Source: Thiobacillus sp. 63-78 (lineage in GTDB: Bacteria > Pseudomonadota > Gammaproteobacteria > Burkholderiales > Thiobacillaceae). From it: a DNA stretch of 64,000 bases. Shown here one piece after another: positions 1-64,000 of this stretch (within the stretch, counting starts at the first letter, position 1; each line of letters starts with the position of its first letter). The DNA is taken from contig MKWM01000017.1 of the NCBI GenBank assembly GCA_001899765.1, forward strand, positions 1-64,000, given 5' to 3'. The position numbers were made by a program, and so were the translations under genes. Below the pieces are notes generated by a model. That model saw only the letters and a program-made list of their open reading frames with translations, made no database searches and was not told the DNA's origin.

Positions 1-174
1 TCTTTCAACTCATCAACAAATCTCGACAACGCGCCGCCTGAGTCAACTCCGATTGCCCCGCTCGCTCAGGCTCATGTGTGAATTGGAAAATACTGACAGC
101 CTCTATTGGACGGATGGGCGTCGCACGTCCCGCCCTCTTCCGCTCCTGCCGCCCCGATCTGACGGTTTCTGATT

Positions 175-200
175 TCGATATGACATCTGGAATATATCGA
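175..200. promoter_or_regulatory. ModE-like operator upstream of modA
   Basis: A perfect 7-bp dyad, TCGATAT at 175-181 and ATATCGA at 194-200, lies about 45 bp before the modA start. Its core is CGATAT, 12 bases, ATATCG. This is the layout I recall for the ModE site of E. coli modA (CGTTAT, 12 bases, ATAACG). A TATATT sequence at 202-207 could be the -10 element, so bound ModE would block the promoter. No modE gene is in the window, so the regulator is inferred. Confidence 0.5.
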
Positions 201-243
201 GTATATTTTCCCCTCGCCATTTCGAACTCACCGGAGACCTCCC

Positions 244-996
244 ATGCTTACCCGCCTGTTTTCGCGCTTCACCCTGGCCCTCGGCATCCTTGCACTGCCG
301 CTGTCCGGTCATGCCGGCCAGGCGCATGTCGCGGTCGCCGCCAACTTCCTTGCGCCGATGAAGCAACTCGCGCCACTGTTCGAACAATCCAGCGGGCACA
401 CGCTTGTTGTCTCCTCGGGCTCGACCGGCAAGTTCTACGCCCAGATCAAGAACGGCGCCCCCTTCGACGTATTGCTCGCGGCCGACGACGAAACGCCGGC
501 ACGGCTCATGCGCGAGGGCGACGCGGTGCGCACCCAGCCGTATGCGATCGGCAAACTCGCGCTGTGGAGCGCCGATCCAGGCAAGATCGACGGCACCGAT
601 TCGGTGCTGCGCAGCGGCGCCTACACCAGGCTGGCGATCGCCAATCCCAAGCTTGCGCCCTACGGCGCGGCGGCGATGCAGGTGCTCGATAAACTGGGCC
701 TGACCGATGCGGTGAAGGACAAATCCGTGATCGGAGAAAACATCGGCCAGACTTACCAGTTCGTCGCCAGCGGCAATGCGGAGATCGGTTTCGTCGCCCT
801 CTCGCAGATCACTCTCGACGGCAAACTGACCGGCGGTTCGGCCTGGCAGGTGCCCGCATCGTTTTATGCCCCGATCCGTCAGGATGCGGCGTTGCTGAAA
901 CGCGGGGCCGACAATCCGGCCGCGCAGGCACTGCTGGATTTCCTGAAAAAACCGCAGGCCCAGGCGGTCATACGAAGCTATGGCTACGACTTGTAA
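244..996 (+). CDS. modA: Molybdate ABC transporter, periplasmic binding protein
   Basis: Periplasmic receptor that binds molybdate (or tungstate) and hands it to the ModBC importer. The 250-residue product starts with a signal peptide of about 25 residues (basic MLTRLFSRF, then a hydrophobic core ending in SGHA). The mature part opens with the family pattern HVAVAANFLAPM and continues with SSGSTGKFYAQI and GAPFDVLLAADD, the oxyanion-binding loops of ModA. It is the first gene of modABC, in the usual order, and sits behind a ModE-like dyad. Length matches the family. Molybdenum uptake supplies Mo-cofactor enzymes; none is encoded in the window. Confidence 0.95.
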   Translation: MLTRLFSRFTLALGILALPLSGHAGQAHVAVAANFLAPMKQLAPLFEQSSGHTLVVSSGSTGKFYAQIKNGAPFDVLLAADDETPARLMREGDAVRTQPYAIGKLALWSADPGKIDGTDSVLRSGAYTRLAIANPKLAPYGAAAMQVLDKLGLTDAVKDKSVIGENIGQTYQFVASGNAEIGFVALSQITLDGKLTGGSAWQVPASFYAPIRQDAALLKRGADNPAAQALLDFLKKPQAQAVIRSYGYDL

Positions 997-1080
997 GGCA
1001 CGCTTCCCGTCCTGGCGAAATGGACGACATGCGCGACGGGTCGAGCGTCATGACTGACATGTCCGCATGAGTGCACGGCG

Positions 1081-1764
1081 ATGAGTCTGAGCGGCGCCAA
1101 CCTGACGGCGATCATCCTCACCCTGAAACTCGCGACCGTGACCACGCTGGTGCTGATGCTGATCGCGACGCCGCTGGCCTGGTGGCTCGCGCACACGCAA
1201 ACCCGCTGGCGCGCGGCGGTCACCGCACTGGTGGCGCTGCCACTGGTGCTGCCGCCGACGGTGCTGGGGTTTTATCTGCTGGTTCTGCTCGGCCCCAAAG
1301 GGATCATCGGCCAGTGGATGCTGGGCATGGGGCTGCATACGCTGCCTTTCACCTTCGGCGGTCTGGTGGTGGGATCGGTGGTATTTTCGATGCCCTTTGC
1401 GGTGCAGCCGATCGCCAACGCCTTTACCGCCATCGGCGTGCGCCCGCTTGAAGTGGCGGCCACCCTGCGCGCCTCGCTGTGGGATCGATTCTGGAGCGTG
1501 GCGGTACCGCTCGCGCGTCCGGGGTTCTTCACCGCGGTGGTGCTGGCGTTTGCCCATACCGTCGGCGAATTCGGCGTCGTGCTGATGCTGGGCGGCAACA
1601 TTCCGGGCGAAACCCGCGTGCTGTCAGTGGCGATCTACGACCACGTCGAAGCGATCAATTATGCCCAGGCGCACATCCTGTCGGCCGGGCTGGTGGTGTT
1701 TTCGTTTGTGGTGCTGCTGCTGCTCGGTCGACACAGCGGCCAGTGGCAGCGGATGTCGGCGTGA
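1081..1764 (+). CDS. modB: Molybdate ABC transporter, permease
   Basis: Inner-membrane channel subunit of the molybdate importer, 227 residues with about five to six hydrophobic segments. The cytoplasmic coupling loop that docks on ModC is visible in the second half (AATLRASLWDRFWSVAVPLA, the EAA-type motif), followed by FGVVLMLGGNIPGETR, typical of ModB. It lies 84 bp after modA. Its stop codon is embedded in the start region of modC (GTGA overlap), so the two are likely translated together. No clear Shine-Dalgarno sequence precedes the ATG. Confidence 0.95.
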   Translation: MSLSGANLTAIILTLKLATVTTLVLMLIATPLAWWLAHTQTRWRAAVTALVALPLVLPPTVLGFYLLVLLGPKGIIGQWMLGMGLHTLPFTFGGLVVGSVVFSMPFAVQPIANAFTAIGVRPLEVAATLRASLWDRFWSVAVPLARPGFFTAVVLAFAHTVGEFGVVLMLGGNIPGETRVLSVAIYDHVEAINYAQAHILSAGLVVFSFVVLLLLGRHSGQWQRMSA

Positions 1765-2825
1765 GCACCATCGCCGCCCGCTTCCGTTCCACATTGGGAA
1801 GCTTTGAACTCGATGCCGAATTCAGCGTGCCGGCGCATGGCATCAGCGCGCTGTTCGGCCCGTCGGCATCGGGCAAGACCACGCTGCTGCGGCTGATTGC
1901 CGGGCTTGCCCGCGCGCCGGGCTCGCTGACCGTCGCCGGCGAAGTGTGGCAGGATGAGCGCCGCTTCGTCCCCACCCACCGCCGCGCGCTCGGTTATGTG
2001 TTCCAGGAGGCCAGTCTGTTCCCGCACCTCGACGTGCGCGGCAATCTGCAATACGGCTGGAAACGCGTACCCGCTGCCGAACGCCGCATCGCCTTTGACG
2101 ATGTGATCGACTGGCTGGGGCTGGGCGCGCTGCTGGCGCAGTCGCCGCAGCAACTGTCCGGTGGACAGCGCCAGCGCGTCGCCATCGGTCGTGCGCTGCT
2201 CGCCAGCCCGCGCCTGCTGCTGATGGACGAACCGCTGTCGGCGCTCGATACCACCAGTCGCGCCGAGATTCTGCCGTATCTGGAACAGCTGCACCGCCAG
2301 CTTGAGCTGCCGATCATCTATGTCAGCCATGCGCTCGACGAAGTGGCGCGTCTGGCCGACACGCTGCTGCTGATCGAAGCCGGGAAGATCGTCCATCAAG
2401 GGCCGCTCGCCGACGGGCTGACCCGGCTCGACCTGCCGCTGGCGCACCGCGACACCGCCGCCACGGTCATCGATACCACGGTGGTCTCGCACGACCCGGC
2501 ATTTCAGCTCACCCATGTCGCGCGCCAACGCGTCGCATTCGAGCTGCCCGGTCTGCACGGCGCCCCCGGTGTGCCGTTGCGGGTGCGCGTCGCCGCACGC
2601 GACGTCAGCCTGGCGCTCGTCGCGCCGCAACAGACCAGCATCCTGAATCTGCTGCCGGCCAGGGTCATCGAACTGGCGGACGATACGCCCGGACAGGTAC
2701 TGGTGCGGCTGGCACTGGACGATATGGTGCTGCTCGCGCGCATCACTCGAAAATCGGCCCGGCTGCTGGATCTTCAGCCCGGCACGCAGGTCGTGGCGCA
2801 GGTGAAGAGCGTGGCCGTGGCGTGA
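1761..2825 (+). CDS. modC: Molybdate ABC transporter, ATP-binding protein
   Basis: ATPase that powers molybdate import. I chose the GTG at 1761 because it overlaps the modB stop (GTGA) and gives 354 residues, the normal ModC length; the open frame runs further upstream only as a shadow of modB. Walker A GPSASGKTT is at residues 33-41, the ABC signature LSGGQRQRV near 132-140 and Walker B LLLMDEPLSALD after it, then the switch histidine in YVSHALDEV. The C-terminal 70 or so residues (from LLPARVIEL) form the MOP domain that binds molybdate and can inhibit transport. Confidence 0.94.
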   Translation: MSTIAARFRSTLGSFELDAEFSVPAHGISALFGPSASGKTTLLRLIAGLARAPGSLTVAGEVWQDERRFVPTHRRALGYVFQEASLFPHLDVRGNLQYGWKRVPAAERRIAFDDVIDWLGLGALLAQSPQQLSGGQRQRVAIGRALLASPRLLLMDEPLSALDTTSRAEILPYLEQLHRQLELPIIYVSHALDEVARLADTLLLIEAGKIVHQGPLADGLTRLDLPLAHRDTAATVIDTTVVSHDPAFQLTHVARQRVAFELPGLHGAPGVPLRVRVAARDVSLALVAPQQTSILNLLPARVIELADDTPGQVLVRLALDDMVLLARITRKSARLLDLQPGTQVVAQVKSVAVA

Positions 2826-2850
2826 ACCGGCCTGTCTGCCGGCGGGACGC

Positions 2851-3216
2851 CTACAGTTCGGAAAACAGGTAGACCAGCAGCGCGATGCCGAACATCACCA
2901 CCGACAGGTTCATCGCAATCCCGCCCCAGGTACAGTAGCGCACGGGGATCTCGATCGGCTTCAGTGTCCGCAGTACGCGCCGGAACTGCACAATGGAAAA
3001 ACTGATCATCAACAGCGCCAGACTGATGAAGCCGATGCCGATCCAGAACGACAGATCGCGTCCCGCATGATCCGGACTTTTACGCAGCACATGCAGGAAC
3101 AAACCGAAGCGTTCGAGCACGAAACCAAACGCCATCAGGGTCAGGCCGGTACGGTTCCACGCCATCAGCGTGCGTTCGGCAGCAAAGAATACGCGCGGAT
3201 CATTGAGGTCGGACAT
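2851..3216 (-). CDS. DUF202 (YidH-type) small membrane protein
   Basis: A 121-residue inner-membrane protein of the DUF202 family. The N-terminus DPRVFFAAERTLMAWNRTGL is the family signature, followed by three hydrophobic segments (about residues 25-45, 60-80 and 98-118). The function of the family is not established; in eukaryotes it forms the C-terminal part of VTC polyphosphate synthases. It begins 2 bp after the stop of oxyR on the same strand and is probably co-transcribed with it. It converges on modC with a 25-bp gap. Confidence 0.8.
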   Translation of the reverse strand: MSDLNDPRVFFAAERTLMAWNRTGLTLMAFGFVLERFGLFLHVLRKSPDHAGRDLSFWIGIGFISLALLMISFSIVQFRRVLRTLKPIEIPVRYCTWGGIAMNLSVVMFGIALLVYLFSEL

Positions 3217-3218
3217 GC

Positions 3219-4124
3219 TCAGACGGGCTCCACTTCAGTTGGCAAACTTGCTTTCAACGTCGCGGCGAGACGTTCGAATGTTTCGGGGAACGGCGCACGC
3301 TTGCGCCACGCCAGACCAATCGTGCGCCCCGGCACCGGTTTCCTGAACGGCCGGATTTCGACGGATTTCCTGCTGACCCGCGGCCCCGCTCCCACTGCCA
3401 GCGCCGGCAGCAGGGTGAGGCCCAGCCCCATCCCCACCATCTGCCGCAGGGTTTCCAGGCTGGTGGCGCGCACTTCTTCCCGACCGATATTGCCCGTACC
3501 GCACACGTCGAGCGCCTGATCGCGGAGGCAGTGCCCCTCATCGAGCAGCAGGAGTTTCTCGTTCACGATCTCGGACACTTTCAAGATGCCGTGTTTGGCG
3601 AGTGCGTGTCCGGCCGGCAGCGCGGCAAAGAATGGCTCATGAAAAAGCGGTTCGACATGCAGGCTGTCGTCCGCGATGGGCAGCGCCATCAGGCCGGCAT
3701 CAAGCTTTCCTTCGAGCAGATGGTCAAGGATCTGCGGCGTGATTTCCTCGCGCAGGAGCAAGCGCAATCCCGGATGCTTGCGGCGCACCAGCGTCAATGC
3801 GAGCGGAAGGTAATAAGGCCCCAAAGTGGGAATGATGCCGAGATGCAAGGTACGCGACATCGGGTCCTGCATGTGCCGGGCGAGTTCGCGGATACGTTCG
3901 GACTCCTCGACGATCGTGCGCGCGGCGGCAAGGATTTCCTGCCCGATCGGGGTCGGGCGGATGCGTTTCAGGCTGCGGTCGAACAGCGTCACGCCCAGAA
4001 AATCCTCCAGCTTCCTGATCTGGGTGGAGAGCGTCGACTGCGTGATGAAGCAGGCTTCGGCGGCACGGCCGAAGTGACCGTGATCGGCAAGCGCCACCAG
4101 ATATTTCAATTCCTGAAGGGTCAT
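3219..4124 (-). CDS. oxyR: LysR-type peroxide sensor OxyR
   Basis: Transcription factor that senses hydrogen peroxide through a disulfide. The 301-residue product has an N-terminal winged helix-turn-helix (FGRAAEACFITQSTLSTQI, residues 18-36) and a LysR substrate domain. The two redox cysteines fall at residues 199 and 208, exactly the positions of Cys199 and Cys208 in E. coli OxyR. This makes the call much firmer than a generic LysR assignment. It is followed 2 bp later by a DUF202 gene. No catalase or peroxiredoxin gene is adjacent. Confidence 0.9.
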   Translation of the reverse strand: MTLQELKYLVALADHGHFGRAAEACFITQSTLSTQIRKLEDFLGVTLFDRSLKRIRPTPIGQEILAAARTIVEESERIRELARHMQDPMSRTLHLGIIPTLGPYYLPLALTLVRRKHPGLRLLLREEITPQILDHLLEGKLDAGLMALPIADDSLHVEPLFHEPFFAALPAGHALAKHGILKVSEIVNEKLLLLDEGHCLRDQALDVCGTGNIGREEVRATSLETLRQMVGMGLGLTLLPALAVGAGPRVSRKSVEIRPFRKPVPGRTIGLAWRKRAPFPETFERLAATLKASLPTEVEPV

Positions 4125-4234
4125 GAGGGTGTCGTGTGTCTGTCTGCTATCCGGTCAGTCTGCATGTGGCCGGCAGGTCCTGCCACGCTTTCACGCAAAG
4201 GCCGATTTCCGGTGGACCACATGACGGAAATCGC

Positions 4235-5989
4235 TCAGCGCATTTTTTCGCGAAAGGTTTCCTCTTCGATAAAACTCCGGTTCGGCCTGAGCAGATCGCG
4301 CAGCGAAACGGTGCCGATGAGATTCATGCTGTCCAGATCCTGTACCACAGGCAGACAGCTTACTTCGAGCTGGGCCATGCGACCCGCGGCAAAACGGGCT
4401 GTCGCATTCGGCAGCAGCACGTGTTCGGGCAGCAGCGGAGCCAGCACATCCGCGCATCGCGCCAGGGAATGCCGATGCGCGCGCAGCGTGGGGTAATCCA
4501 CCATTCCCAGCACGCGCCCTTCGCTTGTCACGGGGTAGACCCGATCCAGATTGTAGTCGTCGTAGTAGTGCGACAAGGCATCCGCCACAGGGATGGTGCC
4601 GTCTATGGCAATGATCCTGGCGCTCATCAGATCGCTCACATGCTGCCGTTCCAGCGGGTCGGCGCCATATTCCCGGAAAATATGCAGGCCACGGCGCGCG
4701 ATCTTTTCGGTCATGATGGAGCGCTTCAGGGTGAGCGTGGTCAGGCCGTAGGCGACGGCGGTCGTCAGCATCAGCGGCAACAGCGCCTCGCTGTCGTGGG
4801 TGAGGCCGAAAGCAAAGACGATCGCGGTCAAGGGCGCACCGAGCGTGCTTCCCAGCACCCCCGCCATACAGACCAGCGCCCACAGTTCCGGCGAGGCGCC
4901 CGGCAGATAGGGCGCCAACAAGACGCCCAGCCCTGCGCCCAGTATCAGCAACGGAGCCAGCACGCCGCCCGAAGTGCCCGAACCAAGCGCCACCACCCAG
5001 ATCACCGCTTTCACCGCCAGGAGCGAAATTGCGGCGGCCACGAGCAGATGGCCATTGAGCAGGTCGCCGATGACATCGTAGCCCATGCCCAATGCGCGAG
5101 GCTCAAGATAGCCGCCGATCCCCACGATCAGCCCCCCGATTGCGGGCCACCACATCCAGTGCACCGGAAGCTTGTGGAAACAATCCTCGGTCTTGTAAAG
5201 CGCAAAGGTCAGCAGCACGGCCAGGGCGCCGCACAGCAAGCCCGCGACGACACACGAAACCAGGGCCATCATGGAAACCGGCTCAGTTTGCAGCGGGAAA
5301 AGCGGACCCGCAGGGAACACGAGACCGCGCAGGAAACCGGCCACGGCGCACGCAAGCGCCACCGGCAACAGGCTGCGCGGGCGCAATTCGAACAACAGCA
5401 GTTCGACTGCCAGCAGAAGCGCTGCGACAGGGGTGGAGAAAATAGCCGTCATGCCGGCGCATGCGCCCGCGACCAGCAAGGTTTTGCGCTCGGCGGCGGT
5501 CAGATGCAGATACTGCGCAACCAGCGAGCCCAACGATCCGCCTGTCATGATGATGGGGCCTTCGGCGCCAAACGGGCCCCCGCTGCCGATGACGATGCCC
5601 GAGGAAATCGGCTTGAGCACGGCCACTCTCGGCGACATCTGGCTCTTGCCGAACAGAATGGTCTCCATGGCCTCGGGAATGCCGTGCCCCCGGATCTTGT
5701 CACTGCCGTAACGCGCCATGAGTCCAACCAGCAGTCCGCCTATCGCCGGCACCAGGATGACTGCCAGCCCCAGCGCATTCTGGGCCGGCGACACAACCTC
5801 CCACGACAGACGCTGATAAAAAAACAGATTGGTGAAGAAGTGGATCAACGCGAGTAGCGCCGCCGCGGCGAACGTGCTGACGGCACCAATCAATATAGCG
5901 ACACCGGACACCATCACGAGCCGACGATCAACCGAATAATCGCTCTTGGCGTGTATCACACAATTTTCCCCGACTTCATTTGTACCCAT
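4235..5989 (-). CDS. CLC-type chloride channel/antiporter with CBS domains
   Basis: Integral membrane chloride channel or proton/chloride exchanger, 584 residues. About 10-12 membrane helices fill residues 20-440. The CLC anion-pathway motifs are visible: GSGGPFGAEGPI (equivalent of GREGP, with the gating glutamate kept) and GTSGGVLAPLL (GxFxP-like). Residues about 455-575 hold two CBS domains (VSDLMSARIIAIDG and the last 60 residues), which usually bind adenine nucleotides and regulate gating. It lies 110 bp upstream of oxyR on the same strand. Substrate preference (chloride, fluoride, nitrate) cannot be read from sequence alone. Confidence 0.88.
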   Translation of the reverse strand: MGTNEVGENCVIHAKSDYSVDRRLVMVSGVAILIGAVSTFAAAALLALIHFFTNLFFYQRLSWEVVSPAQNALGLAVILVPAIGGLLVGLMARYGSDKIRGHGIPEAMETILFGKSQMSPRVAVLKPISSGIVIGSGGPFGAEGPIIMTGGSLGSLVAQYLHLTAAERKTLLVAGACAGMTAIFSTPVAALLLAVELLLFELRPRSLLPVALACAVAGFLRGLVFPAGPLFPLQTEPVSMMALVSCVVAGLLCGALAVLLTFALYKTEDCFHKLPVHWMWWPAIGGLIVGIGGYLEPRALGMGYDVIGDLLNGHLLVAAAISLLAVKAVIWVVALGSGTSGGVLAPLLILGAGLGVLLAPYLPGASPELWALVCMAGVLGSTLGAPLTAIVFAFGLTHDSEALLPLMLTTAVAYGLTTLTLKRSIMTEKIARRGLHIFREYGADPLERQHVSDLMSARIIAIDGTIPVADALSHYYDDYNLDRVYPVTSEGRVLGMVDYPTLRAHRHSLARCADVLAPLLPEHVLLPNATARFAAGRMAQLEVSCLPVVQDLDSMNLIGTVSLRDLLRPNRSFIEEETFREKMR

Positions 5990-6509
5990 CCCAGGACACT
6001 GGCCGATACGCCGGCAGAGCCCTCTATTGCCGCCCGGAGAAACCCCTTGCGCGCCGCCGAATATATCATGTCAGGAGGTATTCGATGGTCCTCGCAGACG
6101 GATGCTCGCAGATTTCAACCATCAAGGCATGGGCGAAAGAGAGGACCATGCGGTTGCAACGTCGGGATACCCCACCCACGCAGTGCCGGCCATGTGGTTT
6201 CCCTGAAATACATGACGCAAGCCCCGCCCGATCGTTCGTTTTCATCAATTTATTTATTTAATGACATTGATCAGACAAATCATTATTCACGGCCCCGAAT
6301 GCTCCGCCCCGCCGGGATCGAAGCCGCAGAGGGAAGAAGGGTACGTGGACGCTCTGTCGAGCGTGCTTGAAGACCCGGCCATCAACCGGGCAAGGAGGCT
6401 GGCCAGGAGAACCGGGGTATGGGTCCGGTTGCACGGGCCGATTGTGGTGGATGCCGCCGCCCGTTCTCGTTGCCGCGGCGCGGCGCGGCGCGGGATCAGG
6501 CCCTTCGCA
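5990..6509. other. 520-bp gap without a convincing gene
   Basis: Between the CLC gene and the HPP gene (both minus strand) no frame shows a credible start, ribosome-binding site or recognisable protein. A notable A/T-rich island lies at about 6236-6296 in otherwise GC-rich DNA, and a GC-rich run of overlapping GCGGC units is at about 6475-6495. The A/T-rich part may be the promoter region of the CLC gene, but I see no sigma-70 pair good enough to call. Confidence 0.5.
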
Positions 6510-7313
6510 TTATCCCGCCGCTTCCACGGCCGGCCCGGATACCGACCCTGCCATGTCGACCGCATGCTGATGATGCCCCAGCGCCAGCGAATAAATCTTC
6601 TGCAGATCCTCTTCGCTGACGTCGATGAACGTATCGATCTGGCTCAAGGCGTAAACCAGGTCGCTGTGCGGAATCATGCATTTTTCGTCGGTGTGGTTCA
6701 CGTCCTCGGTCAGCGCCTCGCACACCACCGCCATGCGCCACCAGGCTTGCGGGTAGCGCCGCCAGGAAAACGGGAAATTGTATGCCACGGCCACGATCAA
6801 TATGATCACTGTATTGATCAGCACCGGCATCACGATAAACCCATAACCCAGCGCATGGACCGCTTCGCCCCCCACCACAGCCGTGAGCGCGGTGGCGCCA
6901 CCGGGCGGATGGAGGCAGCGCAGGGGGTACATCAAGGCAATTGACAGCGCGACCGCCATCGATGCGGCCAGTATCGGTTCGTAACCCAGCCACTGCTGGC
7001 TGGCGACCCCCGCCAGCGCCGACACCAGATGACCGCCGAATACCGACCACGGCTGCGACATCGCGCCATGCGGCGCCGCGAACAACAGTACGGCGGAAGA
7101 CCCCATCGAGCTTGCGATCAAGACGGCGACGTGAGTGCCCAGCAGTAGATTGCTCACCCAGAATACGACCAGAATACCGAACAGCCCGCCGACCGCCGAT
7201 ATCCAGTGTTCGCGCTCCGAAACCGTGTACGCGATCTTCAGCGCATTCCAGCCCCGCATGAGGCCGGCCCATTTTTGCGCAACGCGCTTCGAAAACGCAA
7301 AGGTAGTTTTCAT
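6510..7313 (-). CDS. HPP family integral membrane protein
   Basis: A 267-residue membrane protein with four predicted helices between residues 35 and 190. The family-defining motif is present as CLHPPGGATAL. HPP proteins are widespread and poorly characterised; a cyanobacterial and plant homologue has been linked to nitrite transport into plastids, but this cannot be carried over here. The C-terminal 75 residues are soluble and acidic (HSDLVYALSQIDTFIDVSEE). It starts 18 bp after the DsrC-like gene on the same strand, and both are divergent from a LysR regulator, so a small regulated operon is likely. Confidence 0.82.
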   Translation of the reverse strand: MKTTFAFSKRVAQKWAGLMRGWNALKIAYTVSEREHWISAVGGLFGILVVFWVSNLLLGTHVAVLIASSMGSSAVLLFAAPHGAMSQPWSVFGGHLVSALAGVASQQWLGYEPILAASMAVALSIALMYPLRCLHPPGGATALTAVVGGEAVHALGYGFIVMPVLINTVIILIVAVAYNFPFSWRRYPQAWWRMAVVCEALTEDVNHTDEKCMIPHSDLVYALSQIDTFIDVSEEDLQKIYSLALGHHQHAVDMAGSVSGPAVEAAG

Positions 7314-7331
7314 TGTTTTCAGGCCTTCCCT

Positions 7332-7679
7332 TTATACGTCGAGCATGAGTTTCAATGGCTTGCGCATGCCGGCGATGCGGCAGGCCTGCTGCCCATAACC
7401 ATGCGGAAACAAAGCGTAAAGTGTCTGCTTGGCGGTGCGTTTATCCCCATTCGCCCCCGCCAGATACTGAATGACCTGCCGTGCTTCGGGCACACTCTCG
7501 GTATCTTTGTACCAGTCGCGGATAAAGTCGATCACCCTCCAGTGGGCGGGAGACAGTACCAGGTCATACTCATGAGCCCGCAGTTGGGCATGGGCACGAT
7601 TCCAGTCGCGGGGGTCGAGCAGATACCCCTCTTCATCGCAGGGTGGAATGGGACTTTCCCGTTCAGCCAGAAGACTCAT
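7332..7679 (-). CDS. DsrC/TusE-family protein with one of the two cysteines
   Basis: A 115-residue member of the DsrC/TusE/RspA family of sulfur-relay and regulatory proteins. I chose the ATG at 7679, preceded by GGAG at good spacing, over a TTG 18 bp upstream. The C-terminal arm reads CRIAGMRKP, with Cys100 at the position of CysB of DsrC, but the penultimate-type cysteine CysA (position 111) is Leu and the arm ends LKLMLDV. CysA is the residue that carries sulfur in DsrC and TusE, so this protein is unlikely to act as a persulfide carrier in the usual way. It is transcribed ahead of the HPP gene. Confidence 0.82.
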   Translation of the reverse strand: MSLLAERESPIPPCDEEGYLLDPRDWNRAHAQLRAHEYDLVLSPAHWRVIDFIRDWYKDTESVPEARQVIQYLAGANGDKRTAKQTLYALFPHGYGQQACRIAGMRKPLKLMLDV

Positions 7680-7781
7680 ACGCGCTCCAACTTTCAAGAC
7701 GGAGGCAAGTTTAGAGTTCTCTTATATATCTATCCAACGATAAATTTTGGTGTCTAATATCGGAAAATCAGATGGTCAATC

Positions 7782-8642
7782 ATGGATACCGAACTCGCCC
7801 GTACTTTCCTGGCCGTGGCGGCCACAGGCAACTTCGTCGCCGCCGCCAGCCGGCTGCATGTCACGCAATCAACCGTTAGCGCCCGCATTCACACGCTGGA
7901 AACGACCCTGAGCGCACGCCTGTTCCATCGCGGCCGGAATGGCGCGGAACTGACGCCCTCAGGAAAACGTTTTCTGCGGCACGCCAAGCATCTGGTGCGC
8001 ACGCTGGAACAGGCCATTCACGATGTCGGTCTGCCGCAGGGATTTCGCGACGTGCTGACCCTGTCCGGGCGTCTCGCACTATGGGAAGGCTTCCTGCCGC
8101 ACTGGGTGGACTGGATGCACAAGGCCGCGCCGGACATTTCGCTGCGCCTGGAGATCGGCTTCGAATCCGACATCATGGAAAGCCTGATCGAAGGCACGGT
8201 GGATATCGGCGTGATGTATACGCCGACCTCCCGGCCCGGCCTGGTCGTGGAGCCGCTGTTCGACGAAGCCTTGCTGCTGGTGGCCAGCGAGCCTACGGAG
8301 GGCTGGTCGGACGAGGGGTATATCCATATCGACTGGGGCCCCGAGTTTCATGCCAAGTTCAGCGATCATCATCCCGATGCGCCACCGCCCACACTGGTCG
8401 CCAACATCGGCTGGCTGGGGGTGCAGCAGCTCCTGACTTATGGCGGCAGCGGGTATTTTCCCAAACGCCTGGTCCGCCACTACCTTGAAGACGGGCTGCT
8501 GTGGCAGGTGCCCGACAGCCCGCAGTTCAAGCTGCCGGCCTATATGGTGTTCCCCCACGACAGCGAGAGCGACAGCACCACCCTGAAGCAGGCGCTCGAC
8601 GGACTGCGTGAACTGGCCCAGGCGGAACAGTCGCGGTACTGA
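7782..8642 (+). CDS. LysR family transcriptional regulator
   Basis: A 286-residue LysR-type regulator. The N-terminal helix-turn-helix is clear (NFVAAASRLHVTQSTVSARI, residues 17-36) and the rest is the effector-binding domain. It is divergent from the DsrC-like/HPP operon with a 102-bp intergenic region that is A/T-rich and contains TATC and GATA half-sites around 7727-7742, a layout typical of LysR autoregulation and control of the neighbour. The effector is unknown. It converges on a methyltransferase gene downstream. Confidence 0.88.
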   Translation: MDTELARTFLAVAATGNFVAAASRLHVTQSTVSARIHTLETTLSARLFHRGRNGAELTPSGKRFLRHAKHLVRTLEQAIHDVGLPQGFRDVLTLSGRLALWEGFLPHWVDWMHKAAPDISLRLEIGFESDIMESLIEGTVDIGVMYTPTSRPGLVVEPLFDEALLLVASEPTEGWSDEGYIHIDWGPEFHAKFSDHHPDAPPPTLVANIGWLGVQQLLTYGGSGYFPKRLVRHYLEDGLLWQVPDSPQFKLPAYMVFPHDSESDSTTLKQALDGLRELAQAEQSRY

Positions 8643-8731
8643 ATCGTTGCGCGGCACGCTGCATTCCGGGCCAGCCGGCCGGTTCCAGCCTGCCGATCAA
8701 CCTGGAACGCCACGTACTGGTGGCCGACGTG

Positions 8732-9370
8732 CTAAGCCCTGCCGTCGGGAGCGAGAGGGGATTTGCACGGCTTTCGCGCCACCAGATCGATCAGTGCCGA
8801 CAGGCCGGAATGGTGGCTTCCCTCACGGATGACCGATTCATGTTCGGCCAGGTGGAGGATGTCCCAGTCGCCAAACCAGTCCCGCAGCAATGCTGCGGTG
8901 TACATATTGGCGGCATGGGGCGGCCCGCCCGTGGCAAACTCGATCTGCTTCGGCGTATAGCCCTGCAGAATCAGCACGCCACCCGGTTTCAGCGTGCGGC
9001 GTATGCCGGCGGTGATGCGGTCGCGCTCGGGGGGCGGCGCAAACTGGATGAAGATGGCCACCACCAGATCGTAAGCCGCCTCCGGCCAGGTCCAGTCGAG
9101 GACATCGGCCAGTTCGAAATCCAGCGTCACGCCGCGCGCGGCCGCCAGCTTGCGGGCCTTTTCCAGCGCCACCGGCGACACGTCGACCGCATGCACGTCC
9201 ACGCCCTGCGCGGCCAGCCATACGCCGTTGCGGCCTTCGCCGTCGGCGATGGACAGCGCGCGCATCCCGGGCTGGATGTGCGCCGCCTGGCTTTCGAGAA
9301 AACGGTTGGGCGCGGTGCCGAAGATGTAGTCGTCCGTGGCGTACCGCGCATCCCAGAAAGTCGAACTCAT
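8732..9370 (-). CDS. Class I SAM-dependent methyltransferase
   Basis: A 212-residue cytoplasmic methyltransferase of the small TehB/TPMT-like type. It begins FWDARYATDDYIFGTAPNRF, the usual N-terminus of this group, then the SAM-binding motif I variant ALSIADGEGRNGVWLA and the acidic end of strand 2 (HAVDVS). Motif post I/II (FELADVLDW) and LKPGGVLILQGY follow. The substrate cannot be deduced; homologues act on tellurite, thiols or remain uncharacterised. It starts 10 bp after the stop of dsbC on the same strand and could be co-transcribed with it. Confidence 0.82.
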   Translation of the reverse strand: MSSTFWDARYATDDYIFGTAPNRFLESQAAHIQPGMRALSIADGEGRNGVWLAAQGVDVHAVDVSPVALEKARKLAAARGVTLDFELADVLDWTWPEAAYDLVVAIFIQFAPPPERDRITAGIRRTLKPGGVLILQGYTPKQIEFATGGPPHAANMYTAALLRDWFGDWDILHLAEHESVIREGSHHSGLSALIDLVARKPCKSPLAPDGRA

Positions 9371-9380
9371 GCTGCCGCGC

Positions 9381-10091
9381 TCATTTGGTATTGGCGGCGA
9401 GCAGTTTTTCGAGCTGCGCGGCCGGGACCATACCGGGAATACGCTGGCCGTTGACGAAGAACAGGGTCGGCGTGCCGGACACTTTCAGCTTGTTGCCCAG
9501 TGCAATATTGGACTCTACGGGATTGGCGCACTTGCCATCATTTTTCGGTACGCTTCGGTTGGTGATGTAGTCGTCCCATGCCTTGTTGCGGTCGGGTGCG
9601 CACCAGATCTGTTTCGATACCTGCGGGGCGTTGGGATGCAGGCCCTCGATCGGGTACAGAAACGTATAGACCGTGATGTTGTCGACCTTGGCGAGTTCGG
9701 CCTCGAACTTGCGGCAATAGGGGCAATCGACGTCGGAGAACAGAATCAGCTTGCGCGCACCATTGCCCTTGACGGTTTTCAGTGCGTTATCCAGCGGGAA
9801 TGTGCCCCAGCTCACCGCCTGCAACTGGTTCAAGCGCGCCTGGGTCAGGTTGGTGCGATTCTTCAGATCGATGACGTCGCCGGCGAACACGTATTGCGCC
9901 TTGGCATCCACATAAACCAGTTGTCCATCGAGGTAAACCTCGAACAGGCCGCTGTAAGGCGTTTTCTGCACCGAGCTGATGGTGGCGCCCGGAAACTGCT
10001 GCAGCAGCGTCTTGCGTATAAGCGGCTCGTTGGCCTGCGCAGCCGTGGCGAACAGCAGGGTGGCGGCCAGCGCCAGGGGGGTGAATTTCAT
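9381..10091 (-). CDS. dsbC: Thiol:disulfide interchange protein DsbC
   Basis: Periplasmic disulfide-bond isomerase, 236 residues from the ATG at 10091, chosen because GGAG lies 7 nt upstream and because it gives a clean signal peptide (MKFTPLALAATLLFATAAQA). The N-terminal dimerisation domain covers about residues 21-80. The thioredoxin-like domain carries the active site DCPYC (Cys123, Cys126) and the structural pair Cys164/Cys188, as in E. coli DsbC. A cis-proline is seen in VSGTPTLFF. Together with SurA and LptD in the window it serves outer-membrane and periplasmic protein folding. Confidence 0.93.
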   Translation of the reverse strand: MKFTPLALAATLLFATAAQANEPLIRKTLLQQFPGATISSVQKTPYSGLFEVYLDGQLVYVDAKAQYVFAGDVIDLKNRTNLTQARLNQLQAVSWGTFPLDNALKTVKGNGARKLILFSDVDCPYCRKFEAELAKVDNITVYTFLYPIEGLHPNAPQVSKQIWCAPDRNKAWDDYITNRSVPKNDGKCANPVESNIALGNKLKVSGTPTLFFVNGQRIPGMVPAAQLEKLLAANTK

Positions 10092-10121
10092 TCGAGACTC
10101 CAAAAAAACATCATGAACATA

Positions 10122-11285
10122 TCAGGACATCGCTTCGCGCACCAAACCGGTTTTTAGCGGCGGCAAATGGTCGACGATCCACATTCCAGTATTGCGCGGC
10201 CAGCGGGCACGCGGGTCGGCAAACAGGTGATGCAGCCCATGCGTGAGGGCCTGCATCCGCCGCACGGGTTCGGCCCGCGCGCGGGCATGGTGTTGCAGCA
10301 CACGGATATCTCCACAATACGAACGGGTTTGACGATGGCGAGTCAGCGCGGCGACCAGCGATTCGGCGTCGCCGAATCCGAGATTGACGCCCTGCCCCGC
10401 CAGGGGATGCACGCCATGGGCCGCATCGCCGATCAGCGCCACACCGGGTGCCACGACGGATGCCACCCGGATCAGCCGCAGCGGAAACGCCGCCGCGGGG
10501 GTCATCAGACGCAATTCGCCCAGCCTGCGGTGGCCCGCCGTCTGCACGCTGTCAGCCAAGGCCGACGCATCCAGTGCCATGCATGCCTCCGCATGTTCCG
10601 TCCGGGTTGACCAGACCATCGACAGACGGTTCCCCGGCAGCGGCAGCCAGGCCAGAATGTCGCTGTCGAAAAACCACTGGAATGCCGTACCACGATGCGA
10701 GTGCTCGCATTCGAAATTGGCGACCACTCCGCTTTGGCCGTAGGGAGTGAGCGCCGACGCCAGACCGGCCCATTCGCGGATGCGCGAGGCGGCGCCGTCG
10801 GCGCCGACGACCAGTTCGGCCTCCAGCACCGTGCCGCCGGCCAGTGTCAGGCGTGTGGCGGCCCCTTCCCGCGTAAGTGATTCGATCGTCCCCGGGCAAT
10901 GCAGCGCCACATTGCCATCCGTCAGCAGGCTCTGCCACAAGGCCTCCTGCAGACGCCCGCTCTCAAGGATCGTCGCAAGATGCGATACGCCCGCTTGATA
11001 GGCATCGAGCCGGATCGCGCCATGAACATCGCCTGCGACGTCCATGCGGAATACCGGCTGGATGCGTTCGGCGTCCAGGCGCTGCCAGGCGCCGATGCGT
11101 TCGAGAAAATGCTGGCTGGCCGGACTGATGGCATAGACGCGCGTGTCCCAGGTTTCGCCTGGAGCGTCAGGCGGCAGGCGTTCGACCAGCGCGACCCGCA
11201 GTCCCTGCCGACCGAGCGCCAGCGCGGCGGCGGTCCCCACCAGGCCGGCGCCGACGATGACGATCTGATAGCGTTCCGGATTCAT
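10122..11285 (-). CDS. FAD-dependent ubiquinone-biosynthesis hydroxylase, UbiI/UbiF type
   Basis: Flavin monooxygenase of the UbiH/COQ6 family, 387 residues, which hydroxylates the polyprenyl-phenol ring in ubiquinone synthesis. The start at 11285 overlaps the upstream stop by ATGA and precedes the FAD-binding fingerprint VIVGAGLVGTAAALALGRQG. The second FAD motif GVALIGDAAHGVHPLAGQGV and the DG-type motif VVGADGAASRIREWAG are present. Its partner upstream is UbiH-like and pepP comes before that, the same order as pepP-ubiH-ubiI (visC) in E. coli. The exact ring position (C5, C1 or C6) cannot be set from sequence by eye. Confidence 0.85.
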   Translation of the reverse strand: MNPERYQIVIVGAGLVGTAAALALGRQGLRVALVERLPPDAPGETWDTRVYAISPASQHFLERIGAWQRLDAERIQPVFRMDVAGDVHGAIRLDAYQAGVSHLATILESGRLQEALWQSLLTDGNVALHCPGTIESLTREGAATRLTLAGGTVLEAELVVGADGAASRIREWAGLASALTPYGQSGVVANFECEHSHRGTAFQWFFDSDILAWLPLPGNRLSMVWSTRTEHAEACMALDASALADSVQTAGHRRLGELRLMTPAAAFPLRLIRVASVVAPGVALIGDAAHGVHPLAGQGVNLGFGDAESLVAALTRHRQTRSYCGDIRVLQHHARARAEPVRRMQALTHGLHHLFADPRARWPRNTGMWIVDHLPPLKTGLVREAMS

Positions 11286-12432
11286 CCGCGTGCTCCGAAA
11301 AGCATGCGCCGCGCGACAAAGGTTTTCAGCGGCGGAAAGACTTCCAGTGCCAGCAAGCCGACGCCGCGTGCACGACGCAACGGGGCGATGTCGTTGGAAA
11401 ACAAGCGCACCAGAAAATCGGTGAACCCGACGCCGCCCAGCACGTCCATGCGGCGCCCGCGCGCATAAGCCGCCAGCATGGCGGCACTCCCAAGGGCTTC
11501 GCGCGACGTGTCGCCGCACAGACCAGCCAGTTCCCAGGCATCGCGCAGGCCGATGTTGAAACCCTGGCCCGCGACCGGGTGCAGCGTCTGCGCCGCGTTG
11601 CCGATGCGCACCACGCGAGCGGCGGCTTCGCTGCCGGTCCAGGCAAGTTTCAACGGGAAGGTCCTGCGCGGGCCGGCCTGCAGGAACAGCCCCTGGCGCC
11701 CGCCGAAATGGCGATACAGCGCCGCGAGGAATTCCGCGTCCGTCATCGTGGCGATGCGCTGGGCGTCGGTCTTGCTCGCCGTCCATACCAATGCGTAGCG
11801 ATCCCTCTTTGGCAGCAACGCCACCGGGCCTTCCGGCGTGAAGCGTTCGTAGGCCTGATTGGCATGCGGCAGCTCGGTCTGCACATCGCACACCACGGCC
11901 ACCTGGTCGTAGTCGCGTTCAAACCGGGGTTTGGCTGCGGCATCGCCACGTCCGCCGTCGGCCACCACAGCCAGCGGCGTCTCCAGCGAGCGGCCCGCCG
12001 CCGCATGCACGGTCGCGGCGTCGAGGCCGGATTCGATACGATCCACGGTCACGCCATACTCGACCGCGATACCGGCCTCGGCAAGGGCCTGCTTCAACGC
12101 CACGGTCAGCGCGGCATAGGGCAGTACGTAGCCCAGCGCCGGCACATCGACGTCATCCGCAGCCAGCCGCGTCACGCCGGGTGCTCCGCGCTGCGAGATA
12201 TGGATGCGGGTGATCGGGGTCACGTCGTCGAGCTTTTGCCACACGCGGAGGCGCTCAAGAATCAGCCGCGAACCATGGGACAGTGCCAGCGTGCGGCTGT
12301 CAGCGCGGGCGTCTCCGGCCTGCGCCTCGAGTATGCGTACCGCAATGCCCTGCTGCCGCAGCGCCAGCGCGCACACGGCGCCGACCGGGCCGGCACCGGC
12401 GACGAGCACGTCGTTCATGGCCTTCAGGGGAC

Positions 12433-12436
<4 letters not shown>
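11282..12436 (-). CDS. ubiH: 2-octaprenyl-6-methoxyphenol hydroxylase-like protein
   Basis: FAD-dependent monooxygenase of ubiquinone synthesis, 384 residues. I chose the ATG at 12436 because it overlaps the pepP stop (ATGA); an ATG at 12418 immediately before the FAD fingerprint is the alternative. Motifs are VLVAGAGPVGAVCALALRQQ at the N-terminus, ADGGRGDAAA in the middle and RVVRIGNAAQTLHPVAGQGF for FAD ribityl binding. The second motif reads GNAAQTLHP, where GDAAHxxHP is commoner; GNAA is usual in UbiH. It overlaps the following hydroxylase gene by 4 bp. Confidence 0.87.
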
Positions 12437-14515
<2,079 letters not shown>

Positions 14516-14583
14516 TTAAATAGTAATCGCAAACGTCCAGTCATCGCCGCCCTGGTTTTGACTTTCTTCCCCTCTCAGCCCCG

Positions 14584-14709
14584 CCGGAAATCGAGTCTGC
14601 CGGACGGATCAGCGGTGAAGGTGTTTGAGCCCCGCCCACAAAAAACAAAATTCAAAACAGCAAGGCGGGGCGAGTTCTTCGCCGCCCGTCCGGCAGACTC
14701 GATTTCCGG
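14584..14709. repeat. 24-bp perfect inverted repeat between amgK and murU
   Basis: Arm one is 14584-14607 (begins CCGGAAATCGAGTCTG) and arm two, its exact reverse complement, is 14686-14709. The 78-bp interior contains a second, smaller inverted pair around GCCCCGCC (about 14630) and GGCGGGGC (about 14674). This forms the left half of a composite element that fills the gap of 402 bp between murU (14482) and amgK (14885). No gene is visible in the gap. Confidence 0.75.
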
Positions 14710-14739
14710 GAATTCGGGGATGTCGGGGTCGCCTTCTTT

Positions 14740-14833
14740 TGGTTACTTTTCTTGGCGAGACAAGAAAAGTGACTTGCCGCCGGGCAACCCCCGGCCAACG
14801 GTCGGCAGCCCTGCGAACACTTCAACCACAAAG
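14740..14833. repeat. Right half of composite intergenic element
   Basis: An imperfect hairpin at about 14741-14773 pairs GTTACTTTTCTTGGC with GACAAGAAAAGTGAC (13 of 15 positions). It is followed by GCCGGGCAACCCCCGGCCAA at 14779-14798 and flanking sequence, which recurs with few changes at 29797-29850 between the ABC-F gene and glyQ. TTACTTTTCTTG-type hairpins of this kind are familiar as dispersed intergenic repeats in Betaproteobacteria. Confidence 0.6.
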
Positions 14834-14884
14834 CGCTTCCCCCTCCCCAACCCTCCCCCGCTTGCGGGAGAGGGAGCGAAAAAA

Positions 14885-15898
14885 CTAGAACGTATACCCC
14901 ACCTTCACTTCCCGATTCTCCAGCCCGTCGAGCAGGAACAGCAGCGGCTTCAACTCGTCATACCGCTCGCACACGCGGCGCAGATAATGCATCACCCGCG
15001 GCATATCCTTCAGATACCCATCCTTGCTGTCGCGGTGATACAGCCGCGCGAAGATGCCGAGCACCTTGATCTGGCGCTGCGCGCCCATCCATTCGAAGTC
15101 GCGCCAGAATTCGCCGAAGTCCTCGCGCACCGGCAGACGGGCCGCGCGCGCCTTTTCCCAGTAGCGGATCACCCAGTCGAGCTGCATCTCCTCGTCCCAC
15201 TGGACGTAGGCGTCGCGGTAGATCGAGGCGAGGTCGTAGGTGATGGGGCCGTAGACCGCGTCCTGGAAGTCGAGGATGCCGGGGGTGGGGTCGGAGACCA
15301 TCAGGTTGCGCGAATGCCAGTCGCGGTGCACGTAAACCTGCGGCTGCGCCAGGTTGTTGGCGAGCAGGCGCTCGAACACGGTGTCGAGGAGGGTTTTCTG
15401 GTCGTCCTTCATGGCGACGCCGAGATGCTTCGCCACGTACCACTCGGGAAACAGCATCAGTTCGCGGGTCAACAATGTGCGGTCGTATTCCGCCAGCACG
15501 CCCGGGCGGCTCGCCTGCTGGATGCGGATCAACGCGTCGTTCGACGCCAGATACAGCCCGTTCGCCACGCCCTGATCGAGCGCGGCTTCATTCAGGGCCG
15601 ACAGATAGGTGGTATTGCCCAGATCGGTCAGCAGCAGAAAACCCCGGTCGAGGTCCTGCGCCAATACCTGCGGGACATTGACCCCGGCATCGGCAAACAG
15701 CCGGGCAACCGCGATGAACGGCCGGCAATCCTCGTGTGCCGGCGGGGCGTCCATCACGATATAATCGCGGCCTTTGACAGTGACGCGAAAATAACGGCGA
15801 AAGCTGGCGTCTGCCGACGCCGGAGCGATGTCCAGCGACCCGCCGCCCAGCTGCCGGGCGGCCCAGTCCTGTAAAGCTTGCACACGTTCCACTGTCAC
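14885..15898 (-). CDS. amgK: Anomeric MurNAc/GlcNAc kinase, APH fold
   Basis: Aminoglycoside-phosphotransferase-fold sugar kinase that phosphorylates recycled MurNAc at C1, feeding MurU. I chose the GTG at 15898, giving 337 residues (MTVERVQALQDW...), because the frame further upstream runs into the divergent lptD region. The N-lobe shows SADASFRRYFRV and YIVMDAPPAHED; the catalytic loop is VHRDWHSRNLMV (Asp and Asn) and the metal-binding aspartate is in PGILDFQDAVYG. Pairing with MurU nearby supports AmgK over a generic phosphotransferase. It is divergent from lptD, with about 50 bp between the chosen starts. Confidence 0.85.
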   Translation of the reverse strand: MTVERVQALQDWAARQLGGGSLDIAPASADASFRRYFRVTVKGRDYIVMDAPPAHEDCRPFIAVARLFADAGVNVPQVLAQDLDRGFLLLTDLGNTTYLSALNEAALDQGVANGLYLASNDALIRIQQASRPGVLAEYDRTLLTRELMLFPEWYVAKHLGVAMKDDQKTLLDTVFERLLANNLAQPQVYVHRDWHSRNLMVSDPTPGILDFQDAVYGPITYDLASIYRDAYVQWDEEMQLDWVIRYWEKARAARLPVREDFGEFWRDFEWMGAQRQIKVLGIFARLYHRDSKDGYLKDMPRVMHYLRRVCERYDELKPLLFLLDGLENREVKVGYTF

Positions 15899-15950
15899 AC
15901 TGCTCCGAATAACGCTGTTCCTGATAACCCTGGCCCGGATTTTACATCGC

Positions 15951-18218
15951 TTGTCCACCTTGCCCGGTATTACGCTCGCTGTCCTGCTGCTGGCCGCTCA
16001 TTCCGTAGCGGCGGACGGACTCGTGCTGAAAAAGGATGTCGAACTGAAAGGTTCGGCGGTGGCGGGCAAGGAAGGCCCCCTGTTCCTCACTGCGGACAAG
16101 ATCGAATCGACGGGCCCCGACGTCGTCGTCGCCAGCGGCAGGGTGGAGGCCCGTCAGGCGGGATTGAATTTCTTCAGCGACTGGCTGCGCTACGACATCA
16201 CACAGCACCAGGTACAGGCTCGTGGCGGCGTGCGGCTGGAGCAGACCGCCATGGTGGTGACAGGCGACTCGCTCCTGTTCAACCTTGATGATTACAGCGG
16301 CGAGCTGACCCACCCGGTATACCAGTTCACGATGCTGCCAGGACACGAGAAAACCAGCGTCGGCAGCGACGTCGCCCAAAGCCATCAATCGGCGGCCGCG
16401 GCGACGACGGGACGCGGCAACGCCAGTCATATCGACTTCATCAACGAAAACCAGTGCACCTTGCAGGATGCCATTTACACCACCTGCCCACTGGGCGACG
16501 ACGACTGGTTTCTCAAGGTCGGGAGTCTCGATCTCGACCGGAGCCGCAACGTGGGGACGGCACGCGACGTCTCGCTGCACTTCCTTGGCGTACCGATCCT
16601 GTATGCGCCGTGGATGGATTTTCCGCTCAACAATGTACGCAAGAGCGGCATCCTCGCACCGACTTTCGGCACCACGCAACGCAGCGGCGTTGATCTTCTG
16701 GTGCCTTATTACCTCAATCTCGCCCCCAACTACGATGCCACGCTGTATCCGCGCCTGCTGTCCAAACGCGGCGTGCAGCTGGGCGGCGAATTCCGCTACC
16801 TGCTGGATGACGCTCATGGCGTCAACCGTCTGGAATACCTGCCCAACGACAGCGTCGCGGGGCGCTCGCGCTGGAGTGCCGCGCTGAGCAACAGCTATCG
16901 CCTGAACGACACCACCGAGGCCGGCATGCTGTTCAATCGCGTGTCCGATAACGATTATTTCCGTGACCTGTCCAACCTGCTGGCCGTCACGTCGCTCACC
17001 CAGCTTGACCGTGAAGTCTGGCTGACCACCCAGCACGCCAACTGGAATGCGAGCATTCGTGCCCAAAGCTACCAGACCCTGCAGGATTCCACGTCCACCA
17101 CTCCCATTCCCAGGCCTTATGCACTGATGCCGCAGGCTCGCCTGGGCGTCTCGAAAATGTTCGGGAGCGGGCTGGAATTCAATATGGACAGTGAAGCCAC
17201 CCGCTTCTCCCATGCCACCCTGGTCGACGGCACACGGGTGCTGGCCTATCCGACGCTGCGCATGCCGCTCACCAACTCGTTCGGCTTCCTCACGCCGCAG
17301 ATCGGCTGGCACAGCACCTATTACGCGCTGGACAACACGACGACAAACCCGCAGCACATCAGCCGCAACCTGCCCATTTTCAGCCTCGACAGCGGCGTGA
17401 CCTTCGACCGGCCGTTCCATTTTGCAGGCCAGGATTACGAGCAGACGCTGGAGCCGCGTGCCTATTACGTGTTCGCGCCGTACCGCAAGCAGGACAACAT
17501 TCCGAACTTCGACACGGGCCTGCTCGATTTCAGCTACGCGCAGATGTTCACTGAAAACCAGTTCATCGGCGGCGACCGCGTCAACGACGCCAACCAGCTG
17601 ACGGTAGCCGTCACCAGCCGCTTCACCGAGGCGACCAGCGGGCTGGAACGGCTGCAGGTCACGCTCGGTCAGCGTTTTTACTTCAGCGATCAGCGCGTCA
17701 CCCTGAATCCGGGCGATCCTGTCCGCACCACCAGCTCCACCGATCTGCTTGCCGCCATCAGTGGCCAGATCACGCGCGACTGGCGCATCGATACCGCATG
17801 GCAGTTCGACACCCAGAACGGCACCACCGTCCGCCAGAACCTTGGCGCCTCCTATCGCCCCGGCCCCGGCCGCGTGGTGAACCTGGGTTACCGCTTCATC
17901 GATCAGACGACGGAACAGGTCGACCTGTCCGCGCAGTGGCCGCTCTCCCGTCGCTGGTACGGCATGTTCCGCTACAACTATTCCTTCAAGGACGACAAAC
18001 TGGTCGAAGGCCTGGCCGGGTTTGAATACAATGGCGGCTGCTGGGTCCTGCGCGGCGTGCTGCAGCGCCTGGCCACCAAGGAAAATCAGTCCACCGACGC
18101 GTTGTTCTTCCAGCTGGAGTTGAACGGAATGGGACGCATCGGCTCCAACCCGCTCGACGCTTTGAAACACAGTGTTCCCGGATACAGGCCTAGCAATGAA
18201 ATTACTCAAACGCCCTGA
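15951..18218 (+). CDS. lptD: LPS-assembly protein LptD
   Basis: Outer-membrane beta-barrel that inserts lipopolysaccharide into the outer leaflet, with LptE. About 755 residues from the TTG at 15951, which gives a signal peptide ending HSVAADG; the start is uncertain, since an ATG at 15828 lies inside the antisense amgK coding region. The N-terminal LptA-like jellyroll (ADKIESTGPDVVVASGRVEA) is followed by the barrel domain from about residue 185. Conserved cysteines occur in NENQCTLQDAIYTTCPLGD and near the end (GGCWVLRGV), matching the disulfides of LptD, for which dsbC in this window may be relevant. It overlaps surA by 23 bp. Confidence 0.92.
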   Translation: MSTLPGITLAVLLLAAHSVAADGLVLKKDVELKGSAVAGKEGPLFLTADKIESTGPDVVVASGRVEARQAGLNFFSDWLRYDITQHQVQARGGVRLEQTAMVVTGDSLLFNLDDYSGELTHPVYQFTMLPGHEKTSVGSDVAQSHQSAAAATTGRGNASHIDFINENQCTLQDAIYTTCPLGDDDWFLKVGSLDLDRSRNVGTARDVSLHFLGVPILYAPWMDFPLNNVRKSGILAPTFGTTQRSGVDLLVPYYLNLAPNYDATLYPRLLSKRGVQLGGEFRYLLDDAHGVNRLEYLPNDSVAGRSRWSAALSNSYRLNDTTEAGMLFNRVSDNDYFRDLSNLLAVTSLTQLDREVWLTTQHANWNASIRAQSYQTLQDSTSTTPIPRPYALMPQARLGVSKMFGSGLEFNMDSEATRFSHATLVDGTRVLAYPTLRMPLTNSFGFLTPQIGWHSTYYALDNTTTNPQHISRNLPIFSLDSGVTFDRPFHFAGQDYEQTLEPRAYYVFAPYRKQDNIPNFDTGLLDFSYAQMFTENQFIGGDRVNDANQLTVAVTSRFTEATSGLERLQVTLGQRFYFSDQRVTLNPGDPVRTTSSTDLLAAISGQITRDWRIDTAWQFDTQNGTTVRQNLGASYRPGPGRVVNLGYRFIDQTTEQVDLSAQWPLSRRWYGMFRYNYSFKDDKLVEGLAGFEYNGGCWVLRGVLQRLATKENQSTDALFFQLELNGMGRIGSNPLDALKHSVPGYRPSNEITQTP

Positions 18219-19506
18219 GTGGCGCCGCCCCCAGTGGGTACTGGCGCTGCTGATCGCCGTATCGACCCTGATGCCGGCCCACGCCGCCGTGCAGGAGCTC
18301 GATCGCATCGTCGCCGTCGTCAACGACGAGGTCATCACCCACCAGGAACTCGCCCGGCGTTACGACGAAGTCGTGCGCACCCTGTCGCGGCAGAACACCC
18401 CGCTGCCGCCGCGCAACGTGCTGGAGAAGCAACTGCTCGAACGCATGGTCACCGAACTCGCCCTGCAGCAGCACGCCCGCGCCACCGGGATCCGCGTCGA
18501 TCCGACCCAGGTCGAACACGCCCTGCAGCGCATCGCGGCGCAGAACAAACTCGACATGGCCGGCCTGCAGGCCGCCCTCGAAAAAGACGGCCAGACTCTC
18601 GACAGCATGCGCACCACTATCCGCAACGAGCTCCTCATCGCACGCGCCCGCGAACGCGATGTCGACAACCGGATCTCCGTCAGCGATGCCGAAATCGAAG
18701 GCTATCTGCAGACGCAGGCCCAGCAGGGCGTGGAAACGGAATACGACTTCGCCCACATCCTGGTGACCGTGCCGGAAAACGCCTCGCCCGAGCAGATCCA
18801 GGCACGCCGCGCGCGCGCCGAGGACATCGCCGCCCAGCTTGCCAAGGGCGCCGATTTCGCCCAGTTGTCGGCCAGCTATTCCGATGCGTCCAACGCGTTG
18901 CAGGGCGGCGACTTCGGCTGGCGCGCCAGCGGCAAGATTCCGACCCTGTTCGCCGATGCGCTGAAATCGATGCAGCCGGGCCAGATCAGCCCGATCCTGC
19001 GGAGCAGCAACGGTTTTCACATCCTCAAGCTCCTCGACAAGCGCGGGCTCGATGCCACGCTCAACGTGACGCAGACGCACGCGCGCCACATCCTCATCAA
19101 GACCAACGAGCTCACCTCGGAAGCCGACGCCCGCAACCGTCTGCTGCAACTCAAGGAACGCATCGAGAACGGGGCAAAGTTCGAAGACATGGCGCGTCTG
19201 CAATCCGAGGACGCCAGCGCCTCCAAAGGCGGCGACCTCGGCTGGATCAACCCGGGCGACACCGTCCCCGAATTCGAGAAAGCCATGAACGCGCTGAAGC
19301 CCGGTGAAATCAGCGATCCCATCCAGACGCCTTTCGGCTGGCATCTGATCCAGGTGCTTGAACGCCGTAATCAGGACGTCACCCAGGAACGTCAGAAACT
19401 GCTCGCGCGCCAGGCCATCCGCGAACGCAAGGGTGAGGAAGCCTTCCAGGACTGGGTACGGCAGATTCGCGACGCGGCCTATGTCGAAATCCGCCCGCTC
19501 GACTGA
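18196..19506 (+). CDS. surA: Periplasmic chaperone and peptidyl-prolyl isomerase SurA
   Basis: Periplasmic chaperone for outer-membrane proteins including LptD, 436 residues. The ATG at 18196 gives a signal peptide (MKLLKRPEWRRPQWVLALLI, ending in AHA). The SurA N-terminal chaperone domain starts with LDRIVAVVNDEVITHQEL; two parvulin domains follow at about residues 180-280 (FAHILVTVPENAS) and 292-390 (ARHILIKTNELTSEADAR). The start lies inside the end of lptD and the gene is followed 22 bp later by pdxA, the conserved lptD-surA-pdxA-rsmA order. Confidence 0.95.
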   Translation: MKLLKRPEWRRPQWVLALLIAVSTLMPAHAAVQELDRIVAVVNDEVITHQELARRYDEVVRTLSRQNTPLPPRNVLEKQLLERMVTELALQQHARATGIRVDPTQVEHALQRIAAQNKLDMAGLQAALEKDGQTLDSMRTTIRNELLIARARERDVDNRISVSDAEIEGYLQTQAQQGVETEYDFAHILVTVPENASPEQIQARRARAEDIAAQLAKGADFAQLSASYSDASNALQGGDFGWRASGKIPTLFADALKSMQPGQISPILRSSNGFHILKLLDKRGLDATLNVTQTHARHILIKTNELTSEADARNRLLQLKERIENGAKFEDMARLQSEDASASKGGDLGWINPGDTVPEFEKAMNALKPGEISDPIQTPFGWHLIQVLERRNQDVTQERQKLLARQAIRERKGEEAFQDWVRQIRDAAYVEIRPLD

Positions 19507-19528
19507 GCGGCCGGATTACGAAGAAGCC

Positions 19529-20506
19529 GTGGATTTATCCCACCTCGCCCTGACGGCAGGCGAACCCGCGGGAATCGGGCCTGACCTGTGCATCGCCCTG
19601 TCGCAACACGCGCTGCCGTGCCGGCTGACGGTCCTCGGCGACGTCGACGTGCTGCGCGCCCGGGCGGGCCGGCTCGGCATCGCGGTCGATTTCAGTTGCG
19701 GCGATACGGCCCCCGCACACCAGCCTGGCCGGCTGCACGTACGCCACATCCCTGCCGCCGCCCCCGTGACGCCAGGCACGCTCGACCCCCGCAACAGCGC
19801 CCATGTGCTGGCCCTGCTCGACGCCGCGCTCGCAGGCTGCCTCGACGGATCATTTCACGCCGTCGTCACAGCGCCGGTGCACAAGGGCGTCATCAATGAT
19901 GCCGGTTTTCCCTTCACCGGCCACACCGAATACCTGGCTGATCGCAGCGGCACCAAACGGGTCGTCATGATGCTCGCCGGCGGCGGCCTGCGCGTCGCAC
20001 TGGCCACCACCCATCTGCCCTTGCGCGCCGTCGCCGACGCCATTACCGCCCCCCTGCTCGATGAGGTGATCCGCATCCTGCATGCCGACCTGCAACGCAG
20101 ATTCGGCATCGCCCGACCGCGCATCCTGGTGGCCGGACTCAATCCGCACGCCGGCGAATCCGGCCACCTGGGGCGCGAGGAGATCGACGTCATCGAACCC
20201 GTGCTCGACCACCTGCGCGACGAAGGCCTGGACCTCGTCGGCCCGCAGCCCGCCGACACGCTTTTCTCGCGCATTCGCCACGAGCCCTGCGACGCGGTGC
20301 TGGCGATGTATCACGACCAGGGGCTGCCGGTGCTCAAGTACGCCAGTTTCGGCGCCGGCGTAAACGTGACGCTCGGCCTGCCGTTCATCCGTACCTCGGT
20401 CGACCACGGCACCGCGCTCGACCTCGCCGGCAGCGGCCGTGCGGAAGTCGGCAGCCTGATCGCCGCGATTGGAATGGCACTGGAAATGGTGAGCAGTGAA
20501 CGGTAA
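19529..20506 (+). CDS. pdxA: 4-hydroxythreonine-4-phosphate dehydrogenase
   Basis: Enzyme of pyridoxal 5'-phosphate synthesis, oxidising 4-phosphohydroxy-L-threonine with NAD. The GTG at 19529 gives 325 residues, near the family length; an ATG at 19481 inside surA would add 16 residues. Family signatures are LTAGEPAGIGPDL at the start, TAPVHKGVINDAGFPFTGHT (metal and substrate binding), AGLNPHAGESGHLG and MYHDQGLPVLKY. PLP is the cofactor of IlvA also encoded here. The last codons and the stop are part of a 7-bp repeat array that continues into the gap before rsmA. Confidence 0.93.
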   Translation: MDLSHLALTAGEPAGIGPDLCIALSQHALPCRLTVLGDVDVLRARAGRLGIAVDFSCGDTAPAHQPGRLHVRHIPAAAPVTPGTLDPRNSAHVLALLDAALAGCLDGSFHAVVTAPVHKGVINDAGFPFTGHTEYLADRSGTKRVVMMLAGGGLRVALATTHLPLRAVADAITAPLLDEVIRILHADLQRRFGIARPRILVAGLNPHAGESGHLGREEIDVIEPVLDHLRDEGLDLVGPQPADTLFSRIRHEPCDAVLAMYHDQGLPVLKYASFGAGVNVTLGLPFIRTSVDHGTALDLAGSGRAEVGSLIAAIGMALEMVSSER

Positions 20507-20561
20507 GCCGTGAGCGGATAAAAGCCACCCGTTCCACACTCACCACTCACTACTCACTACT
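20494..20561. repeat. Inverted heptamer arrays between pdxA and rsmA
   Basis: Units of seven bases of the type NNGTRAG run across the pdxA stop codon (TGGTGAG, CAGTGAA, CGGTAAG, CCGTGAG at about 20492-20519). After a short spacer the complement follows (CACTCAC, CACTCAC-like and TACTCAC units at about 20536-20560). The two arms could form an imperfect hairpin. The same unit and layout occur at 24141-24252. Confidence 0.6.
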
Positions 20562-20575
20562 CCCCCCTCCCCCCC

Positions 20576-21355
20576 ATGCCCCCCCCCCGCAAACGCTTCG
20601 GCCAGAACTTCCTCATCGATGACGGCATCATCCATGCCATCGTCAACACCATCCATCCGCAGCCAACCGATATCGTCGTCGAGATCGGCCCCGGCCTCGG
20701 CGCACTCACCCAGCCGCTGCTCGAACGCCTGCCGCACCTGCACGCCGTCGAACTCGACCGCGACATCGTCGCGCGCCTGCAGAAACACTGGCCGGCCGAA
20801 CGTCTTACCGTGCACAGTCGCGATGCGCTCAAGTTCGATTTTGCGCAACTGGGCAGCGATCTGCGCATCGTCGGCAATCTGCCGTACAACATTTCCACGC
20901 CGCTGCTGTTTCACCTGGCGACGTTCGCCGCGCACATTCGCGACATGACCTTCATGCTGCAGAAGGAAGTCGTCGAACGCATGATCGCCGCGCCCTCCAC
21001 GGCCGATTATGGGCGGCTGTCGATCATGCTGCAGCGGCGCTTCCATCTGGAATGGCTGCTCGACGTGCCTCCCGCAGCGTTCAATCCGCCGCCCAGGGTC
21101 GATTCCGCCGTGGTGCGCCTGATCCCCAAATCCCCAAGCGAAATCACGCCCCTCGATGACGTCCTGTTCGCACGGGTGGTTGCCGCGGCTTTCTCGCAGC
21201 GGCGTAAAACCTTGCGAAACACGTTAGGCGCGTTCCTGAAGCCCGACGACTTCGCCGCGTTGAACATCGATTCGGGCTTGCGTGCAGAGGCGCTTCCGCT
21301 GTCTGATTACGTCGCCATCACCCAGTATCTGAGCCTCCATCCCAGCGAGCCCTGA
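20576..21355 (+). CDS. rsmA: 16S rRNA dimethyladenosine transferase
   Basis: SAM-dependent enzyme (KsgA) that dimethylates two adjacent adenosines in helix 45 of 16S rRNA during small-subunit assembly, 259 residues. Motifs are KRFGQNFLIDDG, VEIGPGLGALTQPLLE (SAM motif I) and the catalytic NLPYNIS. The start is unusual: the ATG is preceded by C6-T-C7 with no Shine-Dalgarno sequence and is followed by ten C residues (20579-20588), so the protein begins MPPPRKRFGQ. Such a homopolymer right after the start codon is prone to slippage. The downstream gene starts 5 bp after the stop. Confidence 0.95.
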   Translation: MPPPRKRFGQNFLIDDGIIHAIVNTIHPQPTDIVVEIGPGLGALTQPLLERLPHLHAVELDRDIVARLQKHWPAERLTVHSRDALKFDFAQLGSDLRIVGNLPYNISTPLLFHLATFAAHIRDMTFMLQKEVVERMIAAPSTADYGRLSIMLQRRFHLEWLLDVPPAAFNPPPRVDSAVVRLIPKSPSEITPLDDVLFARVVAAAFSQRRKTLRNTLGAFLKPDDFAALNIDSGLRAEALPLSDYVAITQYLSLHPSEP

Positions 21356-21360
21356 CTGTC

Positions 21361-23295
21361 ATGAACTCCCGCTACCGGCACGCCCTCCCCATTCCATTCA
21401 TCCCGCTCGCCCTCCTGTTTTTATCCATCGCGAGCCTGACCCGGCTGGTACTGACCCTGCATACCGGCATCGCCAGCGTCCCGCCAAGCCTGTGGCCAGG
21501 ACTGTTCCTGCGCGGTTTCGGCTTCGATCTTGTCGCACTGTCGTGGATACTCGCCCCCATGCTGCTATGGGCGGCGCTCTGGCCCGCACGCTGGCGCGAC
21601 ACCCGCTGGCGGGGGAAGATTCGCCTGGCCGTCTTTTTCGTGGCGGCCGCGGTACTGATCTTCGGCGCCCTGTCCGAATGGACGTTCTGGGAAGAGTTCT
21701 CCACCCGCTTCAATTTCATTGCAGTCGACTACCTGGTCTATACCCACGAAGTCATCGGCAACATCGTCGAATCCTATCCCGTCGCCGCCCTGCTCTCTGG
21801 CGTGTTCGTGCTGGCGGCGGGGCTGACCTGGCTCTTCCGTTCCGCCGTGCGCGGCGCACCCGCCCCGGCCCCCCAGGCGCGGTGGCGTCTGGGATATGCC
21901 GCGGCAGCGTTTGCGCTGCCCTGGACCGCCTGGCATCTGGCCAGCATCGACCAGATGGAATTCTCCGATAACGCCTATGCCAATGAGCTTTGCGGCAATG
22001 GCTTGATGACTTTCAGTGCCGCCTATCGGCGCAACGAGCTGGACTACGATCGTTTCTACTTCACTCTCCCGGCGTCGCAGGAACACCCTATTCTGGCAAG
22101 GCTGGGCGTGCACATCGAGCCCGGCCCGGCCCATCCGGCGATCAGGCGCGCGACGTTCAATACGCCGGAGATGCCGTTCAAACGCCCGCCGCGGAACATC
22201 GTGCTGATCTCGGTTGAAAGCCTCTCGGCTGAATTTCTGGGCAGCTTCGGCAATCGGCAGGGTCTGACGCCACAGCTCGATGCGCTGGCCCGGAAGAGCC
22301 TGGTGTTCACCAATCTATACGCGACCGGCACCCGGACTGTACGCGGACTCGAAGCCCTGACACTGGGCACGCCGCCCATTCCGGGCCAGGCCATTGTGCG
22401 GCGTCCCGGGAATGAACATCTCGCGACGCTCGGCGAAATTCTCCACGACCAGGGTTATGAGAACCTGTTCATCTACGGCGGATATGGGTATTTCGACAAC
22501 ATGAACGCCTACTACGCCGGCAACGATTATCGCGTCGTCGACCGCACCGACTTCCCCAAGGCCTCGGTTGGATTTGCCAACATCTGGGGAGTGGCCGACG
22601 AATACCTGTTCAGGAACAGCCTGACGCAACTGGACAAGGTGTATGCCACCGGCAAGCCGTTCCTGGCGCAGATCATGACCACTTCGAACCATCGGCCTTT
22701 CACCTATCCGGGTGGCCGCATCGATATCCCGTCGCCAGGCCACCGGGAAGGCGGCGTCAAGTACACCGATTATGCGATCGGCCGGTTTATCGAGGAAGCG
22801 AGCAGGAAGCCCTGGTTCGACGACACCCTGTTCATCATCGTGGCCGACCATTGCGCCTCCGCCGCAGGCAAAACCAGACTGCCTGTCGCGGGTTACCATA
22901 TCCCGCTGTTTTTTTATGCGCCCGCGTTATTGGCGCCCGGCCGGGACAATCGTCTGGCCAGCCAGATCGATATCCCGCCTACGGTGCTCGAGGTGCTGAA
23001 CCGGTCCGGCAGCCAACGATTTTTTGGCCAGTCATTATTCAGGAACGAACCCGGTGGCCGGCGTGCGTTCATCAGCAATTATCAGGAGCTGGGCTATTTG
23101 AAGGATGGCAAGCTGACGGTTCTCAGTCCCAGGCAAAAGGTCGAGACTTTTTCGATCTCGGCCGATGACGAGGCCACGCCCATTCCGCTCGATCCCACCC
23201 TTCGCGATGAAGCCGTTTCTTTTTATCAGACCGCGTTCCGTGCCTACAAGGACGGCACCCTGAAAATGCATCCGGTCACCGCGCCGGGCACCTGA
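21361..23295 (+). CDS. LTA-synthase-family phosphoglycerol transferase
   Basis: Membrane-anchored sulfatase-fold enzyme, 644 residues. Five N-terminal membrane helices (residues about 10-190) precede a large extracytoplasmic domain from about residue 275 (IVLISVESLSAEFLGSFGN, first metal site). The catalytic threonine region is ATGTRTVRGLEAL, near residue 320, and a later metal-binding motif is FIIVADHCASAAGK. In Gram-negatives such proteins transfer phosphoglycerol or phosphoethanolamine to periplasmic glucans or surface glycans; the acceptor here is unknown. It follows rsmA by 5 bp. Confidence 0.87.
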   Translation: MNSRYRHALPIPFIPLALLFLSIASLTRLVLTLHTGIASVPPSLWPGLFLRGFGFDLVALSWILAPMLLWAALWPARWRDTRWRGKIRLAVFFVAAAVLIFGALSEWTFWEEFSTRFNFIAVDYLVYTHEVIGNIVESYPVAALLSGVFVLAAGLTWLFRSAVRGAPAPAPQARWRLGYAAAAFALPWTAWHLASIDQMEFSDNAYANELCGNGLMTFSAAYRRNELDYDRFYFTLPASQEHPILARLGVHIEPGPAHPAIRRATFNTPEMPFKRPPRNIVLISVESLSAEFLGSFGNRQGLTPQLDALARKSLVFTNLYATGTRTVRGLEALTLGTPPIPGQAIVRRPGNEHLATLGEILHDQGYENLFIYGGYGYFDNMNAYYAGNDYRVVDRTDFPKASVGFANIWGVADEYLFRNSLTQLDKVYATGKPFLAQIMTTSNHRPFTYPGGRIDIPSPGHREGGVKYTDYAIGRFIEEASRKPWFDDTLFIIVADHCASAAGKTRLPVAGYHIPLFFYAPALLAPGRDNRLASQIDIPPTVLEVLNRSGSQRFFGQSLFRNEPGGRRAFISNYQELGYLKDGKLTVLSPRQKVETFSISADDEATPIPLDPTLRDEAVSFYQTAFRAYKDGTLKMHPVTAPGT

Positions 23296-23544
23296 ACCCG
23301 ACAGGAATCCGGCGCGATCAGGGCCAGTGCGAAGGGTCGGTCTTGCTGATATGCTTGAGGGCATGCCTTGCGGGGACGGCCGGATCGGAGACCATGCCGG
23401 CTTCAACCCCCTGACGAAAAACCCGCCTGTTTCCCTTGTAACGCGCCCGAAAGAAACCACCATGCACACCCTCCGCATCGTCCTCCCCCGGCCGGCCTCG
23501 CTGCCGTCCGCCCATTGCATCCACGCGCGCCACCCTGTCACGCC

Positions 23545-24144
23545 ATGATCGCCAACCCCGCGCGTTTCAATCAGGCCATGGCCTTGTTCGATGCGGCCAA
23601 TTCGCTCGATCCCAATCTGGACGAAGGCCAGCCGAAGGAACTGCTCTATGCTCAGCGCATGTCCGACATGATCGGCCGTTTTGCGCCGCAGGCATCCGAG
23701 GCGGCGCAACTGGCGGTGCGCGCCCAGCACATCCGGCGCTGGACCGTGCCGCGCAACAGCTATCCGATGAACAAGGAGGGCTATCACGCCTGGCGCAGCG
23801 GGCTTTACACCTTTCACGCCGATACGGCCGGCGAGTTGCTGCGCGAGGCCGGGTACGACGACGCGATGATCGAACGCGTGAAAAAAGCGGTGAGCAAGCG
23901 CGGCATCAAGGTCAACCCCGACTCGCAGTTGCTGGAGGACGTCGCCAATCTCGTCTTCATCGAACATTACTTGCTGGGCTTCGCCCGGAGCAAGCCCGAT
24001 TACGACGAGGAAAAATGGCTGGTGATCATCCGGCGAACCTGGGGCAAGATGTCGAAAGGCGCCCAGGCCTTTGCTTTGTCCGGGAAAATCGGGCTGCCGG
24101 AATCTCTTGTCCCCCTGATCACCAAGGCGATTGGCGGGGCGTGA
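23545..24144 (+). CDS. DUF4202 protein
   Basis: A 199-residue soluble protein of the DUF4202 family, function unknown. The start at 23545 leaves a compact domain rich in helices; conserved-looking features are LDPNLDEGQPKELLYAQRMS, the histidines of AQHIRRWTVPRNSYPMNK and LEDVANLVFIEHYL. The arrangement of buried His, Asp and Glu on helices suggests an HD-like hydrolase fold, but that is inference. It stands alone on the plus strand, 249 bp after the phosphoglycerol transferase gene. Its stop codon is the first unit of a GTGAGTG repeat array. Confidence 0.75.
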   Translation: MIANPARFNQAMALFDAANSLDPNLDEGQPKELLYAQRMSDMIGRFAPQASEAAQLAVRAQHIRRWTVPRNSYPMNKEGYHAWRSGLYTFHADTAGELLREAGYDDAMIERVKKAVSKRGIKVNPDSQLLEDVANLVFIEHYLLGFARSKPDYDEEKWLVIIRRTWGKMSKGAQAFALSGKIGLPESLVPLITKAIGGA

Positions 24145-24252
24145 GTGGTGAGTGGTGAGTGGTGAGTGGTGAGTGGTGAGTGGTGAGTGGTGAGTGGTGA
24201 GTGGCAAATTCTACTTACCGCTTACTACTTACTACTCACCACTTACTACTTA
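24141..24252. repeat. Paired heptamer arrays between DUF4202 and gloA
   Basis: From the DUF4202 stop codon nine or so copies of the 7-bp unit GTGAGTG run in perfect tandem (about 24141-24204). After an A/T-rich spacer (CAAATT) comes an array of complementary heptamers, CTTACTA, CTCACCA, CTTACCC and relatives, from about 24213 to 24262. The two arms are imperfect inverted copies and lie exactly between two convergent genes, so they could fold as a long stem in either transcript and act as a bidirectional terminator. The same unit appears at 20494-20561. Confidence 0.75.
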
Positions 24253-24256
24253 CCCC

Positions 24257-24661
24257 TTACTCCCCGCTCCATCCCGCCGTCCCCTTCTGGATGAATTCGA
24301 TCGGGTAGCCGTCGGGATCCTCGATGAAGGCAATGACCGTCGTGCCGTGCGACATCGGTCCGGCCGGGCGCAGCACCTTGCCGCCCTTGGCCGCCGCGGC
24401 GTCGCACGCAGTCTGGGCGTCGTCGACCTCGATGGCGATATGCCCATAACCGCTGCCAACCTCGTACTTGTCGACGCCCCAGTTATAAGTCAGTTCAAGT
24501 ACCGCTGATCTGTCCTCGCTGTCGTAACCGACGAAGGCCAGGGTGAACTTGCCGCCCGGGTAGTCCTTGCGGCGCAGCAGCTTCATGCCGAGGACGTGGG
24601 TGTAGAAATCGATCGAGCGATCGAGATCGCCCACTCGCAACATGGTATGAAGGATTCGCAT
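24257..24661 (-). CDS. gloA: Lactoylglutathione lyase (glyoxalase I)
   Basis: Metal-dependent enzyme that converts the hemithioacetal of methylglyoxal and glutathione to S-lactoylglutathione, 134 residues. The four metal ligands are recognisable: His5 (MRILHTML), Glu in [10 protein letters not shown], His in GYGHIAIEV and Glu in GYPIEFIQ. The short length and lack of the long insertion of the zinc type point to the nickel/cobalt class. It converges on the DUF4202 gene, with paired heptamer repeat arrays in between. Confidence 0.93.
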
Positions 24662-24682
24662 GAGGGTTACACCTGACTGGCG

Positions 24683-25429
24683 TTATACAAGAAACAGGGA
24701 ATGACCCATTGTGCGCAACTCCACGCGTCTTGCCAATGCATCGGGGCACAGTTCGGCAACCTGCGCCCAGAAACGCGGCGAATGATCGAGATGGACGAGG
24801 TGGGCGAGCTCATGCGCGGCGACGTAGTCGATGAGCGCGAGCGGCGCCTGCACCAGGCGCCAGTTGAGGCGTATATGGCCCTTCCGGGTGCAGCTGCCCC
24901 ATTGCGTCTGCGCATCGGACAGGGCGAAACGGCTGGGCGTTCGCCCCAGCCTGCGCGCGAGACGCGCGAGACGCCAGGCCAGCAAACGCTCCGCACGGGC
25001 CAGCAGCCAGCCACGCACCAGTTCATCGGCATCCGCGTCCAGCGGCGCATAAATCCGCAGCGTCTTGCCGTGTCGGCGTATCTCGTGAAAGAGCGAGGAG
25101 CGGATATCGAGCTTCAGTCTGCGCCCCATATAGTGCAGCCCGTTCACGGGGTCCGGCTTCGCTTGCCGACCCTGCGCATGCATGCGCGCCCAGGCGCGAT
25201 GCAGCCAGTCACGCTGCTGCCGCACATAGTTTTCGATCTCGGCACGCGGGGTCCAGCTCGGCGCGTGGATGCGCACTTCGTTCGCGGTGACCGTCAAGCC
25301 CAGTGTGCGACGGCGGCGCGAGCGCCGCAACTGGAAGGGAACGGCGGCGTCACCGATCTGAAGAACACCGCTATTGGTGCGCGGTAGCAGAGGGGAGCCT
25401 CGCCATTTCAGTTTCGATCCAGGCTTCAA
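24683..25429 (-). CDS. YgjP-like zinc metallopeptidase (DUF45)
   Basis: A protein of about 248 residues of the M48-like YgjP/SprT group. The zinc site HELAHLVHLDHS (HExxH plus a later His) sits near the C-terminus and is preceded by TQWGSCTRKGHIRLNWRL, the family signature. Physiological substrate is unknown. The start is uncertain: no ATG or GTG lies at a suitable place, the TTG at 25429 gives a normal length but overlaps plsC by 59 bp, and an ATG at 25522 would overlap further. The N-terminus is very Arg-rich (LRRSRRRRTLGL). It ends 21 bp before gloA on the same strand. Confidence 0.8.
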   Translation of the reverse strand: MKPGSKLKWRGSPLLPRTNSGVLQIGDAAVPFQLRRSRRRRTLGLTVTANEVRIHAPSWTPRAEIENYVRQQRDWLHRAWARMHAQGRQAKPDPVNGLHYMGRRLKLDIRSSLFHEIRRHGKTLRIYAPLDADADELVRGWLLARAERLLAWRLARLARRLGRTPSRFALSDAQTQWGSCTRKGHIRLNWRLVQAPLALIDYVAAHELAHLVHLDHSPRFWAQVAELCPDALARRVELRTMGHSLFLV

Positions 25430-26093
25430 CCGCGCGCGTGAGCTCAGCCGCGCTCCTGCCTTCGGTGCGAATGGCCGGGCCGATGCGCACCGTGACCGTA
25501 CCGGGGCGCTTGATGAAGGCATTCTTCGGCCACACCTCGCCGGCGTTGTGCGCCACCGGCACGATGGGGGCGCCGGTTTCCGCCGCCAGCCAGCTGCCGC
25601 CGATACCGTAGCGGCCTTTTTCTCCCGGCGCGACGCGTGTGCCTTCGGGAAACACCAGCACCCAGAATCCCTGCGCGAGTTTCTCCCGTCCCTGGCTGGC
25701 AATCTGCTTCAATGCCTCGCGCCCGGTGCCGCGGTCGATGGCGATGGGCGAGAGCATGCGGAAGGCCCAGCCGAAGAACGGCACCTTCAGCAGTTCCTGC
25801 TTGATGACCGGCGAGACCGGCGGAAACAGGAACAGAAAAGCCACCGTCTCCCAGGCCGACTGATGCTTGGCGAGGATGACGGCAGGCTGCGCAGGCAGGT
25901 TTTCGCGCCCCTCCACCTCATAGCGGATGCCGAGCACCCAGCGTGCCAGCCAGATCACGCTATGGTTGTAACCAGTGATCAGACGGTAGCGTGTGTGCGC
26001 CGAAAAAGGAAAACTGAAGAACGCCACCACGCTGAAGAAAATGGTCAATGCGGTCTGCATGACCGCAAAAATCGCCGACCGGATCAAACTCAT
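25371..26093 (-). CDS. plsC: 1-acyl-sn-glycerol-3-phosphate acyltransferase
   Basis: Membrane-associated acyltransferase making phosphatidic acid, 240 residues from the ATG at 26093 (ATGA overlap with gmhB). One hydrophobic helix (about residues 10-30) anchors it. The acyltransferase motif is AKHQSAWETVAF, with Glu in place of the more common Asp of HX4D; this variant is usual in betaproteobacterial PlsC to my knowledge. VFPEGTRV is the glycerol-phosphate binding motif and GAPIVPVAHNAG follows. PlsY, which makes its substrate, is encoded at 60421-61023. Confidence 0.9.
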   Translation of the reverse strand: MSLIRSAIFAVMQTALTIFFSVVAFFSFPFSAHTRYRLITGYNHSVIWLARWVLGIRYEVEGRENLPAQPAVILAKHQSAWETVAFLFLFPPVSPVIKQELLKVPFFGWAFRMLSPIAIDRGTGREALKQIASQGREKLAQGFWVLVFPEGTRVAPGEKGRYGIGGSWLAAETGAPIVPVAHNAGEVWPKNAFIKRPGTVTVRIGPAIRTEGRSAAELTRAVEAWIETEMARLPSATAHQ

Positions 26094-26632
26094 GCCGCAG
26101 GATTGAGCAGGCGCTCGACGGCCTCGCCCAGGTCGGCATATACCGGCGTGTTCTCGGGCAACCCTCCGGCCGCCAGGGTCCGTTCGCCTTTGCCGGTGCG
26201 GACCAGCCATGGGCTTGCGCCGACGTTCGCTGCCGCCTGCAGGTCGCGCAACGAATCGCCTATCGCCGGAACGCCGCGCAGATCGCTGCCATAGCGCGCC
26301 GCAATCTCGTCGAACATCCCCGATTTGGGCTTGCGGCAATCGCAGTTCATGTCGGCGGCATGCGGACAGTAGAAGACCGCCTCGATACGCCCACCCGCCT
26401 GTGCCACGGCCTTGTGCATTTTGGAATGGATGGCATTCAGCGTCGCCATCTCGAACAACCCGCGCGCCAGTCCCGACTGGTTGGTCGCCACCACCACGCG
26501 CCACCCCTCGCGCGTCAACCGCGCGATCGCTTCAAGACTGCCGGAAATGGGTTTCCATTCGTCGGGGGACTTGATGAACTGGTCGGAGCCGAAATTGATG
26601 ACGCCGTCGCGGTCGAGAATGATGAGCTTCAT
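26090..26632 (-). CDS. gmhB: D-glycero-beta-D-manno-heptose 1,7-bisphosphate 7-phosphatase
   Basis: HAD-family phosphatase of ADP-heptose synthesis for the LPS inner core, 180 residues. The ATG at 26632 starts MKLIILDRDGVIN, whose two aspartates (DRD) are the nucleophile and acid/base. A structural zinc site is seen in CPHAADMNCDCRKPKSG (three Cys and a His), which separates GmhB from histidinol phosphatases. Motif III/IV is in MFDEIAARYG...IGDSLRDLQAA. It lies 10 bp after glyS and overlaps plsC by 4 bp. Together with lptD, the pathway for LPS export and core synthesis is represented here. Confidence 0.92.
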   Translation of the reverse strand: MKLIILDRDGVINFGSDQFIKSPDEWKPISGSLEAIARLTREGWRVVVATNQSGLARGLFEMATLNAIHSKMHKAVAQAGGRIEAVFYCPHAADMNCDCRKPKSGMFDEIAARYGSDLRGVPAIGDSLRDLQAAANVGASPWLVRTGKGERTLAAGGLPENTPVYADLGEAVERLLNPAA

Positions 26633-26642
26633 GGACGAAAGT

Positions 26643-28775
26643 TTACGCCGCCAGACGCGATAAGTCCGCAACCCGGTTCATGGTCCGGTGCAACTGGTTC
26701 AGCAGCGCCAGCCGGTTGGCTTTCAGCGCGGGATCGTCGGCGTTGACCATGACGGTGTCGAAGAAGGCATCGACCGGGGCTTTCAGCGCGGCGAGCGCCT
26801 GCAGCGAGGCAGTGTAATCGCCGGCGTCGAAGTCCGCATCGGCCTGCGGGGCGATGTCACCGAGCGCGGCGAACAGGGCTTTTTCCGCGTCCTCGACGAA
26901 GCGCGCCGGGTCGGCTCGCTCGCCCACCTCGCCCTCGGCCTTCTTGAGGATGTTGCCGACGCGCTTGTTGGCGGCGGCGAGTGCGGGCGCTTCGGCGAGC
27001 GTGGCGAATTGATGGACTGCCGCAAGCCGTTTGGCGACGTCCACCAGCCGCGCGGGGCGCAGGGCAAGCACAGCGTCGACCGACTGCGCCGATGCGCCAC
27101 CGTCGCGCAAGCTGTTGGCGAGACGGTCGTAGATGAACCTGCTTTCCAGTTCATCCATCACGATCTGCTTCTTGAATGCTGCGATACCCGCAAAGCTGGC
27201 CGCAGCCACATCGATCAGATCGGGCAAGTTCAGCGGCAGGCTTTTCTCGGTCAACATGCGAACCACGCCCAGCGCATGCCGACGCAGCGCAAACGGGTCC
27301 TTGTCGCCGGTCGGCTTCTCGCCGATGCCGAAGAGGCCCACCAGCGTCTCCAGCTTGTCGGCCAGCGCCACGACGACGCCCACATCGTTGCGCGGCAAGG
27401 TGTCGCCGGCGAACTTCGGCTTGTAGTGGTCCTCGATGGCGTCGGCAATCTCGGCGGGCAAGCCGTCGTGCAACGCATAGTAGCGGCCCATGATGCCCTG
27501 CAGCTCGGGAAATTCGCCGATCATCTCGGTCAGAAGGTCGGCCTTGGCGAGTACCGCCGCGCGTTCGGCGGCGACAGCGAGCGCTTCGTTGCCCAGCATC
27601 GTGCCGATGGCGCGCGCGATGGCGGCGACACGTTCGACCCGCTCGCCCTGGCTGCCCAGCTTGTTGTGATACACCACCCTCGCCAGTCCCGGCACGCGCG
27701 ATTCCAGTGTCTTCCTGCGATCCTGGTCGAAGAAGAACTTGGCATCGGCGAGACGCGGACGGACCACGCGCTCGTTGCCCCCGACCACCGCCGACGCATC
27801 GGCTGGCGCGATATTGGAGACGATAAGGAACTGGTGGGTGAGCCTGCCTGCCGCGTCCAGCAGCGGGAAGTATTTCTGGTTCGCCTTCATGGTGAGGATC
27901 AGGCATTCCTGCGGCACGTCGAGGAAGGCCTCCTCGAATTTGCCAACAAGCACGTTGGGGCGCTCGACCAGCGCGGTGACTTCGTCCAGCAGCGCGTCGT
28001 CTTCGACCGGCGTAAGGCCCAGCGGCGCAGCGGCGGCCTGCAACTGGCGGACGATCTCGGCGCGGCGTTCGGCAAAACTCGCGATCACGGCGCCCTCGTC
28101 CCGCAATTGGGCGGCGTAGCTGTCCGCACTCTGAATCGACACCGGGCTGACGCGCGCCTCGAAGCGATGGCCCTGTGTCTCGCGCCCCGCCGCAAGGCCC
28201 AGCACCGAGACCGGCACAACCTCGGTGCCGTGCAGCGCGACGAGGCCGTGTACCGGGCGCACGAAGTTGACGCTGCTCCAGCCGTCGGCCAACTGGTAGG
28301 TCATCATCTTGGGAATCGGCAGCTTTGTGAGCGCATCCCCAATAGCTTTCTGCAAACCACCTTGAAGGCCCATACCGGGTATCTGGATTTCGAGGAACAG
28401 CGCTTCAGTCTTACCGTCAGAGGCTATCGTTAAGCTGTCAACGAAATCTTCACCGAAGCCAAAGGAAGCTAGTTTTTTCAGCAATGCTGGTGTGACCTGA
28501 CCGTTGGCGTCGTGCCCGACGCTAACCGGCATCAATTTCTGCGATATCCACTTGGTTTTGGCTTGCTCGACCACATCAGTGATGTATACCGCCAATCGGC
28601 GTGGCGAAGCGAAATTTGTCACTACCGCATCCGCCTCGGCCAGCCCTTGCGCGACCAGGCTTTCGGCAAGTACGGATGCGAAGGCCTCGCCCAGCTTCTT
28701 CAGCGCCTTGGGCGGCAGTTCTTCGACGAACAGTTCAACCAGCAGATTCGCTGTATTCACCCTATCCCGGCTCAT
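26643..28775 (-). CDS. glyS: Glycyl-tRNA synthetase, beta subunit
   Basis: Tetrameric class IIc glycyl-tRNA synthetase subunit that binds tRNA, 710 residues, from the ATG at 28775 that overlaps the glyQ stop (ATGA). It starts [19 protein letters not shown], the standard GlyS N-terminus, with [20 protein letters not shown] and the HD-like region in the middle and an anticodon-binding-like DALR domain at the C-terminus (about residues 600-700). Length matches E. coli GlyS (689). Translational coupling to glyQ fits the 2:2 subunit ratio. Confidence 0.96.
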
Positions 28776-29695
28776 GCCGCCGCCTTCTTGTCGAGTTGTG
28801 CAATGACTTCGTCCGCCCATGCCCTGGGCGCCATCGGAAAGCCCAGCCGCGCGCGGCTGTCGAGGTAGCTCTTCGCCACGCCGCGCGCGAGATTGCGGAT
28901 ACGCCCGATATAGGCGGCGCGCTCGGTCACCGAGATCGCGCCGCGCGCGTCGAGCAGGTTGAAGGTGTGCGCGGCTTTCAGCACCTGCTCGTAGGCCGGC
29001 AGCGCGAGCTGCGCCGCCATCAGTTCCTGCGCCTTTTTTTCGTGCGCGCCAAACGCGGTCAACAGGAAATCGACGTCGCTGTACTCGAAGTTGTAGGTCG
29101 ACTGCTCGACTTCGTTCTGGTGGTAGACGTCGCGGTAAGTCAGCCCTTCGGTCCAGACCAGGTCGAACACGCTTTCCACGCCCTGCAGATACATCGCCAG
29201 CCGCTCCAGCCCGTAGGTGATTTCACCGGTGATCGGCTTGCAGTCGATGCCGCCAACCTGCTGGAAATAGGTGAACTGGGTGACTTCCATGCCGTTCAGC
29301 CACACCTCCCAGCCCAGCCCCCAGGCGCCGAGCGTGGGGTTCTCCCAGTCGTCCTCGACGAAGCGCACGTCGTTCTGCTTCAGATCGAAACCCAGCGCTT
29401 CGAGCGAGCCGAGATAGAGTTCCAGAATGTCCGCCGGCGCCGGCTTCAGCACCACCTGGAACTGGTAGTAATGCTGCAGCCGGTTCGGGTTGTCGCCGTA
29501 GCGGCCATCCTTGGGTCGGCGCGAGGGCTGCACGTAGGCGGCCTTCCACGGCTCGGGCCCGAGCGCGCGCAGGAAGGTCGCGGTATGCGACGTGCCGGCG
29601 CCGACTTCCATGTCGTAGGGCTGCAGCAGCGCGCAACCGCGCTCGGCCCAGTAACGCTGCAGGGTGAGGATGATGTCCTGAAAGGTGGGTTTCAC
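28772..29695 (-). CDS. glyQ: Glycyl-tRNA synthetase, alpha subunit
   Basis: Catalytic subunit that activates glycine and charges tRNA-Gly, 307 residues. It begins [20 protein letters not shown] and contains the conserved block [20 protein letters not shown] and [20 protein letters not shown]. The length equals that of E. coli GlyQ (303) closely. It is the first gene of glyQ-glyS-gmhB-plsC, a unit also seen in other Betaproteobacteria. Upstream lies a 211-bp gap with two repeat-derived hairpins. Confidence 0.96.
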
Positions 29696-29787
29696 GGGGA
29701 ATAAACGGCTTTTCGGGAAAGGCGTGATTTTAGCGTGGTTGGGATTGGTTTCGTTGTTGGTTGTAGTCGGGAATGGTGCCTGGCTGT

Positions 29788-29822
29788 TGACCGTTGGCCG
29801 GGCAACCCCCGGCCAACGGTCA
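29788..29822. repeat. Hairpin repeat downstream of the ABC-F gene
   Basis: A perfect 15-bp inverted repeat, TGACCGTTGGCCGGG at 29788-29802 and CCCGGCCAACGGTCA at 29808-29822, with a 5-bp loop. Its right half and flank (29797-29850) match 14779-14833, the end of the composite element before amgK. On the minus strand it is downstream of the ABC-F gene and upstream of glyQ, so it may stop transcription, although no run of T follows. Confidence 0.65.
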
Positions 29823-29857
29823 GCAGTTCCGCGAACACCTCCACTACAGCGAACAGG

Positions 29858-29883
29858 CCCTTCGACAAGCTCAGGGCGAACGG
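29858..29883. repeat. Dispersed palindromic repeat (CCCTTCGACAAGCTCAGGGC type)
   Basis: The sequence CCCTTCGACAAGCTCAGGGC followed by GAACGG is one I recognise as a very common intergenic repeat of many proteobacterial genomes. It is a short imperfect palindrome around CCCT and AGGG. It sits between the glyQ start and the ABC-F stop, next to the larger hairpin. Its role is not established. Confidence 0.6.
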
Positions 29884-29906
29884 TGATGAAGAACGAGGGC
29901 TATGCC

Positions 29907-31856
29907 CTAAGCGCCTGCCGCCTCCAGCGCCTCGATCTCCCCCGACACCTCCAGCCACTCCCCTTCTTCTATCGCCAGCTCGTCAACAATGTGCTGCAGC
30001 TGCTTGCCGGTTTCGGTGATTTCATCGACTGACAGCGTTCCACCCAGACGCGCCTCGAACGCCGCCTTTTCCGCGTGCAGCGCCGCCATGCTTTGGTCGA
30101 GCTTTCCCAGTTTCTGCCTCAACGACTTGATCCTGCCCGACGACGCCGGCTTCTTCGCCGCCGCCGGCGCAATTTCCGCCTTGGGCGGTTCCGCCGCCTT
30201 GCCGGCGTCCTTCAGGCTTTCGCGCACGCGCTTCGCCTCGTCCAGCAGATAGCGCTGGTAATCATCGAGATCGCCGTCGAACGGCTCGACGCCGCCGCGC
30301 GTGACCAGCCAGAACTCGTCGCACACCGAACGCAGCAGGGCGCGATCGTGGCTGACCAGCATGACGGTGCCTTCGAATTCGTTCAAGGCCATCGCCAGCG
30401 CCTCGCGCGTGGCGAGATCGAGGTGGTTGGTCGGTTCGTCCAGCAACAGCAAATTCGGCCGCTGCCACACGATCATGCACAGCACCAGCCGCGCCTTCTC
30501 GCCGCCGCTCATGGTGCCGACCGCCTGCTTGACCATGTCGCCGCTGAAGTTGAAGGTGCCGAGGAAGTTGCGCAGATCCTGCTCGCGGCTGCTGAACTGG
30601 CCGGCGCCGCCATTCGCAATCGTGTCGCGGGCGAGGCGGATCATGTGTTCCAGCGGGGTATCCAGGGGGCGCAGCACGTCGAGTTCCTGCTGCGCGAAAT
30701 AGCCGATGTTCAGGCCCTTGCCCTCGGTCACGGCGCCGGCGGCGACCGCGAGGTCGCGCGCGATGGTCTTCACCAGCGTCGACTTGCCCTGGCCGTTGGC
30801 GCCGAGGATGCCGATGCGCTGGCCGGCGAACACCGACTTGCTGACGTGGCGCACGATCACCGTCGGCTCGCCCGCGCCGTCCGCCGGCGGGTAGCCGAAG
30901 CTGGCGTCGTCGATCGTCAGCATCGGGTTGGGCAGGTTCTGCGGCTCCTTGAATTCGAAGCTGAAGTCCGCGTTCGCCAGCATCGGCGCCAGTTTTTCCA
31001 TGCGGTCGAGCGCCTTGACCCGGCTTTGCGCCTGTTTGGCCTTGCTCGCCTTGGCCTTGAAGCGGTCGATGAAGGCCTGCAGGTGGGCGATCTTGTCCTG
31101 CTGGCGGGCGAACGCCGCCTGCTGCAGCGCCATCTGCTCGGCGCGCATGTCCTCGAAGCTGCTGTAGTGGCCGCCGTAGCGCGTCAACTGGCCATTCTCG
31201 ATGTGAAGGGTGACGCGGGTCACGGCGTCGAGAAATTCGCGGTCGTGGCTGATCACGAGCATGGTGCCGGGGTATTTTTTCAGCCAGGCCTCCAGCCACA
31301 CCAATGCGTCGAGATCGAGGTGGTTGGTCGGTTCGTCGAGCAGCAAGAGGTCGGACGGGCACATCAGCGCGCGCGCCAACTGTAGTCTCATGCGCCAGCC
31401 GCCGGAAAAGCTGTTGACCGGCCGATCCAGTTCGCGCACCTGGAAGCCGAGGCCGAGAATCAAGGCCTGCGCGCGCGACTGCGCGTCGTGGGCGCCGGCG
31501 TCGTGCAGCGCCATGTAAGCGTGCGCCATGCGCTCGCCGTCGTCGCTCGCTTCGGCGGCAGCGACCTCGGCCTGCGCTTCGGCCAATTGAGTGTCGCCGG
31601 CGATGACGAAGTCGGTCGCGGATTCGCGCGTCTCCGGCATGTCCTGCGCCACCTGCGCCATGCGCCACTGCGACGGCATCGAAAAGTCGCCGCGGTCCTC
31701 GTGCAGGCTGCCGTTCAATAGCGCGAACAGGCTGGATTTGCCGGCGCCGTTGCGGCCGACCAGGCCGACCTTTTCGCCGGGGTTGATCGATACCGACGCG
31801 TTGTCGAGCAGGACCTTGGCGCTACGCCTGAGGCTGAGATTCTTGAGGATGATCAT
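29907..31856 (-). CDS. ABC-F family ATPase, YheS/Uup type
   Basis: Soluble protein with two ABC ATPase domains and no membrane part, 649 residues, of the ribosome-associated ABC-F group. I chose the ATG at 31856 (MIILKNLSLRRSAKVLLDN), which matches family N-termini. Walker A motifs are GLVGRNGAGKSSL (about residue 33) and GILGANGQGKSTLVKTI (about 345); signatures SFSGGWRMRL and MSGGEKARLVL; Walker B LLLLDEPTNHLD twice. The linker between domains is rich in Lys and Ala (P-site tRNA-interaction motif region), and the C-terminus has a predicted coiled coil (IKSLRQKLGKLDQSMAALHA). YheS-like length favours that subgroup. Confidence 0.88.
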   Translation of the reverse strand: MIILKNLSLRRSAKVLLDNASVSINPGEKVGLVGRNGAGKSSLFALLNGSLHEDRGDFSMPSQWRMAQVAQDMPETRESATDFVIAGDTQLAEAQAEVAAAEASDDGERMAHAYMALHDAGAHDAQSRAQALILGLGFQVRELDRPVNSFSGGWRMRLQLARALMCPSDLLLLDEPTNHLDLDALVWLEAWLKKYPGTMLVISHDREFLDAVTRVTLHIENGQLTRYGGHYSSFEDMRAEQMALQQAAFARQQDKIAHLQAFIDRFKAKASKAKQAQSRVKALDRMEKLAPMLANADFSFEFKEPQNLPNPMLTIDDASFGYPPADGAGEPTVIVRHVSKSVFAGQRIGILGANGQGKSTLVKTIARDLAVAAGAVTEGKGLNIGYFAQQELDVLRPLDTPLEHMIRLARDTIANGGAGQFSSREQDLRNFLGTFNFSGDMVKQAVGTMSGGEKARLVLCMIVWQRPNLLLLDEPTNHLDLATREALAMALNEFEGTVMLVSHDRALLRSVCDEFWLVTRGGVEPFDGDLDDYQRYLLDEAKRVRESLKDAGKAAEPPKAEIAPAAAKKPASSGRIKSLRQKLGKLDQSMAALHAEKAAFEARLGGTLSVDEITETGKQLQHIVDELAIEEGEWLEVSGEIEALEAAGA

Positions 31857-31937
31857 GCAGACGATGCGGCGCGCCGAAACGCCCCGCCCAAACCGAAAGC
31901 CGGATTCTACCTTGCCGCCCCGATTCGCCCGGCCGGC

Positions 31938-31985
31938 GTGTCGACTGTTTAACGCTTCGACACGGGATGACGGTTTTCCGTCATC
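31938..31985. promoter_or_regulatory. Two dyads, possible enhancer for the sigma-54 promoter
   Basis: GTGTCGA (31938-31944) pairs with TCGACAC (31957-31963), and directly beside it GATGACGG (31966-31973) pairs with CCGTCATC (31978-31985). Both dyads are perfect. They lie about 120-165 bp upstream of the expected start of the sigma-54 transcript, where binding sites of bacterial enhancer-binding proteins are usually found. That role is inferred from position and symmetry only. Confidence 0.4.
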
Positions 31986-32077
31986 TCCCGCCATGGCTTG
32001 AATCTGCACGCCAAGCCGGGCCCACACATCCATTTGTTTTGTTTATATTTTTTTCGCCATGGGCTGTGCTGTCCAGA

Positions 32078-32093
32078 TGGCACAGGCATTGCA
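32078..32093 (+). promoter_or_regulatory. Sigma-54 (RpoN) -24/-12 promoter
   Basis: TGGCACAGGCATTGCA fits the consensus TGGCACRNNNNTTGCW at every defined position. Transcription should begin near 32104, 26 bp before the ATG of the first small ORF, with AAGGAG at 32118-32123 in the leader. An A/T-rich tract at about 32032-32055 lies between the promoter and the upstream dyads and could bind IHF. No rpoN or enhancer-binding-protein gene is in the window. Confidence 0.8.
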
Positions 32094-32129
32094 GGTATTC
32101 AGGCAAGCAAGCCAACCAAGGAGCACATC

Positions 32130-32282
32130 ATGAAACTGCAATTCGGCAAAAACCAACTGGTTCTCGAACTCAGCTCCTCGCCCTTTGCCTGGTTTTACGG
32201 CCAGACCGAACGCATGAGTCTCACCAGCCTGTCGCTGCTGTTCGTGCAATTCTCGCTGTTTGCCCGTCAGCCAGCCGCCTGA
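32130..32282 (+). CDS. Small protein A of a tandem sigma-54-driven pair
   Basis: A 50-residue protein that I do not recognise. Support for it being real: perfect AAGGAG six bases before the ATG, a consensus sigma-54 promoter just upstream, and a neighbour encoding a related product. Residues 10-45 hold the shared pattern (LELSSSPFAWFYG, then RMSLTSLSLLFVQF). The segment from about residue 29 to 45 is hydrophobic and could form a short membrane or amphipathic helix. There is no signal peptide and no cysteine. The stop codon overlaps the ATG of the next ORF (TGATG). Confidence 0.7.
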   Translation: MKLQFGKNQLVLELSSSPFAWFYGQTERMSLTSLSLLFVQFSLFARQPAA

Positions 32283-32437
32283 TGCAAGTCGGCCGAGCCA
32301 CCAGCGTGAGTTTCAATCTGTCTCGTTCACCGCTGGGATTCTTTAGCGGCAGCACCTGTCGCATGTCGATGTTCAGCCTGACGCTGCTGTTCGTCGAATT
32401 CCGGGTGCTGCGACGCACGGCCGCGCACTGCGCGTGA
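32282..32437 (+). CDS. Small protein B, paralogue of small protein A
   Basis: A 51-residue protein starting at the TGATG overlap with the previous ORF, so probably translated by coupling. It aligns without gaps to small protein A over about 38 residues with 18 identities, including L-S-x-S-P, F-x-G-x-T-x-RMS, SL-x-LLFV-x-F and a final R. It differs by carrying two cysteines (STCRMS and AHCA) and a more basic tail (RVLRRTAAHCA). It ends 4 bp from the convergent end of the histidine kinase gene. No function can be assigned. Confidence 0.65.
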   Translation: MQVGRATSVSFNLSRSPLGFFSGSTCRMSMFSLTLLFVEFRVLRRTAAHCA

Positions 32438-32441
32438 CCGC

Positions 32442-33728
32442 TTAACGAAGAATTTCCAGTATCGCCTCCAGCCCGCCTTGCGGGCGGTTGCGCAACACCA
32501 CTTTCAAACCGTTCGTTTCCGCCAGTTGGCGCACGATCGCCAGCCCCAGCCCGGTTCCACCGGTCGCCTGCGAACGCGACGTTTCCAGCCGATAGAACGG
32601 CCTGAACACTTTTTCCAGTTGATCGTCCGGAATCCCGGCACCGCGATCGCGCACGATCACCCGCGCCAGCGTATCCGCGCACTCCAGAACCAGATCGACG
32701 GGCGTGCCGCCGCCGTAGCGCTGCGCATTCTGGATCAGGTTCGACACGATTTGCCGCACCGCCAGTCGACTGGTCTCGATCATGCATGGCGCGGCGCCTG
32801 GCCACGGCAGGCCCGCATCGACCGCCGCCTCCTCCAGCAGCTGTGCCAGGTCGAAACGCGCCCGGCCTTCCGTCTGGGTGGTACGTGCCAACTCCATATA
32901 CCCGATGATCAGCTTGTTCATGTCGGCCAGATCCGCGACGGCCCGGTCGATGCGCGCCGGGCTGGGGGCGTCGCGCAGCATTTCCAGATTGAGCTGCAGG
33001 CGTGTCATGGGCGTGCGGAGATCATGCGAGATGCCCGCCAGCAAGGTCGTGCGGTTGTCCAGCAACGCACGGACCTCGGCCGCCATGGTATTGAAGCGAC
33101 GCGCCAGTTCTGCCAGCTCGGCGGGACCGGTTTCCGGCAAGGGCTCCGGGAGTTCGCCTGCGCCGACCTGGCCGGCCGCGTCCGCTGCGCGCGCCAGCGG
33201 TACCGTGATGCGGCGTACCAGAAACAGGGCCGTCAGCAGACTGAGGAACGTGCCCAGAGCAATCACCGCAATCGCCGCCAGCGGCGGCTTGACGGCGTAG
33301 CGGCGCGGAAAAAAGCCGACATGCAGGTCGTGGCCGCCGACCGGAATGTCCAGCCAGGCGGCGACCGTTCCGGGCACCCCGCGCAAGACCACATTGTCCC
33401 CTACGCGCCTGCTCAACGCGGCCTCGATCTGGGGGCGAAAGGCAAAGCGCGGTGCGTCGGCCGTGGCGCCGATGTCGACCGTGGTCAGGCGCAAACCATG
33501 GCGACGCGCCAGCTCGCGCTCGAATGCCGCACGCGTCGGCGGCGGCAGTTCCACCCAGGTTTGCGCCGACAGCACGATCAGGCCCGCCAGATCGTCGGCC
33601 GAGCGTTCCGCCACCGGCACGATCAGCGTGCGATACACCACCCAGAATGCGGCCGCCTGAAACACGATGAACGCCAGCGCCAGGGTCAGCGCGGTGCGGG
33701 CGAACAGCGAGCGGGGAAAGAACTTCAC
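32442..33728 (-). CDS. envZ: Sensor histidine kinase, EnvZ-like
   Basis: Inner-membrane sensor kinase of an OmpR-type two-component system, 428 residues. Two membrane helices (about 12-34 and 149-171) flank a periplasmic domain of some 115 residues; a HAMP domain follows (RRITVPLARAADAAGQVGAG). The phosphorylated histidine is His235 in AGISHDLRTPMTRLQ, identical in style to EnvZ. ATP-binding boxes are NLIQNAQRYGGG (N), RDRGAGIPDDQL (G1) and GTGLGLAIVRQ (G2). It overlaps ompR by 4 bp. The stimulus is unknown; envelope or osmotic stress is the family expectation. Confidence 0.87.
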   Translation of the reverse strand: MKFFPRSLFARTALTLALAFIVFQAAAFWVVYRTLIVPVAERSADDLAGLIVLSAQTWVELPPPTRAAFERELARRHGLRLTTVDIGATADAPRFAFRPQIEAALSRRVGDNVVLRGVPGTVAAWLDIPVGGHDLHVGFFPRRYAVKPPLAAIAVIALGTFLSLLTALFLVRRITVPLARAADAAGQVGAGELPEPLPETGPAELAELARRFNTMAAEVRALLDNRTTLLAGISHDLRTPMTRLQLNLEMLRDAPSPARIDRAVADLADMNKLIIGYMELARTTQTEGRARFDLAQLLEEAAVDAGLPWPGAAPCMIETSRLAVRQIVSNLIQNAQRYGGGTPVDLVLECADTLARVIVRDRGAGIPDDQLEKVFRPFYRLETSRSQATGGTGLGLAIVRQLAETNGLKVVLRNRPQGGLEAILEILR

Positions 33729-34438
33729 CCCTTGCCCTGCGGCACGAACAGGTAACCCTGTCCGCGCTGGGTGCGGATATAGGCGGGATTTGCCGGATCG
33801 TCCTCGATCTTCTTGCGCAGGCGATTCACCCGCACATCGATACTGCGGTCAAAGGGATCGCGTTCGAAACCCCGCAGCTGGTCCATCAGCCAGTCGCGTG
33901 ACAGCGCGCGGTTGGCATGGGTGACGAAGATTTCCAGCAGTTCGTATTCGCCGCCGGTCAGCGGGATTTCAGCGTCGCCGCGATGAAGGGTGCGGGCGTC
34001 GAGATTGACGCTGAACGGGCCGAAGCGCACCAGCCGGGCGGTTCCAGCCGTGACCGGTACGGTGACGTCATTCTGCCGCCGCAGTACCGCACGAATGCGG
34101 GCCAGCAGTTCGCGCGGATTGAACGGCTTGGGCAGATAGTCATCCGCGCCGATTTCAAGGCCGATGATGCGGTCGATGTCCTCGCCCCTGGCGGACAGCA
34201 TGATGATGGGGGGAAAGCCCGGCTGCGCGCGCAGCCGCCGCGCGATCGACAGGCCATCCTCGCCGGGCATCATCCAGTCGAGCACCAGCAGATCCGGCTG
34301 ACGGACGGCAAGCAAACGATCGAGCGCGGACGCATCTTCGGCCGTTTCGACCCGATAACCCTGGCTCGTCAGGTATTCGGCCACCAGTTCGCGGATGCCC
34401 GGATCGTCATCGGTCACATAAATGCTGTCTTTTTCCAT
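33725..34438 (-). CDS. ompR: Two-component response regulator, OmpR
   Basis: Response regulator of 237 residues: receiver domain with acidic pocket (TDDDPG) and phospho-acceptor Asp54 (VLDWMMPGEDGLSIARRLRA), then a winged-helix DNA-binding domain from about residue 135. The block DRIIGLEIGADDYLPKPFNP is nearly identical to E. coli OmpR, and the C-terminus also ends in FVP. I used the ATG at 34438 (MEKDSIYVTDD). It is divergent from three exported-protein genes, and two GTTACA repeats in the shared upstream region are candidate binding sites. Confidence 0.88.
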   Translation of the reverse strand: MEKDSIYVTDDDPGIRELVAEYLTSQGYRVETAEDASALDRLLAVRQPDLLVLDWMMPGEDGLSIARRLRAQPGFPPIIMLSARGEDIDRIIGLEIGADDYLPKPFNPRELLARIRAVLRRQNDVTVPVTAGTARLVRFGPFSVNLDARTLHRGDAEIPLTGGEYELLEIFVTHANRALSRDWLMDQLRGFERDPFDRSIDVRVNRLRKKIEDDPANPAYIRTQRGQGYLFVPQGKG

Positions 34439-34481
34439 GCGCAAACTATAGCAGCGGGCAGATGCCTGCATGACCCATCCG

Positions 34482-34497
34482 GTTACACACTGTTACA
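34482..34497. promoter_or_regulatory. Direct GTTACA repeats, candidate OmpR-family site
   Basis: GTTACA occurs at 34482-34487 and again at 34492-34497, a 10-bp period that places both half-sites on one DNA face, as for OmpR/PhoB-family regulators. It also resembles the RstA box (TACATNTNGTTACA) with two mismatches. It lies 44 bp before ompR and 94 bp before the first exported-protein gene, so it could control both directions. Confidence 0.45.
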
Positions 34498-34590
34498 AAA
34501 TCACGCTTGCACGAAACCGTGCGCTTACTTTCCTCAACCAGACTGCGAAGCGTGGAAGCGAAACAGTGCAACCACGGAATGGAGATCACG

Positions 34591-34875
34591 ATGACGACAC
34601 GACCTCACTGGATTTTTGGGCTTGCGGGACTGGGACTGGCCATGGCCACCCCGGTTCAGGCCGCACCGGATTATCGGGATGACGTGATGATCGTGGCCAA
34701 GCGGGACCGGGCCGATGAAGGCCGCCAGGATCGGCGCGACATCCGCCGGGACGAACGGCGCGACGTCCGGCCCAAAGAGGTTCGCGAGGAGCCGGAAGGC
34801 TATGGCTATGGCTATGAACGCCGACAGCAACGCCGGGTCGAGGACAACGACCGTCGTCCTCGCGACCGGCGCTAA
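34591..34875 (+). CDS. Small exported protein with Arg/Asp-rich low-complexity tail
   Basis: A 94-residue predicted periplasmic protein of unknown function. The ATG at 34591 is preceded by GGAG six bases upstream and gives a signal peptide of about 24 residues ending PVQA. The mature part is almost entirely charged, with repeated RRD/RRDER units (DRRDIRRDERRDVRPKE) and a YGYGYE patch, and is probably disordered. It is the first of three exported-protein genes divergent from ompR-envZ, with 53 bp to the next. Confidence 0.7.
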   Translation: MTTRPHWIFGLAGLGLAMATPVQAAPDYRDDVMIVAKRDRADEGRQDRRDIRRDERRDVRPKEVREEPEGYGYGYERRQQRRVEDNDRRPRDRR

Positions 34876-34928
34876 ACCCCTGCGGGGTATAGAACCCGCA
34901 TGAATTCACCGCAACAAGGAGCGCACGC

Positions 34929-35516
34929 ATGACACACCCGCTGAACATGACCCTGATCGCCACCCTGCTTGTCGCCAGCGGCGCGGCGCAGGCCGGCCCC
35001 GGCCGTTACGACGCTGATGGCTTCGTCACCCGCGCCCGGGTGATTTCGAGCACACCGATCTACGACACGATCAACGAACCGCGTCGCGAGTGCTGGACCG
35101 AAACTGTCGGCTACGAGACCCGCAGCTACCGGCAAGGAAACGGTGGTGGCGGTGCGATTCTCGGCGCCATCGCCGGCGGCCTGCTCGGTTCAACCGTCGG
35201 CAAGGGCGATGGCCGGGTCGCCGCCGCTGCCGTGGGCGCGGCTACCGGCGCCGTGGTAGGCGACCGCTGGAATGGCAATGGCGGTACGCGTTACGAGGAA
35301 ACGCGCCCGCGTCAGGTCGAGCGTTGCCAGGTACAGGACAACTATCGCCAGGTGCTCAACGGCTACGACGTGCGCTACCGTTTCGAGGGACGCGAATACC
35401 GCACGCGTCTGCCCTACGATCCCGGCAAATGGCTGACGCTGAACGGAAACTTTTCGGTGGCCGATGGCCCGCGCCGCTCCCGCTGGAACGACGATCGCGA
35501 CGACTGGAACGATTGA
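34929..35516 (+). CDS. Exported glycine-zipper 2TM protein
   Basis: A 195-residue envelope protein. A signal peptide ends near residue 21 (SGAAQA); an AAGGAG-type ribosome-binding site precedes the start. Residues about 74-112 form a glycine zipper of two hydrophobic halves (GGGGAILGAIAGGLLGSTVG and AAAAVGAATGAVVGD), the Rick_17kDa/YMGG-like signature that lets such proteins insert into or associate with the outer membrane. Two cysteines (RRECWTE and ERCQVQD) flank the zipper and could form a disulfide. The C-terminus is Arg/Asp/Trp-rich (WNDDRDDWND). Molecular role unknown. Confidence 0.82.
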   Translation: MTHPLNMTLIATLLVASGAAQAGPGRYDADGFVTRARVISSTPIYDTINEPRRECWTETVGYETRSYRQGNGGGGAILGAIAGGLLGSTVGKGDGRVAAAAVGAATGAVVGDRWNGNGGTRYEETRPRQVERCQVQDNYRQVLNGYDVRYRFEGREYRTRLPYDPGKWLTLNGNFSVADGPRRSRWNDDRDDWND

Positions 35517-35555
35517 CGCCCATTCACCCACCCCAATCTGTAAAGGAGTACGACC

Positions 35556-35927
35556 ATGTTACGCAACCTGTTGATTGCCGGTGTACTGCTCACCGCCTCC
35601 GGCGCCAGCTTTGCCCATGACGGCGGCTATGGCTACGGCCGCGTGGTATCCGTCGAACCGCGCTTCACCATTTCGTTCGGTACGTACCGGCCCGATGGGT
35701 TTCAGGTGCTGTACGAATCCGGCGGCTACCGCTACCGGACCTATACCTCGTACTATCCCGGACCCCGCATCGTTCTGCCGCCGCCTTATCGGGTCGAACG
35801 TGTGTATTACCGCGATTACGGGTGGGACCGCGGTGACCGCGGCTGGGATCGCCGTCGCGGTGACAGACATGACTGGCGCGACGAGCGTCGGGGCCCCCGC
35901 CACGGACACCGCCGCCACGACGATTGA
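35556..35927 (+). CDS. Small exported Tyr/Gly- and Arg-rich protein
   Basis: A 123-residue predicted periplasmic or surface protein of unknown function. AAAGGAG lies a few bases before the ATG and the signal peptide ends at about residue 20 (SGASFA). The mature protein has a Tyr/Gly/Pro-rich part (GGYRYRTYTSYYPGPR) and an Arg/Asp/His-rich tail with repeated DRG and RR units, ending GHRRHDD. It is the third gene in the cluster downstream of the OmpR-like site, 39 bp after the glycine-zipper gene, and shares the charged tail with both. Confidence 0.7.
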   Translation: MLRNLLIAGVLLTASGASFAHDGGYGYGRVVSVEPRFTISFGTYRPDGFQVLYESGGYRYRTYTSYYPGPRIVLPPPYRVERVYYRDYGWDRGDRGWDRRRGDRHDWRDERRGPRHGHRRHDD

Positions 35928-35957
35928 CCCGCGTGGCCAGCCCCGCAACCGGCCGCA

Positions 35958-37838
35958 TCAGATTTCCACCCGGGAGCCGAGTTCGATCACCCTGTTCGCA
36001 GGCAGATTGAAATACTCCACTGCACTGCCCGCATTGCGCGACAGCCAGCGGAACAACTGCTCACGCCAGTTCGACAACCCGCTTTCCATGGTCGAACTGG
36101 GCACGACGGTTTCGCGGCTCAGAAAATATGAGGTCTGCATCGGCTCGAACTCCAGGCCGAATTGCGGCCCCAGTCCCTCGAGCGCGGCGGGCACATCGGG
36201 GCGGTTCTTGAAACCGAAAGTGAGCGTGACGGCGTAGGCTTCGTTGCCCAGCGGTTCCACCCGCATGCGGTCCTCGAACGGCACCCAGGGTTCACTCTTG
36301 ATCCTGACGGTGAGGAATACCAGCCGCTCATGCAGCACCCGGTTGTGATTCAGATTGTGCAACAGCGCATGCGGCACCGCGTGGGCGCTGGCATTGAGAA
36401 ATACCGCCGTGCCCGGGACCCGCGTCGGCGGATGAGCCATCAATCCAGCGAGGAAATCCGTCAGCGGGATGTCGGACACACCGAGGCGTTCGAGCAGGCT
36501 GCGCCGCCCGCGTACCCAGGTCAGCATGACAATGAGAACCAGACTGCCCAGCGCCAGAGGAAACCAGCCGCCTTCCCTGATTTTCAGCAGGCTCGATGAA
36601 AAGAACGCGATATCGATCAGCAGGAACACGACGGTCGCCGCGAGGCTGCTGAACAACCCGTATCCCCATCCGTAATGAATGATGAAGAAGGCAAGCAAGG
36701 TCGTCACCAGCATGGTTCCGGTCACGGCCAGTCCGTACGCCGCGGCGAGGCGGTCCGATCCGCCAAAGCCCGCGACCACTCCCACCACCAGCACGAACAA
36801 CAGCCAGTTGACGACCGGGATGTAAATTTGCCCGAATGCCTTGGACGACGTTTGCACCACCTGCATGCGTGGCAGGTAGCCCAGCTGGATGGCCTGACGC
36901 GTGAGCGAGAACGCGCCGGTCAACGTCGCCTGGGCGGCGATGACGGTGGCGGTGGTCGCCAGCAGCACCATGGGATAGAGCGCCCACGCCGGATAAAGCA
37001 GGAAGAACGGATTGTGGCTGGCCGCGGGCACGCGGGACAGTAAGGCCCCCTGCCCCAGATAATTCAGCACCAGCGCGGGAAACACCAGGCCATACCAGGC
37101 CAGCCGGATCGGTGCCCGACCGAAATGTCCCATGTCGGCATATAACGCTTCCGCGCCCGTGAAGGCCAGCAGCACGGCTCCCAGCACCACGAACGATGCA
37201 AAACCATGCTGGGTGAGGAACCACCACGCATGCTCCGGATGTAGCGCGGCAAGGACTTGCGGGTGCTGGGCGATCTGGTAACCCCCCCCGGCGGCCAACA
37301 CGACGAACCAGATCACCGCGACAGGGCCGAACCAGGCCCCCACGCTCGCCGTCCCATGCTGCTGCATGAAAAACAGTCCGGTCAGCACGCCAATGGCAAG
37401 CGGCACCACATAAGGCTCGAAAACATGGGTTTCGACCGACAGCCCTTCGACCGCCGACAGCACCGAAATCGCGGGGGTCAGTACGGCATCGCCATAGAAC
37501 AGCGCAGCACCCACCAGACCGGCCAGCGTGACCATGCGCAAGGCGCGCGGCCGTTCCGCTACGGCCTGTTTCGCCAGCGCAAGCAGCGCCATGATGCCGC
37601 CTTCGCCATGGTTATCGGCACGCAGCACCAGCAGCACGTATTTCAGCGACACCACCAGCATCAATGCCCAGAAAATCGCCGACGCCGCACCCAGTACGGT
37701 TTCGGGCCCGGCCGGAATACCGTGGTTCGGGCTCAGGGTCTCCTTGAGGGCGTAGAGGGGGCTCGTTCCGATATCACCATAGACAACGCCGAGCGCGGCG
37801 ATGGTCAGGGCTGCACGGCTGTGTGTATCGGCTTCCAT
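35958..37838 (-). CDS. kup: Potassium uptake protein Kup
   Basis: Inner-membrane low-affinity potassium transporter, probably a proton symporter, 626 residues. About 12 membrane helices cover residues 10-430 and a soluble C-terminal domain the rest. The family signature starts the protein (LGVVYGDIGTSPLYALKETL) and continues with RADNHGEGGIMALLAL and GDAVLTPAISVLSAVEG. Length and layout match E. coli Kup (622). It converges on the exported-protein cluster and is followed upstream by fpr on the same strand. Confidence 0.95.
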   Translation of the reverse strand: MEADTHSRAALTIAALGVVYGDIGTSPLYALKETLSPNHGIPAGPETVLGAASAIFWALMLVVSLKYVLLVLRADNHGEGGIMALLALAKQAVAERPRALRMVTLAGLVGAALFYGDAVLTPAISVLSAVEGLSVETHVFEPYVVPLAIGVLTGLFFMQQHGTASVGAWFGPVAVIWFVVLAAGGGYQIAQHPQVLAALHPEHAWWFLTQHGFASFVVLGAVLLAFTGAEALYADMGHFGRAPIRLAWYGLVFPALVLNYLGQGALLSRVPAASHNPFFLLYPAWALYPMVLLATTATVIAAQATLTGAFSLTRQAIQLGYLPRMQVVQTSSKAFGQIYIPVVNWLLFVLVVGVVAGFGGSDRLAAAYGLAVTGTMLVTTLLAFFIIHYGWGYGLFSSLAATVVFLLIDIAFFSSSLLKIREGGWFPLALGSLVLIVMLTWVRGRRSLLERLGVSDIPLTDFLAGLMAHPPTRVPGTAVFLNASAHAVPHALLHNLNHNRVLHERLVFLTVRIKSEPWVPFEDRMRVEPLGNEAYAVTLTFGFKNRPDVPAALEGLGPQFGLEFEPMQTSYFLSRETVVPSSTMESGLSNWREQLFRWLSRNAGSAVEYFNLPANRVIELGSRVEI

Positions 37839-37882
37839 GCAGCGGGCGACAGCAATGTCGGAAAAGAACTGAAGGCGGCAGC

Positions 37883-38629
37883 CTATTCGTGGTGGACGAC
37901 GAAAGCCACTTCGGTGGTGAAGTTGCCGACGCCGCGGTGGTTGGTCGGCGTCCAGCCTGTGTCCTTGAGGTAATGCGTCAATTCGCGCGTCATCGCGGGG
38001 TTGCCACAGATCATCACGCGGTCGTGTTCCGGAGCGGGCGCGGGCAGGCCAAGACGCTGCGACAACGCCCCCGTGCGGAACAGATCGCCGCCGCGTTCCG
38101 GCGTGGCAAACGGCTCGCGCGTCACCGTGGGCACAAAATACAGTTGCGGATTGTCCATGGACTCGATTTCGGCGCGATAAGCCAGTTCAGGCACGGTGCG
38201 TACCGAATGCACCAGCACCACGCTTTCATAGCGGGCATAGAGTTCGGGATCGCGGATCAGGCTCATGAACGGTGCAAGCCCGGTGCCGGTGGCCAGCAGA
38301 TAGAGGGTGCGGCCGGGCAGGACGTGATTGAGCGTGAGTGAACCGGTGGCCTTGCTGTTGACCCAGACGCTGTCGCCCGGACGGATGCTGACCAGATGGC
38401 TGGTCAACGGGCCGTCCGGTACGTGGATGCTCAGAAACTCCAGGTGGTCGCGATCGGCCGTGGAAACAATGGAATACGCGCGCGCAACCAATTTGCCTTC
38501 GCGTTTCAGGCCGATGGTGACGAATTCGCCATTTTCGAATAAAAAATCCTGCGGACGGCTCAGGGTGAAACTGAATGTTTTGTCCGACCATGGACGGACC
38601 GACTGCACCGTCTGTTCACTGTAAGGCAT
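37883..38629 (-). CDS. fpr: Ferredoxin/flavodoxin-NADP reductase
   Basis: FAD enzyme that moves electrons between NADPH and ferredoxin or flavodoxin, 248 residues. FAD-binding motif RAYSIVSTADRDHLEF (RxYS) and the NADP-binding region LLATGTGLAPFMSLIRDP are clear; the C-terminus GVGNFTTEVAFVVHHE is the typical end of bacterial subclass I enzymes (FxxExYxxH-like). Homologues protect against oxidative stress and supply iron-sulfur assembly. It is preceded by a perfect 11-bp stem-loop at 38657-38694. Confidence 0.93.
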   Translation of the reverse strand: MPYSEQTVQSVRPWSDKTFSFTLSRPQDFLFENGEFVTIGLKREGKLVARAYSIVSTADRDHLEFLSIHVPDGPLTSHLVSIRPGDSVWVNSKATGSLTLNHVLPGRTLYLLATGTGLAPFMSLIRDPELYARYESVVLVHSVRTVPELAYRAEIESMDNPQLYFVPTVTREPFATPERGGDLFRTGALSQRLGLPAPAPEHDRVMICGNPAMTRELTHYLKDTGWTPTNHRGVGNFTTEVAFVVHHE

Positions 38630-38656
38630 GCTGCGTGCTCCATTTGATAACCGGCC

Positions 38657-38694
38657 GCAATCTTGCCATGCCGCATGATGGCAGGCAAGATTGC
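38657..38694. repeat. Stem-loop between cca and fpr
   Basis: GCAATCTTGCC (38657-38667) and GGCAAGATTGC (38684-38694) are perfect 11-bp arms, and the loop contains a further TGCCAT/ATGGCA pairing. On the minus strand it lies downstream of cca and about 28 bp upstream of the fpr start. It may end the cca transcript (no T-run follows) or act on fpr. Confidence 0.55.
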
Positions 38695-38779
38695 TGAATG
38701 CATGGCCTGATCATGAAAAGTCATCGAAGACCAGGTACGTTGCCTGGCATTGGGGTCCGATTCACGCCATTCGGCACCC

Positions 38780-39997
38780 TCATCCTGCGCGCTCCCGCCA
38801 CACCGCCACGGCCTCGACGCGTGCCTGGAAGATCGCTTCCCGTATCCGCGCAGGCGCCGCGCGTCGCGCCACCCCGGCAGCATCGATGGATTGCGCCGCC
38901 TGCAACGCCCGCCGCAGATAACCCGGAGCGGGAAACGCTTGATCCTCGTAGCCGGGCCGGCCCCGGAAATCGCATTCGCAGGCCTGCAGGAATGCCTCGA
39001 AACGATCAGGGCGGCGGAAGGCATCGACCCGTTCCAGAAGTTCGATCAGCGTTCCGGAACGCAATTCCAGCGCGCGATGGACGTTGCCATGGTCACGCGC
39101 CACCGCGACAGCGAGATCCCGGCATTCGATCGGCACCCGCAGGCGCGCACTCAGCGTCCGCACCAGTTCGACGCTTCTGGCTTCGTGGCCATGATGTGTC
39201 GGCCACCGTTCGGCCGGGGTGGCGCCCTTGCCGAGGTCATGCGTCAACGCGGCAAAGCGCACGGGCAGGCTCATACCCTGCCGCGCCGCCCAGTCGATGA
39301 CGAGCATGACGTGAACGCCCGTATCGATTTCGGGATGGTACCGTGGGGGTTGCGGCACACCGAACAGGCGGTCGATTTCGGGAAGCAGCCGTGCCAGCGC
39401 GCCGCAGTCGCGCAGCACCTGAATCATGCGCGAGGGCCGGGCTTCCATCAGGCCGCGCGCGATTTCCTGCCATACCCGTTCCGGTACCAGCGCATCGATT
39501 TCGCCGCTGCCCACCATCTGCCGCATCAGCCTGGCGGTTTCCGGTGCCACCGTAAATTCGGTGAAACGCGCGGCAAAACGCGCAACCCGCAAAATCCGCA
39601 CGGGATCCTCGGCGAAGGCTTCACTCACGTGGCGAAAGACTTTTTCCGTCAGATCGCGCTGGCCACCCCAGGGATCGACCAGCATGCCGGACTCGTCCTC
39701 GGCGATGGCATTGATGGTGAGGTCGCGCCGGCGCAGATCCTCGTCCAGCGTGACCCCCGGGGCGGCATGAACGTTGAAGCCCCTGTAGCCCGACCCCGAT
39801 TTGCGCTCGGTGCGCGCGAGCGCGTATTCCTCGTGGGTTTCCGGGTGCAGGAAGACCGGAAAGTCCCTGCCGACCGGCTGGTAGCCCAGTGCAAGCATCT
39901 CCTCCGGCGTCGCGCCGACGACGACGTGATCGCGATCGGTCACCGGCAGGCCCAGCAGCCGGTCGCGCACAGCGCCGCCGACGATATAGGTTTTCAT
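38780..39997 (-). CDS. cca: Multifunctional CCA-adding enzyme
   Basis: tRNA nucleotidyltransferase that adds or repairs the 3' CCA end, 405 residues. The N-terminus [19 protein letters not shown] and the blocks [20 protein letters not shown] and [15 protein letters not shown] follow E. coli Cca nearly residue by residue. The C-terminal half has an HD domain ([12 protein letters not shown]), giving the multifunctional class with phosphodiesterase and phosphatase activity. I used the ATG at 39997; the gene begins 16 bp after the NDUFA9-like gene ends. Confidence 0.95.
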
Positions 39998-40013
39998 GGC
40001 GGCGCAGCGGTTC

Positions 40014-41051
40014 TCAACGGCGGGCGTTTTCCCGGTAATCCTCGTACCGCGCGCGCGGCGTGTCGGCGCGCAGATATTCGGGGGCAATGGCTTCAAGCGA
40101 GGCCGGCTGGAAATCGAACACGGGCGGCCATCCGCCGCGGCACACGTTGTCCGTGCACAGGGCGTAGTAGTTGTCGCGTGTCATGAGCTTCCTGCCGGGC
40201 TTGAATTCCATTGCCCAGGCCTGAAAATACGACGCCCATTTGCCCAGTGGAATAATGCCGCGCGGCTTGCCGATGACCTCGCCGACATAGGCCACCAGTT
40301 CCTGCAGGGTGTAGGTATTGGGACCGCACAACTCGTAGGTCTGGCCGTAGGTGGCGGGGTTGTCCAGGCTGTCGGCGAAGGCGCGCGCGACATCCTCGAC
40401 ATGCACCGGGGCAAAGCGGCTGCCGGCGGAAGCGAGCGGCAGGACCGGCGACATCCTGAGCAGACGTGAAAACATCGAGAGAAAGGAATCGCCGCGACCG
40501 AAGATGACCGACGGCCGGAAGAGCGTGACATTGAGGTCGTAGCCGCGGATGAATTTGGGGCCATTGAGATACCAGTTCTCATGCTGGCTGTGGCGCATGG
40601 CGGCTTCACGCACCAGCGCTTCGGCAATCCCCTTGGAACGCTGGTAAGCGGAACGGGAATTCGGGTCGGCACCCAGCGCACTCATATGCAGCAGGCGCTG
40701 GACGCCTGATTGGCCGCAAGCATGAATGACCTTGCGCGGCAACTCGACATGGACCTTCTGGAAGTCGCCGCGACGGGCGCTCGGCAGGTCGATGCGTCCG
40801 ATTTTACTTTCGTGAAGGATCCCGACCAGATTGATGACCGCATCCATGCCGCGAAAATGCTGGATCAGCTCCGGCTGGTCATGCACGTTGGCCTCGACCA
40901 CTTCCACCGTGGGCAGCAGGATCAGTTCCTTGGCCATTTCGCGACGGCGGGACAGCACGCGAACCTCGAGGCCGCGCGCAGCAAGCTGGCTGACGAGCCG
41001 GGTCCCGACAAATCCGGAGCCGCCGAGAATGCAGATGCGTTCGATCTTCAT
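40014..41051 (-). CDS. NDUFA9-like NAD(P)-binding SDR protein
   Basis: Atypical short-chain dehydrogenase of 345 residues, like the complex I accessory subunit NDUFA9 and bacterial homologues. The dinucleotide fold opens with [27 protein letters not shown] and [20 protein letters not shown] (YxxxK) follow, then [14 protein letters not shown]. The bacterial role is not settled; it may bind NADPH as a structural or quinone-related factor. The gene order slt, this gene, cca is common in Betaproteobacteria. It ends 16 bp before cca. Confidence 0.85.
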
Positions 41052-41095
41052 GGTGAATGGTTGAGAAGGGTTCCGTATATAAGGCGATACTGATT

Positions 41096-43057
41096 CTAAT
41101 CGTCCGGACGTTCAACTTCCAGCGACGTGTCCGGATCGGGTGTCGGCGTGACCGGCATGGCACGCGGAGGCACCACGCCAAGCCGATCTTTCAGCAGGAC
41201 CGAAGGCTGTCCAAAACGCTCCGCGTAATGCATGGCGTTGCTCATGACTTTCTTCACATAGTCACGCGTTTCGGCAAAGGGGATCGATTCGATGTAAATG
41301 GCGGCTTCCATCGGGCGGGCATCGCGCCAGCGCTGTGCCCGCCCGGGGCCGGCATTGTAGGCGGCGGTGGCCAGCACGGGAGAGCCGTCCAGCATGGTCT
41401 GCACGTGTTTCAGATAGTACGCGCCAAACTGGATGTTCCTGGCGGGATCGTGCATCTCGCCCACGTGGAAGCGCTTGAATCCGAGCCGCTGCGCGATCCA
41501 GCGCGCGGTCGCCGGCATGATCTGCATCAGGCCGGAGGCGCCGACGCTCGACTGCGCGACGTTGACGAAGCGGCTTTCCTGCCGCATCAGGCCATACACC
41601 CAGGCTTCATCGATGCCATTTTCCCGCGCGGCCTGTCGAGCCAGCTCGCGGTAAGGGGTCAGGAAACGCAGTTCGAAATCGTGCAGTTCGCGGGTACGTT
41701 CAGCCGTGTTGATGGCGCTGTCATACCATTCCATGCGCCGGGCGAGCTCGGCTGCCGCCAGCAGTTGCGGGTCGGAGAAATCGCGGATCGTCCAGTTCCA
41801 TTCCTGTCTGGCATCGTCGCGCAAGCCAAGCCCGTACAACGCGACGGCGCGCGCGATACCCGGCTGCCGGGCGATGGCCTCCACGTCGTCGCCCCCGGTT
41901 TTGACCTTGGCGACGGGCGCCTGCATGACGGGTCCGAGTTCTTCCTGGGCCAACTGGCTGTAGTAGCCGTAATCACGCGACAACGCCAGAAAAATGGCAT
42001 TGGCGGCGGGATGTTTGCCGCTTGCCTGCAAGGCGCGCGCACGCCAGTACCGCCACACGGGCTGCTCACGGACATCGTCACGCATGTTTCCCATCGCCTG
42101 CTGCGCGGCTTTCCAGTCGCCCGCACGCAGCGCTGCCCGCGTCCACCATTCGCGCTGATAATCGCTGACGGCCACATCGCCCGCCTGCTTGAACCATTCC
42201 AGCGCAACCGTTTCATGACGGCGCGCGGCCCAGGTCGCGAGGCGCGCCCAGGCCGCACGCAAATCCAGCGGGTTGAGTTGCGATGCCCACTTGCCCAACG
42301 CCTGCTCCGCCTGGGCCGAGTCGCGCCGGGCCAGCTGGTCGAAGGCATAGAGCATGATTTCCCGGTCGCCGCGTCGGGCCGGATCAAGGCCACCCGCATT
42401 CAGCACGCGTGCCGGATCGCGGGCGGCCTGATCCAACAAGGCTGCGGACGGGCGTTGCGCTTCGGGCAGGAGAGTGGCGACCGCCCTGGCCACATTGAGA
42501 TTGCCCGCCTCGAGCGCCAGGCGGAAGCGGCGCCAGAGGTCTTCTCCTCCGATCAAGCCGGCTGCGATCAGTTGTGTGAACAGGGGGGTGCAGGTCGACG
42601 GCATGTCGCGCCCGGTGAACCACAAGGACACCGCCTCGCGCTCATGGCTGCGATTGCCCTGCGCCCATTCCGCGCGATAGGCATAGCATTGAAGCGCCAC
42701 ATCGGGTTTGGCCAGTCGCGGATACTCCGCCAGCAATACCGGCCAGGCTTCTCGCGCACCGAGCGATTTCAGCCAGTCGGCACGCAGGATTTCGGCCAGC
42801 CGGCTACCCGGATAGCGGGCCAGAAAGTCCTTGATGCGGCCATCGTCCGTGCGGCGCTCCAGCATCAGACGCCAGTATTCGACATAGGGCGTCAAAACAT
42901 GATCGGCCGGAATCTTGCGGGCGGCACGTTCCAGTTCCGGGAGCTTGCGCGCTGCATAGGCCTGCTGCGCCTGTTTCACCGCGGCATCGCCTGGCGCCGC
43001 CCAGACGGCCGTCGCTGCCAGTGCCGTCAACAAGAAAAAAAGAAGGGTTCGAAGCAT
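41096..43057 (-). CDS. slt: Soluble lytic murein transglycosylase
   Basis: Periplasmic muramidase-like enzyme that cleaves peptidoglycan with formation of 1,6-anhydroMurNAc, 653 residues. The ATG at 43057 gives a signal peptide (MLRTLLFFLLTALAATAVWA). The first 430 residues form the alpha-helical U-ring; the catalytic domain near residues 470-620 has GLMRQESRFVN (catalytic Glu), SSVGASGLMQIMPATA and LATAAYNAGPGRAQRW, all SLT-family signatures. Its products feed the cell-wall recycling steps that AmgK and MurU represent elsewhere in the window. Confidence 0.94.
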   Translation of the reverse strand: MLRTLLFFLLTALAATAVWAAPGDAAVKQAQQAYAARKLPELERAARKIPADHVLTPYVEYWRLMLERRTDDGRIKDFLARYPGSRLAEILRADWLKSLGAREAWPVLLAEYPRLAKPDVALQCYAYRAEWAQGNRSHEREAVSLWFTGRDMPSTCTPLFTQLIAAGLIGGEDLWRRFRLALEAGNLNVARAVATLLPEAQRPSAALLDQAARDPARVLNAGGLDPARRGDREIMLYAFDQLARRDSAQAEQALGKWASQLNPLDLRAAWARLATWAARRHETVALEWFKQAGDVAVSDYQREWWTRAALRAGDWKAAQQAMGNMRDDVREQPVWRYWRARALQASGKHPAANAIFLALSRDYGYYSQLAQEELGPVMQAPVAKVKTGGDDVEAIARQPGIARAVALYGLGLRDDARQEWNWTIRDFSDPQLLAAAELARRMEWYDSAINTAERTRELHDFELRFLTPYRELARQAARENGIDEAWVYGLMRQESRFVNVAQSSVGASGLMQIMPATARWIAQRLGFKRFHVGEMHDPARNIQFGAYYLKHVQTMLDGSPVLATAAYNAGPGRAQRWRDARPMEAAIYIESIPFAETRDYVKKVMSNAMHYAERFGQPSVLLKDRLGVVPPRAMPVTPTPDPDTSLEVERPDD

Positions 43058-43140
43058 CGTACGAGGGTAACACGCAGCCGCCATGAGCCATCCGGCCAGA
43101 ATCGGGATGACCGCCGCGCATCCCGCTCATCCCACGACAA

Positions 43141-44658
43141 TCAGGCGAGAAACAGTTTGTAGGCCGGATTGCGGGATTCGTCCCGGTAGCGGTAACCCAG
43201 TTCGTCCAGAAATTTCTGGAAACGGGGTTTTTCCTTTTCCGGCACCTGAATGCCGACCAGCACGCGGCCGTAATCGGCGCCGTGATTGCGGTAATGAAAC
43301 AGGCTGATGTTCCAGCCGCGGCTCATGCTCTGCAGGAATTGCATCAACGCGCCCGGGCGCTCCGGAAATTCGAAACGGTACAGCACCTCGTTGACCGCCT
43401 CGGGCGCCCGCCCGCCGACCAGGTGGCGGATGTGCAGCTTGGCCATTTCGTTATCCGTCAAATCGACCGCCTCCAGCCCATGGCGCTGCAGCAACTCGAC
43501 CACGCGTTCGCCCTCGCCCACGCCCGGAACCGACAGGCCGACGAACACGCGCGCCACCTCGGGATCGGCGTAGCGATAGTTGAATTCGGTGATGTTGCGT
43601 GCGCCCAGCAGACCGCAGAAGGTCTTGAAGCTGCCCGGCGTCTCGGGGATCGTGACCGCCAGGATCGCCTCGCGTTTTTCGCCCAGCTCGGCACGTTCGG
43701 CGACATGGCGCAGACGATCGAAGTTCATGTTGGCGCCCGAGGCCACCGCCACCAGCGTCTTGCCCTTGAGCCTGTCGCCCGCGATCGCCGCCTTCATCCC
43801 GGCAATGGACAGGGCACCGGCCGGTTCCAGGATCGAACGGGTATCCTCGAACACATCCTTGATCGCCGCACAGATGGCATCGTTGTCGACCCGGATGACT
43901 TCGTCCACGTGGCGCTGCGCCAGCCTGAAAGTCTCCTTGCCTACCCGTTTGACCGCTACGCCGTCGGCGAAAATCCCCACGCGCGTCAGCGTGACGCGTT
44001 CGCCCTTGCACAACGAACGCGCCATCGCGTCGGCATCTTCGGGTTCGACGCCGACGATCTTGATTTCCGGACGCAGTCGCTTGATGTAGGCCGCCATGCC
44101 GGCGATCAGCCCGCCGCCGCCGACCGGGATATAAACCGAATGGATCGGCTCGGGGTGCTGGCGCAGCAATTCCATGGCCACCGTGCCCTGCCCGGCGATC
44201 ACGTCGGGATCGTCGTAGGGGTGGACGAAGGTGGCTCTGGATTCCCTGGCGATCCGGGTGGCGTGATCGCAGGCTTCATCGTAGTTGTCGCCGTGCAGGA
44301 TCACCTGTGCGCCGCGCGCCGCCACCGCATCGACCTTGATTTTGGGCGTGGTCGCCGGCATCACGATGGTGGCGGTCGCACCGAGTTTTTGCGCCGCCAG
44401 CGCCACGCCCTGCGCGTGGTTGCCGGCCGACGCCGCGACCACTCCGCGTGCCAGCTGCGCCGCCGTCAGCCTGGCCATCTTGTTGTAGGCGCCACGGCAC
44501 TTGAAGGAGAACACCGGCTGCAGATCCTCGCGCTTCAGCAGAATCCGGTTGTTGAGGCGGCGCGACAAATTGTGGGCCATGTCGAGCGGCGACTCCACCG
44601 CCACGTCGTAGACGCGCGAAGTGAGGATGCGTTCGAGATAATCGTCAGGTGAATTCAT
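43141..44658 (-). CDS. ilvA: Threonine ammonia-lyase, biosynthetic
   Basis: PLP enzyme converting threonine to 2-oxobutyrate, the first step to isoleucine, 505 residues. The PLP lysine lies in FSFKCRGAYNKM and the phosphate-binding glycine loop in PVGGGGLIAGM; ASAGNHAQGVALAAQ is the substrate loop. The C-terminal 180 residues form two ACT-like regulatory domains (AILAVTIPETPGSFKTFCGL and FPERPGALMQFLQSMS), so feedback control by isoleucine and valine is expected. It is divergent from rpiA with an 80-bp gap. Confidence 0.96.
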   Translation of the reverse strand: MNSPDDYLERILTSRVYDVAVESPLDMAHNLSRRLNNRILLKREDLQPVFSFKCRGAYNKMARLTAAQLARGVVAASAGNHAQGVALAAQKLGATATIVMPATTPKIKVDAVAARGAQVILHGDNYDEACDHATRIARESRATFVHPYDDPDVIAGQGTVAMELLRQHPEPIHSVYIPVGGGGLIAGMAAYIKRLRPEIKIVGVEPEDADAMARSLCKGERVTLTRVGIFADGVAVKRVGKETFRLAQRHVDEVIRVDNDAICAAIKDVFEDTRSILEPAGALSIAGMKAAIAGDRLKGKTLVAVASGANMNFDRLRHVAERAELGEKREAILAVTIPETPGSFKTFCGLLGARNITEFNYRYADPEVARVFVGLSVPGVGEGERVVELLQRHGLEAVDLTDNEMAKLHIRHLVGGRAPEAVNEVLYRFEFPERPGALMQFLQSMSRGWNISLFHYRNHGADYGRVLVGIQVPEKEKPRFQKFLDELGYRYRDESRNPAYKLFLA

Positions 44659-44738
44659 GGTGTCGGCGCGTGCGGAGTTTGTAAAAAAGGGGCGATGCCG
44701 CTATCTTAGCGGGCTGCATCGAAAACGACGAAAACATC

Positions 44739-45395
44739 ATGACTCAGGACGAAATGAAGCAAGCCGTGGCACGTGCCGCGGTGGATTATGTCAAGGGCGG
44801 CATCATCGGGGTAGGCACCGGTTCGACCGCCAACTATTTCATCGACGCGCTGGCCGGGGTAAAAGGCCGCATCGACGGGGCGGTCGCCAGTTCGGAAGCC
44901 ACGGCCGCCCGCCTCAAAAGCCACGCCATTCCGGTGCTGGAACTCAACAGCGTGGGCGAACTGGAAATCTACGTCGACGGCGCCGACGAAATCACCGAAC
45001 ATTTCGCCATGATCAAGGGCGGCGGCGGCGCGCTGACGCGGGAAAAAATCGTCGCCGCGTGCAGCAGGCAGTTCATCTGCATTGCCGACGAAAGCAAGCG
45101 TGTGGGGGTGATGGGCAAATTTCCACTGCCCGTCGAGGTGATCCCGATGGCACGTTCGTATGTCGCACGCGAGCTGGTCAAACTGGGCGGACAACCGCGA
45201 TTGAGAGAAGGATTCACCACCGACAACGGCAATCTCATCCTCGACGTGCACGGTTTGTCGATCGTCGATCCGGTATCGCTGGAAACCACGATCGATCACA
45301 TCGTCGGCGTGGTCACAAACGGCCTGTTTGCGCGGCGCGGCGCGGACGTGCTGCTGCTCGGCACGCCCGCAGGCGTCCAGACCTACACCAGGTAA
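44739..45395 (+). CDS. rpiA: Ribose-5-phosphate isomerase A
   Basis: Isomerase of the pentose phosphate pathway (ribose 5-phosphate to ribulose 5-phosphate), 218 residues. Recognisable blocks are [18 protein letters not shown] (phosphate loop), [38 protein letters not shown] (catalytic Asp and Lys) and PVEVIPMA. Length equals E. coli RpiA (219). It stands alone on the plus strand and its stop lies 3 bp from the convergent yacG stop. Confidence 0.96.
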
Positions 45396-45398
45396 TCG

Positions 45399-45596
45399 TC
45401 ACTGCGGCTGCGGGGATTCGTCGTCGGGCGCCTGCTCCCCGGCGGGTACGCGATATTTTCCGGCGGCCCACTGCCCCAGATCGATCATCTTGCAGCGCTC
45501 GCTGCAGAACGGTTTCCAGCGATTTTCCGCCACCCACGCGACGCTTGCCCCGCAGGTCGGGCAACTGACGACTGGCGGGGGCGCGGCGGATTTCAC
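45399..45596 (-). CDS. yacG: DNA gyrase inhibitor YacG
   Basis: Small zinc protein that binds GyrB and inhibits gyrase, 65 residues. The four zinc cysteines are in SCPTCGA (Cys12, Cys15) and [19 protein letters not shown] (Cys31, Cys35), the exact YacG pattern. The acidic/Pro-rich tail is variable in the family. It overlaps the end of zapD (ATGA) in the conserved coaE-zapD-yacG order. Confidence 0.93.
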
Positions 45597-46348
45597 AGTG
45601 TGCAGAAAGTCAGATCGAAATCGATCGGCAGCTCGGTGCAGGTTCGCTGCGCGCCCGATCCCGCGTGAACGAAACGGATATTCAGCAGGTATTTGTTGGC
45701 CGAAATTTCCGGCACGCAGGGCTGCTCATCCACCAGGGTGACCCTGATGAGCTGAGGATTGCGCGATTCGAGCATGCGCTGATAGCTGCCATGGTTCGCA
45801 TGCTGCCGCTCGGGTTGTCCGCTGTCGCGCAGCAATCCGAGCACGATTTCGACCGCGGCGCGAATCGACGAGAACGGCGCCAGCCACTTGTGCAGCTCGC
45901 TCAAGCGCTTCTCCGCCGCCTGGTGCAGCCAGAAATGATAGGAAGGCAGATCGAACTCGCACATGCCGCCCGGAATGGCGGCACGCTGCTTGATGGCCAT
46001 CAGCCAGTCGTCTTCGCGCAGATGCTGGCCGACTTTTCCGGGCAACTGGTACATGCCGTCATGGGCGGCCTCGATCGCAGTCAGCACCTGTTCCAGCGTG
46101 GTCTCCTGCACATGCGGGTTGCCGCGCAACGCGGTCAGCACCGCCTTCTGCCGGTCAAGCTCCTGTAGCAGATCGGACTTGAGATCGGCGCGTGCCGCGA
46201 CTTCGGCCATCTCGAACAGGGTCAGCAAGGCGGCATGATGCGCGTGCGAACCGGCCAATGCGGCGTAGGCATCGAAGCGATCGAACAGATCTTCCAGCCG
46301 CAAGAGGGTGCGGATGCGTTCGCTCAGGGGATATTCGTAATGGATCAC
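45593..46348 (-). CDS. zapD: Cell division protein ZapD
   Basis: Cytoplasmic FtsZ-associated protein (DUF1342) that cross-links FtsZ filaments at mid-cell, 251 residues. The N-terminus [20 protein letters not shown] is the family signature; [20 protein letters not shown] and [19 protein letters not shown] are further conserved blocks. It lies 52 bp after coaE on the same strand and overlaps yacG by 4 bp. Confidence 0.94.
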
Positions 46349-46400
46349 GCCGCAACGCGTTGGTTTGGTTGGACCGATTGTCGCCGATCCATATGGAAAA

Positions 46401-47009
46401 TCAAGACGGCTGCATCGTGGAAAACGCCAGATAACGCCGATGCAACGCCGCCACCTGATCGCGCAATGCCTCGGGGGAAGCCGTGTTGAGAATCACGTCG
46501 TCCGCGCGAGCCAGGCGCGCGGCACGCCGCGACTGCGCCCGGAGGATGGCGCCCACCTCATCGCGGGTGAGTCCGCTGCGCGCCATCACCCGCTCAATCT
46601 GCATCTCTTCGGGACAGTCAACCACCAGAATCCGGTCCAGCATATCCTGATACGCACCGGTCTCCACCAGCAGGGGAATCACGATCAATACGTACGGCAC
46701 CGCCAGGGTGGCAAGCGTTTGCGCCACACGCTCCCGGATGCGCGGGTGCAGGATGGCCTCGAGCCGGTGCCGGGCGCCGGGATCGGAGAATACGCGCCGG
46801 CGCAGGGTGGTCCGGTCCAGGCTGCCATCCGCCTGCATGACCGTTTCGCCAAATTCCGCCCGGATCGCATCCAGGGCGGCATTCCCCGGCGTGCTCAGTT
46901 CACGTGCGATGACATCCGTATCGATCACCGGCGTGCCCTGTTCGGCAAACAGCCCGGCGACGGTCGATTTGCCCGAGCCGATCCCGCCAGTGAGGCCGAC
47001 CACAAACAT
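46401..47009 (-). CDS. coaE: Dephospho-CoA kinase
   Basis: Last enzyme of coenzyme A synthesis, phosphorylating the 3' hydroxyl of dephospho-CoA, 202 residues. The P-loop [20 protein letters not shown] is at residues 5-24, followed by [14 protein letters not shown] and [28 protein letters not shown] is the lid region. The start codon is at the last base of pilD (1-bp overlap), in the usual pil-coaE-zapD-yacG cluster. Confidence 0.95.
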
Positions 47010-47860
47010 CAGAATTGGGCAAGGTAGGCCTGCGTCAGGTCGGCACCGAAAAACAGCGCCGCCAGCCCTCCCCCCGCCAGATACGGGCCAAACGGAATCG
47101 GCACGCGACGATCATGTTTCACCAGCACGATCAGCGCAATTCCGATGACCGCGCCGACTCCGGACGACAGCAGCAACGTCACGGGCAGCATCTGCCAGCC
47201 GAGCCAGGCACCGATGGCCGCCAGCAACTTGAAATCGCCGAATCCCATGCCCTCCTTGCCGGTTGCGAGCCTGAACAGCCAGTACACCGACCACAGTACC
47301 AGATAGCCCGCCACGGCACCGACGACCGCATCGGGAAGGCTGGCGAAAACCCCATACACGTTGAAGATCAGGCCCAGCCAGATGAGCGGCAGGGTCAGGC
47401 TGTCGGGCAGCAGGGTGGTATCGAAGTCAATGAACGCCAGCGCGATCAGTGTCCATCCCAGCAGCAGCGCGCCCGCGGTTTGCACGCTGACGCCCCATTT
47501 CCAGGCAACCGCCGCCGACAGCAGCGCGGTGAGCAACTCCACCAGCGGGTAGCGCGCGCCGATCGACGTGCCGCAGGCCGAACAGCGCCCGCGCAGCCAC
47601 AGCCACGACAGCAGCGGGATGTTTTCCAGTGCGGTGATCTGGTGCCCGCACTGGGTACAGGCCGAGCGCGGCAGCCACAGGTTGTAGCGCGGCGTATCGG
47701 GCGCGGTTTCGCCGCGCAGTTCGGCGCATTGCGCCTGCCATTCGGCTTCCATCATTTTGGGCAGCCGGTGGATGACGACGTTCAGGAAACTGCCCACCAG
47801 CAGGCCGAACAGAAAAACCAGCCCGCTGAAGAGGGCGGGTTCACCGTGCAGCACATCCAT
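47009..47860 (-). CDS. pilD: Type IV prepilin peptidase and N-methyltransferase
   Basis: Inner-membrane aspartic peptidase that cleaves and N-methylates type IV prepilins and pseudopilins, 283 residues with about seven membrane helices. The bifunctional class is shown by the zinc tetracysteine CTQCGHQI...CSACG (about residues 72-99). Catalytic aspartates are in FIDFDTTLLPD and GMGFGDFKLLAAIGAWLG. The ATG at 47860 overlaps the pilC stop (TGATG), so translation is coupled. Confidence 0.95.
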   Translation of the reverse strand: MDVLHGEPALFSGLVFLFGLLVGSFLNVVIHRLPKMMEAEWQAQCAELRGETAPDTPRYNLWLPRSACTQCGHQITALENIPLLSWLWLRGRCSACGTSIGARYPLVELLTALLSAAVAWKWGVSVQTAGALLLGWTLIALAFIDFDTTLLPDSLTLPLIWLGLIFNVYGVFASLPDAVVGAVAGYLVLWSVYWLFRLATGKEGMGFGDFKLLAAIGAWLGWQMLPVTLLLSSGVGAVIGIALIVLVKHDRRVPIPFGPYLAGGGLAALFFGADLTQAYLAQF

Positions 47861-49080
47861 CAAACGACCGAACCCATCTTGAAAATCGGCAGATACATGG
47901 CGATCACCATGCCGCCGATAAGGGTGCCCAGCACCACCATGATGATCGGCTCCATCAGGCTGGAGAGCGCCTCGACCGCGTCATCGACTTCGGCTTCGTA
48001 GAAATCGGCCACCTTGCCCAGCATGGAGTCGAGCGAACCGGATTCCTCGCCGATGGCCGCCATCTGCAGCACCATGTTGGGAAACTTCCCCGAGTTCTGC
48101 ATCGCCACGGTCAGCGCCGTGCCGGTCGCCACTTCGCCGCGGATCTTGCTGGTGGCCTCGACGAAGACCTGGTTGCCCGACGCCCCGCCCACCGATTCCA
48201 GCGCCTCGACCAGCGGCACGCCGGCGGCGAACATGGTCGCCAGCGTACGGGTCCAGCGCGCAATCGTGGCTTTTTCAATCACCGGGCCGAAAATCGGCAG
48301 CTTGAGCATGAGGCGGTCCATGAACATCTGCACCTTGCGCGAACGCTTCCAGGCCTGCAGCAGGGCGAAGATCCCGCCGCCGATGATACCGAAAATCGCC
48401 CACCACCATTTGACGAAGAAATCCGAGAGCGCCATGATCACCAGGGTCGGCCCCGGCAGATCCGCGCCAAAGCTGCTGAACAATTCCTTGAACGCCGGAA
48501 TCACGAAAATCATGATGATGGCGGTGATGACGAACGCCACCACAATGATGGAGATCGGGTAGAACAACGCCGACTTGATCTTGCTCTTGATGGCAAGGAT
48601 CTTTTCCTTGTAGACCGCCAGCCGTTCGAGCACGCCGTCGAGAATACCGGCTGACTCCCCCGCCCCGACCAGGTTGCAGAACAGCGCGTCGAAATGCAGC
48701 GGATGACGCCCGAATGCCTGGGTCAGGCTGCTGCCCTTTTCGATGTCCGCCTTGATTTCCAGCAACAGGCGCTGCATCGAGGGATTGGAATGGCCGCGCG
48801 CCACGATTTCAAAGGATTGCAGCAAAGGGACGCCGGCCTTCATCATCGTCGCCAACTGGCGGGTGAACAGCGTGACATCCTTGTCGGTGATTTTCTTGGC
48901 GCCGCTGAACAGGGTGCTCTGCTTCTTCACCTTGGTGACGGTGATACCCTGCTTGCGCAGCTGGGAATTGACCACCGCCTCGCCGCCGGCCTGCATCTGC
49001 CCCTTGACCTTCTTGCCGCGTTTGTCCATGCCTTCCCACAGGAAGGTCGGGGCCTTGACTGCCTTTGCCGCTGTTGCCAT
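47860..49080 (-). CDS. pilC: Type IV pilus inner-membrane platform protein
   Basis: Polytopic core protein of the type IV pilus machine, 406 residues, which couples PilB/PilT motors to pilin polymerisation. Two GspF domains (about residues 70-195 and 275-395) each start with the family pattern (LFTRQLATMMKAGVPLLQSF and RTLATMFAAGVPLVEALESV). Three to four hydrophobic helices are seen. It lies 12 bp after pilB and overlaps pilD. pilT and pilA are not in the window. Confidence 0.95.
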   Translation of the reverse strand: MATAAKAVKAPTFLWEGMDKRGKKVKGQMQAGGEAVVNSQLRKQGITVTKVKKQSTLFSGAKKITDKDVTLFTRQLATMMKAGVPLLQSFEIVARGHSNPSMQRLLLEIKADIEKGSSLTQAFGRHPLHFDALFCNLVGAGESAGILDGVLERLAVYKEKILAIKSKIKSALFYPISIIVVAFVITAIIMIFVIPAFKELFSSFGADLPGPTLVIMALSDFFVKWWWAIFGIIGGGIFALLQAWKRSRKVQMFMDRLMLKLPIFGPVIEKATIARWTRTLATMFAAGVPLVEALESVGGASGNQVFVEATSKIRGEVATGTALTVAMQNSGKFPNMVLQMAAIGEESGSLDSMLGKVADFYEAEVDDAVEALSSLMEPIIMVVLGTLIGGMVIAMYLPIFKMGSVV

Positions 49081-49092
49081 AGAACGGATTCC

Positions 49093-50808
49093 TTAGAGAT
49101 TGGTGACAGCCTCGACCTCTTCCAGCGAGGTGAGTCCGGTTTTCACTTTCAGCAGGCCTGCCTGGCGCAGGTCAAGCACGCCTTCGCGCCTGGCCTGGTC
49201 GGCAATATCGGATTCATTCCCGCCCTTGAGGATGATGCGGGTCATGGCGTCGGTGATCGGCATGACCTGATAGATGCCCACCCGCCCCTTGTAGCCCGTG
49301 CCGCCGCAGATCTCGCAACCGACCGGCTTGTAGGGCTTCCAGCTGCCATCGAGCTGCTCTCCGGTAAAACCCGCTGCCAGCAGGGCTTCCTCCGGAATAT
49401 CGGCAGGCTGCTTGCAACTGCACAGCTTGCGCCCCAGCCGTTGTGCCGTAATCAGGATCACTGAAGACGCCACGTTGAAAGGCGCCACCCCCATGTTCAG
49501 CAGCCGGGTAAGCGTCCCGGGCGCATCGTTGGTGTGCAGCGTGGACATCACCATGTGGCCGGTCTGTGCCGCCTTGATGGCGATGTCCGCGGTTTCCAGG
49601 TCGCGGATCTCGCCGACCATGATCACGTCGGGATCCTGCCGCAGGAAGGATTTAAGCGCCGCCGAGAAGGTCAGTCCCGCCTTGTCGTTGACGTTGACCT
49701 GGTTGATCCCGGGTAACTGGATTTCCGCCGGATCCTCCGCCGTCGAGATGTTGACGTCGGGCTTGTTCAGGATATTCAGGCAGGTATACAGCGACACGGT
49801 CTTGCCGGAACCGGTCGGGCCGGTCACCAGTACCATGCCGTAGGGGCGCTGCACCGCGTTCAGCAGCAATTCCTTCTGCCAGGGCTCATAGCCCAGCGCC
49901 TCGATTCCCAGCTGCGCGCTGGTGGGATCGAGAATACGCATGACGATCTTTTCGCCGTACAGCGTGGGCAGGGTGCTGACCCGAAAATCGATGGCGCGAC
50001 TCTTCGACAGGACCATTTTCATGCGGCCGTCCTGCGGCACCCGCTTTTCCGAAATATCCAGCCGTGACAACACCTTGATGCGCGACGCCACCTTGTCCTT
50101 GATCGCCATCGGCGGCTGCGCCACCTCGGACAGGATGCCATCGCGGCGGTAACGGATCCGGTAATATTTTTCGTAAGGCTCGAAATGGATGTCGGATGCC
50201 CCGATATTGATGGCATCGAGCATGATTTTCTGTAGATAGCGCACGACCGGCGCATCGTCGATCTCGATCCCGCTGGTTTCCTGCTGGGCTGCGGCGCTTT
50301 CCTCGTCGGCAAAATCCAGATTGAGGTCTTCCGCGTTCAGCACGGCCATCGTGTTGTCGTTTGCTTCGCCGGCCTTCTCGATCAGCTTGCCCAGCTTGTC
50401 GTCTTCCACCACCACAGGCTCGATCGTCTGCCCGGTCTGGAATTTCACTTCGTCCAGTGCCTGCAGATGGGTGGGATCGGATGTCGCGACATACAGTTTG
50501 TTGCCGCGCTGATACAAGGCAACGACCCGCCGTTTCTGCACCAGTTTCGGATCGAGCAGCCCCTGTGGCAGGCTCTCGTGATCCATGGCATTCAGATCCA
50601 TATAGGGGAAGCCGAACGAAGTCGCGGCAAATTCGGCAATCTGGTCGGATTTGAATCGCCGCCCCTTGATCAATTCGGTCACGAACGAATCACCAGACTG
50701 GCTGGCGCGCTTCCAGACCCCTTCCGCATCACCCTCGGACAGCCAGCCATGGTTGACCATGGCACGCGCCAGCCCGGTTAAATTGTTGGTGTTTGTCACA
50801 GCTGCCAT
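49093..50808 (-). CDS. pilB: Type IV pilus assembly ATPase
   Basis: Hexameric motor that drives pilus extension, 571 residues. An N-terminal MshEN/T2SSE_N domain (about residues 40-150) precedes the ATPase core: Walker A TGPTGSGKTVSLYT, Asp box DPDVIMVGEIRDLETADI (Walker B) and His box GHMVMSTLHTNDAPGTLTRL. A tetracysteine zinc motif is seen in KLCSCKQ and CEICGGTGYKGR. It is the first gene of pilB-pilC-pilD-coaE-zapD-yacG. Upstream lies a stem-loop (GTCCCTTC/GAAGGGAC, 50844-50868). Confidence 0.96.
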   Translation of the reverse strand: MAAVTNTNNLTGLARAMVNHGWLSEGDAEGVWKRASQSGDSFVTELIKGRRFKSDQIAEFAATSFGFPYMDLNAMDHESLPQGLLDPKLVQKRRVVALYQRGNKLYVATSDPTHLQALDEVKFQTGQTIEPVVVEDDKLGKLIEKAGEANDNTMAVLNAEDLNLDFADEESAAAQQETSGIEIDDAPVVRYLQKIMLDAINIGASDIHFEPYEKYYRIRYRRDGILSEVAQPPMAIKDKVASRIKVLSRLDISEKRVPQDGRMKMVLSKSRAIDFRVSTLPTLYGEKIVMRILDPTSAQLGIEALGYEPWQKELLLNAVQRPYGMVLVTGPTGSGKTVSLYTCLNILNKPDVNISTAEDPAEIQLPGINQVNVNDKAGLTFSAALKSFLRQDPDVIMVGEIRDLETADIAIKAAQTGHMVMSTLHTNDAPGTLTRLLNMGVAPFNVASSVILITAQRLGRKLCSCKQPADIPEEALLAAGFTGEQLDGSWKPYKPVGCEICGGTGYKGRVGIYQVMPITDAMTRIILKGGNESDIADQARREGVLDLRQAGLLKVKTGLTSLEEVEAVTNL

Positions 50809-50843
50809 AGCTCGATTCCAGACAAGTCCAGCGTCAAATTATC

Positions 50844-50868
50844 GTCCCTTCGCCCGTCCGGAAGGGAC
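50844..50868 (-). terminator. Stem-loop between corC-like gene and pilB
   Basis: Perfect 8-bp arms GTCCCTTC (50844-50851) and GAAGGGAC (50861-50868) with a 9-base GC-rich loop. On the minus strand the stem is followed by GATAATTT, a weak T-run. It may end the transcript of the CorC-like gene ahead of pilB. Confidence 0.4.
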
Positions 50869-50907
50869 AGACACAGGGAATCACAGGCCTTAACGGCAAT
50901 TTTCCGA

Positions 50908-52206
50908 CTAAATTGAGACGTGTCCGGGCTGGGCTGCTTCCGTCGGCGGCACATGGATGCGCGCCATCTTGACCGCGCGATCCTGCGTCTGCACGATTTC
51001 AACCGGCACATTGCCCAGTTTGATGCTCACTCCGGCTTCGGGAATATCCTCGAATTGCTCCAGCAACAGGCCGTTCAGGGTCTTCGGGCCATCCAGTGGC
51101 AGCGAGAGGCCCAGCTTGCGATTGAGGTGGCGCAGCAGGACGCTACCCTCGACCAGCCAGCTACCGCCTTCCTCGTGCCGCAAATAACCCGCGTCGGACG
51201 GCGCATGCGTGGTGAATTCTCCAACCAGCTCCTCCAGCAGGTCCTCCAGCGTCACCAATCCCTGCAGTTCGCCGTATTCATCGACGACCAGCGCCAGCCG
51301 TCGACGACCCGACTGAAAATTGCGCAACTGCGTGAACAGCGGCGTACCCGCCGGGACGAAATAGGGGTCTTCGAGGTTTTCCTTCAGGGCCTCCAGATCC
51401 AGTTCCTCGCCGGTCAGCGCGTACAGCACCCGGCGCACATGCAGTACGCCCAGCAGATTGTCGGGCGAACCGGCACGCACCACCAGCCGGGTATGGTGGC
51501 TGGTGGATATCTGCTGTTGTATCCGATCGAGGTCGTCCTCGATATCGATCGATTCGATCTGGCTGCGCGGCGTCATCACGTCATCCACGGTGATGTCTTC
51601 AAGATCGAGCAGATTCATCAAGAGCCGGTGATGTTCGCGCGGCAGCCTGCCTGACGATTCCAGCACGATGGTCCGCAACTCCTCCAGACCCAGGCTGTTT
51701 TCCTGCCCCGGTTCGGGCTGCCTGATCCGCAGCAGCCGTAAAATACCCTGCACGAACAGGTTCACGAACCACACCACGGGATAGGCCAGCGTCAGCAGCG
51801 GCGTGAGCAGCAGCGTCGCCGGGTAGGCCACGCGTTCAGGGAAGGCGGCACCCACCACCTTGGGCGTGACTTCGCTGAACACCAGGATCAGGAAAGTGAG
51901 CAACAACGTCGCCACGAACAGCACGGCTTCACCGGAGCCAAACAGGCGAATCGCCAGCACGGCCGACAGCGTGGCCGAAGCGGAATTGACCAGGTTGTTG
52001 CCGAGCAGGATGACGCCCAGCAGCTTGTCGGTCCTGCCCAGCAGCGCCTGCGCACGGATCGCCCCCCGCACACCGGATTCAGCGGCATGGCGCAGCCGAT
52101 AGCGGTTGATCGCCATCATCGCGGTTTCCGACGCGGAAAAGAAGGCCGAGGTCAGCAGCAGGGCGGCGAGTACGGCGAAAAGCGTACTGGTAGGGATACT
52201 GTCCAA
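50908..52206 (-). CDS. CNNM/CorC-family membrane protein with CBS pair
   Basis: A 432-residue protein with a DUF21/CNNM transmembrane domain (residues about 1-180, starting LFAVLAALLLTSAFFSASET), two CBS domains (about 205-330, starting VDDVMTPRSQIESIDI) and a C-terminal CorC_HlyC domain. Family members act in magnesium or cobalt homeostasis; in E. coli the same neighbourhood (ffh, ypjD, then yfjD/corE) holds a homologue, so it is probably the CorE/YfjD counterpart. The substrate is inferred. It lies 11 bp after the CcsA-like gene on the same strand. Confidence 0.88.
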   Translation of the reverse strand: MDSIPTSTLFAVLAALLLTSAFFSASETAMMAINRYRLRHAAESGVRGAIRAQALLGRTDKLLGVILLGNNLVNSASATLSAVLAIRLFGSGEAVLFVATLLLTFLILVFSEVTPKVVGAAFPERVAYPATLLLTPLLTLAYPVVWFVNLFVQGILRLLRIRQPEPGQENSLGLEELRTIVLESSGRLPREHHRLLMNLLDLEDITVDDVMTPRSQIESIDIEDDLDRIQQQISTSHHTRLVVRAGSPDNLLGVLHVRRVLYALTGEELDLEALKENLEDPYFVPAGTPLFTQLRNFQSGRRRLALVVDEYGELQGLVTLEDLLEELVGEFTTHAPSDAGYLRHEEGGSWLVEGSVLLRHLNRKLGLSLPLDGPKTLNGLLLEQFEDIPEAGVSIKLGNVPVEIVQTQDRAVKMARIHVPPTEAAQPGHVSI

Positions 52207-52217
52207 TCAGAATTGCC

Positions 52218-53003
52218 TCAACGCCGGAGGATCACTTCCAGCACGAACTGGGTACCCAGATAGGCCAGCAGCAACAGGGTAAAGCCCGTGATCGTCCAGT
52301 AAAGTGCCGTGCGGCCGCGCCAGCCGCGAAAATGCCGTCCCAGCAGCAAACCGCCAAACACCAGCCAGGACAGGATGGCGAACACGACCTTGTGGGTAAA
52401 CTGCAACGGCTTGCCGAACAGCTCTTCGGAAAAAAATATTCCGCTGAATACCGCCAGGGTCAATAGCGCAAACCCTATGCCGATGGTTCTGAACAGCATC
52501 GCTTCCAGCGTCAATAAAGGCGGCGCGCCCGCTTGCAGCAAGGCCCCGCGATGCAACTGCTTTTCCAGCATGGTCATCATCACCGCATGCAGGGCCGCCA
52601 CCGCCAGCAAGCCATAGGCAAGGAAGGACACGACCAGGTGCGCGCGCAGGGCCAGCGTCTGCGAATCGGGAATGGCATGGGTTTCGGTAAAAACCGCCAT
52701 GGCCAGCACGGACACCGCGGCCAATCCACTGACCCATGACTGCAGACGCGCCAGGGGCGCGCCCTGGCTGGCCAGCCAGTAGGTCAGCGCGGTCAGCCAT
52801 AGAATCGTCGACAGGGAATTGCCGAATCCCAGCCGGATATCGCCCTGCGCCAGCACGGAGTTGAAGATCAGTGCGCCATGCGCCAGCAAGGCCAGCGGCG
52901 TCAACACGCGCACCGACAGGGCGGACGGCCCATGTTGCAGGCGCCAGGCAATCCAGCCATACAGCGCACTGACACACAAAGTAACCAGCAATAACGGGGA
53001 CAT
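52218..53003 (-). CDS. CcsA/YpjD-like inner-membrane protein
   Basis: A 261-residue membrane protein with eight predicted helices, of the cytochrome c assembly (CcsA/HemX/YpjD) family. Conserved histidines appear in LRAHLVVSFLAYG and LQFTHKVVFAILSWLVFGGL, which would be haem-linked in CcsA proteins. Position next to ffh and the CNNM gene is the same as ypjD in E. coli; that protein is not proven to handle haem. Divergent from ffh, with 69 bp between starts. Confidence 0.85.
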   Translation of the reverse strand: MSPLLLVTLCVSALYGWIAWRLQHGPSALSVRVLTPLALLAHGALIFNSVLAQGDIRLGFGNSLSTILWLTALTYWLASQGAPLARLQSWVSGLAAVSVLAMAVFTETHAIPDSQTLALRAHLVVSFLAYGLLAVAALHAVMMTMLEKQLHRGALLQAGAPPLLTLEAMLFRTIGIGFALLTLAVFSGIFFSEELFGKPLQFTHKVVFAILSWLVFGGLLLGRHFRGWRGRTALYWTITGFTLLLLAYLGTQFVLEVILRR

Positions 53004-53072
53004 TCGTTAAAATGGAATCTGGATTCAGTCAGCCTCATTATCCATGCCGCCCATGGCGGCAACAAGGAAGCC

Positions 53073-54416
<1,344 letters not shown>

Positions 54417-54425
54417 AGCCTGCCG

Positions 54426-54454
54426 CTGGCAAGTCCGGGGATTTTGGGTATAAT
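54426..54454 (+). promoter_or_regulatory. Sigma-70 promoter for rpsP-rimM-trmD
   Basis: A perfect -10 hexamer TATAAT lies at 54449-54454, and CTGGCA at 54426-54431 sits at 17-bp spacing as a moderate -35. The start of transcription would fall near 54461, about 29 bp before the rpsP ATG. It lies between ffh and rpsP, matching a promoter that drives the ribosomal-protein operon separately from ffh. Confidence 0.6.
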
Positions 54455-54489
54455 TCGCGGTTTTCTCCGTTTACCCGGTGGGTTAGATC

Positions 54490-54744
54490 ATGGTCGTTAT
54501 TCGTCTTTCGCGCGGCGGCGCCAAAAACCGTCCTTTCTACAACGTGGTGGTGGCTGATTCGCGCTGCCGCCGCGATGGCCGTTTCATCGAGCGCGTCGGT
54601 TTCTATAGCCCGACGGCTTCCGAAGGCGCCGAATCGGTACGCCTGAATGCGGAGCGCATTGGCTACTGGGTCAGCAATGGCGCGCAGATGTCCGACACCG
54701 TCGCCCGCCTGGTCAAGCAGAACAAGCCCGCTGCCGCTGCCTGA
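54490..54744 (+). CDS. rpsP: 30S ribosomal protein S16
   Basis: Small-subunit protein that binds 16S rRNA early in assembly, 84 residues. It starts [20 protein letters not shown], followed by [20 protein letters not shown], the S16 signature. First gene of the conserved rpsP-rimM-trmD-rplS operon behind a good TATAAT promoter. Its stop is 1 bp before the likely TTG start of rimM. Confidence 0.97.
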
Positions 54745-54745
54745 G

Positions 54746-55252
54746 TTGAATCAGAGCAGCGACTGGGTCGTGATGGGGCGCATCGCCGCCCCATTCGGTA
54801 TCAAGGGCTGGGTCAAAGTCCAGCCCTACAGCGAAGACCCGGACGCGTTGATGGATTTTGAATCCTGGCGCGTCGGCCGTGACGGACAACAGAGGCATTA
54901 CAGCGTCGAAGCCGTCCAGGACCATGGCAAAGCCCTGGTCGCCAAACTGGCCGGCATCGACGACCGCGACACGGCGTATGCCCTGCGCGGACAGGAAATC
55001 TCGGTGGCGAAGAGCGCATTACCGCCGCCGGGGGAAAACGAGTTTTACTGGTCGGATCTGATCGGTCTGAAAGTCGTCAACCGGGAAGGCGTCGAACTGG
55101 GCACGGTCGACAGCCTGATGGAAAGCGGCGCGAACGATCTGCTGGTCGTCAAGGGTACGCGCGAACACCTGATTCCGTTCGTCGCGGCCTTCGTCGGCAA
55201 GGTGGATCAGACGGGCAGAACGATCGAGGTGGACTGGGGCGAAGATTACTGA
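54746..55252 (+). CDS. rimM: Ribosome maturation factor RimM
   Basis: Factor for 16S rRNA processing and 30S head assembly that binds S19, 168 residues. I chose the TTG at 54746, 1 bp after the rpsP stop; ATG at 54772 directly before [20 protein letters not shown] would also fit. N-terminal RimM barrel to about residue 90 and a PRC-barrel at the C-terminus ([20 protein letters not shown]). It overlaps trmD by TGATG. Confidence 0.92.
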
Positions 55253-55959
55253 TGCGCTTCGATGCGGTCACGCTCTTTCCCGAGATGTTCGATGCCGTAC
55301 TGGATTACGGCATCACCCGGCGGGCACTGGACCGCGGCTTGTATCGGTTTCGCGCATGGAATCCGCGCGACTTCACCGACGACCCGCACCGCACGGTGGA
55401 CGACCGGCCCTATGGCGGCGGCCCCGGGATGCTGATGCTGGCCGAACCGCTGGACTGCGCGCTGAACGCAGTACGGCAGGATCTGGCGAACGAGAATTTG
55501 ACGCCCTGGGTGGTGCATTTTTCACCCCGCGGCCGCCCCCTGACCCAGCGGCGGGTGATGGAATTGAAAGAAAAACCTGCGCTGGCATTGCTGTGCGGGC
55601 GGTATGAAGGCATCGACGAGCGGCTGCTGCAGCGCCGCGTGGACGAGGAGGTTTCGCTGGGCGATTTCGTGCTGTCCGGCGGCGAACTCCCTGCCCTGGC
55701 GCTGATGGATGCGCTCATCCGGCAGCTGCCGGGCGCACTCAACGACGCGGAATCGGCGGCACAGGATTCGTTCACCAACGGCCTGCTCGACTGTCCCCAC
55801 TACACCCGGCCGGAAGTCTGGCAGGGCATGGCGGTGCCGGACGTGTTGAAAAGCGGCAACCACGCGGCGATTGCCCGGTGGCGACACGAAGAAAGCCTGC
55901 GGCTGACCGCCGCGCTGCGACCCGATCTGCTGGATCGGCTGCAGCACAGACCGGATTGA
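55252..55959 (+). CDS. trmD: tRNA (guanine-N1-)-methyltransferase
   Basis: SPOUT-class enzyme that methylates G37 at N1 in tRNAs to keep reading frame, 235 residues. It starts [20 protein letters not shown] and holds [14 protein letters not shown] and the trefoil-knot SAM-binding region [15 protein letters not shown] and [15 protein letters not shown]. Start codon overlaps the rimM stop. The 127 bp to rplS contain several short stems. Confidence 0.97.
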
Positions 55960-55995
55960 CCCGGCCGCCTGCCCCCAGGCAGCCAGGAAATGAGC

Positions 55996-56011
55996 GGCCC
56001 CTTGCGGGGCC
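55996..56011 (+). promoter_or_regulatory. Stem-loop in the rplS leader
   Basis: GGCCCC (55996-56001) and GGGGCC (56006-56011) form a perfect 6-bp stem with a TTGC loop, 37 bp after trmD and 75 bp before rplS. Two weaker stems (around GGCG/CGCC at 56022-56036 and CTTGGG/CCCAGG near 56037-56053) follow. The leader could fold into a control element for L19 or be an attenuator; no T-run follows, so it is not a clear terminator. Confidence 0.4.
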
Positions 56012-56086
56012 AACGTGAAACGGCGTGACGTCCGCCTTGGGATAACACCCAGGTCGCACCTCTCCCGCCAGATGCAAGGAAACATC

Positions 56087-56470
56087 ATGAACATCATCGA
56101 GCAACTCGAACAGGAAGAAATCGCCCGCCTCGGCAAAACCCTCCCCGACTTCGCCCCGGGCGACACCGTCGTCGTCCAGGTGAAAGTGAAGGAAGGCACC
56201 CGCGAGCGTTTGCAGGCCTACGAAGGCGTCGTCGTCGCCAAACGAAACCGCGGCCTCAACTCCGCCTTTACCGTGCGCAAGATTTCTGCCGGCGAAGGCG
56301 TCGAGCGCACCTTCCAGACCTACTCGCCGCTGGTTGCCCGCGTGGAAGTCAAGCGCCGCGGCGACGTGCGTCGTGCCAAGCTGTACTACCTGCGCGATCG
56401 TTCCGGCAAGTCCGCGCGCATCAAGGAAAAGCTGCCCGCCCGCAAGGCCGCCGCAGCGGCCGCCGAATAA
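56087..56470 (+). CDS. rplS: 50S ribosomal protein L19
   Basis: Large-subunit protein at the 30S-50S interface, 127 residues. The ATG at 56087 follows AAGGAA and gives [40 protein letters not shown] and [20 protein letters not shown] are L19 signatures. Last gene of the operon, closed by a hairpin terminator at 56493-56524. The C-terminus has an Ala-rich extension. Confidence 0.97.
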
Positions 56471-56492
56471 GCAGCCTTCCAGCCGTCACACC

Positions 56493-56524
56493 AAACGCCC
56501 GCTGCATGCGGGCGTTTCTGTTTG
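56493..56524 (+). terminator. Rho-independent terminator after rplS
   Basis: AAACGCCCGC (56493-56502) pairs perfectly with GCGGGCGTTT (56508-56517) across a 5-base loop, followed by CTGTTTGT. It lies 22 bp after the rplS stop and ends the rpsP-rimM-trmD-rplS transcript. Confidence 0.8.
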
Positions 56525-56617
56525 TGCGCTCAATGCCTGTTTAGCCACATAATCATGCCGAGGTGCATGATGATTGCTGGCTGCACCGGCAGCCGAGAAC
56601 CGGAAAGGAAGCCCCCC

Positions 56618-56851
56618 ATGACAGACCGTTTCAACACAACCCACGAAGACCACTGCTTCGGCTGCGTCTACTTCCCGCCCAATCTGCCGCAAAACGCTTA
56701 CTCCGAAGCTGACTGGGCCATGTTGCAGGCGCGTTCGTGTTCGTTCGAGCACATGCCGGGAACGGATGATTGCCGGGCCAGCCGCAAGACCCATTGCAGT
56801 CTGGTCGACCTCGCCGAAACCCGTCGGGCCATTGCCGGGTCAGACGAATGA
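56618..56851 (+). CDS. Small Cys-rich protein, unknown
   Basis: A 77-residue protein I do not recognise. A good AGGAAG precedes the ATG at 56618. It has five cysteines: DHCFGCVYF (a CxxC near residues 12-15), RSCSFEH, DDCRASRKTHCSL. Together with several histidines they suggest a small metal-binding (zinc or iron) protein. No signal peptide or membrane helix. It lies between the rplS terminator and ogt, 30 bp before the latter, on the same strand. Confidence 0.6.
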   Translation: MTDRFNTTHEDHCFGCVYFPPNLPQNAYSEADWAMLQARSCSFEHMPGTDDCRASRKTHCSLVDLAETRRAIAGSDE

Positions 56852-56881
56852 ATTGACGCACCGCCCCAGCGGAATTCCGTG

Positions 56882-57352
56882 ATGCCTGAATACGATTTCA
56901 TCCTGCCCGCCCCGATGTGCCGCCTCGGCGCCTGCTTCAGCGGCGACGCGCTGACCCGGCTTGATTTCCTGCCTGCAGACACCGCAGTCTCGACGCAGTT
57001 GAATGCGCCGGCACGCCGACTGGCGCGCGAACTCGATGCCTACTGGCAGGATCCCGCCCACGCCTTTAATCTGCCGTTCGTGCCGCACGGCACACCGTTC
57101 CAGTTGCGGGTGTGGCACGCCCTGATGGCCATCCCGGCCGGACAGACGACGACTTATGGCGCGCTGGCGAAACGGCTCGGCACGGCGGCGCGCGCGGTTG
57201 GCCAGGCGTGCGGCTCGAATCCCCTGCCCATTTTCATCCCTTGCCATCGCGTATTGGCGGCCAACGGGCTGGGAGGATTCATGCATTCATCGAACGGCGC
57301 CCCTCTCGGCGTAAAAACCTGGTTGCTGGCGCATGAGCGACGCCCTGATTAG
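56882..57352 (+). CDS. ogt: Methylated-DNA--protein-cysteine methyltransferase
   Basis: Suicide DNA-repair protein that takes methyl groups from O6-methylguanine, 156 residues. The acceptor cysteine is in PIFIPCHRVLAANG, and the DNA-binding helix-turn-helix region is GTPFQLRVWHALMAIPAGQT with TTYGALAKRLG. It is a stand-alone Ogt/MGMT type without the Ada regulatory domain. The GTG directly before the ATG (56879) is an alternative start. It overlaps xerD by 20 bp, so the two are co-transcribed. Confidence 0.93.
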   Translation: MPEYDFILPAPMCRLGACFSGDALTRLDFLPADTAVSTQLNAPARRLARELDAYWQDPAHAFNLPFVPHGTPFQLRVWHALMAIPAGQTTTYGALAKRLGTAARAVGQACGSNPLPIFIPCHRVLAANGLGGFMHSSNGAPLGVKTWLLAHERRPD

Positions 57353-58223
57353 CCGGTTCTGCGATCACCTGTGGCTGGAGGACGGGCTGGCCGATCTGAC
57401 GCTGGCCGCCTATCGATGCGACCTGAAAAATTTTGCCGCCTGGCTGGAAAACACCCATCTGCGGGGCCTCGATGCCGCCATGGCCGGCGACATCGAGGCC
57501 TATCTGGCATACCGCTTTGCCGGCCACAGCCAACCGCGCAGCGCGGCACGTTACAGTTCGGCCCTCAAGCGTTTCTACCGTTTCCTGCTGCGCGAAAACC
57601 TGATTGCCGCCGACCCCACGCTCAATCTCGACAGCCCCAAGCTGCCGCGCGCCCTGCCGAAGTCGCTCACCGAGGCCGATGTGGAGCGTCTGCTCGACAG
57701 TGTCGACCTCACCGCGCCGGCCGGCCTGCGCGATCGCGCGATGCTGGAAACGCTCTATGCCACCGGCTTGCGGGCGTCTGAACTGGTGGGGCTCAAGGTC
57801 ACCGCGGTCAATCTCGACGACGGCGTGCTGCGCATCACCGGCAAGGGCAACAAGGATCGGCTGGTTCCGCTGGGCGAGGAGGCGGTGGCATGGCTCAAAC
57901 GCTACCTGGCGGAGGCGCGTCCCGTGCTGCTGAACAGGCAGCTGTCCGATGCGGTGTTCGTGACCGCACGCGGCGGCGGCATGACCCGCCAGGCATTCTG
58001 GTACCTCATCAAGCGACACGCACGGGCGGCCGGAATCACGCGCCCGCTGTCGCCGCATACGCTGCGTCACGCCTTTGCCACCCATCTGCTGAACCATGGA
58101 GCCGATCTGCGGGTCGTGCAGATGCTGCTCGGGCATCGCGATATTTCCACCACGCAGATCTATACCCACGTCGCACGCGAGCGGCTGAAACAGCTGCATG
58201 CGCAACACCACCCGCGCGGCTGA
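57333..58223 (+). CDS. xerD: Tyrosine recombinase XerD
   Basis: Site-specific recombinase that with XerC resolves chromosome dimers at dif under FtsK control, 296 residues. N-terminal SAM-like DNA-binding domain to about residue 105. Catalytic residues are visible: Arg in LYATGLRASELVGLK, Lys in ITGKGNKDRLVPLG, His/Arg in LSPHTLRHAFATHLLNHGAD, His in LLGHRDISTTQIYTHV and the Tyr nucleophile in the same stretch. Length and sequence are closer to XerD than XerC. No integrative element is associated with it. Confidence 0.93.
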   Translation: MSDALISRFCDHLWLEDGLADLTLAAYRCDLKNFAAWLENTHLRGLDAAMAGDIEAYLAYRFAGHSQPRSAARYSSALKRFYRFLLRENLIAADPTLNLDSPKLPRALPKSLTEADVERLLDSVDLTAPAGLRDRAMLETLYATGLRASELVGLKVTAVNLDDGVLRITGKGNKDRLVPLGEEAVAWLKRYLAEARPVLLNRQLSDAVFVTARGGGMTRQAFWYLIKRHARAAGITRPLSPHTLRHAFATHLLNHGADLRVVQMLLGHRDISTTQIYTHVARERLKQLHAQHHPRG

Positions 58224-58226
58224 GCG

Positions 58227-59183
58227 TTATCCGCGCGCGCTCGACTTCGCCAGATAAAACCACTCCTGCCCCGGCCGGGCATCAGGGTTGGGAAACACGA
58301 CGTAGCCGTCACGGTCAGCCGTCACCGGCATGCCCGTGTGGCGAGTCCCGATGACTTCACCGGCGTGCACCCGATCGAAACTGGCCCAATCGCGGGTGAA
58401 ACGGTCACCGCCATGGGCGCGGTCGACAACCTGATACAGACGCAACGTCCCCGCACCGCTTGCGGGCGCAGGCCTGGGCTCTGCCGCCAGGCCCAGATGC
58501 GCGAGTGTATTGCGAATGGCACGGTAGGCCACATCCGGTGCGGCGGGATCATCGTGCTGACCGCATTCAAGCGTAAGGGCGATCCCCCCCTGCGCCCGCA
58601 TGTATTCGGTCGTGCCCACGCCGTAACGCACGTCGGCCTCGCGCGCCGGCACGCCGGCCGCCAGACGGCGCGCAACCCCAGCGGCGTAGGCATCGAGCCA
58701 GCCATCGACGAAGCGGGACACCCCCAGACGCAGTGCCCACGCGGTTTCTTCGGCCGAACGCGCGAAGGGTTCCAGCGGGCCAGGATTGTTTTCCGGCCCC
58801 AGCATGGCGAAGGGTTCACCCGCGGTATGAAACGAGTGCAGGTCGAGCAGCACATCGTGCTGCGCGAGCAACGGGCACAGCCAGTTGGCGATACGATCCT
58901 CGAATTCGATCGGGGTATCCGTGGGTTCAAGACTGCGGTTGAGGTTGCGCTCACCCATGCGTTGATGGCGCGCATAGGCCAGCGGGTTGGTCACCGGCAC
59001 GAAGGTCGCGCTTCCCGAAACGAGCCCCAGCTGTCCGGATTCGATTTCCATGATCACGCGGCGGATCGCCCGTGTCCCGCAATGTTCGTTGCCATGCACG
59101 GCACCCAGCACGATCAGACGCGAGCCGGCTTTCAGGCTGCTGAACGACACGGACTGAACGTGCAGCGATTCAGGCGTATTCAT
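58227..59183 (-). CDS. Succinylglutamate desuccinylase/aspartoacylase family protein
   Basis: Zinc carboxypeptidase-like hydrolase (AstE/ASPA family), 318 residues. The metal site is read from VLGAVHGNEHCG (HxxE) and VLLDLHSFHT (His); IALTLECGQHDD carries a likely catalytic Glu. A C-terminal domain of about 90 residues ends the protein. No arginine succinyltransferase genes are nearby, so the substrate is not arginine-pathway succinylglutamate on context grounds. It overlaps the TSUP permease gene by 4 bp; the two might form an uptake or efflux and hydrolysis pair. Confidence 0.82.
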   Translation of the reverse strand: MNTPESLHVQSVSFSSLKAGSRLIVLGAVHGNEHCGTRAIRRVIMEIESGQLGLVSGSATFVPVTNPLAYARHQRMGERNLNRSLEPTDTPIEFEDRIANWLCPLLAQHDVLLDLHSFHTAGEPFAMLGPENNPGPLEPFARSAEETAWALRLGVSRFVDGWLDAYAAGVARRLAAGVPAREADVRYGVGTTEYMRAQGGIALTLECGQHDDPAAPDVAYRAIRNTLAHLGLAAEPRPAPASGAGTLRLYQVVDRAHGGDRFTRDWASFDRVHAGEVIGTRHTGMPVTADRDGYVVFPNPDARPGQEWFYLAKSSARG

Positions 59184-59917
59184 TCATGCAGGGCCTTGAA
59201 CAGGAGCGAGATGCTCGATCCTACCAGCAGTACGCCGACCAGGCGCGCCATCTGCGACTCGCTCAATCCGACCTGGAGACGCCCGCCCAGATAGAGGGCG
59301 CCCAGCATGAGGGGCAGCGCGGCAAAATAGGCGGTCCATACCTGTGCGTTCATCAGCAAGCCGGCGATCAGAAAAATGACGACCCTGGACATGCCGTCGG
59401 CGAGAAACAGTACGGAAAAGGTCGCCCGCAAATCGTCTTTATCCTGAATGCGATGGGTCAGATAAATCACATACGGCGGCCCGCCGGCACCGAACAGCGC
59501 GCCGACCGTCCCGCCCGTCAACGCGGCGGGCGCGGCCCAGGCACGCGTGACGGGTTTGTCACCATGGACATGGAACACGCTGCGTACGCCAAAGATGAAC
59601 ACCAGGCCGGCCAGCACCATCAACATGGGAGCAGTCGGCAAATTGGCCAGGAGCTTGGCGCCCAGCACCGCACCGAGCATGCCGAACGGGATCAGGACCC
59701 CTATTTCGTTCCACTTCACGCGTTCGAAATGGATGCCGCTCATCACGACCGAAGTCGTGAAATCCAGCAACAGGGTCAGCGGCACCACAAACTGCAGCGG
59801 CAGGAACAGCGCCAGCAAGGGTACCGCAACCAGCGACGAGCCAAAACCGGTCATGCTGCGGATGAGATACGCCACAAGCAGGATGACCGCCGTGAGGGCG
59901 ATCTGCCCGGCGCTCAC
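59180..59917 (-). CDS. TSUP (TauE/SafE) family membrane transporter
   Basis: Inner-membrane permease of the sulfite-exporter TauE/SafE family, 245 residues with eight helices. The two repeated motifs are RSMTGFGSSLVAVPLLALF near the N-terminus and GGTVGALFGAGGPPYVIYL near residue 150. Family members move sulfite, sulfoacetate, organic acids or related anions; the substrate is open. It is coupled by ATGA overlaps to folB upstream and to the desuccinylase-like gene downstream. Confidence 0.87.
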   Translation of the reverse strand: MSAGQIALTAVILLVAYLIRSMTGFGSSLVAVPLLALFLPLQFVVPLTLLLDFTTSVVMSGIHFERVKWNEIGVLIPFGMLGAVLGAKLLANLPTAPMLMVLAGLVFIFGVRSVFHVHGDKPVTRAWAAPAALTGGTVGALFGAGGPPYVIYLTHRIQDKDDLRATFSVLFLADGMSRVVIFLIAGLLMNAQVWTAYFAALPLMLGALYLGGRLQVGLSESQMARLVGVLLVGSSISLLFKALHE

Positions 59918-60276
59918 GCGCGCGTGCCGCGCTCAATGGCAATGCCGAGTTCCCTGATATCCGGCACGATGGCGAATTTGGTCACCGACACTTTTACCCA
60001 CGGCGCGCCGAATTCATCGCGAATGATCGTGGCCACGTGTTCGGCCACCGACTCGACCAGCGTAAGCGATCGCGTGGCATTGAGCAGGGAATCCTTCACC
60101 CGCATGGCCACTGCGCCATAGTCGATGGTGTCGGCCACGTTATCGCTGCCACTGGCCTTGCTGTCGGGCAGCCCGATTTCCAGATCGAGCCGGACCGGCT
60201 GCGGCACTTTGCGTTCCCACTCGTATACACCGATAATCAGTTCGAGACGGAAGTCCCGCAAGAATAAAATGTCCAT
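59914..60276 (-). CDS. folB: Dihydroneopterin aldolase
   Basis: Enzyme of folate synthesis forming 6-hydroxymethyl-dihydropterin, 120 residues. The ATG at 60276 starts MDILFLRDFRLELIIGVYEW, and TIDYGAVAMRVKDSL and SVAEHVATIIRDEFG (catalytic-site block) with VTKFAIVPDIRELGIAIER (K with P) complete the family. The open frame upstream of this start is a shadow. First gene of folB-TSUP-desuccinylase-like unit and divergent from plsY. Confidence 0.93.
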   Translation of the reverse strand: MDILFLRDFRLELIIGVYEWERKVPQPVRLDLEIGLPDSKASGSDNVADTIDYGAVAMRVKDSLLNATRSLTLVESVAEHVATIIRDEFGAPWVKVSVTKFAIVPDIRELGIAIERGTRA

Positions 60277-60420
60277 TGTCTTGATGATCCACGGCAGCGC
60301 CCGCCAACGAGCCTGCTCAAAATTCGCTATCTTACTGACTCGGGACGCATTGATGGATAAATTGAGCCGATGCCGCCACATTGCGAAACGAATGCCCCAC
60401 CCATCCCTTAGCGAATCCCT

Positions 60421-61023
60421 ATGACCCTGCTGTTGTTCATTGTCGCGGCCTACCTGCTCGGCTCCCTGTCGTTTGCCGTCATCGTCAGTCGCGCCATGCG
60501 CCTGCCCGACCCCCGCAGCTTCGGATCGGGCAATCCGGGCGCCACCAACGTGCTCCGCACCGGGCACAAAGCGGCAGCGGCGCTGACGCTGCTCGGCGAT
60601 GCGCTCAAAGGCTGGGTCGCGGTCGTGCTGGCGCGCATGCTGGCGCCGCAATTCGGGTTGCCTGAAGAGAGTGTTCTGCTGTGCGCGCTGGCGGTATTCA
60701 TCGGCCATCTCTTCCCGGTATTTTTCCGGTTCAAGGGTGGCAAGGGCGTGGCCACGGCGCTCGGCGTATTGCTCGGCCTCAACCCCTGGCTCGGCCTGGC
60801 CTGTCTGGCAACCTGGCTGTTCATCGCGCGGGTATTCCGTATTTCTTCGCTGGCCGCCTTGATCACCGCCGTGCTGGCCCCGGTTTATTCGGGACTGCTG
60901 ACCGGCTGGGGCAGCACGACGATCGCCGTATCGGTGATCGCGTTGCTGCTGTTCTATCGCCACAAAAGCAATCTCATCAAATTGATATCCGGGCAGGAAG
61001 GCCGCATCGGTATCCGCTCCTGA
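60421..61023 (+). CDS. plsY: Glycerol-3-phosphate acyltransferase PlsY
   Basis: Integral membrane enzyme that acylates glycerol 3-phosphate from acyl-phosphate, 200 residues with seven helices. Motifs are [39 protein letters not shown] (motif 1), [20 protein letters not shown] (motif 2) and [19 protein letters not shown] (motif 3). Divergent from folB, as in many Beta- and Gammaproteobacteria. It supplies the substrate of PlsC encoded at 25371-26093. Confidence 0.96.
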
Positions 61024-61035
61024 TCCCCACCCGAT

Positions 61036-61836
61036 ATGGCCTTTTTCGACAAAAGCATCGAACATGCAAAAGAAAGCCTGGCGGAGGTCTCGCGCGAAGC
61101 GATCGATCACGCCGGCAAACGCCTGTCCGTTGTGGTCAACGAAGGTGTGTCGCAGGCCGGAAGCGAACTGCAGGAGGTCATCTGGCGCGCCAGTCAGGAA
61201 ATCGATGCCAAGCTCGACAAGATTTCCGACGAACTGCATGAGCAGCGCCAGTTCACCAAGGACGACGTGCGCGAACTGGTCGATTATGCCGGCGAACGGC
61301 TCGGCGCACTGATAGATACCCGAATCGTCCACGCCCGGGCGGAATTCTCGTCGCTGGTGCAGGAAAAGGTCGAATACTTCAAGCACGAAGTCGACAGCTT
61401 CTTCATTGAACGGCAACGTGATCTGGCGCGCGAGCGCCGACGGCTGTTCATCAACGTGGCCATCGCGATCCTGGCGTCGCTGTCGCTCGGTTTCGTGTCC
61501 TGGCTGTATCACGAATATCTCGGCGGCGGGCTGGACGTGTTCGCGCTCTTCCGCATCGTGTTCGCCTCGCTGGCCGGCGGCTATGCCGCCTACCTCGCCC
61601 TCAAATTGCTACGGCGCTGGCTGTCGATGTCGGAGCACAAAAAGGACACGCTGTTCCTGGTCAGCCGCTACTGGGGCGTGCTGCGCCCGGAAAGCATTTT
61701 CGGGACCGTGGTTCTGGTTTGCCTGATGGCGGCGTTGATGGGATTCCTGCTGTTTCCGGAACAGATCGTCCACTTCACCGGCGGCGAAAAATGGCTCAAA
61801 GCCTTGCGCGAGGCCTATCCGATATTCCAGGATTGA
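61036..61836 (+). CDS. Unknown membrane protein with helical N-domain
   Basis: A 266-residue protein that I do not recognise. Residues 1-135 are soluble, charged and predicted helical (KESLAEVSREAIDHAGKRLS, then repeats of similar spacing such as VDYAGERLGALIDTR), resembling a coiled-coil or membrane-lining helix. Three hydrophobic helices follow at about 140-160 (NVAIAILASLSLGFVSWLY), 170-192 and 222-241. It lies 12 bp after plsY, probably co-transcribed, and converges on tsaD. A role at the inner membrane linked to lipid synthesis is possible but only by context. Confidence 0.65.
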   Translation: MAFFDKSIEHAKESLAEVSREAIDHAGKRLSVVVNEGVSQAGSELQEVIWRASQEIDAKLDKISDELHEQRQFTKDDVRELVDYAGERLGALIDTRIVHARAEFSSLVQEKVEYFKHEVDSFFIERQRDLARERRRLFINVAIAILASLSLGFVSWLYHEYLGGGLDVFALFRIVFASLAGGYAAYLALKLLRRWLSMSEHKKDTLFLVSRYWGVLRPESIFGTVVLVCLMAALMGFLLFPEQIVHFTGGEKWLKALREAYPIFQD

Positions 61837-61848
61837 ACCGCACCCGGA

Positions 61849-62862
61849 TTACGCCCCCTCGAGTGTCGCCAGGTCCCAGCGCGGCTTGACCGTGAATGCC
61901 AGATCCGATGCCGGATGCGTCCGCGCCGCCAGGCGCTGCGCCCCGGCATACGCGATCATCGCACCGTTGTCGGTACAGAATTCCAGCCGGGGATAGAACA
62001 CATCGATGCCGCGCGCGGCCGCCTCATGTGTGAGCCGCTCGCGCAGGTGCGCATTGGCGCCCACGCCGCCGGCCACCACCAGCCGCGTGGCGCCGCTATG
62101 CGTACAGGCAGCCAGGCTCTTGCTCACCAGCACCTCCGCCGCGGCCGCCTGAAACGCTGCCGCGATGTCCGCCGCCTGCTCCAGGCCCTGCTTGCGCACC
62201 AGCGTCAACACGGCGGTCTTCAAGCCGCTGAAGCTGAAATCGAAATCGCCCGAATGGAGCATCGGCCGCGGCAGGACAAAACGACCGGCATTGCCCGTTG
62301 CCGCCAGTTCCGCCAGGGCGGGACCGCCCGGATAGCCCAGACCCAGCAGTTGCGCGGTCTTGTCGAAGGCCTCGCCCGCAGCGTCGTCAAGCGTCTCGCC
62401 CAGCAGGGTGTAGCGTCCGATGCCCGACACCCGCATCAGTTGCGTATGGCCGCCCGAGACCAGCAATGCGACGAACGGGAATTCAGGGGGCGTATCGGAA
62501 ATCAGCGGCGAGAGCATATGCCCTTCCAGATGGTGCACGCCGACAGCGGGAATATTCAGCGCAAATGCCAGCGCACGCGCCATCCCTGCACCGATCAGCA
62601 AGGCCCCGGCCAGCCCCGGTCCTTGCGTATAGGCGATCCCGCCCAGTTCGGCCAGCGTGCACCCGCTCTCGGCCAGAACCTGACGTGTCAGGGGTAGCAG
62701 CCGCCGGATATGGTCACGCGACGCCAGCTCCGGCACGACGCCGCCATAGTCGTTATGCATGGCAATCTGCGAATGGAGCGCGTGCGCCAGCAAGCCGCGC
62801 GCCCTGTCATACAGGGCAACACCCGTTTCATCGCAGGACGATTCGATGCCAAGTACCAGCAT
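61849..62862 (-). CDS. tsaD: tRNA N6-threonylcarbamoyladenosine transferase TsaD
   Basis: ASKHA-fold enzyme that transfers the threonylcarbamoyl group to A37 of ANN-decoding tRNAs, with TsaB and TsaE, 337 residues. I used the ATG at 62862 ([19 protein letters not shown]); an ATG two codons earlier is also possible. Metal site [11 protein letters not shown], nucleotide loops [11 protein letters not shown] and [15 protein letters not shown] are all present. It converges on the gene of unknown function after plsY with a 12-bp gap. Confidence 0.96.
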
Positions 62863-63257
62863 GGTCATGAAAATCAGATCAGAGGCCCCGCATGATAACG
62901 CGAGCAGGCAGCCCGGGGCGCGGTATGTAAATGCGGCGTGTCTGGGTAAAATCCACACGCTTTGCCAGTGCTTTCAAACATGGCGTTCCGCCGCCCTGTC
63001 GCCGACCATGGAAAACCTGATGTTGCACGATACTCCGATGAATTGCCCTGATGAACGCCAGCATGATCTCCCGGCGCTCGACGGCGGCCGCGCGGACCCG
63101 ACTCCCGCTGCGCTGCGGTGCAAAATGCAGCCCCGCCGCCACGTCGGCAAGGCAGTGAGGTCCGCTTGCCCATGACACAGGCAGGAACGATGTGGCGTCG
63201 CGACATTCCGCCCGCCTGCCCCGCCGTCACCGTCAGGCAGGGACGGGGCGGCGGCGG
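62863..63257. other. 395-bp gap between tsaD and the acyltransferase
   Basis: I see no convincing gene here. Short frames on both strands lack family resemblance and good ribosome-binding sites. A TAAAAT at about 62947-62952 could be a -10 element for the rightward acyltransferase, but no matching -35 is seen. The rpsU gene that often lies divergent from tsaD is absent. Confidence 0.5.
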
Positions 63258-64000
63258 ATGGATCTTCTGGAAATCGCCCTCCCGCGTCGAGGCCACCAGG
63301 TGAACGCAGCCCCGGCTCCGATACCCGGTCTTGCACGCCGCCGGCCGCAACGGCTCCATGAGTATCTTGCGCTGGGGAGCGGACTGGTGCTGCTGGGCGC
63401 GATCTCACTGACCTGGTCGGCGCTCGCCGTACCGCTCCATTACGTCCTGCCCAGGCGCTGGGCTCACCTGCTCGGGCGCCGCTCCGTCACCACCTTGTTC
63501 CGCCTCTACCTCGGCGCGCTTGACCTCATCGGGGCCTGCCGCTTCGATCTCCGCGAGCTCGACACCCTGCGCAACGAAGGACCGCTGATCATCGCCCCCA
63601 ATCACCCTTGCCTGCTCGATGCCGTCATGGTGATCTCGCGCCTGCCCAACACGGCCTGCATCATGAAAGCCGATATCGTCGACAATATTTTTCTCGGCGC
63701 CGGCGCCCGTCTCGCCGGCTACATCCGTAACGACGCGCGATTGAGCATGATCAGACAGGCCGTGGCCGAACTGAGAAACGGCAGCCATCTCCTGCTCTTT
63801 CCCGAAGGCACCCGTACGACCCGCTGGCCGGTCAATGCCTGCAAGGGGACCGCAGCGCTCATCGCCCGCCGGGCCAGGGTGCCGATCCAGACCGTGTTCA
63901 TCGAGACCGATTCGCCTTATCTCAGCAAGGGCTGGCCCCTGTTTCGCTGTCCGGCGATGCCGATCACCTACCGCATCCGGCTCGGCCGCCGTTTCGATCC
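63258..64000 (+). CDS. Lysophospholipid-type acyltransferase, cut by window end
   Basis: PlsC-family acyltransferase, at least 247 residues and open to the right edge. The frame from ATG 63258 gives MDLLEIALPRRGHQ; a GTG at 63300 with GAGG upstream is an alternative start. One hydrophobic helix (about residues 37-60) precedes the catalytic motif NHPCLLDAVMV (HX4D with Asp). The second motif is FPEGTRTTRWP and RARVPIQTVFIETD follows. It differs from the PlsC at 25371-26093 and is probably a second acyltransferase with another acyl donor or acceptor. Such genes can head polyene or FAS-like lipid clusters, but the window ends before that can be seen. Confidence 0.8.
   Translation, partial: MDLLEIALPRRGHQVNAAPAPIPGLARRRPQRLHEYLALGSGLVLLGAISLTWSALAVPLHYVLPRRWAHLLGRRSVTTLFRLYLGALDLIGACRFDLRELDTLRNEGPLIIAPNHPCLLDAVMVISRLPNTACIMKADIVDNIFLGAGARLAGYIRNDARLSMIRQAVAELRNGSHLLLFPEGTRTTRWPVNACKGTAALIARRARVPIQTVFIETDSPYLSKGWPLFRCPAMPITYRIRLGRRFD

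Follow-up and report, generated by a model that had tools for sequence, protein, structure and literature searches.

The 64 000-nucleotide stretch of the Thiobacillus sp. 63-78 genome analyzed here (hereafter, the window) contains a locus that, to judge from its sequence, is a two-gene operon of small proteins with a sigma-54 promoter in front. The features of the locus and its surroundings are as follows:

29907..31856, minus strand: ABC-F type ATPase gene, divergent neighbor outside the system (family named from the sequence, without a family search)
31956..31963: TTCGACAC, conserved element to the left of the enhancer-like site (TTCG[AT]C[AG]C in 33 of 44 loci)
31968..31983: TGACGGTTTTCCGTCA, palindromic enhancer-like site, putative activator binding site (conservation, recurrence elsewhere)
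32078..32093, plus strand: sigma-54 promoter, -24/-12 (TGGCAC-N5-TTGC; direct reading, pattern counts, conservation across 44 loci)
32118..32123, plus strand: ribosome binding site AAGGAG, 6 nt 5' of the ATG, with GGAG kept there in most loci
32130..32282, plus strand: ORF1, first small protein, 50 amino acids
32282..32437, plus strand: ORF2, 51 amino acids, paralog of ORF1, its start overlapping the ORF1 stop (TGATG)
32442..33728, minus strand: EnvZ-like sensor kinase, convergent neighbor outside the system (named from the sequence)
33725-34471: OmpR-like regulator beyond the EnvZ-like kinase, outside the system (named from the sequence)

An earlier, sequence-only reading of this DNA had described the promoter, the AAGGAG and the two TGATG-coupled ORFs of 50 and 51 codons, and all of these are confirmed by direct reading, with TGGCACAGGCATTGCA at 32078-32093 conforming to the -24/-12 consensus. 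The pattern TGGCAYNNNNNTTGCW occurs once in the 64-kb window vs 0.18 occurrences expected, and the 3.2 Mb genome contains 11 instances of TGGCAYRNNNNTTGCW vs none of the reversed control pattern. The sigma-54 control that had been claimed is borne out by the conservation of the promoter: GGCA[CT][AG]N4TTGC is found in 44 of 44 Thiobacillus-type loci, with the GG located 49-53 nt 5' of the start codon. RpoN is encoded in the same genome, on the contig that also carries the pilus cluster discussed below. The length of ORF1 is 50 codons in all 44 loci, and the start of ORF2 lies within the ORF1 stop, the arrangement expected of coupling, in 41 of the 44.

The products of the two ORFs are clearly related, with 22 of 48 residues identical in a BLASTP alignment with one gap (E=8e-12). 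The gap-free alignment over about 38 residues reported previously stands, comprising the last 38 residues of both proteins, and the number of identities changes from 18 to 19 on a by-eye recount. Selection was measured over 46 codons in 43 distinct ORF1 and 44 distinct ORF2 sequences from the 44 loci. The pooled pN/pS and the median dN/dS are 0.181 and 0.124, respectively, for ORF1, and 0.343 and 0.253 for ORF2; the variable sites are distributed by codon position as 22/9/41 (of 46) in ORF1 and 33/20/40 (of 46) in ORF2. Purifying selection acts on both ORFs. The dN/dS comparison that had been suggested as a check thus gives pN/pS values far under 1 for both, and a tandem duplication maintained by selection at the protein level is further indicated by the separate grouping of the copies in bootstrap trees (see below). 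Given the codon-position pattern and the pN/pS of 0.18 of ORF1, along with its invariant length, the probability that the locus encodes a structured RNA or is a chance ORF pair, rather than a pair of proteins, is negligible; the search for structured RNAs in the 64-kb window produced no Rfam match.

By sequence comparison, the pair is a conserved small-protein family without a name. Neither ORF1 nor ORF2 matches any Pfam or NCBIfam family even at E=10, and a set of 24 relatives yields nothing against Pfam and PADLOC; the matches obtained against NCBIfam (a single VPDSG-CTERM match at E=0.1) and PHROGs (E of 0.1 at best) do not exceed chance level. The best match among PDB sequences (E=0.31) is not a convincing relative. 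These results are in agreement with the previous statement that the products belong to no recognized family. The test for type IV prepilins detected no N_methyl match (motif GFTLxE) in ORF1, ORF2 or the 24 relatives, and the test for PEP-CTERM proteins (C-terminal PEP motif, helix and basic end) found no Pfam or NCBIfam match for ORF1 and ORF2. The contrast in cysteine content between the copies, to which attention had been drawn, fades on comparison, as the relatives do not retain the two ORF2 cysteines.

The usual threshold for a membrane helix is a 19-residue Kyte-Doolittle mean of 1.6, and the best such mean is 0.89-1.35 in eight representatives, so that all eight fall below it; the suggestion that the peptides are membrane-acting is therefore abandoned. 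A membrane-acting or stress peptide pair, or else a pair of the toxin-antitoxin type, would be compatible with products that are small, partly hydrophobic, conserved and tightly controlled, and with a C-terminal helix as the best AlphaFold segment (pLDDT 74-79 in its best block). Nevertheless, such explanations are improbable considering the hydropathy values, the presence of Glu and Arg inside the ORF2 core, the lack of a PADLOC match, and the observation that, unlike toxin and antitoxin, the products are paralogous, with just one copy present in one of the families. The AlphaFold models have low confidence (mean pLDDT of 60.2 and 59.9), so that they provide no structural support for any role. 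A beta-hairpin fold is no more than a possibility: although alternation (160-180 degrees) exceeds the helical moment (100 degrees) in eight of eight core segments, the best moment angle is 110-115 degrees in three of these, and AlphaFold prefers a weak helix. Because inspection and hydropathy reveal no signal peptide or membrane helix, the pair is placed in the cytoplasm.

ORF1 is matched at E<=0.01 in 53 of the 117 genomes of the family Thiobacillaceae, that is, in 48 of 56 genomes of the genus Thiobacillus, with two matches in each, and, beyond this genus, in three g4 and two g12 genomes; the pair is present in three genera of Thiobacillaceae. The second ORF of g4 is strongly diverged and retains the pattern F-x-G-x-T-x-R-h-S-L (h, hydrophobic), and several other genera of the family show weak partial matches in a profile search (E<=0.5). 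In a second family, f50, a profile search detects a single, longer, distant copy in 8 of 10 genomes, all from one genus of the two. An order-level search yielded matches in 11 of 399 genomes, of which four belong to the same genus and five to f50, and the matches in G242 and G368 are attributable to chance (an internal stop or a partial match). A class-level search yielded two matches among 369 genomes, the genome analyzed here and G606, the latter also judged to be due to chance, and searches of phage, viral and plasmid records revealed no relative of the pair. Thus, the search for homologs that had been proposed as a check does identify protein-level homologs in related genomes. Bootstrapping of a tree of 38 short sequences separates the ORF1 rows from the ORF2 rows, with 92% and 86% of replicates recovering the two groups and modest support figures (90/80 and 87/74), and because the groups are separate, the duplication appears to predate the split of the three genera.

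The single-copy relative in f50 is likewise located behind a sigma-54 promoter. In the seven of eight homologs counted (G346 was left out), GG[CT]A[CTG]N5[TC]TGC is found in 7 of 7 promoters, 50-52 nt 5' of the start codon. In 6 of these 7 promoters (L093-L097, L116, L117), the -24 GG is preceded, at a constant distance of 30 nt, by an IHF-like site, which is found in 0 of the 44 Thiobacillus loci and 0 of 7 other loci scanned.

In tblastn searches, the ABC-F ATPase is found upstream of the pair in 43 of 43 loci and an EnvZ-like kinase beside it in 37 of 43, where the count is affected by two loci (L047 and L049) in which the sequence ends at the kinase position. It could be supposed from this linkage, which extends over three genera, that the pair serves the adjacent EnvZ/OmpR-type two-component genes. 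However, in four loci (L037, L045, L051 and L059), the downstream sequence extends beyond 3.8 kb without a kinase, and the f50 neighborhoods contain no kinase match and one weak, 31% OmpR match (in L117); the linkage to EnvZ was accordingly dismissed, and a function in this two-component system is very unlikely.

The upstream region of the operon contains a feature that the sequence-only reading missed, namely, an enhancer-like site that is shared with a pilus cluster. The 16-nt palindrome is located ~111 nt upstream of the -24 GG, and is the only match in the genome at up to two mismatches. The sequence TGACGG-N4-CCGTCA is present in 36 of the 44 loci, in 35 of them 110-113 nt and in one 99 nt before the -24 GG, and TGWCG-N6-CGTCA is found with zero mismatches in 41 of the 44. 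The g4 and g12 small-protein promoters have related sites 98-111 nt upstream, for which 1-5 of 1000 shuffles are as good. The conserved element at 31956-31963 is possibly an extra half-site.

The pilus cluster in question is of the MSHA type and lies elsewhere in the genome (G000), headed by a gene for a sigma-54 activator (bEBP) denoted L128:

G000:C34:46088-47515: L128 bEBP gene, head of the MSHA-type pilus cluster

The L128 protein consists of 476 amino acids, with receiver, sigma-54 activation and Fis-type domains. Downstream of it, on the same strand, are the genes for an AAA/SPOR protein, a secretin (MshL, 255.6 vs the NCBIfam cut-off of 250.2), an ATPase with an MshEN domain and a c-di-GMP motif, and a GspF-like protein, and a prepilin (N_methyl) is encoded ~13 kb further on. 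Of 6 bEBP neighborhoods, 3 include a prepilin gene preceded by a strong sigma-54 promoter, a count that weighs against the regulatory reading given below.

A matrix built solely from 13 distinct Thiobacillus small-protein sites, and scored against 1000 dinucleotide shuffles, shows that the enhancer-like site recurs both at the sigma-54 promoter of the prepilin of the MSHA-type cluster and at the start of the activator gene of that cluster. At the L128-type gene, the score was equaled or exceeded by 2 of 1000 shuffles in G000, 0 in G068, 0 in G004, 0 in G113 and 2 in G248; in G209, where 633 of 1000 shuffles were as good, the site is absent. At the prepilin promoter, the respective numbers are 4 in G000, 0 in G113 and 0 in G068. 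The site was not found at 20 controls from the same genome (12 other bEBP genes and 8 other sigma-54 promoters; 56-956 of 1000 shuffles), with the reservation that several control bEBP start codons were guessed so that control windows may be misplaced. Two other tests gave less distinct results, a cruder one for the G000 prepilin site (86 of 400 shuffles as good) and a half-site test for the G113 prepilin (51 of 300). A scan of 140 904 bases of the own genome yields three sites of at least 14.4 bits, at the operon (23.3), the prepilin (16.0) and the bEBP gene (14.4), followed by a chance site of 14.1 bits, and in 146 843 bases of relatives, six of the eight sites at or above 14.4 bits are at prepilin or L128 genes; as the scanned stretches were chosen for bEBP and pilin genes, these counts do not represent a genome-wide rate. 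The matrix recognizes 0 of 7 f50 small-protein promoters, where the site would have either drifted or been replaced through rewiring to PrsR. At the L128 gene itself, the site is found just past the -10-like TGGCACAAT in G000, G068 and G248, with a variant in G113, a position that suggests negative autoregulation of L128.

Several features of individual loci were observed along the way. In L205 (G004), a matrix site of 16.0 bits at position 13172 lies ~1.1 kb before the L128-type gene. In L207 (G113), two matrix sites upstream of the prepilin promoter, at 5882 and 5902, start 20 nt apart, a spacing as for a tandem enhancer. In L203 (G000:C34:18000-37000), the prepilin has stacked sigma-54 sites on the minus strand, TGGCACCAGCGTTGCA and TGGCACGCATTTTGCA, at ~15156 and ~15254, 98 nt apart, and the upstream one lies in a region that the enhancer-like site overlaps.

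The genome encodes 13 bEBPs, and in a comparison of the bEBP repertoires of seven genomes, in which 56 of 62 proteins were recovered (L124, L126, L145, L180, L187 and L192 were dropped), reciprocal best hits show four activators, NtrC-type, PilR-like, PrsR and L128, to be common to all four pair-bearing genomes; the L128 orthologs from the three relatives are 69-89% identical. Of these four activators, the pair-less g12 genome G111 lacks PrsR and L128 only. Two of the three genomes without the pair, G068 and G209, have both PrsR and L128, so that the link is not obligatory; in favor of it, the pair-less G209 is also the genome without the site at its L128-type gene. The L128-type bEBP probably binds the palindrome at 31968-31983, and the best reading of the shared site is a regulatory link that would place the pair in the L128 regulon.

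The presence of PrsR in all four pair-bearing genomes and its absence from G111 make it a candidate too, in which case the pair would belong to a PEP-CTERM/exopolysaccharide regulon. A true PrsR is encoded in the genome (TIGR02915, 778 bits vs the cut-off of 502.6), which also has nine PEP-CTERM matches above cut-off, and in f50, a relaxed TGTCG-N9-ACA site is present in 7 of 7 promoters, 66-75 nt upstream of the -24 GG, a distance near the PrsR spacer of 62.8 (SD 10.6) nt given in the excerpt of Haft et al. 2006 that covers their predicted PrsR sites for PEP-CTERM genes (PMC1569441). However, the Thiobacillus site is of the CCGTCA type, not the TTTACA type, and lies ~95 nt from the promoter, past the maximum of 92 nt in the same excerpt (PMC1569441), and the search for the PrsR/PEP-CTERM motif (17 nt, ending in TTTACA, 32-92 nt from the promoter) did not find it in Thiobacillus. 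Moreover, 0 of 6 PEP-CTERM promoters tested match TGWCG-N6-CGTCA within two mismatches, and the matrix score at the PrsR gene is matched by 152 of 1000 shuffles. Control by PrsR is therefore unlikely.

Another bEBP, such as PilR, NtrC or one outside the comparison, is an equally unlikely activator. PilR-like and NtrC-type bEBPs are found in all four pair-bearing genomes, two bEBPs of the own genome (L124 and L126) fell outside the comparison, and Pseudomonas PilR binds (C/G)TGTC repeats, which do occur at this locus. However, neither the PilR-like nor the NtrC-type protein discriminates G111, and the L128-type gene is the sole one of the 13 bEBP genes in the genome at which the matrix gives a score.

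Under the preferred reading, with L128 as the activator, a signal would cause this response-regulator bEBP to bind the palindrome, and the bound protein would loop to the sigma-54 polymerase, so that the operon promoter fires together with that of the prepilin. The same bEBP would activate the prepilin of the pilus cluster and also bind where its own gene begins, repressing it. Translational coupling would ensure that ORF1 and ORF2 are made in step, most likely as a matched cytoplasmic pair, perhaps a hetero-oligomer, that would assist or regulate the surface-attached state in which the cell bears pili. For the proposal as a whole, a coupled pair driven by an L128-type bEBP and sigma-54 that plays an accessory part in the piliated state, the chances appear to be about even. 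Taken separately, direct contact between the two products is plausible but somewhat short of an even chance, and service of the pair in the pilus or attachment state is a more tentative suggestion still. An extended version, in which the family is a built-in effector or checkpoint of the piliated state that an autoregulated sigma-54 activator switches on along with the MSHA-type prepilin, with the paralogs co-assembling to tune pilus function or the attached-cell program and the ancestor-like single copy of f50 doing the same alone, is speculative and rather unlikely.

The closest parallels come from surface-related systems. The excerpt on PEP-CTERM genes controlled by PrsK/PrsR (PMC1569441) describes a sigma-54 promoter with a 16-17 nt upstream activator site, a response-regulator bEBP as the activator (putative in the present case) and surface-related products; the Thiobacillus pair differs from the genes in that excerpt by its site and spacing, and furthermore, consists of two coupled paralogs without a signal peptide or PEP-CTERM. 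The part consulted of a report on Aquincola tertiaricarbonis (PMC9850573) links floc formation to an RpoN-dependent PEP-CTERM gene, pepA, a single small operon with a mapped TGGCAC -24 element and an aggregate/floc phenotype. The -24 element is shared with the pair, whereas PepA, a PEP-CTERM protein according to that part of the report (PMC9850573), is an unrelated product. With MSHA-type (type IV) pilus clusters, the pair has in common the putative enhancer site and, presumably, the activator, but unlike the components of these clusters, it is encoded apart (contig C17 vs C34), and no pilus protein of Pfam or NCBIfam is similar to it.

Small proteins are often overlooked by annotation and seldom come with a functional clue. 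Here, an unnamed conserved family is accompanied by predictions of its activator, its enhancer site and a co-regulated structure in the sulfur-oxidizing, non-pathogenic Thiobacillus, and the proposal would define a target set for the conserved sigma-54 activator of the MSHA cluster. In the open-licence literature searched, nothing specific was found on the targets of this activator, and no paper on the small-protein pair.

Three additional observations concern other sigma-54-related loci. At the PEP-CTERM loci L133-L140 of G000, TGTCG-N9-ACA, presumably a site for PrsR, is found at 6 of 8 genes read by eye. A 562-aa protein with no Pfam or NCBIfam match is encoded just upstream of the bEBP gene (L142:10716-12401, minus strand), and its relative in G068 has a sigma-54-like site in front. 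Finally, at L196 (G000:C18:88069, minus strand), a TGTCGAATTAATTTACA site accompanies a strong sigma-54 promoter; of the ORFs found downstream, the longest, at +342, encodes what we take to be an ArgJ-like protein, so that a shorter intervening gene may have been overlooked.
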